From Burkholderiales bacterium (GTDB lineage Bacteria; Pseudomonadota; Gammaproteobacteria; Burkholderiales; SG8-41): 41,328 nucleotides of DNA. How positions within the stretch are numbered: the stretch's first letter is position 1; every line of letters starts with the position of its first letter. The translations under genes and the position numbers were made by a program. The stretch is taken from positions 1 through 41,328 of the forward strand of contig JAIETP010000030.1 in NCBI GenBank assembly GCA_019744975.1. The letters are read 5' to 3'. Under the pieces are notes generated by a model. That model ran no database searches. It saw only the letters and a program-made list of their open reading frames with translations, and had not been told where the DNA came from. Shown piece after piece: positions 1 to 41,328 of this stretch.

Positions 1-1
1 T

Positions 2-120
2 GGCGATTTTGGCCACAACCCGGAGGGACGGGACGATTTGGCCCCAGTGCGTTGTCGCGCCTTCGCTTGTTTGCCACAGGGCAAACCGCGCTCGACGCTC
101 CTAGCCCTGAGGCCAAATCG
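2..120. repeat. Structured intergenic element with nested inverted repeats
   Basis: The stretch before the first gene holds no convincing ORF but has strong symmetry. The arm at 34-47 (CGATTTGGCCCCAG) is the reverse complement of 107-120 with one mismatch. Inside it, 69-75 (GTTTGCC) and 80-86 (GGCAAAC) form a perfect 7-bp stem with a 4-base loop. A diverged copy of the outer arm (GCGATTTTGGCC) lies near position 4. This could be a dispersed palindromic repeat, a terminator of the gene to the left, or a small structured RNA; the sequence alone does not decide. Confidence 0.5.
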
Positions 121-178
121 ACGCCGTCGCACTCATGAAGTAATGGTTAACAGGCCCTAACTACAGCGGATTACAGCC

Positions 179-565
179 ATGGATACCCTGCAGGCCGGCA
201 TGACACTTACGGTCGAACGCGAAGTCAGCGAAGCGATGACCACGCAGCGCGGCGACTACAAGGTGTTTTCGACGCCGTCGATGGTGCAGTTTTGTGAAAG
301 CGCGGCGGGTCAGCTGGTCGCGCCGCATCTCAAGCCGGGCCAGGGCCAGGTCGGCATCGTCGTCACCATCCGCCACATGGGGCCGACGCCGATGGGCAAG
401 AAAGTGCGCGCCGAGGTCGAGCTGACCGGTGTTGACCGCCGCCGGCTGACTTTCAAGATCAAGGTGTTCGATGACGTCGAGCAGATCGGTGAATGCGACC
501 ACGATCGTTTCATCGTCGATCTCGACAAATACCAGGCCAGACTGAAGAAAAAAATCGAAGGCTGA
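179..565 (+). CDS. FlK-like hotdog-fold acyl-CoA thioesterase
   Basis: A 128-residue protein that fits the single hotdog domain of the fluoroacetyl-CoA thioesterase (FlK)-like family, which hydrolyses short acyl-CoA thioesters in the cytoplasm. The stretch STPSMVQFCESAAGQLVAPH followed by IRHMGPTPMG matches the family pattern. T32, E40 and H66 fall where FlK has its Thr/Glu/His catalytic triad. The length is usual for the family. The ATG at 179 is the first in frame, but its Shine-Dalgarno is weak. The next gene on the same strand starts 23 bases downstream, so the two may be co-transcribed. The family assignment is good; the natural substrate is unknown, and fluoroacetate specificity should not be assumed. 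Confidence 0.8.
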   Translation: MDTLQAGMTLTVEREVSEAMTTQRGDYKVFSTPSMVQFCESAAGQLVAPHLKPGQGQVGIVVTIRHMGPTPMGKKVRAEVELTGVDRRRLTFKIKVFDDVEQIGECDHDRFIVDLDKYQARLKKKIEG

Positions 566-588
566 GCCTTCGTTCACACGGACATTTC

Positions 589-1059
589 ATGAAACGACTG
601 CTACCCGCGATACTGCTGCTGACGGCGCTCCATGCGCATGCCGACTTCGTCAAATACCATGAAGACGATGAAATGGTGTCGTACCTGGACGCGGCATCGA
701 TCACCCGTGAGGGCCGCGAGCTGCGTATGTGGACCATCGATGATTACAAACAGACGCAGACCGATATTCCGAACAAACCCTATCGTTCGGTGAAGTCACA
801 CTGGACTTTTGATTGCGCCAAACGCCTGAGTGACGTGATGGCGGCGTTGTATTACATGGAGGGCATGGCGCAAGGCGAATCCATTCACGCCGGTGCGGTC
901 TCCGAGCGGCAGTGGGACAAGGTCACGCCGGGCACGGTCGGCGAACTGGCATTCAAGGTGGCTTGTGCAAAACCCGCTGCTGCAAAACCGGGCTCAGCAA
1001 AACCTGCCGCAGTAAATCCCACCCCGACAAAACCGGCGGAGAAACCGCGGACGCCTTGA
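589..1059 (+). CDS. Secreted surface-adhesin-E-like small protein
   Basis: A 156-residue protein beginning MKRLLPAILLLTALHAHA, a clear Sec signal peptide with likely cleavage after HAHA. The mature part (DFVKYHEDDEMVSYLDAASI...MWTIDDYKQTQ...SVKSHWTFDCAKRL) has the look of the surface-adhesin protein E-like domain common in betaproteobacteria: a small periplasmic or surface domain with two cysteines (here in FDCAK and VACAK) that could form a disulfide. The C-terminus is a low-complexity Lys/Pro/Ala tail (about residues 123-156) of KPA-type repeats. The ATG at 589 is chosen because the signal peptide starts there; an in-frame extension to 493 overlaps the upstream gene. The function is unknown. 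Confidence 0.75.
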   Translation: MKRLLPAILLLTALHAHADFVKYHEDDEMVSYLDAASITREGRELRMWTIDDYKQTQTDIPNKPYRSVKSHWTFDCAKRLSDVMAALYYMEGMAQGESIHAGAVSERQWDKVTPGTVGELAFKVACAKPAAAKPGSAKPAAVNPTPTKPAEKPRTP

Positions 1060-1068
1060 TTACGTCTC

Positions 1069-1096
1069 TAAGTATTTGTTTTTATTGATTATTTTT
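1069..1096 (+). repeat. A/T-rich boundary element, copy 1
   Basis: TAAGTATTTG followed by TTTTTATTGATTATTTTT, in very GC-rich surroundings. It lies between two convergent genes and supplies the last codons and stop of the minus-strand hydrolase, whose C-terminus reads RKNNQ. It is one of seven related copies in this window; the others are at 4754, 13249, 23071, 26345, 32261 and 38702. It has no hairpin, so it is not an obvious intrinsic terminator. Confidence 0.7.
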
Positions 1097-1939
1097 TCTA
1101 ACCCGCGGCCGCCAGCGCTGCGATTCAACCAGCGCCAGGAATTCATCGGTGATGCGGTTGAAATGCGCCGGTTCTTCCAGATTGACCACGTGGCCGGTGG
1201 CCGACACGACCGTGAGGCGAGCCGCAGCGCAAGTACGTTTGATGAACAGCCCGGCGTCGAGCGCGTTTTCGTCTTCGTCGCCGACCACCACATGCAGCGG
1301 CACTTTCAGCCGGCGCAGCCCGCGTTCCAGGCTCTGGATGGGCGGGCGGCGCATCTGGATGCCGCGCAGCGTGTTGGCGTGGCCCAAGCCGGAATGTTCG
1401 CAAAAACGCCGCCAGAATTCGCGCCAAGCCCGCGGATCCTTGTGCAGCAGCTGCACGCGGTTGGGCGCGTTGCGGTAGGTTTTGGCGATGTCCTGCAGCG
1501 GCAGTGTTTCAAATTCCCGCGCGCGGATCGCGGTGTTGCGCAAAAACGCTTTGCGTTTTTTCGGATCGGAACCCGATCCCGCGCCGATCAGCGTCAGCGA
1601 CTGCGCCATGCGCGGGTACTGCAGCCCGAAGTGCAGCGTTGATGCCGCGCCCATGGAACAGCCGATGATGTGCGCCTTGTTGAGGCCGCAGTGGCGCATC
1701 ACCGCGGCAATGTCATCGCTGGCGATGGTCTGCGAATACCGGGTCCAGGATTTCGGCACCTCCGACGGCGGATAACCCCGCGCGTTGAAGGCGATGCAGC
1801 GATGGCGGCGGCTGAAGTGCCGGATCTGGTCTTCCCAACTGCGCAGGTCGCCCGAGAACTCGTGCACGAACACAATCGGCGTGCCGCGGCCGCTGTCTTC
1901 GTAATACAGTCGTGCCTTCCTGGCTGGTGCGTAAGGCAT
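1082..1939 (-). CDS. Alpha/beta hydrolase
   Basis: A 285-residue alpha/beta-hydrolase-fold protein. IVFVHEFSGDLRSWEDQI is the strand-3 and oxyanion-loop region, where the usual HG is HE. IGCSMGAAS is the nucleophile elbow (G-x-S-x-G variant GCSMG, Ser as nucleophile). VVVGDEDENA gives the acid region and ATGHVVNLEEP the catalytic His. The ATG at 1939 is chosen because MPYAPARKARLYYEDSG is the canonical domain start and a GGGGGATG ribosome-binding site precedes it; the longer frame to 2047 runs into the hydratase gene. It lies 34 bases downstream of the enoyl-CoA hydratase and is probably co-transcribed with it. The substrate is unknown; esters, lactones or C-C hydrolase substrates of catabolic pathways are all possible. 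The last few codons lie inside an A/T-rich repeat. Confidence 0.85.
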   Translation of the reverse strand: MPYAPARKARLYYEDSGRGTPIVFVHEFSGDLRSWEDQIRHFSRRHRCIAFNARGYPPSEVPKSWTRYSQTIASDDIAAVMRHCGLNKAHIIGCSMGAASTLHFGLQYPRMAQSLTLIGAGSGSDPKKRKAFLRNTAIRAREFETLPLQDIAKTYRNAPNRVQLLHKDPRAWREFWRRFCEHSGLGHANTLRGIQMRRPPIQSLERGLRRLKVPLHVVVGDEDENALDAGLFIKRTCAAARLTVVSATGHVVNLEEPAHFNRITDEFLALVESQRWRPRVRKNNQ

Positions 1940-1973
1940 CACATCCCCCGGCCGGAAAACGGCGGCCCTGCTG

Positions 1974-2750
1974 TCAGCGGCCTTCGAATTTCGGTTTGCG
2001 TTTTTCGATGAACGCGGCCATGCCTTCCTTCTGGTCCCTTGACGCAAACAGCATTTGCAGCGTGCGTGTTTCCAGCGTCAGCCCCGTTTCCAGCGACGCA
2101 TCCATGCCGCGGATCACCGACTCCTTGGTCTGCTGGATCGCCAGCGGCGCCAGTTCCGCGATCTGCACCGCCATCGCGATGGCACGTTTTTCGACTTCGG
2201 CATCGGGCACGATTTCGCTGACCAGTCCCATCGCTTCCGCTTCCTTCGCGCCGAACAGGTCGCCGGTCAGCACATAACGCATCGCCTTGTATTTGCCCAC
2301 GGTGCGCGGCAAACGCTGGGTGCCGCCGCCACCGGGGATGATGCCGATTTTGACTTCAGGCTGGCCGAACTTCGCCGATTCGCCGGCGATGATGATGTCG
2401 CAGGTCATCGCCAGCTCGCAGCCGCCCCCCAGCGCAAAACCGCTGACTGCGGCGATCACCGGTTTCGGGCAGGCGTAGATGGTGCGCCACATTTTCTGGG
2501 TGCCACGCAGCAGCATGTCGATGGTGCCGGCATTGGCCATTTCCTTGATGTCGGCACCTGCCGCGAAAGCCTTGTCGTTGCCGGTGAGCACGATGCAGCG
2601 CACCGAATCGTCATCGCTCATTTCGCTCAGGTACTGGCCGATCAGTTTGCGCACCTCCAGGTTCAGCGCATTGCGTGCTTCCGGACGGTTGATGCGGATC
2701 AGGCCGACGCCCTCGGCGGGGCGTTCGGTGATGACGACGGCTGCGGTCAT
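1974..2750 (-). CDS. Enoyl-CoA hydratase/isomerase family protein
   Basis: A 258-residue crotonase-fold protein, the standard length. GGGCELAMTCDI and FGQPEVKIGIIPGGGGTQRLPR contain E112 and E132, which match the two catalytic glutamates of true enoyl-CoA hydratases that add water across trans-2-enoyl-CoA. AFAAGADIKEM is the oxyanion and CoA-binding segment. The ATG at 2750 is preceded by GAGGAG at good spacing. It follows the first TctC gene by 13 bases and precedes the hydrolase, so the unit looks like an uptake-plus-CoA-degradation operon. It could serve fatty-acid beta-oxidation or the side-chain or aromatic CoA degradation implied by its neighbours. Confidence 0.92.
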   Translation of the reverse strand: MTAAVVITERPAEGVGLIRINRPEARNALNLEVRKLIGQYLSEMSDDDSVRCIVLTGNDKAFAAGADIKEMANAGTIDMLLRGTQKMWRTIYACPKPVIAAVSGFALGGGCELAMTCDIIIAGESAKFGQPEVKIGIIPGGGGTQRLPRTVGKYKAMRYVLTGDLFGAKEAEAMGLVSEIVPDAEVEKRAIAMAVQIAELAPLAIQQTKESVIRGMDASLETGLTLETRTLQMLFASRDQKEGMAAFIEKRKPKFEGR

Positions 2751-2763
2751 GAATAACTCCTCT

Positions 2764-3744
2764 TTACTGTTTGGCGAGACCGATATCAACCAGCACGGCC
2801 TTGATGTCGTTGTAGTCCTTGACGATGTCCTTGCTGAACTGCGCGCTGCCGACAAAATCATCCGACCAGTAGTTTTTGTCGAGGTCGGCTTTCCATTCCG
2901 GAGTCGAGGCGACCTTGCGCAGCACACCTTCCCAGTAGGCGACCTGCGCCGGCGTAATGTCCTTGGGCGCCATGATCGAGCGCCAGCCACCGTAGACCAG
3001 GTTGGCGCCCTGTTCTTTCCAGGTCGGCACCTGGGCGAATGCGCCGGGGAAACGTTTTTCCGAAGACACGCCGATCACGCGCAGCCGGCCTTCGGCGAGG
3101 TGTCCTGCGACGTTGCCCGCCGCGGTGGTCACCATGTCGATGTGGCCGCCGAGCACCTGGGTGATGGCTTCAGCCGAACCCTTGAAGGCGATGGCTTTCA
3201 GGTTGCGCGCGTTGACCCCGACGCTTTTGGCAAGCAGACCCGCGGCGATGTGGTTGTGGCTGCCCAGCGTGGTGGCGAAACCGATCGACACCGATTGCGG
3301 ATTTTCCTTGAGTTTCGCGATCAGGTCGCGGCCGGTCTTGATCGGTGAATTGGCGTTGACCGCGAACACCACGTAGTCGTTGAAGAGTGATGCCACCGGC
3401 GTGAAATCCATGTAGCTCAGCGGGCTGGTGCCGACAATGTGGTTGGTCAGCAATGCGGTGGTGCCGATCAGCAGCGTATGTGGATCGCCCTTTTTCTGGC
3501 TGACGTAGTTGAAGGCAATGGAGCTGCCGCCGCCGGGACGGTTGACCACCGTCAGCGAGGTCGGAATCAGTTTGGCCTCGACGATGGCTTTTTCGACGGT
3601 GCGCGCGGTTTTGTCGTTGCTGCCGCCGGGTGCGGAACCGACGACGATTTCAACATTGCGGCTGGGCGACCAGCCCTGGGCGGCGGCGATGCCGGTGAGA
3701 GTTGCAGTGCCGATGGCGATTGTCAGCTTGATCCAGGTTTTCAT
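2764..3744 (-). CDS. TctC/Bug-family periplasmic solute-binding protein (1)
   Basis: A 326-residue extracytoplasmic receptor of the tripartite tricarboxylate transporter (Bug) family. It has an N-terminal signal peptide (MKTWIKLTIAIGTATLTGIAAA), then the family opening WSPSRNVEIVVGSAPGGSNDKTAR; most members have PxGGxxD here and this one has PGGSND. VVNRPGGGSSIAFNYV is the second ligand-loop signature. Such proteins bind carboxylates in the periplasm and deliver them to TctA/TctB membrane partners, which are not encoded in this window. It diverges most from the other five TctC copies here. Gene order on the minus strand places it after TctC 2 and before the enoyl-CoA hydratase. The ligand is unknown. 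Confidence 0.88.
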   Translation of the reverse strand: MKTWIKLTIAIGTATLTGIAAAQGWSPSRNVEIVVGSAPGGSNDKTARTVEKAIVEAKLIPTSLTVVNRPGGGSSIAFNYVSQKKGDPHTLLIGTTALLTNHIVGTSPLSYMDFTPVASLFNDYVVFAVNANSPIKTGRDLIAKLKENPQSVSIGFATTLGSHNHIAAGLLAKSVGVNARNLKAIAFKGSAEAITQVLGGHIDMVTTAAGNVAGHLAEGRLRVIGVSSEKRFPGAFAQVPTWKEQGANLVYGGWRSIMAPKDITPAQVAYWEGVLRKVASTPEWKADLDKNYWSDDFVGSAQFSKDIVKDYNDIKAVLVDIGLAKQ

Positions 3745-3805
3745 GATGTTGTTTCCTCGGTGGTTGATGCCCGTGCCGGCGGCTGGCCGGCATGGGTCAT
3801 TTGGT

Positions 3806-4774
3806 TTACAGCGGCTTGATGCCGGCTTTTTTGATGACGTTGCTGTATTTTTCGGTCTCCGCGCGGATGAATTTGCCGAAGTCCTCGGTCGAGCCGCCCT
3901 TGGTGATCAGGCCGTCACGATCGAATTTTTCCCGCACGTCCTTCATCGCCAGCGCCTTGTTCACGTCGGCGTTGACCTTGTTGATGATGTCCTTCGACAC
4001 CTTGCTCGGCGCCATCAGGCCGAACCAGTTGCTGGCTTCATAACCCTTGACACCGGACTCGTCGAAGGTGGGCACATCGGGAACCGCCGGGAAACGCTGC
4101 AGGCTGCTGATTGCGATCGCGCGCAACCGTCCGCCCGGCTGGATGTGCGGCACCAGCGCCGGCACGCCACTGAACACCATTTCGACATTGCCCGAAATGG
4201 CATCGGTGATCGACGGCACATTGCCCTTGTACGGCACATGCACGATCTTGGTCCCGGCCATGAAATTGAGCAGCTCGCCGGCCATGTGGTTGGAACTGCC
4301 GAGTCCGGCGTGGCCGTAATTCAACTGACCCGGACGGGATTTGGCCAGCGCAATCAGCTCCTTTGCATTTTTGGCGGGGAGCGAGGGATGCGCGGCGAGC
4401 AATGCCGCGCCCTGCACGCACCACACCACCGGCGCGAAGTCGCGCGCGGTGTTGTATGGCGGCTTGGCGTAGAGCGTCATGTTGATGGCGTTGGAGGCAC
4501 CGCCCATGAACAGCGTGTAGCCGTCGGGCGGGGCGGTGGCAGCGAGTTCCGAGCCGATATTGGTGCCACCGCCGGGACGGTTGTCGACAACGATCTGCTG
4601 GCCCCACATTTCAGACACTTTGGCGGCGACGGTGCGCGCCGTGTAGTCGGTGTTGCCGCCCGCGGCATAGGGCACGATGATGCGCACGGTGCGTGCCGGC
4701 CAGTTTTGTGCGAACACCGGAGCTGCGATCAGCAGCGCGGTGGCGGTAATTAATAACTTATTGATTTTATTCAC
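3806..4774 (-). CDS. TctC/Bug-family periplasmic solute-binding protein (2)
   Basis: A 322-residue protein with a signal peptide (INKLLITATALLIAAPVFAQ), then the classic Bug opening WPARTVRIIVPYAAGGNTDYTAR and VDNRPGGGTNIGSELAA. GLGSSNHMAGELLNFMAG and HVPYKGNVPSITDAISGNVEM are typical family blocks. The start is a GTG at 4774, supported by GGAGGAG a few bases upstream. The first codons coincide with an A/T-rich repeat copy (4754-4780), so the repeat forms part of the signal-peptide N-region. It is probably expressed with the hydroxyacid dehydrogenase just upstream and TctC 1 downstream. It is a periplasmic carboxylate receptor of unknown ligand. Confidence 0.9.
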   Translation of the reverse strand: MNKINKLLITATALLIAAPVFAQNWPARTVRIIVPYAAGGNTDYTARTVAAKVSEMWGQQIVVDNRPGGGTNIGSELAATAPPDGYTLFMGGASNAINMTLYAKPPYNTARDFAPVVWCVQGAALLAAHPSLPAKNAKELIALAKSRPGQLNYGHAGLGSSNHMAGELLNFMAGTKIVHVPYKGNVPSITDAISGNVEMVFSGVPALVPHIQPGGRLRAIAISSLQRFPAVPDVPTFDESGVKGYEASNWFGLMAPSKVSKDIINKVNADVNKALAMKDVREKFDRDGLITKGGSTEDFGKFIRAETEKYSNVIKKAGIKPL

Positions 4775-4780
4775 TATTTT
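4754..4780 (+). repeat. A/T-rich boundary element, copy 2
   Basis: TAACTTATTG followed by ATTTTATTCACTATTTT matches copy 1 at about 21 of 27 positions. It overlaps the translation start (GTG, 4774) of the minus-strand TctC gene. Confidence 0.5.
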
Positions 4781-4797
4781 CTCCTCCGTTATTAGTA

Positions 4798-5796
4798 TCA
4801 GGATGATGCAGTGCGAACTTGATTGCGCAGCGGTTTGCCCTGATGCCAGCAGCCGAGGTTGCCGAGGAACATCTGGTAGACCCGCTCATCGTTGCCGGCC
4901 GCCGCCGCTGAATTGTGCGGTGTGACCAGCACATTGGGCAGATCCCACAAAGGGGATTCTGCCGGCAGCGGTTCTTTTTCGAATACGTCGAGATAGGCGC
5001 CGCCCAGACGCTGCTCGCGCAGCGCTGCAACCATGGCAGTTTCGTCGATGATCTCGCCGCGCGCAACATTGATGATGCACGCGCCCTGCGGCAGCCGGGC
5101 CAGCATGCCGGCATCAATCAGGCCGCGGGTTTCGGTGGTCAGCGGGGTGGCGATGATCAGCCAGTCACAATGTGGCAACAACTGGGGCAGCCTGTCTGGA
5201 GGATACAGTTCATCGACCGGATCGCCGGGCTGTTGCGGACTGCGGCGGATGCCGATGACCTTCAACCCCAGTGCCTGTGCCAGCCTTGCAATTTCGCTGC
5301 CGATACTGCCCAGCCCGAACACGACCGCAGTCTGGCCGACGAGATCGCGCGGGAAATCCGGCGGCCGCATCGGATCCCAGCGCCGTTCGCGCTGGGCCGT
5401 GAGCCAGCGCGGGAAATTGCGCGCCAGCATCAGCAGCCCGGTAATCGCGGTCTGCGCGATGGGGGCCGCGGTTGAACCCGCCGAAGTCGTCAAACGCACG
5501 CCGCGTTCGAGCATTTCGGTATAAATCGGATGATCGACGCCGGCATTGAATACATGCAGCCATTGCAATGCGGGGGCTTTGCGTACGGTCGAAAAAAACT
5601 GGCGCGAGAATTTCGGGAAAACATCCTGGGAAAAAAACGCCAGATCCAGCCGGGCGCAGTCGGCGTCACTCAGTCGGCCTTCGGGGTCTGCCGGCAGCAC
5701 CACCAGTTCCAGCGGGATGCCAAGGCGCCCGGCATGGGCGGCGATGTCGGCGCCGCGTTCGGCGTGCAGGCGGGAGGATACGAGCAGGGTGGTCAT
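4798..5796 (-). CDS. D-2-hydroxyacid dehydrogenase (NAD(P)-dependent)
   Basis: A 332-residue member of the D-isomer-specific 2-hydroxyacid dehydrogenase family, which interconverts 2-oxoacids and D-2-hydroxyacids such as glyoxylate/glycolate or hydroxypyruvate/glycerate. [19 protein letters not shown] is the Rossmann dinucleotide motif. [14 protein letters not shown] holds the substrate-binding Arg, [16 protein letters not shown] the family Glu region, and [11 protein letters not shown] the catalytic His. The ATG at 5796 ([10 protein letters not shown]) is preferred; a GTG at 5817 would add seven residues, and neither has a strong ribosome-binding site. It is divergent from dapE and 23 bases upstream of TctC 2. 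The substrate cannot be told from sequence; the neighbouring TctC proteins suggest a hydroxy- or ketoacid taken up from outside. Confidence 0.85.
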
Positions 5797-5876
5797 TGCA
5801 GAAAAGGGCGCGGCCACGGAAGAGAGGGAGATTTTACCCGCTCTTTGCTACCATGCGCCTGACTGCATACGCACCG

Positions 5877-5940
5877 CAACATTCACGCACAGCAACATTC
5901 ACGCGCCTCAATAGTCACGCACCTCAACAGTCACGAAATA
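5877..5940. repeat. Four 16-bp tandem repeats upstream of dapE
   Basis: Four consecutive units, CAACATTCACGCACAG, CAACATTCACGCGCCT, CAATAGTCACGCACCT and CAACAGTCACGAAATA, with core CAA..-TCACGC. They fill most of the divergent gap between the hydroxyacid dehydrogenase and dapE. They may be a replication-slippage array or repeated regulator sites. The array ends 20 bases before the dapE start codon. Confidence 0.75.
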
Positions 5941-5960
5941 ACCTGTGGAAAGTTCGTTCA

Positions 5961-7094
5961 ATGGAAATTAACACCCTGGAACTGACCCGGCAACTGATCG
6001 CACGTCGCTCGGTGTCGCCGGACGATGCCGGTTGCCTTGATCTGGTGATGGCGCAATTGAAACCCCTGGGTTTCGAGTGCGAGATCATCGCCATGAACGG
6101 CGTCACCAATCTGTGGGCGCGTCGCGGCAAAGCGGCGCCGCTGCTGTGTTTTGCCGGGCACACCGATGTTGTGCCCACCGGTCCGCTGGAGAGCTGGCAG
6201 ATCGATCCCTTCACGCCGACGGTGAAGGACGGTGTGTTGTACGGCCGTGGTGCTTCCGACATGAAAACCTCGATCGCGGCGTTTGTCATCGCGCTGCGTG
6301 ATTTCATCAAAGCCAATCCCGACCATCCGGGTTCTCTGGCGGTGATGTTCACCTCCGACGAGGAGGGCCCGGCCACCGACGGCACCGTGCGCATGGTCGA
6401 GGCGCTGGCGAAGCGCGGTGAAAAGCTCGATTACTGCATCGTTGGCGAACCGACCAGCGTCAAACAGCTGGGTGACACCATCAAAAACGGTCGCCGCGGT
6501 TCGCTGACCGGCATCCTGACGGTGAACGGCGTGCAGGGCCATGTCGCCTATCCGCACATGGCGCGCAACCCGATCCACGAAGTTGCGGCGGCGATTGCCG
6601 AACTGGCGGCGACGGAATGGGATCGCGGCAATGAATATTTCCCGCCGACGACCTGGCAGGTATCGAACTTTACCGCCGGCACCGGCGCCAACAACGTGAT
6701 TCCCGGCACCGCGCGTGTGCAGTTCAATTTCCGTTTTTCGACGGCAAGCACCGTCGAATCGCTGCAGACCCAGGTGCAGGGTATACTCAACAAACACGGC
6801 GTGCAGTATGACCTCGAGTGGCGGCAGGACGGCCGGCCGTTCCTGACGCCCAAGGGCGATCTGGTGGCCGCGGTGTCGCAGGCGATCAAGGAAGTCACGG
6901 GGGTGACCACCGAACTGTCGACCACCGGCGGCACTTCCGACGGTCGTTTCATCGCCGACATCTGCCCGCAGGTCGTCGAGTTCGGCCCCAACAACGCGAC
7001 CATCCACAAGATCAACGAATGCCTGCCGGTGGCGGAAATCGAGCCCTTGCAGAAAATTTATCTGCGGGTGCTGGAAATTCTGCTGCGCAAATGA
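5961..7094 (+). CDS. dapE: Succinyl-diaminopimelate desuccinylase
   Basis: A 377-residue cytoplasmic M20-family di-zinc hydrolase that converts N-succinyl-LL-2,6-diaminopimelate to LL-diaminopimelate and succinate, in lysine and peptidoglycan synthesis. [12 protein letters not shown] gives H67 and D69; [10 protein letters not shown] gives D100; [12 protein letters not shown] gives the catalytic E134 and metal-binding E135; VGEPTS gives E163; and NATIHKINE gives H349. These positions coincide with those known for the Haemophilus influenzae enzyme. The ATG at 5961 begins the canonical N-terminus; a longer open frame upstream runs through the 16-bp repeat array and is not coding. It is isolated on the plus strand, divergent from the dehydrogenase and convergent with the flavoprotein. 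Confidence 0.95.
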
Positions 7095-7136
7095 AGCGGC
7101 CTGCACGGCTGGCCCTTGCATTCTCCGCAGCGGGAT

Positions 7137-8396
7137 TCAGGTTGATTGCACGGTTGTTGCGCTGACGGCCGTTGGCAGATATTTCAGCGCACCCAGTCCC
7201 GCCGCCCGTCCGCTGGCAAAACACGCGGTCAGCAGATAACCGCCGGTCGGTGCCTCCCAGTCGAGCATTTCGCCGGCGCAGAACACACCCGGCAGTGCTT
7301 TGATCATCAGCTGTTCATCGAGCGCTTCAAACGGCACGCCGCCGGCGCTGCTGATCGCTTCATCCAGCGGGCGCGTCGCCGTCAGTTGCAGCGGCAGGGC
7401 TTTGATGGTCGCGGCGAGGCGCTGCGGGTCGCGCATTTCCGCCGCACTCAGCACTTCGCGCAGCAGTCCGGCCTTGACGCCCTTGATGCCGAGGCGGCCC
7501 TGCAGGTGGCTCGAGAGTGAGCGCGAACCGCGCGGGTGCGAGACTTCCGCCAGCACGCGCGCCAGATCCTTGTCCGGCGCGAGATCAAGCTGCAGCGTGA
7601 CATTGCCCAGTGCGGCGAGGGTGTCGCGCAGCGGTGCCGACAGCGCATAGATCAGGCTGCCTTCAACACCGTAATCGCTGACCGTGAATTCACCCTGTCG
7701 GCGTTGTGTTTCGCCCCGCGCATCGGTCAGTGTTGCGGCAACGGCTTTTACCGGTTGGCCGGCAAAATGTTCGCGGAAGTGTGTGCTCCAGGCGATTTCA
7801 AAACCACAGTTGGAAGGTTGCAAGGGAACCACCGGCACACCGCGCGCCGCCAGCAGCGGCACCCAGGCGCCATCGGAACCCAGCCGTGCCCAGCTGCCGC
7901 CGCCCAGAGCCAGTACTGTGCAATCGGCTTGGACAATCTGTTCACCGGCGGGTGTAATAAAACGCAGTGCGCCCTCATCAGTCCAGCCGGTCCAGCGGTG
8001 GCGCACATGGATGCGCAAACCGGCGGCACGCAAACGATGCAGCCAGGCGCGCAGCAGCGGGGCGGCTTTCATTTCTTTCGGAAATACACGCTGTGAAGTG
8101 CCGACAAAGGTGTCTATGCCCAGGTCACAGACCCAGGCGCGCAACGCATCGGCGCCGAATGTTGCGAGCAGCGGCGCGATCCGTGTTTTGCGTACGCCAT
8201 AACGCAGCAGGAATTTTTCCGCGGGTTCGGCGTGGGTGATGTTCAGTCCGCCTTTGCCGGCGAGCAGGAATTTGCGGCCGACCGAGGGCATCGCATCGTA
8301 GAGATCGACTTGTATGCCACTCGCGAGCAGCACTTCGGCGGCCATCAGCCCTGCCGGACCGCCGCCGATGACGGCCGCGCGAGCGGCTACAACCAC
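7137..8396 (-). CDS. HI0933/BaiN-family NAD(P)/FAD-dependent flavoprotein
   Basis: A 419-residue FAD-binding protein of the YhiN/HI0933-like family. AAVIGGGPAGLMAAEVLLASG is the FAD beta-alpha-beta motif. FLLAGKGGLNITHAEP is the very characteristic family block, and PGVFCAGEMLDWEAPTGGYLLTACFASG is the C-terminal FAD-binding block. Members are uncharacterised oxidoreductases or housekeeping flavoproteins; BaiN of gut clostridia is the exception with a proposed bile-acid role, which should not be carried over here. The start is GTG at 8396, overlapping the end of corA by 10 bases, so translation is probably coupled. Confidence 0.88.
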   Translation of the reverse strand: MVVAARAAVIGGGPAGLMAAEVLLASGIQVDLYDAMPSVGRKFLLAGKGGLNITHAEPAEKFLLRYGVRKTRIAPLLATFGADALRAWVCDLGIDTFVGTSQRVFPKEMKAAPLLRAWLHRLRAAGLRIHVRHRWTGWTDEGALRFITPAGEQIVQADCTVLALGGGSWARLGSDGAWVPLLAARGVPVVPLQPSNCGFEIAWSTHFREHFAGQPVKAVAATLTDARGETQRRQGEFTVSDYGVEGSLIYALSAPLRDTLAALGNVTLQLDLAPDKDLARVLAEVSHPRGSRSLSSHLQGRLGIKGVKAGLLREVLSAAEMRDPQRLAATIKALPLQLTATRPLDEAISSAGGVPFEALDEQLMIKALPGVFCAGEMLDWEAPTGGYLLTACFASGRAAGLGALKYLPTAVSATTVQST

Positions 8397-9352
8397 TTGG
8401 CTTTACGGAAGCGGTAGAACAGGTAAGCGTCGATGGCGACCATGCTGCCCAGCGCCAGCGGATAACCCCAGACCCACTTCAGTTCCGGCATCTGTTCAAA
8501 GTTCATGCCGTAGATGCCGGCGATCAATGTCGGCACGGCGACCAGCGCGGCGTAACCCGCGAGGCGTTTGGTGACTTCACTTTCCTGCAGCGTGATCAGC
8601 GACAGGTTGACCGAGATTGCGGTGGTCACCATGTCGCGCGCGGCATCGATGCTCTGATTGATGCGCACCAGGTGGTCGGACACGTCGCGATAATAATCGC
8701 CCAGTCCCGCGCAGATCTGCGGCACGCGCCCGCCGTAGAGCTTGCCGACGGCTTCGAGCAGCGGCGCGGTGGCGTGTTTCAGGGTCATCAGATCCTGCTT
8801 GATGCCGTAGAGGGCCTCGATATTGGCGCCGGGTGACTTGCCGGAAAAAATCTGTCCTTCGATGACTTCGAGCTGGGTTTCGATGCTGTCGAGGATCGGG
8901 AAATAGCGATCGACCACCGCGTCCATCAACGCATAAAGAATGTAACCGGTGCCGTGCTGCATCAGCTCCGGTTCGCGCTCACAGCGCGCGCGCACGTCCT
9001 GGAAATTGCGTTCACTGCGGCTGCGCACGGACAATACATAATTGTGCCCGACGAAAATGTCGACTTCGCCGACCCGCAGTTCATCGCCGTCGGGTTCGAT
9101 CATGTGCAGCACAAAAAACAGCGAGTCGCCGTATTCCTCGAACTTCGGCCGCTGGTGGCCGTGGCGTGCGTCTTCGATGGCCAGCGGATGCAGGTCGAAC
9201 TGTTCTTCCAGCTGATCGAGCTCGTGGGGCTCGGGATCACGCACGGCCACCCACAGGATGCAGTCATTGCGCGCGAGATAGGCGTGGATGTCCTCGCGCG
9301 CGACATCCGCGATTTTTTTGCCGTCCTTGTAGGCGACGCTGTTGACCAGCAT
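8387..9352 (-). CDS. corA: CorA-family magnesium/cobalt transporter
   Basis: A 321-residue CorA-type divalent cation channel of the inner membrane. The large N-terminal cytoplasmic domain is acidic and helical. Near the C-terminus, two membrane helices flank the invariant pore signature YGMNFEQMPEL (GMN at 282-284), with the second helix at WGYPLALGSMVAIDAYLFY. The C-terminus ends in a basic RFRKAKWL tail, as is usual. The ATG at 9352 is the natural start; the 57 bases to leuD allow a separate promoter. The flavoprotein gene overlaps its 3' end. Confidence 0.93.
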   Translation of the reverse strand: MLVNSVAYKDGKKIADVAREDIHAYLARNDCILWVAVRDPEPHELDQLEEQFDLHPLAIEDARHGHQRPKFEEYGDSLFFVLHMIEPDGDELRVGEVDIFVGHNYVLSVRSRSERNFQDVRARCEREPELMQHGTGYILYALMDAVVDRYFPILDSIETQLEVIEGQIFSGKSPGANIEALYGIKQDLMTLKHATAPLLEAVGKLYGGRVPQICAGLGDYYRDVSDHLVRINQSIDAARDMVTTAISVNLSLITLQESEVTKRLAGYAALVAVPTLIAGIYGMNFEQMPELKWVWGYPLALGSMVAIDAYLFYRFRKAKWL

Positions 9353-9409
9353 GGGTAATCCCTCTCGCCCCGATGATAACGCAGCAGGGGCGGCCTGGAC
9401 CGCCCGCGG

Positions 9410-10024
9410 TCAGGCCAGCCAGGGCCGTTCGGCGTGGTAGTTGTGCTCGAAAGATTCGATGCCCGGGAGTTGCTCCATCACCAGCCCAATGTCGTCGAGA
9501 CCCTTCAGCAGACGCTCCTTGTACACCGGGTCGATGGTGAAGGGGTGCGCGGTGCCCTCGGTGTCGGTGACGGTCTGCGCTGTCAGGTCGATGGACAGCG
9601 TGGCGCCCGGATTGGCCTGCAGCTGGTCACGCAGGCCGCGGCAGATTTCCTCGGGCAGGGTCACCGGCAGCATGCCGTTCTGCAGCTCATTGGCGTAATG
9701 AATGTCGCCGAAGGACGGCGCGATCACCGCGCGGATGCCGTAGTCGAGCAGGGCATAAACCGCGCCTTCGCGCGACGAGCCGCAGCCGAAATTGGCGCCG
9801 GCGACAATGATGCCGGCGCGGCGGAACGCGGGCTTGTTCAGCACAAAATCCGGTTTTTCCTGGCCGGTATTGTCGAAACGCACATCGTGGAACAGGTAAC
9901 CCTCGTACCCCGCCTTGTCGTTGCGCAGTTTGCGCAGGAAACGCACGGGAATGATGCGGTCGGTGTCGATGTTCGCCATGTCGATGGGTGCCGCGACGGC
10001 GGTGAGTGTGGTGAAAGGTTTCAT
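9410..10024 (-). CDS. leuD: 3-isopropylmalate dehydratase small subunit (LeuD family)
   Basis: A 204-residue aconitase-family swivel domain. NIDTDRIIPVRFLRKLR and GANFGCGSSREGAVYALLDYGIRAVIAPSFGDI are the family signatures; the GCGSSRE serine region closes the active site over the substrate. It pairs with LeuC four bases upstream to isomerise 2- and 3-isopropylmalate in leucine synthesis. No leuB or leuA is present, and the operon includes a gamma-glutamyltransferase, so the pair could be a paralogue hydrating another 2-alkylmalate. The family call is very sure; the leucine-pathway role is likely but unproven. Confidence 0.9.
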   Translation of the reverse strand: MKPFTTLTAVAAPIDMANIDTDRIIPVRFLRKLRNDKAGYEGYLFHDVRFDNTGQEKPDFVLNKPAFRRAGIIVAGANFGCGSSREGAVYALLDYGIRAVIAPSFGDIHYANELQNGMLPVTLPEEICRGLRDQLQANPGATLSIDLTAQTVTDTEGTAHPFTIDPVYKERLLKGLDDIGLVMEQLPGIESFEHNYHAERPWLA

Positions 10025-10027
10025 CGC

Positions 10028-11440
10028 TCAGGCCACTCCTGCCAGCAGTTTACGTACGTCGGTGACATGCCCGGTGATCATCGCCGCGGCGGCCATCGCC
10101 GGGCTCATCAGGTGGGTGCGCGCGCCCTTGCCTTGGCGGCCTTCGAAATTACGATTCGAGGTCGAAGCGCAGCGCAGGCCCGCGGGCACGGTGTCGCCGT
10201 TCATCGCCGCGCAGCTCGAACAGCCCGAAGCGCGCCATTCAACCCCCGCGTCGAGGAATACGCGGTGCAGGCCCTCGGCCTCGGCCTGCGCTTTTAATGC
10301 CGTTGAACCCGGCGACACCCAGGCCGGGATCATCGACTTGCGGCCCTTCAACACCGCGGCGGCGGCGCGCAGGTCTTCGATGCGGCCGTTGGTGCAGCTG
10401 CCGATGAAGGCACGGTCGATGCGGATGTCGGTCAGCGCCATGCCGGGCTTCAGGTCCATATAGGCCAGGGCCTGCAGGGCATGGGCGCGCTGATTCGGGT
10501 CACCCAAGGTATTCGGATCGGGAATGTGGCCGGAGACCGGCAGCGCTTCTTCGGGGCTGGTGCCCCAGGTCAGCATCGGTTCGAGTTGCGAGGCGTCGAG
10601 CGTGACTGTGCGGTCGAAACGTGCGCCGTCGTCAGAGGGCAGTGTGCGCCACTGCGCCAGTGCGCGGTCCCAGTTTTCGCCTTTGGGTGAATACGTGCGG
10701 CCATGCAGATATTCATACACCGCATCGTCTGGCGCGATCATGCCGGCGCGCCCGCCCGCTTCAATCGCCATGTTGCACACGGTCAGCCGGCCTTCGACGC
10801 TCAAGCCGCGGATCGCCGAACCGGCGAATTCGATGACATGCCCGGTGGCGCCTGCGGTGCCGATTTTGGCGATGATCGCCAGCACCACATCCTTGGCGGT
10901 GACCTGCGGGCCCAGTGTGCCGTTGACGAGCACCTGCAGCGTTTTCGGCCGTTTCAGCCACAGGCATTGTGTGGCGAGAATCTGTTTCAGTTGTGATGCG
11001 CCGGTGCCGAAGGCGTAGGCGCCCAGCGCGCCGTGTGTGGAGGTATGCGAGTCGCCGCAGGTGATGGTCAGCCCCGGTTGCGTGATGCCGAGTTCGGGGC
11101 CGATCACATGCACGATGCCCTGGCGTTCGTCGTCAATGCCGAAATGCGCGACCTGATTGACGCGGCAGTTTTCCTCAAGCAAACGGATCATGTGCCGTGC
11201 ATCGGCATCCTCGGCCGCATCAACGCCGCGTTCGCGGTTGACGGTGGGCACGTAGTGGTCGGCGACGGCAAAGGTCTGCCGCGGCTTGCGCACGGTGCGG
11301 CCTTCCTTGGCCAGCGCGCCGAAGGCATGGAATGAACCTTCATGGACAAAATTGCGGTCGATGTGCAGCAGCGCATCACCGCCCGGTTTTTCCATGATGA
11401 CGTGGCTGTTCCAGATCTTGTCAAACATTGTCAGTGCCAT
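10028..11440 (-). CDS. leuC: 3-isopropylmalate dehydratase large subunit (LeuC family)
   Basis: A 470-residue [4Fe-4S] aconitase-family hydrolyase. CGDSHTSTHGALGAYAFGTG, IGSCTNGRIEDLRAAA (C349) and SGCSSCAAMNGD (C407, C410) hold the three cluster cysteines and substrate residues. CASTSNRNFEGRQGKGARTHLMSPAMAAAAMITG is the conserved C-terminal block. Relative to the usual GSCTNSR and CSMCLAMN, this copy reads GSCTNGR and CSSCAAMN, which fits a somewhat diverged or paralogous enzyme. The ATG at 11440 has GAGGG upstream. It lies 15 bases after the gamma-glutamyltransferase gene and directly before leuD. Confidence 0.9.
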   Translation of the reverse strand: MALTMFDKIWNSHVIMEKPGGDALLHIDRNFVHEGSFHAFGALAKEGRTVRKPRQTFAVADHYVPTVNRERGVDAAEDADARHMIRLLEENCRVNQVAHFGIDDERQGIVHVIGPELGITQPGLTITCGDSHTSTHGALGAYAFGTGASQLKQILATQCLWLKRPKTLQVLVNGTLGPQVTAKDVVLAIIAKIGTAGATGHVIEFAGSAIRGLSVEGRLTVCNMAIEAGGRAGMIAPDDAVYEYLHGRTYSPKGENWDRALAQWRTLPSDDGARFDRTVTLDASQLEPMLTWGTSPEEALPVSGHIPDPNTLGDPNQRAHALQALAYMDLKPGMALTDIRIDRAFIGSCTNGRIEDLRAAAAVLKGRKSMIPAWVSPGSTALKAQAEAEGLHRVFLDAGVEWRASGCSSCAAMNGDTVPAGLRCASTSNRNFEGRQGKGARTHLMSPAMAAAAMITGHVTDVRKLLAGVA

Positions 11441-11455
11441 CTTGATGCCCTCATT

Positions 11456-13204
11456 TCAGCGTCCCTTGGCGATACCTTCCCGGCGCGGATCCGCGCCGCC
11501 CTGCCATCCCTTGCCTGCACGCATGATGCCGTGCAGGCCGCTGGTCATGTCGATGACCTGTACTTCATGCCCCATCGCGCCCAGCGGCGCGGTGAGTGTC
11601 TCGTAAGCGGTGCCGCGTTCGATTTCCGTCGGGCCGTTGCGGCTGCCGGTGTTAGGCAGTGCAATGGCCGCCTGGATATCCATATTCCAGTCCAGCGCCG
11701 CCACCAGCGTTTTTGCGACGTAATTGATGATTTGGCTGCCGCCGGGTGAGCCCACCACCAGATGCAGGTCGCCACTGCTGCGGAACACCAGCTTTGGCGC
11801 CATCGAGCTGCGCGGACGTTTGCCCGGGGCCACTGCATTGGCGGCCGGTCGGCCCGTTTCCAGTGGATTGAAATTGAAATCCGTGAGCTGGTTGTTGAGC
11901 AGGAACCCGCGCACCATCAAGCGGCTGCCGAAGGAATTTTCAATGGTCGTGGTCATCGACACGGCATTGCCGTCGCCATCGACGATGGCGATGTGGCTGG
12001 TGCCCGCGGCTTCGTCGACCGGATCGTCGGCGTAAACAAGCCGTGCGCCGGGCGGGGCGCCGGCTTCGGCGCGGCCCATCGCGCGTTCGGGGCGGATCAG
12101 CTGTGCCCGTGCCGCGAGATAAGCCGGGTCGAGCAGGCCGCGCACCGGCACATCGACAAAGCGGTCGTCGGCGACCCAGCGGTTGCGGTCGGCAAAGGCG
12201 AGACGGCCGGCTTCGGCGAACAGGTGGACGGCCAGCGCCGAACCCGGCGTCACGCTGGCCATGTCGCGATGCGACAACATGCCGAGCATCTGCAGTACGG
12301 CAATGCCGCCGGAGGATGAAGGCGGCATGCCGCAGATGCGGAATACGCGATAGGGCGCGCACAAGGGTTCCACTTCGCGCACCTGGTAGCCGGCGAGGTC
12401 GGCTTCCGTCAGCAGGCCGGGATTGAGCGGATGCCGGCGCACAGCATTGGCGATATCGCGGGCGATGTCACCGCGATAAAACGCATCGGCGCCACCGCCG
12501 GCCAGCGCGCGCAGGGTGCTCGCGAATTCCGGATTGCGCAGGATCGTGCCCACCGGTTTGGGCGTGCCGTCGGCGGTGAGGAAGTAGTCACGCGCCGCCG
12601 CATCATTGGCGATGGCGCGATCCCGCTGCAGCAACTCATGGAGGCGGGGTGACAGCGGGAAACCGTTTTCGGCGAGGGCAATCGCGGGTTCGAAGAGCTG
12701 CGCCCAGGGCAATTTGCCGTGGTGGCGGTGCGCGCGTTCGAGCAGGCGGGCGAGGCCCGGCGTACCCACTGCGCGGCCGCCGGCCACCACGTCGCGGAAT
12801 TGCATCGCGCGGCCCTCGCGCATGAACAGTTCCGCGGTGGCGGCAGCGGGTGCTGTTTCGCGGCCGTCGTAAGCGCGCATGTTGCGGTTGCCGGCGTCGT
12901 AAACCATCAGGAATGCGCCGCCGCCGAGGCCCGAGGCGTGCGGTTCGACGAGGTTCAGCACCAACTGCACGGCGATCATCGCATCAACGGCATTGCCGCC
13001 GGCGTCGAGGATTTGCAGGCCGGCATTCACTGCCAGCGGGTGCGCTGCCGCGACCATGTGACGCTGCGCATGGGCGAGTTGCTTTTCGCTGCGGCCGCTC
13101 GCCGTTTCGGGTTGCGCGGGGCGATCGGTCTGCGCCTGCAGCGGCGGGCACAGTGCTGCCCACAGGCCGGCGATGAGGCAAAGCCGGCGCACGGTAATGC
13201 TCAT
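11456..13204 (-). CDS. ggt: Gamma-glutamyltransferase, periplasmic
   Basis: A 582-residue Ntn-hydrolase precursor with a signal peptide ending near LQAQ (residue 25). It would be autocatalytically cut before T402 (AAGTSHIAIVDGDGNAVSMTTT), the N-terminal nucleophile of the small subunit. The large subunit carries AYDGRETAPAAA (R115, binds the gamma-glutamyl carboxylate), and the small subunit carries GSPGGSQIINYV (oxyanion Gly-Gly). Enzymes of this type hydrolyse or transfer the gamma-glutamyl group of glutathione or related amides. The ATG at 13204 is chosen because the signal peptide begins there; an upstream extension to 13234 lacks support. It is first in a minus-strand unit with leuC and leuD. 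Confidence 0.9.
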   Translation of the reverse strand: MSITVRRLCLIAGLWAALCPPLQAQTDRPAQPETASGRSEKQLAHAQRHMVAAAHPLAVNAGLQILDAGGNAVDAMIAVQLVLNLVEPHASGLGGGAFLMVYDAGNRNMRAYDGRETAPAAATAELFMREGRAMQFRDVVAGGRAVGTPGLARLLERAHRHHGKLPWAQLFEPAIALAENGFPLSPRLHELLQRDRAIANDAAARDYFLTADGTPKPVGTILRNPEFASTLRALAGGGADAFYRGDIARDIANAVRRHPLNPGLLTEADLAGYQVREVEPLCAPYRVFRICGMPPSSSGGIAVLQMLGMLSHRDMASVTPGSALAVHLFAEAGRLAFADRNRWVADDRFVDVPVRGLLDPAYLAARAQLIRPERAMGRAEAGAPPGARLVYADDPVDEAAGTSHIAIVDGDGNAVSMTTTIENSFGSRLMVRGFLLNNQLTDFNFNPLETGRPAANAVAPGKRPRSSMAPKLVFRSSGDLHLVVGSPGGSQIINYVAKTLVAALDWNMDIQAAIALPNTGSRNGPTEIERGTAYETLTAPLGAMGHEVQVIDMTSGLHGIMRAGKGWQGGADPRREGIAKGR

Positions 13205-13248
13205 TTCATATCGCAGGTTTTGCCCGGAGCGCACTGGCGTATATACTG

Positions 13249-13275
13249 TAAATATCTGTTTTTATTGATTATTTC
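13249..13275 (+). repeat. A/T-rich boundary element, copy 3
   Basis: TAAATATCTG followed by TTTTTATTGATTATTTC lies in the gap between TctC 3 and ggt and touches the TctC 3 stop codon. Read on the minus strand it lies just upstream of ggt and includes TTTACA, so a promoter role for ggt is possible. Confidence 0.65.
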
Positions 13276-14242
13276 AGTCGGAGCGGATATTGGCAGTGGT
13301 GACCACTTTTTGCCATTTTGCGTAGTCCTGACGGATATATTCACCGAACTCTGCGGGCGAGTTGCCCAGCGTGGTCGCACCCAGGGCGGCAAAACGATCA
13401 CGAATCACCTGCTGTGCGGTGACTTTTACGATGGCCGCGTGTACCTGGTCGATGATTGCGGCAGGTGTTCCCGCCGGCGCGAGCAGGCCGGTGATGGTCG
13501 TCGCGTCAAATCCCTTCAGGCCCTGCTCGGCGAGTGTGGGCACATTGGGCAGCAGCGGCGCGCGTTTGTCGGTGGTGACGGCAAGCGCGCGGATGCGGCC
13601 CGACTGGATATAAGCCATCGATGCGGTGAGCTGGTCGACATGCGAGTCGACCTGGCCGCCAAGCAGATCGGTCAATGCCGGGCCGCTGCCTTTATACGGC
13701 ACACCCGTCATACGTATGCCGGCGCTGATCTGGATCAATTCGCCGACCAGGTGGTTGGACGTCCCGGTGCCCGCAGTGGCCATGGTCATCCGGCCCGGTT
13801 TGCTTTTGACCAGCGCGATGAACTCCTTCATGTTTTTTGCGGGTACCGAAGGATGCAGCACCAGCACGAAGGGCACGTTGCTGATGCCCGAGATCGCGGC
13901 GAAATCCTTCACCGGATTGAAACGCGGCTTGGTGAACACATTGGGCGCCACGCTGTACACCGAGTTTGACGCCATCAGCAGCGTGTAACCGTCGGCCGGG
14001 GCTTTGGCGACCACTTCACCGCCGATCATGCCGCCGGCGCCGGGCCGGTTGTCGACGATGATCTGCTGCTTCCACAACTCGGTGAGTCCCGGCGCGATCG
14101 CGCGGGCATTGATGTCGACGTTGCCGCCGGGCGCGAAGGGCACCACGATACGCACCGGTTTGACCGGATAAGTCTGTGACCAGGCGGCATTGCCGGACGC
14201 TGCCAGAACGATGGCTGCCGCAAAACGGATAAACAGTTTCAT
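13274..14242 (-). CDS. TctC/Bug-family periplasmic solute-binding protein (3)
   Basis: A 322-residue protein with signal peptide MKLFIRFAAAIVLAASGNAAWSQ, then YPVKPVRIVVPFAPGGNVDINAR and VDNRPGAGGMIGGEVVA, the Bug ligand-loop signatures with the Asp that contacts the ligand's amide or carboxylate. TAGTGTSNHLVGELIQ and GVPYKGSGPALTDLLGGQVDS follow. The ATG at 14242 has GGGAGG upstream; the longer frame to 14272 is rejected because it precedes the signal peptide. It is closest to TctC 4 in this window (both PPGGNVD-like and DLLGGQVDS/ELLGGQVET), suggesting duplication. It lies 48 bases after the cupin gene. Confidence 0.9.
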   Translation of the reverse strand: MKLFIRFAAAIVLAASGNAAWSQTYPVKPVRIVVPFAPGGNVDINARAIAPGLTELWKQQIIVDNRPGAGGMIGGEVVAKAPADGYTLLMASNSVYSVAPNVFTKPRFNPVKDFAAISGISNVPFVLVLHPSVPAKNMKEFIALVKSKPGRMTMATAGTGTSNHLVGELIQISAGIRMTGVPYKGSGPALTDLLGGQVDSHVDQLTASMAYIQSGRIRALAVTTDKRAPLLPNVPTLAEQGLKGFDATTITGLLAPAGTPAAIIDQVHAAIVKVTAQQVIRDRFAALGATTLGNSPAEFGEYIRQDYAKWQKVVTTANIRSD

Positions 14243-14290
14243 TTTGTTTTCCTCCCTGATGGTGTGCGGCATCTTACACCGTGGTTCCGG

Positions 14291-14959
14291 CTACTTCGGC
14301 AGGTCGACCGGGGTGTCGATGAACACCTGATATTTCTGGTTCTTGGGTTTGTTCAGGTCGTCGGCGTTGACATAACGAATCGATGATTTGCCGAGCAATT
14401 CGCGGGGCAGGATCATCACGCGCGCGAATGCCGAGGCGGTGTCTTTCGCGGTCGCGGCATAAACCGGATCGGGTCCCGCTTCGAACCACGGCTCGAGCGG
14501 CGCGTAATGATGCACCGTGCCCTGGGTGTGGATGTCGATGCCGCCGGACAGCAGGCAGCGGATGCCGCCGCCCTGATGCGTGTGGGTCAGTGCTTCGCCG
14601 CCGGGAGGGAAATCCACGCGGTCGCCGCGCAGCAGCCAGGGCCGGGCCGGGTCGAGCGCCATCGCGGCTTCGAGCAGCAGCACACTGCTGACGCCGCTGC
14701 CGCCGGCAAGGGCAGGCGCCGTGGCAGGGGTGGTCAGTTCCCAGCGCAGCAGGGTCGTGGCGAGGTGGCCGCCTTTGAGTTGCAGGTCCTTGCGACTGGT
14801 GTATGCGCTGTTGGCGCCGAGCGTGGCGTCAAGATGATCGCCGCCGATGCGTAATCCGCCCGCCACTACATAAATTGCCCGCAGCGCATTGTCCGCCGGC
14901 AGTGCGATGGCGGATTGCGGCGCGACCTCGTCGCGGTACAGGCGTAGTACGTGGTTCAT
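14291..14959 (-). CDS. Cupin-domain protein
   Basis: A 222-residue protein with two beta-rich halves. The second contains a cupin core: ALTHTHQGGGIRCLLSGGIDI, with His residues that could bind a metal. The N-terminal half (RAIYVVAGGLRIGG...AYTSRKDLQLKGG) looks like a degenerate second cupin. Its ATG overlaps the stop codon of the upstream lyase gene (ATGA at 14956-14959), so it is translationally coupled and probably works on the same substrate or product as the lyase. Cupins in such operons are often isomerases, dioxygenases or decarboxylase helpers; which applies here cannot be told. Confidence 0.75.
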   Translation of the reverse strand: MNHVLRLYRDEVAPQSAIALPADNALRAIYVVAGGLRIGGDHLDATLGANSAYTSRKDLQLKGGHLATTLLRWELTTPATAPALAGGSGVSSVLLLEAAMALDPARPWLLRGDRVDFPPGGEALTHTHQGGGIRCLLSGGIDIHTQGTVHHYAPLEPWFEAGPDPVYAATAKDTASAFARVMILPRELLGKSSIRYVNADDLNKPKNQKYQVFIDTPVDLPK

Positions 14960-15861
14960 AGGGCGGCGCGCTGGTCTTCGGGCAGGCCGTAGAGTTTTTC
15001 CAGTTCCTGGATTTCGGGCAGGCCGGCGATGTCGGTGAACTGTTTGAAGTTCGCCACTTTTTCGCGCATGTGCGCAATCGATCCGGTTTTTTTCAGTTCG
15101 CGCAGCAGGTTCTGCATCGCCGGGATCGCCGCGAGCATGATCCAGTTCGGATAAATCGCAATCTTGAAACCGAGTTTGCCCAGTTCATCGGCGGGCAGGT
15201 CCGGCGTCTTGCCGCTCGAGGCCATGTTGTAGAGCAGCGGCACACCCTTGAAACGTTTCGACACGACCTCAACCTGCTCGCGACCGACCGGGGCTTCGAT
15301 GAACAACACGTCGGCCCCCGCTTCGCGATAACGTTCGCCGCGTTCCAGCGCGGCATCCATGCCTTCGACGGCGATGGCATCGGTGCGGGTGATGATCACA
15401 AAATCGTCATCGCGCCGTGCGTCGCAGGCGGCCTTGATCTTGGCGACCATTTCCGCGGTCGGGATCACGCGTTTGCCGGCGAGGTGGCCGCAGCGTTTGG
15501 GCCAGGCCTGGTCTTCGAGATGCACGCCGGCGACCCCGGCTTTTTCGTAATCGCGGATGGTGCGCCGGGTGTTAATCGGATTGCCGTAACCGGTGTCGGC
15601 ATCGGCGATCACCGGCAGTCCCGAGGCGTCGGCGATGCGGCCGGCGTTGTCGATCATCTCATTGGCGGTCAGCAGGCCGACGTCAGGCATGCCGAGCCGC
15701 GTCAGGCTGGTGCCGAAACCGGTCATGTACACCGCTTCGAAACCTTCCATTTTCACCATGCGCGCGGCGAAGGCGTCGGCGACGCCGGGCACGACCAGGC
15801 AGCCGGATCGTGCCAGCAGGGCGCGCATGCGGGTGGTGAGGCGCTCATTGTTTTTGGTCAT
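14956..15861 (-). CDS. Isocitrate lyase/PEP mutase-family C-C lyase
   Basis: A 301-residue TIM-barrel enzyme of the isocitrate lyase/phosphoenolpyruvate mutase superfamily. VYMTGFGTS forms the substrate loop. IADADTGYGN carries the Mg2+-binding acidic residues (D87, D89). HLEDQAWPKRCGHLAGK carries E116 and the C124 of the K-[KR]-C-G-H lyase signature, which marks C-C bond lyases (methylisocitrate, dimethylmalate or oxaloacetate types) rather than phosphonomutases. The ATG at 15861 is chosen by homology; the frame to 15936 overlaps TctC 4. It is coupled to a cupin gene and sits between two TctC genes, near MmgE/PrpD and LeuCD-type hydratases. The exact 2-alkylmalate-type substrate is unknown. 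Confidence 0.85.
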   Translation of the reverse strand: MTKNNERLTTRMRALLARSGCLVVPGVADAFAARMVKMEGFEAVYMTGFGTSLTRLGMPDVGLLTANEMIDNAGRIADASGLPVIADADTGYGNPINTRRTIRDYEKAGVAGVHLEDQAWPKRCGHLAGKRVIPTAEMVAKIKAACDARRDDDFVIITRTDAIAVEGMDAALERGERYREAGADVLFIEAPVGREQVEVVSKRFKGVPLLYNMASSGKTPDLPADELGKLGFKIAIYPNWIMLAAIPAMQNLLRELKKTGSIAHMREKVANFKQFTDIAGLPEIQELEKLYGLPEDQRAAL

Positions 15862-15893
15862 CTGATCGTCCGGTGATAAGTGATGCGGGTCGT

Positions 15894-16871
15894 TTATTCG
15901 AACTTGAGGTCGAGCTTTTTCACCAGCGCCCGCCACTGCGCCAGTTCATCACGGATACGCGTGCTGAATTCTTCCGGTGAACTGGCACCCGGGTTGGCAC
16001 CGAGGCCGCGGAAACGTTCGGCCACCGCGTTGTTATCCATCACCTTGCGCACCGCGGCATTTAATTTGGCCACCACCGGTTTCGGCGTGCCTGCCGGCGC
16101 CAGCAGGCCGAGCAGCGTCGAGGCCTGGAAACCCTTGTAGCCGAGCTCATCCAGCGTCGGCACATTGGGCAGAGCCACGGCGCGCTGTGCCGTGGTTACG
16201 GCCAGCACTTTCAGCCGGCCGTCCTTGACGTAGCCGATCGACGCCGCAAGCTGGTCGACCATGGTCTCGACCTGGCCGCCGAGCAGCTCCGACAATGCCG
16301 GGCCGCTGCCTTTGTAAGGCACGTGCAGCACCCTGACGCCGGCCATCTGCGCAAACAGTTCGATCGCAAAATGATTGGTGGTGCCGGCGCCGGCCGAGGC
16401 CATGGTCACCTTGCCCGGCCGCGATTTCGCCGCGGCAATCACGTCGGTGACCGAGTTGAAACCGGATTTCGGACTGGCCAGCAGAACCAGCGGCACGGCC
16501 TGCACCGTGGAGATCGGCGCAAAATCTTTCAGTGAATCGTAAGGCAGGTTTTTGAATATCACCGGATTCACCGACAGCGGGCCGCTGGAGCCGACCAGCA
16601 GCGTATGGCCATCGGGCGTGGACTTGGCCACCAGTGAGGCACCGAGGTTGCCGCCGGCGCCGGGCCGGTTGTCAACCACCACTGATTGCCCGAGTACCTC
16701 CGCCAGCGGCGGGGCGATGATGCGCGCGGAAATGTCGACATTGCCGCCGGGCGCGTAGGGCACGACGATGCGGATCGGGCGGTTCGGGAACTGCTCCGCG
16801 GCGCCGACCGGCGCCGCTGTTGTGGCAAACCCGATTGCGGCAAACACCAGCATGATCGTTATTTTTTTCAT
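15894..16871 (-). CDS. TctC/Bug-family periplasmic solute-binding protein (4)
   Basis: A 325-residue protein with signal peptide MKKITIMLVFAAIGFATTAAPVGAA, then FPNRPIRIVVPYAPGGNVDISAR and VDNRPGAGGNLGASLVAK. GAGTTNHFAIELFAQMAG and HVPYKGSGPALSELLGGQVET are family blocks. GGAG precedes the ATG. It lies 32 bases upstream of the lyase gene and downstream of the MmgE/PrpD gene, so it probably captures the acid that those enzymes degrade. The ligand is unknown. Confidence 0.9.
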   Translation of the reverse strand: MKKITIMLVFAAIGFATTAAPVGAAEQFPNRPIRIVVPYAPGGNVDISARIIAPPLAEVLGQSVVVDNRPGAGGNLGASLVAKSTPDGHTLLVGSSGPLSVNPVIFKNLPYDSLKDFAPISTVQAVPLVLLASPKSGFNSVTDVIAAAKSRPGKVTMASAGAGTTNHFAIELFAQMAGVRVLHVPYKGSGPALSELLGGQVETMVDQLAASIGYVKDGRLKVLAVTTAQRAVALPNVPTLDELGYKGFQASTLLGLLAPAGTPKPVVAKLNAAVRKVMDNNAVAERFRGLGANPGASSPEEFSTRIRDELAQWRALVKKLDLKFE

Positions 16872-16903
16872 GCGACTCCTCCGGTGGTGCGTTTTTAAGT
16901 GCA

Positions 16904-16959
16904 GCTCATCTTGTGTGATTCATTTTATGTGGCTCATTTTGCGCGGCTCATTTTGTGCC
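16904..16959. repeat. Four 14-bp tandem repeats between MmgE/PrpD 1 and TctC 4
   Basis: Consecutive units GCTCATCTTGTGTG, ATTCATTTTATGTG, GCTCATTTTGCGCG and GCTCATTTTGTGCC, then a partial fifth (GCTCAGCC) that contains the MmgE/PrpD stop codon. They occupy most of the 90-base gap. Slippage or repeated regulator sites are both possible. Confidence 0.75.
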
Positions 16960-16961
16960 GC

Positions 16962-18320
16962 TCAGCCCGCTGCCCGTTTTGCTCCTGCGCCGGTATCGTA
17001 ATCAACATTGGCGAGTTTTTCAGTACTCCACAGCTGTTTCAGCAGTGAAGCCGCAGCCGCCTTGCCCAGCACCGGTTCGGCGAGTTCAGTGAACTTGTCG
17101 TTCAGCTCCTCGTCGCTCAGCGGCAGCTCCGGGTCACCTTTGCGGTAGGGCTGGAAGTATTCGAGCTTGCGGCCATCGTTGAGTTCGATTTGCACACGCG
17201 ATTCGCGGCGCTTGGGATAACCCGCGGAAATTTCCGGATCGGCGATCGGTTCGATCTTTTTGAGCAGTGTGCGGATCTCGGGATCGCTGAGGTGGTCGGG
17301 GTCAAAGGCATTCAGGCGCACGCTGCCGCGCACCAGTGCATGGGCAACGGTGTACTGGATGCTGAACTTGGCCTGGTATTCGCCCTCTGGATTGTTGTTG
17401 TCGATGATATTGAGGCCGGCCTTGTAGGTGTGCAGCTTGATGTGTTTGATGTCCTTGTGGCTGAAGCCGTGCTGTTTTTGCAGGTGCAACGCGCCGTCGA
17501 TCGACGGGAAGGTGTGGCCGCAGCAGCCGTGGTTTTTAAAGGTCATCTGAATGATGTGGTAATCGCTGCCGAGTCCTTTGGTGGCCTTGCTCCAGTCCGG
17601 GTTCACACTCATCGCGTTGCCGAAGCCGACTTCGCCCTCGAGCATGTCGAGCGCGCCGGTCACACCCTTGACCGCCATCATCGCCGCCCAGCAGCCGGCA
17701 TCGGCCGCATGGCCGCCGTGCAGCGGTTTGGTCATCGCCTGCGAACGGAAGGCCTGCTGCAGGCCTGATGCGAAGCTGCCGACCGTCGCCAGCGCGTGCA
17801 TGAACTGTTCCTTGTTCGCGCCGAGGATGGTCGCCGCCGCGGCCGCCGCGCCGAAGGAGCCGACGGTGCCGGTGGTGTGCCAGTATTTGTAATGCGAAGG
17901 CATGATCGCCTCGCCGATGCGGGTGGAAATTTCATAACCGACTATCACGCCGCGCAGGAATTTGTCACCCGAGGCGCCGCTGGACTGGGCCGCGGCCAGG
18001 GCCGCGGAAATTACCGGGCTGCCCGGGTGGTAACCGGCGTCGCGGTAGATGTCATCAAATTCCACCGAATGCGAAGCAGCGCCGTTGATCAGTGCGGCGG
18101 CGCGCAGTGTTGCGCGGCGGCCGGTGGCGAGCCGCGCGCGGCCGCGGTCGAGATCCTCGGCAAAGGCCTGTTCCATCAGGGTCGCCGGCGCGACGATGCT
18201 GCCGGGCAACAGTGCCGCGTACCAGTCGATCACCGCGCGTTTGGCATGGTGGATGACTTCTGGCGGCAGCTTGGAGGTCTGTTCCTTGATGGCGTAATCG
18301 GCCAGTTGTTGCATCAGCAT
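16962..18320 (-). CDS. MmgE/PrpD-family protein (1)
   Basis: A 452-residue member of the MmgE/PrpD family, all-helical N-terminal domain followed by an alpha/beta lid. The family includes 2-methylcitrate dehydratase, cis-aconitate decarboxylase and iminodisuccinate epimerase. GAASHSVEFDDIYRDAGYHPGSPVISAALAAA is the conserved active-site region (Asp and His), and MTKPLHGGHAADAGCWAAMMA and KNHGCCGHTFPSIDGAL are further family blocks. The ATG at 18320 has GAGGAG upstream; the frame to 18392 adds an unlikely N-terminus. It is downstream of the acyl-CoA ligase and upstream of TctC 4. It is not part of a canonical prp operon, so the substrate is unknown. Confidence 0.88.
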   Translation of the reverse strand: MLMQQLADYAIKEQTSKLPPEVIHHAKRAVIDWYAALLPGSIVAPATLMEQAFAEDLDRGRARLATGRRATLRAAALINGAASHSVEFDDIYRDAGYHPGSPVISAALAAAQSSGASGDKFLRGVIVGYEISTRIGEAIMPSHYKYWHTTGTVGSFGAAAAAATILGANKEQFMHALATVGSFASGLQQAFRSQAMTKPLHGGHAADAGCWAAMMAVKGVTGALDMLEGEVGFGNAMSVNPDWSKATKGLGSDYHIIQMTFKNHGCCGHTFPSIDGALHLQKQHGFSHKDIKHIKLHTYKAGLNIIDNNNPEGEYQAKFSIQYTVAHALVRGSVRLNAFDPDHLSDPEIRTLLKKIEPIADPEISAGYPKRRESRVQIELNDGRKLEYFQPYRKGDPELPLSDEELNDKFTELAEPVLGKAAAASLLKQLWSTEKLANVDYDTGAGAKRAAG

Positions 18321-18378
18321 GATGGGTCTCCTCGATTGGGTGCTCGAATCAGTGACTTGAGTTCGCTGCTTGTTTCGT

Positions 18379-20451
18379 TCAGTGGCGGACAATCAGTCCG
18401 TCAACGGCAACCACGCCTTCATTTTCCTTCTTGACGATCAGCGGATTGATTTCCGCCTCGGCAATGTCATCAAACGCAGCCAGTTGCGAAAACGCCGCCA
18501 CGGCCTGAGCCAAGGCCGCACAGTCGCCTTTGGTCATGCCGCGGTAACCGCGGATCACCGCCAGGCCTTTGACTTCCTCGATCATCTGCGCCGCCGCTTC
18601 CGGCGTCACCGGGGCCAGGCGCATCGCGAAGTCATGATAAATCTCCGCCAGCACGCCGCCAACACCGATCACCACCAGCGGGCCGACCTGCGGATCGCGT
18701 TTGTAGCCAACGATGACCTCGGCCAGCCCGCGCTCCATGCGTTGCACCAGGATGCCGTTCAGTTTGGCCTGCGGGTGTTTGGCTTTGACGCGGGTAAAAA
18801 TGTCTTCCGCCGCTTTCTTTAATTGCGACGCATCACCGACTCCCAATACCACGCCACCGGCGTCGGTTTTGTGTGCGATGTCCGGTGACAGTATTTTGGC
18901 GACCACCGGATAACCGATGTCGACCTTGGCGTTGGCATCGGACATCACGGCGACTTGCGCCTGCGGCACGCCCAGCGCACCGAATACGGCACAGGCCTGC
19001 TGTTCATTCAATTGTTTACCGGTCGCGGCTTTCAACAGTTCTCCGGCAGCGGCCGTGCGTTTGGCCTCCGGAGTGGGGATTACTGCGGGGGGCGTCCACT
19101 CGCGCCAGGCGCGGATCGAGTCAGCACAGGATTCCGGCGTGCGAAAACCGGCCACACCGGCAGCCGCCAGCAGTTTCAGCGAGGCTTCGGCATGTGGTGC
19201 GAGGAACACCGCCAGCGCCTTGTCGCCGCGATCGGCTTCGAGCAGCGGCTCGACGGCGATCTGCGGCTGGAACTGCGCCGAACTGCCGGCGACGGCCAGC
19301 ACCAGATCGCAGTGGTCGGAAGCGAGCAGTGCATTCAGCACACCGCCGTAGATTTCCTTTTTTGCGCCGGCCAGTGTCAGGTCGGTGATGCGCGATTTGT
19401 TGATGCTGATGTTTTTCTGCGCCAGCGTGGCGACCAGCGCATCGGTGGGGCCGACGACATCGACGCCATAGGTGCCGATACGATCAACGACGCAGGCTGC
19501 GCCACCGCCGGTGGTGGTCATCGCCGCGACGCGATGTTTTTTGTTGGGCTTGCGGCCCTGCACCAGCGCCGGCAGTTCAAACAGCGCTTCCAGCGTATCA
19601 ACACGCAGCATGGCATGCGCCTTGAAAAAGGCATCGACCGCTTCGTCAGTGCCGGCCATCGCACCGGTGTGCGATGCGGCGAGGTCCTGGCCCACTTCGG
19701 AGCGACCGAGTTTGTAGACAATCACCGGCTTGTTGACTTCGTAGGCGCGGCGCGCGGCATCCGCCAGATGCGGCGCGTCACGAATCGTTTCCATGAACAG
19801 CAGGATCGCCTGGGTATGCGGATCATCGACCAAGAGGCCGGCGAGTTCACCGACGCCGAGGTCGGCTTCGTTGCCGACGGAAATCAGCTTGGAGAAACCG
19901 ACGCCGCGGCCGAGGCCACGCGACATCAGGCCGCCCATCATGCTGCCTGATTGAGACACGATGGCGAGGCCGCCCGGTGTGATCTCCAATTTCTCCAGCA
20001 CGGCATTTACTGACAGCGCGAGATGGGTCTGCGTACTCATCAGGCCGATGCAGTTCGGGCCGACCAGCCGTGTATTGCTGCCGCGGATGATCTCGTTCAA
20101 TTCCAGTTGCTTGACGCGGCCTTCGCCGCCGGTTTCGGCGAAACCGTCGCTGTAGACGGTGACCACCGGGATTTTTTTCGCGACGCACTGCCTGACCGCT
20201 TCCGGCACCGCTTTCGCCGGCACCATGACAAAGGCGTGGTCGACTTCGCCCGGAATCGACGTCACATCGGGATAAGCCTTGTCACCGAAAATTTCGGCGC
20301 GCGCCGGATTCACCGGAATCAGCGTGCCCTTGTAGCCATGGCGCTTCAGGTAACGCTGCGGACGCGAAGTGTTTTTCTTTTCATCGCTAGACGCGCCGAT
20401 CAGCGCGATGGAGCGGGGATCAAATACGGCTTGGTAGAGTTTGTTGGTCAT
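18379..20451 (-). CDS. NDP-forming acyl-CoA ligase (acetate--CoA ligase family, fused alpha-beta)
   Basis: A 690-residue single-chain enzyme. The N-terminal CoA-binding Rossmann domain (SIALIGASSDEKKNTSRPQR) is followed by succinyl-CoA-synthetase-like flavodoxin domains (LVGPNCIGLMSTQT; VSQSGSMMGGLMSRG). AASHTGAMAGTDEAV, around residue 260, carries the likely phospho-His. An ATP-grasp domain fills the last 210 residues (YPVVAKILSPDIAHKTDAGGVVLGV; EVIVGYKRDPQVGPLVVIGVGGVLAEIYHD). It activates a carboxylate to its CoA thioester with ATP, giving ADP and phosphate, or the reverse. It lies between an acyl-CoA dehydrogenase and an MmgE/PrpD gene, so it likely activates the imported acid. Substrate range is not predictable. 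Confidence 0.9.
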   Translation of the reverse strand: MTNKLYQAVFDPRSIALIGASSDEKKNTSRPQRYLKRHGYKGTLIPVNPARAEIFGDKAYPDVTSIPGEVDHAFVMVPAKAVPEAVRQCVAKKIPVVTVYSDGFAETGGEGRVKQLELNEIIRGSNTRLVGPNCIGLMSTQTHLALSVNAVLEKLEITPGGLAIVSQSGSMMGGLMSRGLGRGVGFSKLISVGNEADLGVGELAGLLVDDPHTQAILLFMETIRDAPHLADAARRAYEVNKPVIVYKLGRSEVGQDLAASHTGAMAGTDEAVDAFFKAHAMLRVDTLEALFELPALVQGRKPNKKHRVAAMTTTGGGAACVVDRIGTYGVDVVGPTDALVATLAQKNISINKSRITDLTLAGAKKEIYGGVLNALLASDHCDLVLAVAGSSAQFQPQIAVEPLLEADRGDKALAVFLAPHAEASLKLLAAAGVAGFRTPESCADSIRAWREWTPPAVIPTPEAKRTAAAGELLKAATGKQLNEQQACAVFGALGVPQAQVAVMSDANAKVDIGYPVVAKILSPDIAHKTDAGGVVLGVGDASQLKKAAEDIFTRVKAKHPQAKLNGILVQRMERGLAEVIVGYKRDPQVGPLVVIGVGGVLAEIYHDFAMRLAPVTPEAAAQMIEEVKGLAVIRGYRGMTKGDCAALAQAVAAFSQLAAFDDIAEAEINPLIVKKENEGVVAVDGLIVRH

Positions 20452-20470
20452 GGGTGGTTAAAAATAAAGC

Positions 20471-20541
20471 GTGAACGGGTGAGTGGTGAACGAGTGAACG
20501 GGTAACACCGGGGTTTCCCGTTAACTCGTTCACCCGTTCAC
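20471..20541. repeat. Inverted repeat, possible terminator, between acyl-CoA dehydrogenase and ligase
   Basis: The left arm at 20471-20502 (GTGAACGGGTGA..., a 7-base insertion, then ACGAGTGAACGGG) is the complement of 20517-20541 (CCCGTTAACTCGTTCACC...). The repeated GTGAACGGGTGA words suggest a dispersed repeat of this genome that can fold into a long hairpin. It overlaps the stop codon of the acyl-CoA dehydrogenase. Confidence 0.6.
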
Positions 20542-21701
20542 TTTTCACCGCCCTTGGGCGGTCGCTGTGAAAAGCTGCGTTCAAACACGCCTTCGGCAAT
20601 ACGGTTCTTCAGTATTTCGATCGAGCCGCCGGCGATCATCCAGCCGCGGCATTTGCGGAAGCAGTATTCCACCAGCGTCTCATCGGTGTAACCCATGCCG
20701 CCCATGATCTGCATCGCTTCATTGCAAATGTCGAAGCCGGCCTGGTTGCAGAAAGCCTTGGCGACGGCAGTGTCGTCGGCCGAGGGGATGCCGTTGTCGG
20801 CGTTGACGGCGGCCTTGTAGAGCAGCAGCTGGCCGGCGTCGAGTTTCATTTTCATGTCGGCGAATTTCCACTGGATGCCCTGGAATTCGCAGAGCAGCCG
20901 CCCGAACTGTTTGCGCTGCATCGCCCATTCACGCGCGATGTTGTAAGCATAACGGCCGAAGGCCAGCGAACGCGCGGTGTTGCCGATACGCTCGACGTTG
21001 AATCCTGCGATCTGCTTTTTGAAGCCGCCTTCCTTCAGCATCACGTTTTCGGGGCCGACGTAGACATTGTCGAGATAGGTCTGCACCCAGTCCTCGCCGT
21101 TGAGGAATTTTGACGGTGCGCCTTGTTTGAAGCCTTGCGCGTCGCGCGGAATCAGCACCGAGCCGATGCCGCCGACGCCCGGACCGAAACGTACATAGGT
21201 CAGCATCACCGCAGCGTAAGAGGCATGGGTCTGGAACACCTTGACGCCGTTGATGCGGTAACCGTCGCCGTCGGGCGTGGCCGAGGTCTTGAGATCGGTC
21301 ACCGCGGAGCCGGCTTCCGGCTCGGTCATGCCGACGGTGATCAGCGATTCACCGGCGAGGATTTTGTCGAGATAACGTTTTTTCTGGTCCGGCGTGCCGT
21401 ACTCGGCGAGCACCCGCACCGGGCCGAAGTTGCCGGCCTGGATTACGTCGGCACTGCGCGGGCACACCGAAGCAATGGTCTCGATGGCGATGATGGCATC
21501 CATCAGCGAGCCGCCCTGGCCGCCGTCTTCTTCCTTCATGGTGATGCCCATCAGGCCCTGTTCGGCCATCAGCTTGCCGACCTCCCAGGGATGTTCTTCC
21601 TGGTGTGCACGGGCGAGTGCGCCCTCGCGCAAATGGCGTTCGGCGAAACCGCGCACGGCGTCGCGGAACTGTTCCTGCTCGGGGGTAAAATGGAAATCCA
21701 T
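20538..21701 (-). CDS. Acyl-CoA dehydrogenase
   Basis: A 387-residue FAD flavoprotein of the acyl-CoA dehydrogenase family, normal length. It begins with the typical FHFTPEQEQFRDAVRGFAERHL. VGMTEPEAGSAVTDLKTSA is the FAD- and substrate-binding block, and MQIMGGMGYTDETLVEYCFRKCRG is the C-terminal signature, with E of TDET at the position of the catalytic base in MCAD (E376). It oxidises acyl-CoA to the 2-enoyl-CoA and passes electrons to ETF. The ATG at 21701 is set by this N-terminus; the frame to 21746 is too long. It precedes the acyl-CoA ligase on the same strand by 86 bases that hold an inverted repeat. Confidence 0.93.
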   Translation of the reverse strand: MDFHFTPEQEQFRDAVRGFAERHLREGALARAHQEEHPWEVGKLMAEQGLMGITMKEEDGGQGGSLMDAIIAIETIASVCPRSADVIQAGNFGPVRVLAEYGTPDQKKRYLDKILAGESLITVGMTEPEAGSAVTDLKTSATPDGDGYRINGVKVFQTHASYAAVMLTYVRFGPGVGGIGSVLIPRDAQGFKQGAPSKFLNGEDWVQTYLDNVYVGPENVMLKEGGFKKQIAGFNVERIGNTARSLAFGRYAYNIAREWAMQRKQFGRLLCEFQGIQWKFADMKMKLDAGQLLLYKAAVNADNGIPSADDTAVAKAFCNQAGFDICNEAMQIMGGMGYTDETLVEYCFRKCRGWMIAGGSIEILKNRIAEGVFERSFSQRPPKGGEK

Positions 21702-21836
21702 GATTTGAAACTTCGCAGTGAAATGGCGGGTTGGAGAAGCCCGCATTTTACCGTCCGCCGCGCGGAGAGTCAGTACGCGAACGCAATCCGTATCATGGAA
21801 TTTGCAAGCGATTTCAAGTCGCAGGCCTGCTGTAAA

Positions 21837-22958
21837 TCAATACTGCGGCTTCAGTTCATAGCTGGTACTGCGCCCACTGGCCTGCGAACGCATCAGTATG
21901 TTGCGATCAACCAAGTCCGTGATATCGCGCAGTGCCGTATCTTGTGAGCATTTGGCGATGGCAGCCCATTTGCTGCTGGTGAGTTTGCCCTCGAAGCCAT
22001 CGAGCAGTCTGTTAAGCAGTTTGATCTGGCGCTCATTCATGGGTGTGCCGGACCAGCGCCGCCAGAAGGTGGCCTTGGCGAGTACGGATGACAAGGTGTT
22101 ATCGGCGCCCCGCACCGCACGCAGCAGGCAGTCGAGGAACCACTCCAGCCATTCGCTGACCTTCATGGTCCCTTTTTGCGTGGATTCCAGGCGATCGTAA
22201 TACGCCTTGCGCTCGCGCTGGAGTTGCGCGGACAGGCTGTAGTAGCGCTGTGCGGCAGTTTCTGCGCGCGCAAGTGCCATGTCTCCGATGGCGCGGGCGA
22301 TACGGCCGTTGCCGTCTTCGAACGGGTGGATGGCGACGAACCACAGGTGGGCCAGGCCGGCCTTGATCAGCGGATCGTCTTGCGGATCAGCGTTAAACCA
22401 AAGCAGAAAATCATTCATCTCGGCATCAATCTGTTGCGCCGGCGGAGCTTCGTAATGCACGGTCTGGCGCTGCAGCGGGCCTGAAATCACCTGCATCGGC
22501 CCTTGCGCGTCATCGCGCCAGGCTCCGACGCGGATTTTCCTGAGTCCGCTGTCGCCGGTCTGGAACATCGCTGCATGCCAGCCAAAAAGACGCCCGGTGG
22601 TGAGCGGACGATCATACTGACGCGTGGCGTCCAGCACCATGTCGACCATGCCTTCGACATGCCGGTCGGCTGGCGTCAATGCGGCGATCTCGATACCGAG
22701 GCGTCTAGCGACGGAAGAGCGCACTGAATCGGGGTTGAGTTTTTCACCTTCGATCTCGCTGGTCTTGAGCACATCTTCGGTCAGCACGCGCAGCGCCGCC
22801 TCGTCGCGCAGATCCATACCGAGGTCGTGCATGCGGCCCGACAGCTGCCCCTGTGCCTGATGGACGCGAGCCAGTAATGGCGCCAGCTGTTGCGCGTCAT
22901 AGGTCCAACGAGGCCAGTCACTGAGCTGCCAGATATAGGTTTTATCTCCGCTTTTCAT
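21837..22958 (-). CDS. Fic-domain protein (probable AMP-transferase) with winged-helix C-terminus
   Basis: A 373-residue Fic/DOC protein that transfers AMP to target hydroxyls. Motifs counted from the ATG at 22958: the autoinhibitory [ST]xxxE[GN] helix at T66-G71 (TSEIEG), which blocks ATP binding in class II Fic proteins; and the catalytic loop HPFEDGNGRIAR at 211-222. The N-terminal ~100 residues resemble the DUF4172 domain. The C-terminal ~70 residues (RQIKLLNRLLDGF...SKWAAIAKCSQDTALRDITDLVDRNIL) look like a winged helix, suggesting DNA binding and autoregulation. The ATG lies in the loop of a hairpin; a GTG at 22982 would add eight residues. No toxin-antitoxin partner was seen. Confidence 0.88.
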   Translation of the reverse strand: MKSGDKTYIWQLSDWPRWTYDAQQLAPLLARVHQAQGQLSGRMHDLGMDLRDEAALRVLTEDVLKTSEIEGEKLNPDSVRSSVARRLGIEIAALTPADRHVEGMVDMVLDATRQYDRPLTTGRLFGWHAAMFQTGDSGLRKIRVGAWRDDAQGPMQVISGPLQRQTVHYEAPPAQQIDAEMNDFLLWFNADPQDDPLIKAGLAHLWFVAIHPFEDGNGRIARAIGDMALARAETAAQRYYSLSAQLQRERKAYYDRLESTQKGTMKVSEWLEWFLDCLLRAVRGADNTLSSVLAKATFWRRWSGTPMNERQIKLLNRLLDGFEGKLTSSKWAAIAKCSQDTALRDITDLVDRNILMRSQASGRSTSYELKPQY

Positions 22959-23040
22959 GCGGAGATTATGTGAGGTAATCACCGCAGAATCAATGCATTC
23001 ACCGCTTTAAATGCGGCGAATGTGGGGAATAATCACCGCA
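22946..23040 (-). promoter_or_regulatory. Tandem 54-bp operator-like repeat at the fic start
   Basis: Two imperfect copies of a 54-bp unit. Each has AATCACCGCA (22977-22986 and 23031-23040) and a palindrome with a 7-base spacer: CTCCGC-TTTTCAT-GCGGAG at 22946-22964, and CACCGC-TTTAAAT-GCGGCG at 23000-23018. The fic start codon (22956-22958) lies in the spacer of the first palindrome. This fits autoregulation by the Fic protein's winged helix or another dimeric regulator. Confidence 0.65.
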
Positions 23041-23070
23041 CAATTATCGTTTCAAGGACGGAATTGGATA

Positions 23071-23097
23071 TAACTAATTGTTTTAATTGAATATTTA
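23071..23097 (+). repeat. A/T-rich boundary element, copy 4
   Basis: TAACTAATTG followed by TTTTAATTGAATATTTA lies between the fic promoter and the 3' end of the SMP-30 gene. Orientation is the same as copies 1 to 3. Confidence 0.6.
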
Positions 23098-23129
23098 TAC
23101 GAACACCTGCGCCTGGCCGGGATGGTCGC

Positions 23130-24032
23130 TCAGGGATACATCGCCCAGCCGGTGCGGTCGGTTTTCGCCTTGAAAAAATGGCCGTCAGTGCTGGTGACAA
23201 ACAGCGTGCTCATGTCCGGTCCGCCGAAGCAGCAGTTGGTCGGGCGGTTACAGGCGACCGGATGGGTTTCGAGCACGCGCCCCGTCGGCGTGAATACATA
23301 AATCATCGGGCCGGCGCCGGCGACTTCCCAGCCGGCGGTGGCGACGATGTTGCCATCGATGTCCAGGCACATCCCGTCAATGCCGCGATGAACGCCGCGA
23401 TGGTCCTCGCCCCAGGTGAACAGCACCCGGGGCTTGCCGAGGCTGCCGTCCTCGTTGATCGGATAGGCGCGCAACTCGCGCGCGATGCCGGCAGTGAAAC
23501 TGCTTTCGGCGACATACAGCGTACTTTGGTCCGGTGATACCAGAATACCGTTTGGTTGCGTCGTATCGAAAGTCACGCGGGTCACCGTGTAAGAACCGTC
23601 TTTTTGCGGATCCATGCGCAGCACCGAACGATTATCGAGCTCCTGCTTCTCTGTCGCGTCGACGTTGCCTTCATTCCAGGGATTGGTGAACCAGATGCGG
23701 CCCTTGCGATCAATCGCCAGGTCGTTCGGCGTATTGAGGCGTTTGCCTTCGATCTTGTCGGCGATCACCACGTTTTTGCCGTCGGGGTCGAAGCGCAGCA
23801 TGCTGCGGCCGCCCTGACAGCAGCCGAACAGCCGGCCCAGCGTATCAAAGGCGAGTCCGTTGACGCGGTTGATGCCGGTGCGCCACGGCGAAATCGCATT
23901 GGTTTTCAGGTCGTAGCGGAAAATCGTGCTGGCGTGGATATGGGTGAAATACAGATACTCACCGTCCCACACCGGGCCTTCGGTGATCGGAATGCCCGCG
24001 GGTTTTTTCAGCAGTTCGAATTTCCAGGACAT
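23130..24032 (-). CDS. SMP-30/gluconolactonase-family lactonase
   Basis: A 300-residue six-bladed beta-propeller of the SMP-30/gluconolaconase/LRE-like family, Ca2+- or Zn2+-dependent hydrolases of sugar lactones and related lactones. EGPVWDGEYLYFTHIHASTIFRYD contains the metal-binding Glu, NTPNDLAIDRKGRIWFTNPW the family's metal Asn, and GIDGMCLDIDGNIVATA the third metal site (Asp). The ATG at 24032 has GGAGAA upstream. It is on the same strand as the MmgE/PrpD 2 and SDR genes but separated from them by a palindromic repeat. The lactone substrate is unknown. Confidence 0.87.
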   Translation of the reverse strand: MSWKFELLKKPAGIPITEGPVWDGEYLYFTHIHASTIFRYDLKTNAISPWRTGINRVNGLAFDTLGRLFGCCQGGRSMLRFDPDGKNVVIADKIEGKRLNTPNDLAIDRKGRIWFTNPWNEGNVDATEKQELDNRSVLRMDPQKDGSYTVTRVTFDTTQPNGILVSPDQSTLYVAESSFTAGIARELRAYPINEDGSLGKPRVLFTWGEDHRGVHRGIDGMCLDIDGNIVATAGWEVAGAGPMIYVFTPTGRVLETHPVACNRPTNCCFGGPDMSTLFVTSTDGHFFKAKTDRTGWAMYP

Positions 24033-24072
24033 AGTGGTTCTCCTTTTTTGCCGTAACAGCATCTTGGCAAAT

Positions 24073-24148
24073 CCGTTCGTGGTGAGCCTGTCGAACCACG
24101 GGTGATACTGCAATCCCGTTCACCCTTCGACAAGCTCAGGGCGAACGG
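24073..24148. repeat. Dispersed palindromic repeat pair
   Basis: The left arm CCGTTCGTGGTGAGCC..TGTCGAACCACGGG (24073-24102) and the right arm CCCGTTCACCCTTCGAC..AAGCTCAGGGCGAACGG (24116-24148) face each other. Sequences of the type TTCGACAAGCTCAGGGCGAA are a common interspersed repeat in proteobacterial genomes. Together they can form a long stem between MmgE/PrpD 2 and the lactonase and may act as a terminator or attenuator. Confidence 0.7.
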
Positions 24149-24159
24149 AATGGAGTATT

Positions 24160-25566
24160 TCAGGCCTTCAACAACGCGCGCAGCTTGGTGACATTGCCGA
24201 TTTTTTCGATGTTCCACACCGCATCACAAAGCTTGCGCGCGCGGCCCTTGCCGAGGATCGGCGCCATCAGGTGGAAACATTTTTCATCGACTTCGGCGCG
24301 GGTCATCGGATTGTCGGAAGTGCCGCGCACCGCCTTGACGTGATTGCGCAGCATGCGACCGTCCTTCAGTTTCAGTTCGACGATGCCCTGGCGGGAGGGC
24401 ATTGCACGCGTCAGCGCGTCGTCGCCGAGCAGCGTGATCTTTTTGCGCAGGTCGAGCACCTGCTTGTTGTTCATGCGTTTTTCGTCATGCGAGGATTCGA
24501 AGGTGACAATGCCGTCGATCAGCATCACCGCGCACATGTGCTGCATGCAGATGTCGGGCATGTTGCGGTTGTCGGTGGTGTTCGCACCCTGGTGCGCGAC
24601 ACGCACCACCAGGCTGGCCACATCCTGCGCCTTCACGCGGTGGATGCGGATCAGGTCGAGCAGCGCGTCCAGGGGAGCCTGGATCGGAGAGCCGACCGAC
24701 CAGCGCTTGATGTTGGTGTTCATGATCTCGTACGTCCTGCCGAGGTCCTTGATCAGCGTCTGCGGCTGTGGCGCGCGGCCGATGCGCCGCGTCTCGTCGT
24801 AGGCGATGTAGAAATTGCGTTCGCCGGAGAACACGTCTTCGACCGCACTGAATCCGGAAGACACCATCGCTGCGGCGGCAACGCCGTTGCGCGCCGGCAT
24901 GCCGCCGAAATCGAAGGCTTTTTCGATGTGTTCCTCGTCGCGCATCCAGCAGGAGATGCCCGAACATTGCTGCGCGGCGTACGACAGCGCATGGCGCATG
25001 CCGTCGTATTTGAGGCCGGCGAGCAGCGAGGCCGCGGCCATCGCGCCGAAGCCCGGGCCGAAGCTGTGCGTGGAATGTCCCGCCGAGCGGAAATCGTAGG
25101 GATGCAGCGACATGTTGATGCGCGAACCGATGTCATAACCCAGCGCCACGGCGCGCAGCAATTGTGTGCCATTGGCTTTTTCGCGTTCGGCCATGGCCAG
25201 CGCAGCCGGCACCACGGCACAGCCGGGATGCGACAGCGACGGTGCGTGGGAATCGTCGGTCTCGTCGGCGTGGGCCAGCATGCCGTTGGCGAGCGCGGCC
25301 TGTTCGGCATTGACCAGGATTTTTGTACCGATGACGATGGCCTCGGGTTTGCCGCCCAGCGTTTTCACATAATTGATCGCCTTGCGGCCCGGCAGCAGCC
25401 GCGAACCGGAAACCATCGCCGCGATGGTGTCGAGCACATGGTGTTTGGTTTTTTCCGCGACCGCCTTGGGCAGCGGTTTTTTTGCCGCTCCGGCCATATA
25501 GGTGGCCAGGGTTTTCATCAGCGGCGAAATCGCCGATCCGGAATTTTTGCTGGTTTTTTTACTCAT
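24160..25566 (-). CDS. MmgE/PrpD-family protein (2)
   Basis: A 468-residue MmgE/PrpD family member. AHADETDDSHAPSLSHPGCAVVPAALAMAE is the active-site segment (Asp and His) and GHSTHSFGPGFGAMAAASLLAGL the next family block. The N-terminus is a Lys/Ser-rich stretch before MKTLATYMAGAAKKPLP. Its ATG at 25566 overlaps the stop codon of the SDR gene (ATGA), so the two are translationally coupled and probably in one pathway. It is clearly different from MmgE/PrpD 1 and lacks that copy's CCGH block. The substrate is unknown. Confidence 0.87.
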   Translation of the reverse strand: MSKKTSKNSGSAISPLMKTLATYMAGAAKKPLPKAVAEKTKHHVLDTIAAMVSGSRLLPGRKAINYVKTLGGKPEAIVIGTKILVNAEQAALANGMLAHADETDDSHAPSLSHPGCAVVPAALAMAEREKANGTQLLRAVALGYDIGSRINMSLHPYDFRSAGHSTHSFGPGFGAMAAASLLAGLKYDGMRHALSYAAQQCSGISCWMRDEEHIEKAFDFGGMPARNGVAAAAMVSSGFSAVEDVFSGERNFYIAYDETRRIGRAPQPQTLIKDLGRTYEIMNTNIKRWSVGSPIQAPLDALLDLIRIHRVKAQDVASLVVRVAHQGANTTDNRNMPDICMQHMCAVMLIDGIVTFESSHDEKRMNNKQVLDLRKKITLLGDDALTRAMPSRQGIVELKLKDGRMLRNHVKAVRGTSDNPMTRAEVDEKCFHLMAPILGKGRARKLCDAVWNIEKIGNVTKLRALLKA

Positions 25567-26339
25567 GGCATCAGTCCTCCGCCGTTGATATGTATAGATT
25601 GTCCGGTGATGTAACGCGCGTCGGGTCCGCACAACACGCGCACCATCGCGGCGATTTCTTCCGGCAGGCCGCGCCGGCCCACGGGCGGCAGCGTCACGCG
25701 ATGATCGGGCCGCGGCGGCGCGCCGGGCAGGCCGCGCACGGTCTCGACGGTGCCGGGCACCACGCAGTTCACGGTGATGTTGCTGGCGGCGAGATCGATC
25801 GCCACCGCCTTGGTCATCGCGGCGAGGCCGCCTTTTGCGGCAACCACATGCGAGCGGTGCAGCGCGCCCTTGTGTCCGGTCAGGCCGCCGATGTTGACCA
25901 CGGCACCGCCGCCGGCCTTGATCAGATGCGGCAGCGCCGCCTGTGTGGTCAGGAACGCGCCATCAAGCACGATGGAGGTCACGCGTTTCCATTCTTCAAA
26001 GGTGATTTTGTCGAAAGGGGTCTCGGCGCGAATCGCCGCGTTGTTGACCACCATGTCGATGCGGCCGAACTGTTTCACGGTTTCGGCGACGAGTTGCGCA
26101 ACCTGTTTCGGGTCGGTGACATCGGCGATGTGCAGCGCGGCTTTGCCACCGGCTTTTTTGATCATCTCAACAGTGGCCTCGCCTTCGGCGCGCGAAGTGT
26201 TGGCATTGACCATCACCGTGGCACCACCCGCCGCGAGCGACAGCGCAATGCAGCGGCCGATGTTGCGCGCGCCGCCGGTCACCAGCGCGACCTTGCCGGC
26301 GAGTTCGTCGCCGGGCCGCATTCCTGGAGCAGAATTCAT
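25563..26339 (-). CDS. SDR-family protein lacking the catalytic Ser and Tyr
   Basis: A 258-residue short-chain dehydrogenase/reductase fold. VALVTGGARNIGRCIALSLA is the NAD(P)-binding TGxxxxxG motif, ADVTDP the adenine pocket and MVVNNAAI the NNAG-like motif. Aligned with FabG, the catalytic Ser is Gly (NIGGLTG) and the Tyr of YxxxK is Val (SHVVAAKGG), while the Lys is kept. The coding strand was checked at 25840-25850 and reads through cleanly. Either it uses a different chemistry or it has lost activity and binds cofactor or partner. It is coupled to MmgE/PrpD 2 and preceded directly by an A/T-rich repeat whose end abuts the ATG. Confidence 0.85.
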   Translation of the reverse strand: MNSAPGMRPGDELAGKVALVTGGARNIGRCIALSLAAGGATVMVNANTSRAEGEATVEMIKKAGGKAALHIADVTDPKQVAQLVAETVKQFGRIDMVVNNAAIRAETPFDKITFEEWKRVTSIVLDGAFLTTQAALPHLIKAGGGAVVNIGGLTGHKGALHRSHVVAAKGGLAAMTKAVAIDLAASNITVNCVVPGTVETVRGLPGAPPRPDHRVTLPPVGRRGLPEEIAAMVRVLCGPDARYITGQSIHINGGGLMP

Positions 26340-26340
26340 T

Positions 26341-26366
26341 AAATATCCTTTAAAATCAAATACTTA
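26341..26366 (-). repeat. A/T-rich boundary element, copy 5 (inverted)
   Basis: On the minus strand: TAAGTATTTG followed by ATTTTAAAGGATATTT, then the SDR start ATG. It is the only copy in reverse orientation and contains AGGA, a plausible ribosome-binding site for the SDR gene. Confidence 0.55.
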
Positions 26367-26392
26367 TTAATATATCGCTTTTAACCGATGTT

Positions 26393-27361
26393 TTACTTGT
26401 TCACCAATCCCGATTCCTTGACCAGCTTGCCCCATTTGACGATTTCAGCCTGCAGGTGACGGGTGAATTCCTGCGGCGTGGTTGTCGCCAGTTCTGCGCC
26501 CTGCACCGCAGCGCGTTCCTTTATTTCGGCGAGTGCGGCCACACGCTGCATTTCGCCGTTGAGCTTTTTGATGATGGCGGGCGGCGTGCCGGCCGGCGCC
26601 ATCACGCCATTCCAGGCACTGACATCAAAACCAGGCAGGCCGGCTTCGGCGACGGTGGGCACGTTGGGCAATGCACCCGAACGTTTGGCTGAACCGACGG
26701 CAATGGCCCGCGCGCGATTGTTTTTGACCATCGGCAGCGCCGCGGGCACGGTGGCAAAGGTCATCTGGGTTTCACCGCCGGTGACCGAAATCAGCTGCGC
26801 GCCGGTGCCCTTGTACGGCACATGCACGATGTCGATATTGGCCATCGACTTGAACAACGCACCGGCGAGATGCGCACTGGCGCCGGTGGTGCCCGCCGCG
26901 TAATTGACCTTGCCCGGATTGGCCTTGGCGTAGGCAATCAGTTCCTTGACGCTTTTGACCGGCAGGTTGTTGTTGACCAGCAGCACACCGGGGAATAACG
27001 CAAACAGGCTGATCCGTTCAAAACTTTTGATCGTGTCGTACGGCAGTTTGTTGTGCAGGCTGGGCATCACCGAAAAACTGGTGTGGGAATAAAGCACCGT
27101 ATGGCCGTCGGGCACCGCCTGCGACACGATTTCCGCGGAAATGATGCCGCCGCCACCGGGCCGGTTGTCGATCACCACCTGCTGGCCGAGGCCCTCGCCC
27201 ATGTACTGCGCCAGCATGCGCGACATGATGTCGGTGGTGCCGCCCGGCGCCGAGATGACCACCATACGGATGGGTCGGTCGGGGTAGGCGGCGGCCGGCA
27301 ATGCGAGGCTCGCGGCCAGTGCACCGACGAGGGTGCATGCGCAATGCAAGGGCTTGATCAT
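26393..27361 (-). CDS. TctC/Bug-family periplasmic solute-binding protein (5)
   Basis: A 322-residue protein with signal peptide MIKPLHCACTLVGALAASLALPAAA, then YPDRPIRMVVISAPGGTTDIMSR and IDNRPGGGGIISAEIVSQ. GTTGASAHLAGALFKSMA and HVPYKGTGAQLISVTGGETQM are family blocks. The ATG at 27361 has GAGGAG upstream; the longer frame to 27463 runs through a dispersed repeat and is rejected. It lies 53 bases upstream of the SDR gene and is probably the receptor for that operon's substrate. Confidence 0.9.
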   Translation of the reverse strand: MIKPLHCACTLVGALAASLALPAAAYPDRPIRMVVISAPGGTTDIMSRMLAQYMGEGLGQQVVIDNRPGGGGIISAEIVSQAVPDGHTVLYSHTSFSVMPSLHNKLPYDTIKSFERISLFALFPGVLLVNNNLPVKSVKELIAYAKANPGKVNYAAGTTGASAHLAGALFKSMANIDIVHVPYKGTGAQLISVTGGETQMTFATVPAALPMVKNNRARAIAVGSAKRSGALPNVPTVAEAGLPGFDVSAWNGVMAPAGTPPAIIKKLNGEMQRVAALAEIKERAAVQGAELATTTPQEFTRHLQAEIVKWGKLVKESGLVNK

Positions 27362-27400
27362 CTGGGTGTTCTCCTCGGATGGGGGCGGCGCGATATGAGT

Positions 27401-27429
27401 GCCCCCCAAGGGGACTTCCTTCGGAGCGC
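27401..27429. repeat. 29-bp dispersed repeat, copy A
   Basis: GCCCCCCAAGGGGACTTCC..TTCGGAGCGC is the inverted complement of 31412-31440 with one mismatch. It is internally palindromic (CCCCAAGGGG) and lies just upstream of the TctC 5 gene. Confidence 0.75.
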
Positions 27430-27564
27430 GCTTGGCTGATGCGGAATGGATGAATGGTGTCACGCGGGTCGGCCGATTCTAGCAGTCCTTTTGCGCGCCC
27501 GTAGCTGCGTGTCCGTACTGTAAAATATGACTTTAAGGCGGCTCGAAAAGTAAAGGGGTGGAGT

Positions 27565-28059
27565 GTGAAAAAACCGCTGGTTGGCATCGTCATGGGCAGT
27601 CAAAGCGACTGGGACGTGATGCAACATGCCGTCAATATGCTGAAACAATTCGGTGTGCCCTGTGAAGCCAAAGTGGTTTCCGCGCACCGCACGCCCGATG
27701 CCCTGTACGAATACGCGGAACAAGCGGCGCCTCGCGGCCTGCAATGCATCATCGCCGGCGCCGGCGGCTCGGCCCACCTGCCGGGCATGCTCGCCGCCAA
27801 AACCATCGTGCCCGTCCTCGGCGTCCCGGTGACCACGCGCAGCCTGCAAGGCCTGGATTCCCTGCTGTCCATCGTGCAAATGCCCAAAGGCGTGCCGGTG
27901 GCGACTTTTGCCATTGGTGAAGCGGGTGCCGCCAACGCCGGGCTGTTTGCGGTGGCGATGTTGGCGCGTAGCGATGCCAAGCTCGCAAAAAAACTCACCG
28001 CCTTCCGCAAAAAGCTGACCGCGACCGTGCGCGCGATGAAACTGCCTGTCAAAAAATGA
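27565..28059 (+). CDS. purE: N5-carboxyaminoimidazole ribonucleotide mutase
   Basis: A 164-residue PurE, class I, which moves the carboxylate of N5-CAIR to give CAIR in purine synthesis. The signatures are [17 protein letters not shown] (the catalytic His) and [16 protein letters not shown]. The length is usual. The start is GTG at 27565, with GGGGTGGAG upstream. It opens a plus-strand run purE-purK-purC in the betaproteobacterial manner. A 111-base gap to purK holds an inverted repeat. Confidence 0.95.
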
Positions 28060-28073
28060 AAGGTGAAAATCAA

Positions 28074-28150
28074 TTTACAGGATGGACAGGATTAACAGGA
28101 TGACACCACGCATGTCCGGTTTTTATCTTGTTCATCCTGTACATCCTGTT
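28074..28150. repeat. ACAGGAT-type inverted repeat between purE and purK
   Basis: The left arm TTACAGGATGGACAGGATTA (28074-28093, extending with ACAGGATGA) is complemented by TCTTGTTCATCCTGTACATC, ending at 28150. Runs of ACAGGATnnACAGGATnAACAGGAT are a widespread interspersed bacterial repeat. It can form a hairpin that may attenuate purK-purC. Confidence 0.7.
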
Positions 28151-28170
28151 AAAAGGTTCAGGTTTTGGCC

Positions 28171-29307
28171 ATGATTTTTCCCGACGCCATGCTCGGCATG
28201 CTGGGCGGCGGCCAACTTGGCCGCATGTTCACGCTGGCTGCGCACAGCATGGGGTACCGCGTCACCGTGCTTGATCCCGATCCGCTGAGCCCCGCGGGCG
28301 CCATCGCCGATGTGCACCTCAAAGCCGCCTACCAGGACCGCGAAGCACTGCAGCAGCTGGCCGATACCTGCGCCGCCGTCACCACCGAATTTGAAAACGT
28401 CCCCGCCGACAGCCTGCGCTGGCTGGCCAGCCATTGCGCGGTGCGGCCTGCCGGTGATGCCGTGGCCATCGCGCAGGACCGCATCCGCGAAAAAAACTTT
28501 GTGCGTTCCTGCGGCATCGAAGTCGCGCCCCATGCCGTCATTGAAAACATCGCCGACATCGACGGCGCCGATGCCAAACTGTTTCCCGGCATCCTCAAGC
28601 GCGCGCGTTTCGGTTACGACGGCAAAGGCCAGGCCCGCGTCGCCAATGCCGCCGAAGCGCGCAAGGCCTTCAAGGACATGGGCGCTGAATCCTGTGTGCT
28701 GGAACAGCGCATTGCATTGAAATGCGAAATCTCCGCAGTGGTTGCGCGTGGCGCCGACGGGGTGGGGCGTGGATTTCCGGTGGCCGAGAATCGCCATCGC
28801 AACGGCATCCTCGATGTCAGCATCGTGCCGGCGCGTGTCCCACCCGAACTCGCGCAACGCGCCGAGCAATGGGCGTTGAAAATCGCGGAAAAACTCGATT
28901 ATTGCGGTGTGCTTGCGGTGGAATTTTTTATCACCGAATCGGGCGCGCTGCTGGTCAACGAAATGGCGCCGCGCCCGCACAACAGCGGTCATTACACGCT
29001 GGATGCCTGTGCCACCTCGCAGTTCGAACAGCAGGTACGTACATTGTGCGGCCTGACGCTGGGCGATACGCGCCTGCTGGCGCCCGTGGTGATGGTGAAT
29101 CTGCTCGGCGAAGCCTGGCAGCATGGCCAGCCGCAGTGGGAGCGTGTGTTCAATGTGCCGGAAGCCAAGCTGCATCTCTACGGCAAACATGAAGCCCGCG
29201 ACGGCCGCAAAATGGGCCATTACACGATGCTCGGCGCCACCGCCGATGCAGCACTGCAAAAAGCGCTGATCGTACGCAGCGCTTTATATCCCGACTGGAA
29301 AGATTAA
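28171..29307 (+). CDS. purK: 5-(carboxyamino)imidazole ribonucleotide synthase
   Basis: A 378-residue ATP-grasp enzyme that carboxylates AIR with bicarbonate and ATP to N5-CAIR, the substrate of Pur[25 protein letters not shown] is the N-terminal block. [14 protein letters not shown] is the ATP-grasp Gly-rich region and [26 protein letters not shown] the metal- and substrate-binding block. The ATG at 28171 is preferred to an in-frame TTG at 28165. The stop is followed six bases later by purC. Confidence 0.95.
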
Positions 29308-29313
29308 TCTGCA

Positions 29314-30201
29314 ATGAGCGACACCCCGCTGTACCAATCCGACCTCAAAAGCCTGCCCTTCTTGCATCGCGGCAAGGTGCGCGATCTCTACGCCGTCGGT
29401 GACGACAAACTGCTGGTGGTGCAAAGCGACCGCTTGTCGGCTTTTGATGTGATTCTCGATGATCCGATCCCGGGCAAGGGCCGCGTGCTGACCGAAGTGT
29501 CGTATTTCTGGTTCGACAAGCTGAAACACATCGCCCCGAATCACCTGACCGGCATTGATCCGGCCTCGGTGGTGGCGCCGGAAGAACGCGCACAGATCGC
29601 GGGCCGCGCGATGGTGGTGCACAAATACAAACCGCTGATGGTTGAAGCCGTGGTGCGCGGCTACCTCATCGGTTCGGGCTGGAGCGATTATCAGAAAACG
29701 GGTGCCATCTGCGGCGTCAAGCTGCCGGCCGGATTGAAGCAGGCGCAAAAACTCGCCGAGCCGATTTTCACGCCGGCCTCCAAAGCCCCCGCCGGCCATC
29801 ACGACGAAAACATCACCTACGACGATGTTGTCAAAACCATCGGTGCCGCGAATGCGGCGAAGGTGAAGGAGCTGTCGATCAAGCTTTATACCGAAGCCGC
29901 GGCCTTTGCCGTGACACGCGGCATCATCATCGCCGACACCAAATTCGAATTCGGCACCGATGCCGCCGGCAACATCGTGCTGATCGACGAAGCGCTGACG
30001 CCGGATTCCTCGCGCTTCTGGCCCGCCGCCGAATACCGCACCGGCATCAGCCCACCGAGTTTTGACAAACAATTTGTCCGCGACTGGCTGGAAACCCAGC
30101 CCTGGGGCAAAAAAGCCCCGGCGCCGCGCCTGCCCGCCGATGTGCTGGCCAAAACCGCCGCGAAGTACCGCGAAGCGCAGCGTATGCTGCTTGGAACCTG
30201 A
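29314..30201 (+). CDS. purC: Phosphoribosylaminoimidazole-succinocarboxamide synthase
   Basis: A 295-residue SAICAR synthase joining CAIR and aspartate with [33 protein letters not shown] is the diagnostic N-terminal ATP loop, [14 protein letters not shown] a further family block, and DTKFEFG and [15 protein letters not shown] (SAICAR signature) follow. The length is that of the longer bacterial form. It starts six bases after purK, so the two are surely co-transcribed. Confidence 0.96.
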
Positions 30202-30213
30202 GGAAAAACGGGT

Positions 30214-31389
30214 ATGAACCGCGACGCCGGCAAACTATTCAACGAACCGGACAGCAAAACGTCCGCTGACGGCGTGACCACCGGCATCCTGCCCGACCGC
30301 GACATCGCCAAGCTGATCGAAGGCGGTCGCATCAGCGCCGAAGGCGGCGTTGATGTATCGCAGATCCAGCCGGCGAGCCTCGATCTGCGTCTGGGTGCAA
30401 CGGCATGGCGCGTGCGTGCGAGTTTCCTGCCGGGCAAGGCCTCGACGGTACAGGCGAAAATCGATCGCCTGAAAATGCACCAGATTGACTTGACTAAACC
30501 CGTCGTGCTCGAGAAAGGTTGTGTTTATATCGCCGAGCTGATGGAAGAACTGAAGCTGCCCGCCGACATCGCCGGTTACGCCAATCCGAAAAGCTCCACC
30601 GGGCGACTGGATATTTTCACGCGGCTGATCACCGACTGCGGCGCCGAGTTCGAAGGTGTGGCCGCCGGCTACAAGGGCAAGCTGTATGTGGAAATCATGC
30701 CGCACACCTTCAGCGTGCTGGCGCAGCAGGGGACACGGCTCAATCAAATTCGTTTTGTCCGCGGTAATCCGCCGCCCTCAGACACCAAACTCACCGAACT
30801 CGACCAGACGCTGAAGCTGGTTTATTCCGACAGCGACGGCCCGCTGCCGGCGATCATCAAAAATGGTTTGTGGATTTCGGTGGACCTTGAAGGTGACGCC
30901 AGCAAGGGCATCATTGGATACCGCGCCAAACACCACGCGCCCTTGATTGATTTATCGAAGCTCAATCATTACGATCCGCTCGATTTCTGGGAGCCGATCA
31001 CACGCAACGCCGAGCGCAGCCTGGTGCTGAGCCCCGACGATTTTTATATTCTGGTGTCGCGCGAACGCGTACGCATCCCCAACAGCCACGCTGCATCGAT
31101 GGTGCCCTACGACCCCTCGGTCGGCGAATTCCGAATTCACTACGCCGGTTTTTTTGATCCCGGTTTCGGATACGGCGCCAACAACTTGAAGGGGGCGCGC
31201 GCTGTGCTCGAAGTGCGCTCGCACGACGTGCCCTTCATGATCGAACACGGCCAGGACGTCGGCCGCCTGATCTACGAACGCCTGCTCGGCGAGCCGGAAA
31301 AAATCTACGGCGTGAACATCGGCTCGAACTATCAGTCGCAGGGGCTGAAGCTGAGCAAGCAGTTCAAGCCGCTGGCAATGTCCGTCTAA
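30214..31389 (+). CDS. Long-form 2'-deoxycytidine 5'-triphosphate deaminase (two DCD domains)
   Basis: A 391-residue protein, twice the length of standard Dcd (about 190). It matches the long-form dCTP deaminase: an N-terminal DCD domain (QIQPASLDLRLGATAWRVR; YANPKSSTGRLDIFTRLITDCG, then AEFEGVAAGYKGKLYVEI) and a C-terminal second DCD-like half (RSLVLSPDDFYILVSRERVRIPNSHAASM; HYAGFFDPGFGYG). It deaminates dCTP to dUTP for dTMP synthesis. The start MNRDAGKLFNEPD has GAGG upstream. It lies 12 bases after purC, tying purine and pyrimidine nucleotide supply together. This long form is best known from alphaproteobacteria. Confidence 0.85.
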   Translation: MNRDAGKLFNEPDSKTSADGVTTGILPDRDIAKLIEGGRISAEGGVDVSQIQPASLDLRLGATAWRVRASFLPGKASTVQAKIDRLKMHQIDLTKPVVLEKGCVYIAELMEELKLPADIAGYANPKSSTGRLDIFTRLITDCGAEFEGVAAGYKGKLYVEIMPHTFSVLAQQGTRLNQIRFVRGNPPPSDTKLTELDQTLKLVYSDSDGPLPAIIKNGLWISVDLEGDASKGIIGYRAKHHAPLIDLSKLNHYDPLDFWEPITRNAERSLVLSPDDFYILVSRERVRIPNSHAASMVPYDPSVGEFRIHYAGFFDPGFGYGANNLKGARAVLEVRSHDVPFMIEHGQDVGRLIYERLLGEPEKIYGVNIGSNYQSQGLKLSKQFKPLAMSV

Positions 31390-31404
31390 TTCCAGAGCCC
31401 GTCA

Positions 31405-31512
31405 TTCCGGCGCGCCCCGAAGGAAGTCCCCTTGGGGGGCAGGCCGGAATCCAGGCAGGTGGCAGCGGATGAGATGTGAGTTCCTGGACCCCGGCTTTCG
31501 CCGGGGTGACGG
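31405..31512. repeat. Composite hairpin repeat, including 29-bp dispersed repeat copy B
   Basis: The region after the deaminase holds CGTCATTCCGGC, then 31412-31440 (inverted copy of 27401-27429), then GGCCGGAATCCAGG, and finally a strong hairpin CCCCGGC-TTTC-GCCGGGG at 31489-31506 followed by TGACGG. These are elements of a common proteobacterial interspersed repeat (GTCATTCC...GGAATCCAGG...GGTGACG). It probably terminates both the deaminase and the convergent redox gene. Confidence 0.7.
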
Positions 31513-31564
31513 AAAATGGCTGTTATTCTCGGACAGCGCGCCCCTTGTGTTTCCGCGGCAACAA

Positions 31565-31801
31565 TCAGCGCAGCGCGTCAATCGAGGCGCCGAAGTTGAT
31601 ATGGAAAGGTGCGCCATCGAGCACCAGCGCCGGCACCGATTTCACGTCTGCGGCCGCTGCATCCTTCAGGCGGCCCTTGTTTTGACCGAGATGGACGATT
31701 TCCACGTCGTATTTCGCCGGATCCATCGCGTGCGCAACTTTCTGTTCTGCTTCAATACACACGGGGCATCCAGCGTGATAAAACTGAGCCTTGGTTTTCA
31801 T
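31565..31801 (-). CDS. Small thioredoxin/glutaredoxin-like CxxC protein
   Basis: A 78-residue single-domain protein. MKTKAQFYHAGCPVCIEAEQ gives a CPVC redox motif (C12, C15) after the first strand. VKSVPALVLDGAPFHINFG contains the cis-Pro (VPAL) of the thioredoxin fold. It is short, like glutaredoxin-type members. It would exchange thiol-disulfides in the cytoplasm, since no signal peptide is seen. The ATG at 31801 has AAGGAG upstream. It is divergent from an HxlR-type regulator 122 bases away, the usual arrangement of a redox regulator and its target. Confidence 0.8.
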   Translation of the reverse strand: MKTKAQFYHAGCPVCIEAEQKVAHAMDPAKYDVEIVHLGQNKGRLKDAAAADVKSVPALVLDGAPFHINFGASIDALR

Positions 31802-31923
31802 GCGGTTCTCCTTGAGTGGATTGGGTGTGCCACATGCACCTGCGCATCCTGGGCCGTGCGCGCACAGGCGAACAGCAGGCACTTTCCGGAGCCCCGGGTA
31901 CTTTTTGGTGTAAATCGAAGACT

Positions 31924-32247
31924 ATGAAGGCAAAAAAAATTCCGGCAGCCGATTCCGAATATCGCCAGCTTGAAGATGTCGTCGGCTGCAAATGGTCGGT
32001 GTCGGTGCTGCAGGCCGTCGCCGCCGGCATCTCGCGGCCCGGCGTGCTGGAGCGCCATATCGAAGGCATCTCCACCAAGGTGCTGTCAGAGCGCCTGCGC
32101 AAGCTGACGCGTTACGGTTTGCTCGACAAGCGGTCGTATGCCGAAGTGCCGCCGCGCACCGAATACACGCTGACGCCCGATGGCGAGAAGCTGGTGACGA
32201 TCATTGCGCAGATCAGACGGCTTGATGACCAAATCAGGCGAGCCTGA
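31924..32247 (+). CDS. HxlR-family winged-helix regulator
   Basis: A 107-residue HxlR/MarR-like winged-helix DNA-binding protein, family length. DVVGCKWSVSVLQAVAAG is the start of the winged helix (family: GGKWxxxIL), GISTKVLSERLRKLTRYGLLDKRSY the recognition helix and wing, and PPRTEYTLTPDGEKL the wing 2 signature. C22, one residue before the KW, could be a redox or electrophile sensor as in HypR/YodB-type members. The ATG at 31924 is set by homology; a longer frame from 31816 reads into the divergent promoter. Confidence 0.85.
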   Translation: MKAKKIPAADSEYRQLEDVVGCKWSVSVLQAVAAGISRPGVLERHIEGISTKVLSERLRKLTRYGLLDKRSYAEVPPRTEYTLTPDGEKLVTIIAQIRRLDDQIRRA

Positions 32248-32260
32248 CGGAGGGATATTG

Positions 32261-32288
32261 TAAGTATTTGTTTTAATTGATTATTTTA
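32261..32288 (+). repeat. A/T-rich boundary element, copy 6
   Basis: TAAGTATTTG followed by TTTTAATTGATTATTTTA, nearly the consensus, lies between the HxlR gene and the Sua5 gene, immediately before an in-frame GTG (32291). Confidence 0.7.
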
Positions 32289-32311
32289 TTGTGTCGCGGC
32301 ATAATCGCCTG

Positions 32312-33295
32312 ATGACGCTTTCCGTCCCACCAGCCGACATCACCCACGCCGCCGCCGTCCTCAAAGCCGGCGAACTCGTCGCATTCCCCACCGAGACCGT
32401 CTACGGCCTCGGCGCCGATGCCTCGAATGCCGATGCCGTGCGCAAGATCTACGCCGCCAAGGGCCGGCCCTCCAACCATCCGCTGATTGTCCATGTCGCC
32501 GACGCCGTGCAACTCGCCAACTGGGCGCGCGACATTCCGCCGGCCGCACATGTTTTGGCCAAAAAATTCTGGCCCGGCCCGCTGACCCTCGTACTCAAAC
32601 GCAATCCGCGCGTATCCGATGAAGTCACCGGCGGTCAGGACACAGTCGCGATTCGTGTACCTTCGCATCCGGTTGCGCAGGCACTGCTGCGTGAGTTCGG
32701 CGGCGGTGTTGCCGCACCTTCAGCGAATCGTTTCGGCCGTGTATCGGCAACTACGGCAGCCCACGTGCGCGAGGAATTCGGCGATGCAGTCGCCTGCGTA
32801 CTCGATGGCGGCGCTGCCGATGTCGGCATCGAATCCACCATCGTCGACTGTTCGCGCGCGACGCCAAGCTTGCTGCGCCCGGGCTGGATCACACCACAGC
32901 AACTCGAAGCCGCACTCGGCGTGCCTCTCGCAGCACCCGATGCCGACGCGCCGCGTGTATCCGGCACGCTGGAAAAACATTACTCGCCGCAGACCCCGGT
33001 GATGCTGATGGAAGGCGACCTGATCATCGAACTCGCGCACAGCCTGACGCGGCAGGGCAAGCGTGTGGCGGTGCTGGCGCGGACTGCGTTGCGCCCATTA
33101 CTGAAAGAGTTGGTGTGGGTGGCTGCGCCGGCGAATGCGGCGGGTTATGCACATGATCTGTATGCCAATCTGCGCGAGCTGGATCAGGCGGGTTGTGATG
33201 CGATTCTGGTGGAGCAGCTGCCGGATCAGGCGGAGTGGTTTGCGATTCGGGATCGGCTTAACCGTGCTGCTGCGGGCTTCGGAGAAAATCACTGA
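32312..33295 (+). CDS. L-threonylcarbamoyladenylate synthase (Sua5 type)
   Basis: A 327-residue Sua5/YrdC protein that makes threonylcarbamoyl-AMP from Thr, bicarbonate and ATP for the t6A37 modification of ANN-decoding tRNAs. The YrdC domain has GELVAFPTETVYGLGADA, IYAAKGRPSNHPLIVHV and FGRVSATTAAHV. The extra C-terminal Sua5 domain (about 215-327: KHYSPQTPVMLM...ALRPLLKELVWVAAPANAAGYAHDLYANLRELD) separates it from short TsaC. The ATG at 32312 is preferred; GTG at 32291 would add seven residues. It is the last GC-rich gene before the island. Confidence 0.9.
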   Translation: MTLSVPPADITHAAAVLKAGELVAFPTETVYGLGADASNADAVRKIYAAKGRPSNHPLIVHVADAVQLANWARDIPPAAHVLAKKFWPGPLTLVLKRNPRVSDEVTGGQDTVAIRVPSHPVAQALLREFGGGVAAPSANRFGRVSATTAAHVREEFGDAVACVLDGGAADVGIESTIVDCSRATPSLLRPGWITPQQLEAALGVPLAAPDADAPRVSGTLEKHYSPQTPVMLMEGDLIIELAHSLTRQGKRVAVLARTALRPLLKELVWVAAPANAAGYAHDLYANLRELDQAGCDAILVEQLPDQAEWFAIRDRLNRAAAGFGENH

Positions 33296-33320
33296 TCCGA
33301 TCAGCGTTAATGTTTAGCTC

Positions 33321-34025
33321 ATGTCTAATCAAACGTCGATGACAAACGAAAGTGATCAAATTCGAATGCGCTATGTGGCATTTTGCGACGTTCTTGGGTT
33401 CGCTAATGCGGTTGAAAATCGTTTTGAGGAGACAATAGCTGTATATAAAGAGTTTATGGAGAAGATACGAGATTGGCCTATGCCGGAAAAGGCCGAAGTA
33501 TCGATTTATTCAGATTCTATTTTAATAGTGGCTGATGAGTTAACCCCCGTACTTCATGCGGTAAATCTTTTATGGTTTGCGACCCTCGGGCAAAATTGGA
33601 TGATTCGCGGTGGTATCGCTTACGGGCGCTATTGGGAGCGACGCGAAAACGGGAATCTATTTGTTGTCAGCGACGCACTTGTCCGAGCAGTCAAGCTTGA
33701 GGGGATGGTAAAGATGCCTGCAGTGACATTCTCGCCAGAGGTAGATTTGCACTTGGGCCTTTGGATGGCACGCTTCCAACATGGGCTTTTCACCGCGCCG
33801 ATCTTGCACTTTCAGGGGTTATCGTTCGTAAATCCCTTTAATAATTTTTGGTTTACTTCAGCAAAAACGCGAGTGACAGAGTTACTAAGTCAATTTCCAG
33901 AGCACGGGGCAAAGTATTCATGGTTCTTGCATTTGGCAGAAGCGGTGGGGCGTGATGAGGCTTTGATTCCTGATGCCGTATTTCAACGCGCGATCGAGCT
34001 TGGGATTTTGGTTAAGCAGGCTTAG
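33321..34025 (+). CDS. Class III nucleotidyl-cyclase-like protein of unknown function
   Basis: A 234-residue protein not assignable to a named family. Three segments match the core of the class III cyclase (palm-like) fold: YVAFCDVLGFANA (D23, first metal Asp position), SIYSDSILIVAD (D65, second metal Asp, 42 residues later) and WMIRGGIAYGRY (equivalent of the RIGIHTG strand). The usual cyclase spacing between the two Asp residues is close to this. Purine-selecting and transition-state residues could not be confirmed. Base composition is clearly more A/T-rich than flanking genes, as in the next three genes. It is convergent with the kinase operon. A signalling-nucleotide synthase or an inactive relative are both possible. 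Confidence 0.6.
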   Translation: MSNQTSMTNESDQIRMRYVAFCDVLGFANAVENRFEETIAVYKEFMEKIRDWPMPEKAEVSIYSDSILIVADELTPVLHAVNLLWFATLGQNWMIRGGIAYGRYWERRENGNLFVVSDALVRAVKLEGMVKMPAVTFSPEVDLHLGLWMARFQHGLFTAPILHFQGLSFVNPFNNFWFTSAKTRVTELLSQFPEHGAKYSWFLHLAEAVGRDEALIPDAVFQRAIELGILVKQA

Positions 34026-34123
34026 GGATTAATGGGCGCGACCTGGGTCACACCCGAAGTTGGAGCTGACCGCGCCGATGGGCGCTACCGCGTCTCTAAT
34101 TGAATCGACACGGCGGTGGGATG

Positions 34124-35245
34124 CTACGGGTTTTTCAGAAGTAGTACTGGAGAGCAACGCTCGTTCGGCTTCCCAGCCGCTTTGCTAAAGTTTACGCGTT
34201 GGCCTACTTGGGGTTTGACTCCCGCGCTGAAGAATTCGGAGCGATGAAAGAATACGGAGCCACCACCATCTACCGATATGTAACCGGCCGTAGCTGTCCC
34301 GCCATTTCGGTACTTAAGGGGATAGGTTTCTACCACACCAGTCTTTCTTGGAGTCGCCGAGTAGCACAAAGCCTCGCATCTTTGTAAGGCCTCGTCTGCC
34401 TTAATCCGAAGCGCAGGGTCAATCTGCAGACAGCCTTGCACTAGAGCCCACAGCTCCTGCTCAAGTTGCGCTGTTTCCTGATGCTTAGAAAACCATTCAG
34501 GCGGACTTACCTCGATCTTCCCGGTCAGTTGCGCCTGCGCCATTTTCATTATGGCTCCCTTGCCTGCACCGAACGGCGGCTTTCCGTGCAACAAATGGCA
34601 GGCGATTGCGCCGAGAGCCCAGATATCAGCTGGTTGTCCGACACTTGACCAATCGCTCCAGCATTCCGGGGCCAAATACGGAACTGCCCCGAGTAACGTG
34701 CTCGATGAAGTCAGGGTGTTGTTATTTTGCTCGAATTTCTCAATCTCAGCTTCCAATTCCTTCTCAGCGAGCTTTGCAATGCCAAAGTCGGTCAACTTGA
34801 TAATGTCAAAATGGCCATCGGCGGAGGTCATGATGTTGCTGGGCTTTAGATCACGGTGGCAAATGCCTACCCTGTGTGCAGCTTGAAGTCCCTTAGCAAT
34901 GTTATGTACGACCCAAGCGGTGAGCGACGGATCGAGAAAGAAAAACTCGCTCTCGAGTCGTCTGCCAAGGTCTTTCCCTTCAATGAACTCCTCTACTATG
35001 CAACGGTTAGCGCCTTCTTCGACGTAGTCAAGAGTCGCTGCCACATTTGGGTGCACGACGCGGGCGCCCATCTGCGCGCCTCTACTGAACCGCTTATCGA
35101 CGATCCCCTCGCGCGGCGTCTTCAGTGCAACGACTCGTTCCAGCGTAAGGTCGGAGCAGCGATAGACTTCTTGCATTCCACCCTCAAGGTGAAAAGCAAC
35201 AATCCTATACCGTCCTGCGATGACCTCGCCAGCCTTGAACTTCAT
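34124..35245 (-). CDS. Ser/Thr protein kinase with C-terminal cold-shock-like domain
   Basis: A 373-residue kinase. Residues 10-295 hold the catalytic domain: VVALKTP (K42), CHRDLKPSNIM (HRD 130-132), LTDFGIAKL (DFG 153-155), VPYLAPECWSDWSS and a DIWALGAI motif. All key residues are present, so it should be active. Residues ~312-370 are separate: GTATAGYISVDGGGSVFFHRSE...VGQRVNFSKA...ERCSPVLLL. This follows the order of a cold-shock domain (GxI...G..F.H...G..V.F), with RNP-1 and RNP-2-like strands. No transmembrane segment is seen. The ATG at 35245 overlaps the stop of kinase A (ATGA), so it is translationally coupled. Confidence 0.85.
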   Translation of the reverse strand: MKFKAGEVIAGRYRIVAFHLEGGMQEVYRCSDLTLERVVALKTPREGIVDKRFSRGAQMGARVVHPNVAATLDYVEEGANRCIVEEFIEGKDLGRRLESEFFFLDPSLTAWVVHNIAKGLQAAHRVGICHRDLKPSNIMTSADGHFDIIKLTDFGIAKLAEKELEAEIEKFEQNNNTLTSSSTLLGAVPYLAPECWSDWSSVGQPADIWALGAIACHLLHGKPPFGAGKGAIMKMAQAQLTGKIEVSPPEWFSKHQETAQLEQELWALVQGCLQIDPALRIKADEALQRCEALCYSATPRKTGVVETYPLKYRNGGTATAGYISVDGGGSVFFHRSEFFSAGVKPQVGQRVNFSKAAGKPNERCSPVLLLKNP

Positions 35246-36330
35246 AGGGCGACCTCCGGGTGCGACGAGAAGAATGTGACCCACTGCCTAGCTGCTCCCA
35301 GACTTTCTTCACCAAATCCAAGGACACACGCCTCGTGCAGCACATGGCCCGGTTCGGCCGGTATATTATTGATGCTGACCGAACCTCCAACTTCAGCGAT
35401 CGAGAATCGAAGTCCATCATAGGCCACCTTCAGTTGGCCCAACGTGCCGATCTTCAGCGAGACCGATGGTTGATTTGCAGACAGCTCAATCACCTTTTCA
35501 ATACCTTGCACAAAAAGACCGCGGTGCTTATTCCGACTGAGGTGCCTAGCTAATACAGAGCTGATCTGGCCAGCTGCGGGCCGATTTTTTGGCTGCGGAT
35601 CAAGACACGCATCGAGAACGTTGATAACTTCTTTGTGAAGACCATCAGCCTGCTTGTCAGCGGTTGGTATCACAGTGCTAATGGATGGGGCTCGCCCGGA
35701 CGTTTGCGGTGGCATCTCCAACAACTGCTTAGGAAATTTTGGATGGGCGAGCGCCCATGCGCATACCCCTAGAGCGTAGATATCCATCTCGGGCGTAATC
35801 GTCGCGCCTGGCACATATAGCTCTGGTGCTGCATAAATGAGCGTGCCCTTGTTTTGCTTTGTCTTGTAACCGCCATCCGGTGACGATATACCGAAGTCGA
35901 ACAGCTTGACGACACCAGCGGCAGATTCTTTGAAGTTTTCGAGTTTTAGGTCGCGGTGAATGATTCCCGCAGCATGCAAATCGCGAAGTGCACCTGCAAG
36001 CTGATAGAGGATTTTGAGATAACCCTGCGGATTACTCGTCGCCTCCTTATGGAATACCGAGAAATCTCGGCCGCGGAGACGCTCAATGACGATACCTGTA
36101 ATTTCGCCCTTCTCACTCGCGATGACGTCGTATATCTCAACGACATAGCGCGAGCGGGCCTTGCAAAGGCCTTTGAGTTCATTTTGAAGTTGAGCGTTGT
36201 TTGCTGGGTCCTGTATCACCTTCAAAAGAACAACTCTTTTAAGGAAAGTGTCCTCGAGGGGGATAACTGTTCCGAATCCGCCTGCGAGTACGCTCTTCGT
36301 CAAAGTCTTGTATCGCGGCGGAAGTTTCAC
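35242..36330 (-). CDS. Ser/Thr protein kinase with beta-rich C-terminal domain
   Basis: A 362-residue kinase. GGFGTV is the glycine loop, VVLLKVI carries K37, NELKGL E51, IIHRDLKLEN the catalytic loop (D127 region), LFDFGISS the DFG, and LIYAAPELYV the APE. All catalytic residues are in place. The C-terminal ~95 residues (from LFVQGIEKVIELS) are beta-rich: VAYDGLRFSI, GGSVSINNIPAEPGHVL and CVLGFG, ending SSHPEVAL. The GS-x-N-x-G-x-L-x-G order faintly recalls the end of an FHA domain, but I cannot name it. The start is GTG at 36330. It is soluble with no membrane helix. It is the middle gene of a phosphatase-kinase-kinase operon. Confidence 0.85.
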   Translation of the reverse strand: MKLPPRYKTLTKSVLAGGFGTVIPLEDTFLKRVVLLKVIQDPANNAQLQNELKGLCKARSRYVVEIYDVIASEKGEITGIVIERLRGRDFSVFHKEATSNPQGYLKILYQLAGALRDLHAAGIIHRDLKLENFKESAAGVVKLFDFGISSPDGGYKTKQNKGTLIYAAPELYVPGATITPEMDIYALGVCAWALAHPKFPKQLLEMPPQTSGRAPSISTVIPTADKQADGLHKEVINVLDACLDPQPKNRPAAGQISSVLARHLSRNKHRGLFVQGIEKVIELSANQPSVSLKIGTLGQLKVAYDGLRFSIAEVGGSVSINNIPAEPGHVLHEACVLGFGEESLGAARQWVTFFSSHPEVAL

Positions 36331-36359
36331 CCCTCGCTCCCTTTCTTCTATCTCTTGGC

Positions 36360-37481
36360 TTATTCGCTCTTTTTGTGTTCATTGCTGATCGTCACTTCAA
36401 TCTTCGGTCTGGCTTCTTTGGACTCGACCGTTTCAAGTCTTAGCTGTGGCTCGTTTACGGTTTCCCGGTACCGCTTCTTCTTAGCGATTTTCTTTTGCCT
36501 TGCTGGCTTGACACGCGCCTGAGTGGACTTGTCTTCGGCTATCCAATTGTTAGTCAGAATCTTGATCTTGGTTGACGACGACCACAAGGCGATTTCCGTT
36601 TGCCATCGACCAGCGGAGGTCCGCTCCTGTCGGCGACCACATAGTCGTTCCACATCGGCAATAGCAATCAACGAAGCGTTGTCCACACCGCCTACCCAAT
36701 TTGCGAGGGCAATGGCACGTCGAACAGCATCGGTGGGGGTGGTTGCACTTGCCACGGCAGTTTCGAAGTCCCTTGCCGCACGCCACAAACCGTCTGAACC
36801 CAGCACGGCGCCGAAACGAAAGCGATCCTTTGCGTACGTCTGGATGCGCAATTCATCAGCGGTTCTTCCACCCTCGCCAACTGCTTGGGAAAGTCGACCT
36901 TGCAGTCCGCGCGCTTTGATTAGATCGGCGCCGTTGCCCGGTAGATCTTTCAATTCGTTCTCGATCGTGTCGTCAATCGTAACCTGATCCAGCTTGTTCG
37001 AATTTGGATTCCAGCTGTACGCGCGGCTATCGCCTACGTTGGCACAGACAAAATGCCCGCTCGCCGTGGCAAGGAGCATTACCAAAGTCGTCGCTCCGCG
37101 TCCTTGAAGCTCCTTTCGGACAAGGTTGTCGGCTTGCCTAACAAGGGAAACAGCTAGTTCCTTCAAAGGGGAGCGTCCCTGTTGCTGGGCGAGGTCGACG
37201 ATGATGCTAGCAATGGCAAGCGCTGCTGCTTGGTCGCCCGACTCTGAACCACCGACACCATCACAAACGATAGCTACTGTGTACGTTTCTGTATTGGGTG
37301 CCGCGATGCGTGCAACTGCGATGCGATCTTCATTCCGTTCTCGCTTGGAACCTAGGTGCGTGGCCATTACGAGCCCCAGCTCGTCTATGACCACTTGCGC
37401 GGCATGCGACCCGACGATCTCGTCAAGGATTGCGGTTTGGAGCAAAGAGGCTCCGGGGGGGGGATACGAGGTTTGGACCAT
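36360..37481 (-). CDS. PP2C-family Ser/Thr protein phosphatase
   Basis: A 373-residue metal-dependent phosphatase. It contains KRERNEDR (D52), VCDGVGGSESGDQA (D74, metal), RGATTLV, ANVGDSRAYSW (D151), LGSDGLW and VDNASLIAIAD. These are the ordered PP2C motifs, so the enzyme should remove phosphate from Ser/Thr, most plausibly from the two kinases or their targets downstream. The C-terminal ~90 residues are a Lys/Arg-rich, charged tail outside the domain. It is the first gene of the minus-strand operon, with 29 bases to kinase A. The ATG at 37481 has no strong ribosome-binding site. Confidence 0.88.
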   Translation of the reverse strand: MVQTSYPPPGASLLQTAILDEIVGSHAAQVVIDELGLVMATHLGSKRERNEDRIAVARIAAPNTETYTVAIVCDGVGGSESGDQAAALAIASIIVDLAQQQGRSPLKELAVSLVRQADNLVRKELQGRGATTLVMLLATASGHFVCANVGDSRAYSWNPNSNKLDQVTIDDTIENELKDLPGNGADLIKARGLQGRLSQAVGEGGRTADELRIQTYAKDRFRFGAVLGSDGLWRAARDFETAVASATTPTDAVRRAIALANWVGGVDNASLIAIADVERLCGRRQERTSAGRWQTEIALWSSSTKIKILTNNWIAEDKSTQARVKPARQKKIAKKKRYRETVNEPQLRLETVESKEARPKIEVTISNEHKKSE

Positions 37482-37652
37482 AGTGCGTGTATGTTACCTT
37501 GAACAATTGGCTCTAGGGTACGGGTCGGCTGATCGCTGCGCCGATCACGTAAGTATTAATCACCATCATGCCCTCGCAATGTGAGTTACCCTTTTTCATC
37601 TTACGCCTCCGTCGTAAACTGCGCTTCCTGAATTAATAAAACGAGAAGCGTC
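37482..37652. other. Divergent island-edge intergenic region
   Basis: 171 bases between the PP2C gene and TctC 6. It holds the promoters of both but no ORF. A short TAAGTATTAATCACC at 37549-37563 recalls the first words of the A/T-rich element but is too short to be called a copy. The shift from A/T-rich to GC-rich coding occurs across this gap, so it is a candidate island boundary. No integrase or tRNA is seen. Confidence 0.5.
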
Positions 37653-38621
37653 ATGCGCAATATCTCCCTGCTATTTCTGATGCTGACCGCTGCGGGTGCC
37701 ACCGCATTCGTGGCCCCAGCCGTACGCGCGCAGAACTACCCCGTCAAACCCATCCGCATCATTTCCCCCTACACCGCCGGCGGTCTCGGCGACCTGGTCC
37801 CCCGCGCCATCGGTGGCGGACTGACCGAAGCCCTGGGCCAGCAGATCCTTGTTGAAAACCGTCCCGGTGCATCGCAGGCGATCGGCATGCAGCTCGTCGC
37901 GAAATCGCCGGCTGACGGTTACACGCTGGTGTACGGCAGCGTGACCAGTCTCGCGATCAATCCGGCGGTGACCAAGGATCTGCCTTATGACCCGGTCAAG
38001 GATTTCGCACCTTTGTCGCTGTGTGTGACCACGCCATTATTTTTGGTGTTGCATCCCTCGGTGCCAGCGAAGAACGTGAAAGAACTGATCGCGTTGGCGA
38101 AACGCCAGCCGGGCAAACTCACCTTTGCATCGGGCGGCAACGGTTCATCGAATCATCTGGCCGGTGAATTGCTGAAACTGCTCGCAGGCGTGGACCTGCT
38201 GCATGTGCCGTACAAGGGCGCGGGTCCGGCGATGATTGATGTGATGGCGGGGCATGTGGACATGATGCTGGGTGCGGCGGGGCTGGCTGAAGCGCGTGCC
38301 GGTCGCGTCAAGGTATTGGGTGTGACCAGTGCTAAACGTGCAGCTTCTGCGCCGGATCTGCCAACGCTCGCCGAAGCGGGTGTGAAGGGTTATGAATCGA
38401 CGATCTGGTTCGGCCTGCTGGCGCCGGCCGGTACGCCGCGGCCTATTGTTGATCGGCTGTCGCAGGAGATCGGGAAGGTGCTGCAGCAGAAGGCACTTCG
38501 TGAGCGTTTCAACACGGTCGATTTGACGCCGACCACGCCCGAGGGATTTGCTGCGCATATCCAGCGCGAGATTCCTAAGTGGCGGAAGGTGGTTACTGAG
38601 GCGAAGATTACGGCGCTTTGA
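37653..38621 (+). CDS. TctC/Bug-family periplasmic solute-binding protein (6)
   Basis: A 322-residue protein with signal peptide MRNISLLFLMLTAAGATAFVAPAVRAQ, then YPVKPIRIISPYTAGGLGDLVPR and VENRPGASQAIGMQLVAK. The Bug loop GGxxD is GGLGD here. GGNGSSNHLAGELLKLLAG and HVPYKGAGPAMIDVMAGHVDM are family blocks. The ATG at 37653 has GAGAAG upstream. It is the only plus-strand TctC here and precedes the FAD monooxygenase by 107 bases that hold a hairpin repeat. It may take up an aromatic or heteroaromatic acid for that enzyme, but this is inference. Confidence 0.9.
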   Translation: MRNISLLFLMLTAAGATAFVAPAVRAQNYPVKPIRIISPYTAGGLGDLVPRAIGGGLTEALGQQILVENRPGASQAIGMQLVAKSPADGYTLVYGSVTSLAINPAVTKDLPYDPVKDFAPLSLCVTTPLFLVLHPSVPAKNVKELIALAKRQPGKLTFASGGNGSSNHLAGELLKLLAGVDLLHVPYKGAGPAMIDVMAGHVDMMLGAAGLAEARAGRVKVLGVTSAKRAASAPDLPTLAEAGVKGYESTIWFGLLAPAGTPRPIVDRLSQEIGKVLQQKALRERFNTVDLTPTTPEGFAAHIQREIPKWRKVVTEAKITAL

Positions 38622-38648
38622 TTACGTTGCTCCTCGCTTCAAGTGCGC

Positions 38649-38690
38649 CCCTCACCCTAACCCTCTCCCCGTAAAAACGGGGAGAGGGGA
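38649..38690. repeat. Perfect hairpin repeat / terminator after TctC 6
   Basis: CCCTCACCCTAA is followed by a perfect 12-bp stem, CCCTCTCCCCGT (38661-38672) and ACGGGGAGAGGG (38677-38688), with an AAAA loop. The sequence type CCCTCACCCTAACCCTCTCCCC is a common interspersed repeat in proteobacteria. There is no T-tract, but it may stop or slow transcription from the TctC gene. Confidence 0.75.
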
Positions 38691-38701
38691 TAAGACGCAA
38701 A

Positions 38702-38729
38702 TAAGTATTTGATTTAATTCATTATTTTA
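38702..38729 (+). repeat. A/T-rich boundary element, copy 7
   Basis: TAAGTATTTG followed by ATTTAATTCATTATTTTA; its last base is the A of the monooxygenase ATG. No Shine-Dalgarno lies between it and the start codon, so this gene may be translated without one. Confidence 0.7.
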
Positions 38730-39877
38730 TGAAACCCCTCTCCATAGCGATTATCGGTGCCGGCATCGGCGGGCTGGCTGCTGCTGCGTTGTTGCGCCGT
38801 GCGGGACATACCGTGAATGTGTTTGAACAGGCGACGCAGTTTGCGCGTGTGGGTGCCGGCATCCAGATGGCGCCGAATGCGATGAAGGTTTTGCGTCTGC
38901 TGGGTGTTGAAGAGCGGCTGGTGAGCACGGCCTTTCAGGCGGATTTTGCCTTGAGCCGCGAATGGGACAGCGGCAAACCCAGCAGTGAATTGCCGCTGGG
39001 TGCTGAGGTGATGCAGAAGTTCGGTGCGCCATACCTGTTCCTGCATCGTGGTGATCTGCATGCGGCGATTGCCGATGTGGTGCCGCAGGACATCGTGCAT
39101 CTCGGCATGAAGCTGAAATTTTTTGATCAGAAGTCCGGCGGTGTTGATCTGCATTTCACGAATGGCGTGATGATCAAGGCTGATGCAGTGATCGGCGCCG
39201 ACGGTGTGCATTCGCTGATCCGCGAACAGATGCTCGGGCCGGAGAAGGCGCATTTCACCGGTCGGGTGGCCTACCGTACGACTTTCCCGGCATCACGCAT
39301 TCAGGGCGTGACCATGGCCCCTGTGCGCACCAAGTGGTGGGGACCGGACCGGCACATGGTGGTGTACTTCGTCACGCGCAACCGTGACGAGCTGTATTTC
39401 GTGACCTCGGTGCCGGAGAAGGCGGACTGGATTACGCCGGAGTCGTGGTCGGCGAAAGGCGATCTGGAGGAACTGCGTGCGCTGTATGCCGGGTTCCATC
39501 CGGAAGTGCAGGCGATCCTGCAGGCCTGCCCCGAAGTCTACAAATGGGGTTTGTTCGAGCGCGATCCGCTGTCGCGTTGGTCCGAGGGGCGCGTCGCGCT
39601 GCTCGGTGATGCCTGCCATCCGATGACACCGTATATGGCGCAGGGCGCAGCTTCTGCGCTGGAAGACGCGGCCATCCTGTCGCGGGTGCTGACGGGAGTC
39701 GAGGCCGATGGTTTGTCTGCTGCGTTCAAACTCTATGAAGCGATTCGCAAACCGCGCGCATCAGCAATCCAGGCTGGCTCCAGTGCCAATACTTGGCTGA
39801 AGGACAAGACCGATCCATCCTGGGTCTACGGCTACGATTCGACGACGGTACCGCTGACCGAGCCGGCTGCGGCCTGA
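38729..39877 (+). CDS. FAD-dependent aromatic monooxygenase, NicC-like
   Basis: A 382-residue class A flavoprotein hydroxylase, single component, NAD(P)H-dependent. IAIIGAGIGGLAAAALL is the FAD-binding GxGxxG motif, and VALLGDACHPMTPYMAQGAASALEDA the GD motif and FAD ribityl site. The overall arrangement is close to 6-hydroxynicotinate 3-monooxygenase (NicC): WWGPDRHMVVYFVTRNRDE, NTWLKDKTDPSWVYGYD. NicC decarboxylates and hydroxylates 6-hydroxynicotinate to 2,5-dihydroxypyridine. No other nic gene is present, so the substrate could instead be salicylate or 3-hydroxybenzoate. It has an A/T-rich repeat directly before its ATG and is convergent with the LysR gene, 4 bases apart. Confidence 0.85.
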   Translation: MKPLSIAIIGAGIGGLAAAALLRRAGHTVNVFEQATQFARVGAGIQMAPNAMKVLRLLGVEERLVSTAFQADFALSREWDSGKPSSELPLGAEVMQKFGAPYLFLHRGDLHAAIADVVPQDIVHLGMKLKFFDQKSGGVDLHFTNGVMIKADAVIGADGVHSLIREQMLGPEKAHFTGRVAYRTTFPASRIQGVTMAPVRTKWWGPDRHMVVYFVTRNRDELYFVTSVPEKADWITPESWSAKGDLEELRALYAGFHPEVQAILQACPEVYKWGLFERDPLSRWSEGRVALLGDACHPMTPYMAQGAASALEDAAILSRVLTGVEADGLSAAFKLYEAIRKPRASAIQAGSSANTWLKDKTDPSWVYGYDSTTVPLTEPAAA

Positions 39878-39881
39878 TGAT

Positions 39882-40823
39882 TCAGTGCGTCGGCGCTTCC
39901 TGGGTACTGCCGAGCATGCTACGTAAAGCACGCCGGTCCAGGGCGGGGGCAAGCGTTTCGATGAAATCGAAAGCAAAGCCGCGGAGATACTGGTTTTTTC
40001 GGATCGCCAGGCATCCGGTGTGGGACTCGAACAGATGGTTGACGTCCATCGCGCTGAGTCCCGGGTCGCGTTTGCTGTCATAAGCCAGCGCGGGAAGGAT
40101 CGCGATCCCCAGCCCCGCTTCGACGAATGCCTTGACCACGTCAATGTCGACGCCGGTAAAGGCGATGCGCGGGGTCAGTTTGCTCCTGGTAAAGGTCTCC
40201 CGCATTTTTGATTGTCCGTGCGAACCGACATCCAGGGTGACCAGCGGATAAGCGGAAATTTCCTTGAGGGTCACCCGTTTGGCTTTCAACAGGGGATGCT
40301 TGCGCGGCACCAGCAAAGTGCGGGGCAGCTTGCAGTAATCGATTAGCTGCAGCGCCGGGAATGATTTGGCCGGCCTTGCGGTAACGGCGATATCGGCCTC
40401 GCCGGAAGCCACGAGTTGCGCGACATGGGCGGGGTTTCCCTGCAGCAGTGCCAGTTCGACTTTGGGATGAAGCTCGACAAACCGCCGGAATACGTCGGGA
40501 AGGACGTAGTGTGCGAACGTGAATGTTGCTGCAACGACCAGCTTTCCCTTGTCGCCTTCGGTGAATTCACTCGCCACCGCCTTGATGTCGTCCATCTGCC
40601 GCAGTACCTGCTTGGCGATGCCGACGATCCTGCGACCGGGCTCGGTCATTTCAACAATGCGGCTGCCGTTGCGGATAAAAAGGTCCACCCCGAGTTCTTC
40701 CTCCAGCAGCCGGATTTGCTGGCTGATGCCCGGCTGGGAGGTATGCAACGCAGCGGCGGCATTGGAGAAATTGAGTCCCTGTGCCGCGATTTCGGTCAGA
40801 TAACGCAGTTGGTGGGTTTTCAT
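39882..40823 (-). CDS. CysB-like LysR-family transcriptional regulator
   Basis: A 313-residue LysR regulator of the CysB/Cbl subgroup. The N-terminal helix-turn-helix is LNFSNAAAALHTSQPGISQQIRLLEEELG, followed by a linker helix. The C-terminal periplasmic-binding-like effector domain (about 90-300) includes FVEAGLGIAILPALAYDSKRDPGL. CysB responds to N-acetylserine, but the effector here could differ, and no cysteine genes are seen. It is divergent from the UGSC-type gene and convergent with the monooxygenase, so it may control either. Confidence 0.9.
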   Translation of the reverse strand: MKTHQLRYLTEIAAQGLNFSNAAAALHTSQPGISQQIRLLEEELGVDLFIRNGSRIVEMTEPGRRIVGIAKQVLRQMDDIKAVASEFTEGDKGKLVVAATFTFAHYVLPDVFRRFVELHPKVELALLQGNPAHVAQLVASGEADIAVTARPAKSFPALQLIDYCKLPRTLLVPRKHPLLKAKRVTLKEISAYPLVTLDVGSHGQSKMRETFTRSKLTPRIAFTGVDIDVVKAFVEAGLGIAILPALAYDSKRDPGLSAMDVNHLFESHTGCLAIRKNQYLRGFAFDFIETLAPALDRRALRSMLGSTQEAPTH

Positions 40824-40945
40824 CGGGAGGGCGTGGCGCAGGCTGTCATTTGATAAGCAATGATTATTATATAAAACTTTATATTATTGGATGGTTATAG
40901 CAGTTGGGAATACGATAAACGGTCAATTTGATCGGGGGCGGGACA
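40824..40945. promoter_or_regulatory. Divergent promoter region, lysR / UGSC gene, with A/T-rich palindrome
   Basis: 122 bases, very A/T-rich in the middle. ATATAAA-AC-TTTATAT at 40869-40884 is a perfect 7-bp inverted repeat around two bases, flanked by more TTATT and ATTATT words. Such A/T dyads are typical LysR-type operators, so it is a candidate binding site of the CysB-like protein. GGGGGCGGG just before 40946 could serve as a ribosome-binding site. Confidence 0.55.
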
Positions 40946-41328
40946 ATGTCAGTGGATCGCAGGGAAAATATCGGCGGTGTTGAAGTGCATGTGCCCACGG
41001 GGGCAATCGACTCCGCGTTGAAGGGGCTGGCCCCGCGGTTGGCCACCCTGAAGGGCGCCCGCGTCGGGATTCTCGATAACTGCAAGGAGTTTGCGGATCT
41101 CGTGCTGCGGGGTGTCGCAGACGTGCTGGCGCGGGACTACGGCGTGGAAGTCCGCTTCTGGCGCAAGAGTTATCTCGGCATACCGTCGCCCTTTGCGAAG
41201 GAAATGGCGGCATCCTGCGATGCAGTCATCAACGGCGTCGGGCACTGAGGATCCTCAACCCCCTGGACCGCGCGTGACGCGGCCGAGCTTGAAGACCTGG
41301 GTGTTCCCACGGTCACGGTCATCAGTAC
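40946..41328 (+). CDS. UGSC-family (seleno)protein, partial, with in-frame TGA read as selenocysteine
   Basis: Start at ATG 40946, 127 codons to the window edge. The frame has one TGA, at codon 101 (41246-41248), after DAVINGVGH. Read through as Sec, it continues as UGSSTPWTARDAAELED...GVPTVTVIS with no further stop. The UGSC family has [UC]GSC followed by a similar run and ELEK.GIPTV at the same spacing. The upstream part, VGILDNCKEFADLVLRGVADVL, is also family-like. Here the fourth position is Ser, giving UGSS. Family members are of unknown biochemical function. If no Sec machinery exists, this would be a truncated 100-residue protein. The C-terminus is cut by the window. Confidence 0.8.
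41246..41284 (+). promoter_or_regulatory. Candidate bacterial SECIS element
   Basis: Immediately 3' of the TGA. CCGCG (41268-41272) pairs with CGCGG (41278-41282) around the 5-base loop CGTGA. The stem extends by GG (41265-41266) with CC (41283-41284) around an unpaired A. The apical loop lies 25-29 bases after TGA, close to the position in known bacterial SECIS hairpins such as fdhF, and contains GU. Confidence 0.5.

Follow-up and report, generated by a model that had tools for sequence, protein, structure and literature searches.

Among described selenoproteins, those closest to the gene studied here are the UGSC proteins and the selenocysteine (Sec)-bearing reductases of the GrdB type. A UGSC-containing protein was reported in the GOS selenoproteome, where a UGSC/Unknown_1 fusion is also mentioned (PMC2398784). 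For glycine and D-proline reductases, Sec is thought to form a Se-C bond that the enzyme then cleaves; protein B of glycine reductase is described as carrying Sec, binding glycine and expelling ammonia, while the legend of the scheme assigns the selenoether step to protein A, where it occurs at the Schiff base (PMC10298544). In Synergistota, a GrdB-like operon is the candidate proposed to cleave the C-F bond of fluoroacetate (PMC10838667). The UGSC passages of PMC2398784, PMC13188914 and PMC9312934 draw no link between UGSC and glycine reductase, and the word UGSS has no occurrence in PMC13188914. We describe here a UGSS gene whose function is made testable by a near-constant unnamed partner gene, a probable remote kinship with GrdB and a natural clade that has Sec without the second Cys.

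An in-frame TGA in a UGSS gene

The window, i.e. the whole stretch of DNA that was analysed, is the entire contig C27 of 41,328 bp, from a genome of 3.69 Mb (44 contigs, 99.28% complete). The following features lie at its end:

40946..41328, plus strand: UGSS-type selenoprotein gene (UGSC superfamily, PF24696), 127 codons present, 3' part cut by the contig end
41246..41248, plus strand: predicted selenocysteine codon, in-frame TGA at codon 101, motif H-U-G-S-S-T-P-W-T-A-R-D
41265..41284, plus strand: predicted bacterial SECIS hairpin of 7 bp with one bulged A, loop CGTGA at 41273-41277, 24 nt from TGA to loop

Counted from the ATG at 40946, the TGA is codon 101, and no further stop follows in this frame before the contig ends at 41328. 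The gene is cut short because the contig ends inside it; UGSS orthologues are about 200 residues long, and the missing C-terminus was searched across the assembly and not found. As the initial annotation had stated, conventional translation of the gene yields 100 residues: the list of open reading frames holds a frame at 40928..41248 that starts from a TTG and encodes 106 amino acids, corresponding to 100 residues from the ATG, and ends at the TGA. The same annotation had seen family residues in the frame behind the TGA and had proposed to check the read-through translation against profiles. This translation matched the UGSC family, its score rising from 52.4 bits (stopped at the TGA) to 97.0 bits for Pfam UGSC (PF24696) and from 27 bits (up to the TGA) to 69.4 bits for NCBIfam NF041046, so that the sequence behind the TGA belongs to the family and is in frame. 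The gathering cut-off of PF24696 (25 bits) was passed by the truncated window copy as well as by an orthologue of 200 residues from genome G009 (141.5 bits). The curated cut-off of NF041046 (125 bits) was missed by the truncated copy and also by the two near-full-length UGSS proteins scored, with 107.4-107.5 bits for G009 and 107.2 bits for L155. Since UGSS proteins score below the NCBIfam cut-off, pipelines relying on NF041046 may end their genes at the TGA.

In order to follow the TGA through related genomes, two overlapping sets were used. Among 100 genomes searched, the source genome included, 18 others carried an orthologue with 60-81% identity over the window protein and one TGA each, and the motif HUGSS was found in the window and in all 18. 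A scan of public named genomes gave 30 loci, namely 25 UGSS orthologues and 5 distant relatives. All 25 orthologues, with 54-100% identity to the query, kept both the TGA, at the position where UGSC-family proteins have Sec or Cys, and HUGSS, and in these other assemblies the frame continued past the TGA over a similar length. The distant relatives belong to Chloroflexi/SAR202 and Clostridiales; four of the five read UGSC, and the remaining one, a Clostridiales fusion, reads CGSC. The second Cys expected three residues behind Sec is Ser in the window and in every UGSS orthologue, so that the substitution first noticed in the window proved to be real and clade-wide. Motifs were also counted over 83 distinct family rows from the source genome and related genomes, whose loci were partly hand-chosen and do not amount to a census: UGSC occurred in 51, UGSS in 19 (the window gene and its 18 orthologues), UGGC in 6, CGTS in 6 and UGTS in 1.

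A tree was built from 93 rows (80 family rows of at least 150 residues and 13 of the 30 public loci), leaving out the truncated window row and two others. The 26 UGSS rows formed one side of a single branch, with support 100/99 and presence in 200/200 bootstrap trees. The place of this clade within the family is unsure because long branches meet there, the join of UGSS with the Clostridiales row being one of them, but its unity is not in doubt. By motif and tree, UGSS is thus a distinct conserved subclade of the known UGSC family, in which Sec was kept and the neighbouring Cys lost. The window gene resembles the family (PF24696/NF041046) in matching the profile over most of the domain, in the column of its Sec, in its similar length, in the hairpin behind the TGA and in having a second conserved domain fused or adjacent; it differs by belonging to a separate clade that reads UGSS without the second Cys and scores below the NCBIfam cut-off. 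In relatives, fusions of a UGSC-family domain with the partner domain U1 described below, 545-579 residues long, have CGTS instead of Sec (L066, L067, L070, L079, L100 and L114), and four of these six (L066, L067, L070 and L079) have a UGSS gene at most a few kb away; a further fusion, L117, reads UGTS.

The source genome has the genes for Sec insertion that the initial annotation had proposed to look for. SelA (579 bits), selB (423.9 bits) and selD (420.4 bits) all exceed their curated cut-offs, selC is a tRNA-Sec of 75.9 bits compared to a gathering score of 47, and selA, selB and selC share a stretch of at most 7 kb on contig C3. Nine places of the UGSC family were found in this genome, each with exactly one internal TGA; eight read UGSC and the window copy reads UGSS. 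A full-length copy free of the TGA was also looked for, and none was present among the genome matches.

The hairpin behind the TGA fits the rules of the bSECIS model as printed in PMC13188914, and the 60 nt from the window TGA fold with an energy of -18.4 kcal/mol. Conservation was analysed in the window and its 18 orthologues, 19 sequences in all. At codons +8 to +10, 19/19 read GCG CGT GAC, and at +11, 18/19 read GCG. For conserved degenerate codons, identity was 0.94 at +6 to +13 (5 columns) compared to 0.52 outside +1 to +14 (43 columns), an excess with a one-sided p of 0.0004. The hairpin belongs to the lowest-energy fold (60 nt) of 16 of these sequences, L072, L078 and L081 folding otherwise. 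When the window was combined with the public scan (26 sequences, 24 of them distinct), 99.4% of the hairpin cells were paired, compared to 28-57% when the hairpin was slid by 1-3 columns. Covariation was weak, with one pair changed on both sides and the observed values reached in 37 of 500 shuffles. At the level of sequence, the region behind the TGA is constrained both for the protein and at synonymous positions. In six of the eight UGSC genes of the genome, a hairpin read by eye has the loop AGTGT or AGTCT 18 nt behind the TGA, whereas the UGSS loop is CGTGA at 24 nt; computed folds agree with the reading by eye for L011-L014, where outer loop bases pair, but not for L009 and L010, and the UGSC-U1 fusions L015 and L017 differ from the other six. 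If the reading by eye holds, the UGSS hairpin stands 6 nt further out than the UGSC hairpin.

Taken together, these results indicate that the window gene is almost certainly a selenoprotein gene in which TGA is read as Sec. SelB and Sec-tRNA would decode the TGA, guided by the hairpin 24 nt downstream. A TGA is by default a stop, and this gene is in addition broken by the contig end, so that one may think of a functional product of 100 residues, of a decaying pseudogene or of a sequencing error. We consider this very improbable: the same TGA is followed by a similarly long open frame in 25/25 orthologues, protein-level and synonymous constraint extends behind it, the Sec machinery is at hand, and the conservation of the TGA in other assemblies makes an error at this place very unlikely. 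The open frame would also agree with a TGA translated as one of the ordinary amino acids, owing to a changed genetic code or to tRNA suppression. This is more improbable still given the tRNA-Sec, selA, selB and selD of the genome, the bSECIS-model hairpin, and the membership of the TGA-containing genes observed in this genome in families of selenoproteins (UGSC, selD and the PrdB type).

The partner gene U1

In all 25 public UGSS loci, a gene on the same strand, named here U1 and encoding a protein of about 350 residues, has its start close to the end of the UGSS gene; the contigs of L156, L166 and L171 stop within U1, and in L175 the U1 frame is split in two. U1 is fused or adjacent in four of the five distant relatives; the fifth, L180, leaves only 160 nt of room downstream, and no U1 was found upstream of it. 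All eight other UGSC genes of the source genome have U1 adjacent or fused. Among 40 further loci of 1.7-4.9 kb each, hand-chosen from the list of homologues, U1 was found in 38, the two without it being L093 and L111; in L092 the hit was weak (23 bits) and at the contig edge. Furthermore, U1 was present in 74/74 genomes searched of one betaproteobacterial family, the source genome included, with copy numbers per genome reaching at least 28. The window gene's own partner is absent from the assembly, where the best U1-family gene is 42% identical to the UGSS-type U1; it would have been lost at the contig break.

Scans of three U1-bearing proteins with Pfam and NCBIfam gave no family match over U1, and no relative in the PDB was found by sequence. 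A predicted model of U1 (pLDDT 82.2, pTM 0.85) had no clear fold match. The domain called Unknown_1 in the GOS selenoproteome (PMC2398784) may be the same as U1. The constancy of the arrangement suggests that the UGSS protein and U1 very probably form a functional pair, presumably assembled in a complex, and that the window gene both encodes a selenoprotein and works in such a pair is likewise quite likely.

Probable kinship with GrdB and possible chemistry

We then compared the UGSC family with GrdB. Profile-profile alignment by hhalign of 52 UGSC-family rows with four GrdB-type proteins of relatives, two of which are 96% identical, gave a score of 52.4 (probability 91.7, E = 7.9e-7) over 77 columns, with Sec placed on Sec. 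Controls scored at most 22.3 for 20 column-shuffled profiles, 15.2 for the reversed one and 13.2 for U1. The TIGR01917 model (glycine reductase selenoprotein B) matched 28 of the 52 family members at E <= 0.01, the best at 3.9e-6; UGSS proteins obtained 17-21 bits compared to its cut-off of 602. With the window protein and the G009 orthologue as queries, Pfam searches at E <= 0.1 returned no GrdB hit (PF07355); PF07355 is blind to the shared part because it ends at Sec. These profile comparisons suggest that the UGSC superfamily is probably a remote homologue of the Sec domain of GrdB.

The likeness to GrdB/GrdF/GrdH (PF07355, TIGR01917/TIGR01918) lies in the alignment of Sec with Sec and, for the GrdB of relatives, in similar residues behind it (U-G-[ST]-[SC]-T ... 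LE..GIP ... P.GDRD) and in the occurrence of the UGTS motif there too. GrdB also shares a two-gene arrangement, with GrdE adjoining GrdB in L124 and L127, where the neighbouring genes are of the PF09338 (GrdE) type. On the other hand, UGSC proteins are without the larger N-terminal part of GrdB, and their partner U1 has no detectable relation to GrdE or to GrdB itself. No PF09338 gene (GrdE/PrdA type) was found in the source genome, but the search returned none in 14 control genomes either. GrdB-type genes with a TGA at UGTS or UGTC were observed in betaproteobacterial relatives of the same family (L124, L125, L126 and L127), the L124 row reaching 490.8 bits to PF07355; in L124 the next gene resembles, by eye, a TctC receptor gene.

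A structural model of the L155 orthologue (pLDDT 89.6, pTM 0.83) shows five strands alternating with helices, with Sec99 located between strand 91-97 and helix 102-115. Its listed fold matches include lumazine synthase, flavodoxin-like, receiver and B12-binding domains, among others, and no description of thioredoxin type occurs among the 50 matches listed in either of our fold lists. For the Sec domain we therefore predict a doubly wound alpha/beta architecture in which Sec follows a strand and precedes the next helix, and the model makes the thioredoxin-like fold suggested in the literature less likely.

The mechanism that we propose on this basis remains tentative. The UGSS protein would be the Sec-bearing subunit of a two-component enzyme and U1 the other subunit, which would bind or activate a small substrate. 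The Sec selenolate would attack a carbon, with reductive cleavage of a C-N bond or of another bond between carbon and a heteroatom. Release of the adduct would fall to an external thiol, because the UGSS clade has no Cys for the internal selenenylsulfide that is possible in UGSC. Such GrdB-like bond cleavage of a putative small substrate appears to us the most likely function, although the chemistry is held with less than even confidence. The literature supposes instead, for the UGSC family, that Sec serves thiol-disulfide or peroxide redox reactions in the manner of a thioredoxin fold. UGSC is the commonest motif among the rows examined (51/83), and a 2026 review includes UGSC in an enumeration closing with Trx-fold proteins, in a clause that may not cover UGSC (PMC13188914). 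We nevertheless regard a redox role of this kind as unlikely, given the alternation of strands and helices in the predicted fold, with nothing of thioredoxin type among its listed matches, and the absence of the second Cys from the UGSS clade and from the CGTS and UGTS rows.

A broader and more speculative reading of GrdB-like cleavage is that UGSC/UGSS proteins and U1 could constitute an unrecognised class of two-component selenoenzymes, combining the Sec domain of GrdB with a different partner. This class would have multiplied in one betaproteobacterial family for the reductive C-N or C-heteroatom cleavage of varied small substrates, each pair having its own specificity. If so, the UGSS clade would show Sec acting as a carbon nucleophile rather than as one half of a selenenylsulfide redox pair.

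Genomic surroundings and other TGA-containing genes

Upstream of the selenoprotein gene, the window contains the following features:

39882..40823, minus strand: divergent LysR-type regulator gene, candidate regulator of the selenoprotein gene
40870..40883, no strand assigned: palindrome TATAAAACTTTATA in the spacer that separates the LysR and selenoprotein genes, seen directly in the sequence

A LysR gene of the same cluster is found at equal distance and in the same orientation in L071, a locus of the same genus, and the palindrome is a possible binding site for a LysR-type protein. Upstream of the LysR gene lie a gene for a TctC-type solute receptor (37653-38621) and a gene resembling FAD-binding monooxygenases (38729-39877). 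Genes for two protein kinases and a PP2C-type phosphatase follow one another at 34124-37481 on the minus strand.

Elsewhere in the same genome, selD (L026, C20:48172-49098) itself contains one in-frame TGA. A further likely selenoprotein gene, L141, is located on C3 near 211.6 kb; its product is PrdB-like, some 407 residues long and equipped with a GrdB-type domain, and the TGA falls in the motif UPNC. The L141 product is, like the UGSS protein, probably a selenoprotein with a GrdB-type Sec domain, but differs from it by its motif and by a C-terminal extension; a profile comparison of the short PrdB-like family with UGSC gave a probability of only 4.1, which is not significant. Genes similar to L141, also with a TGA, occur in many relatives.
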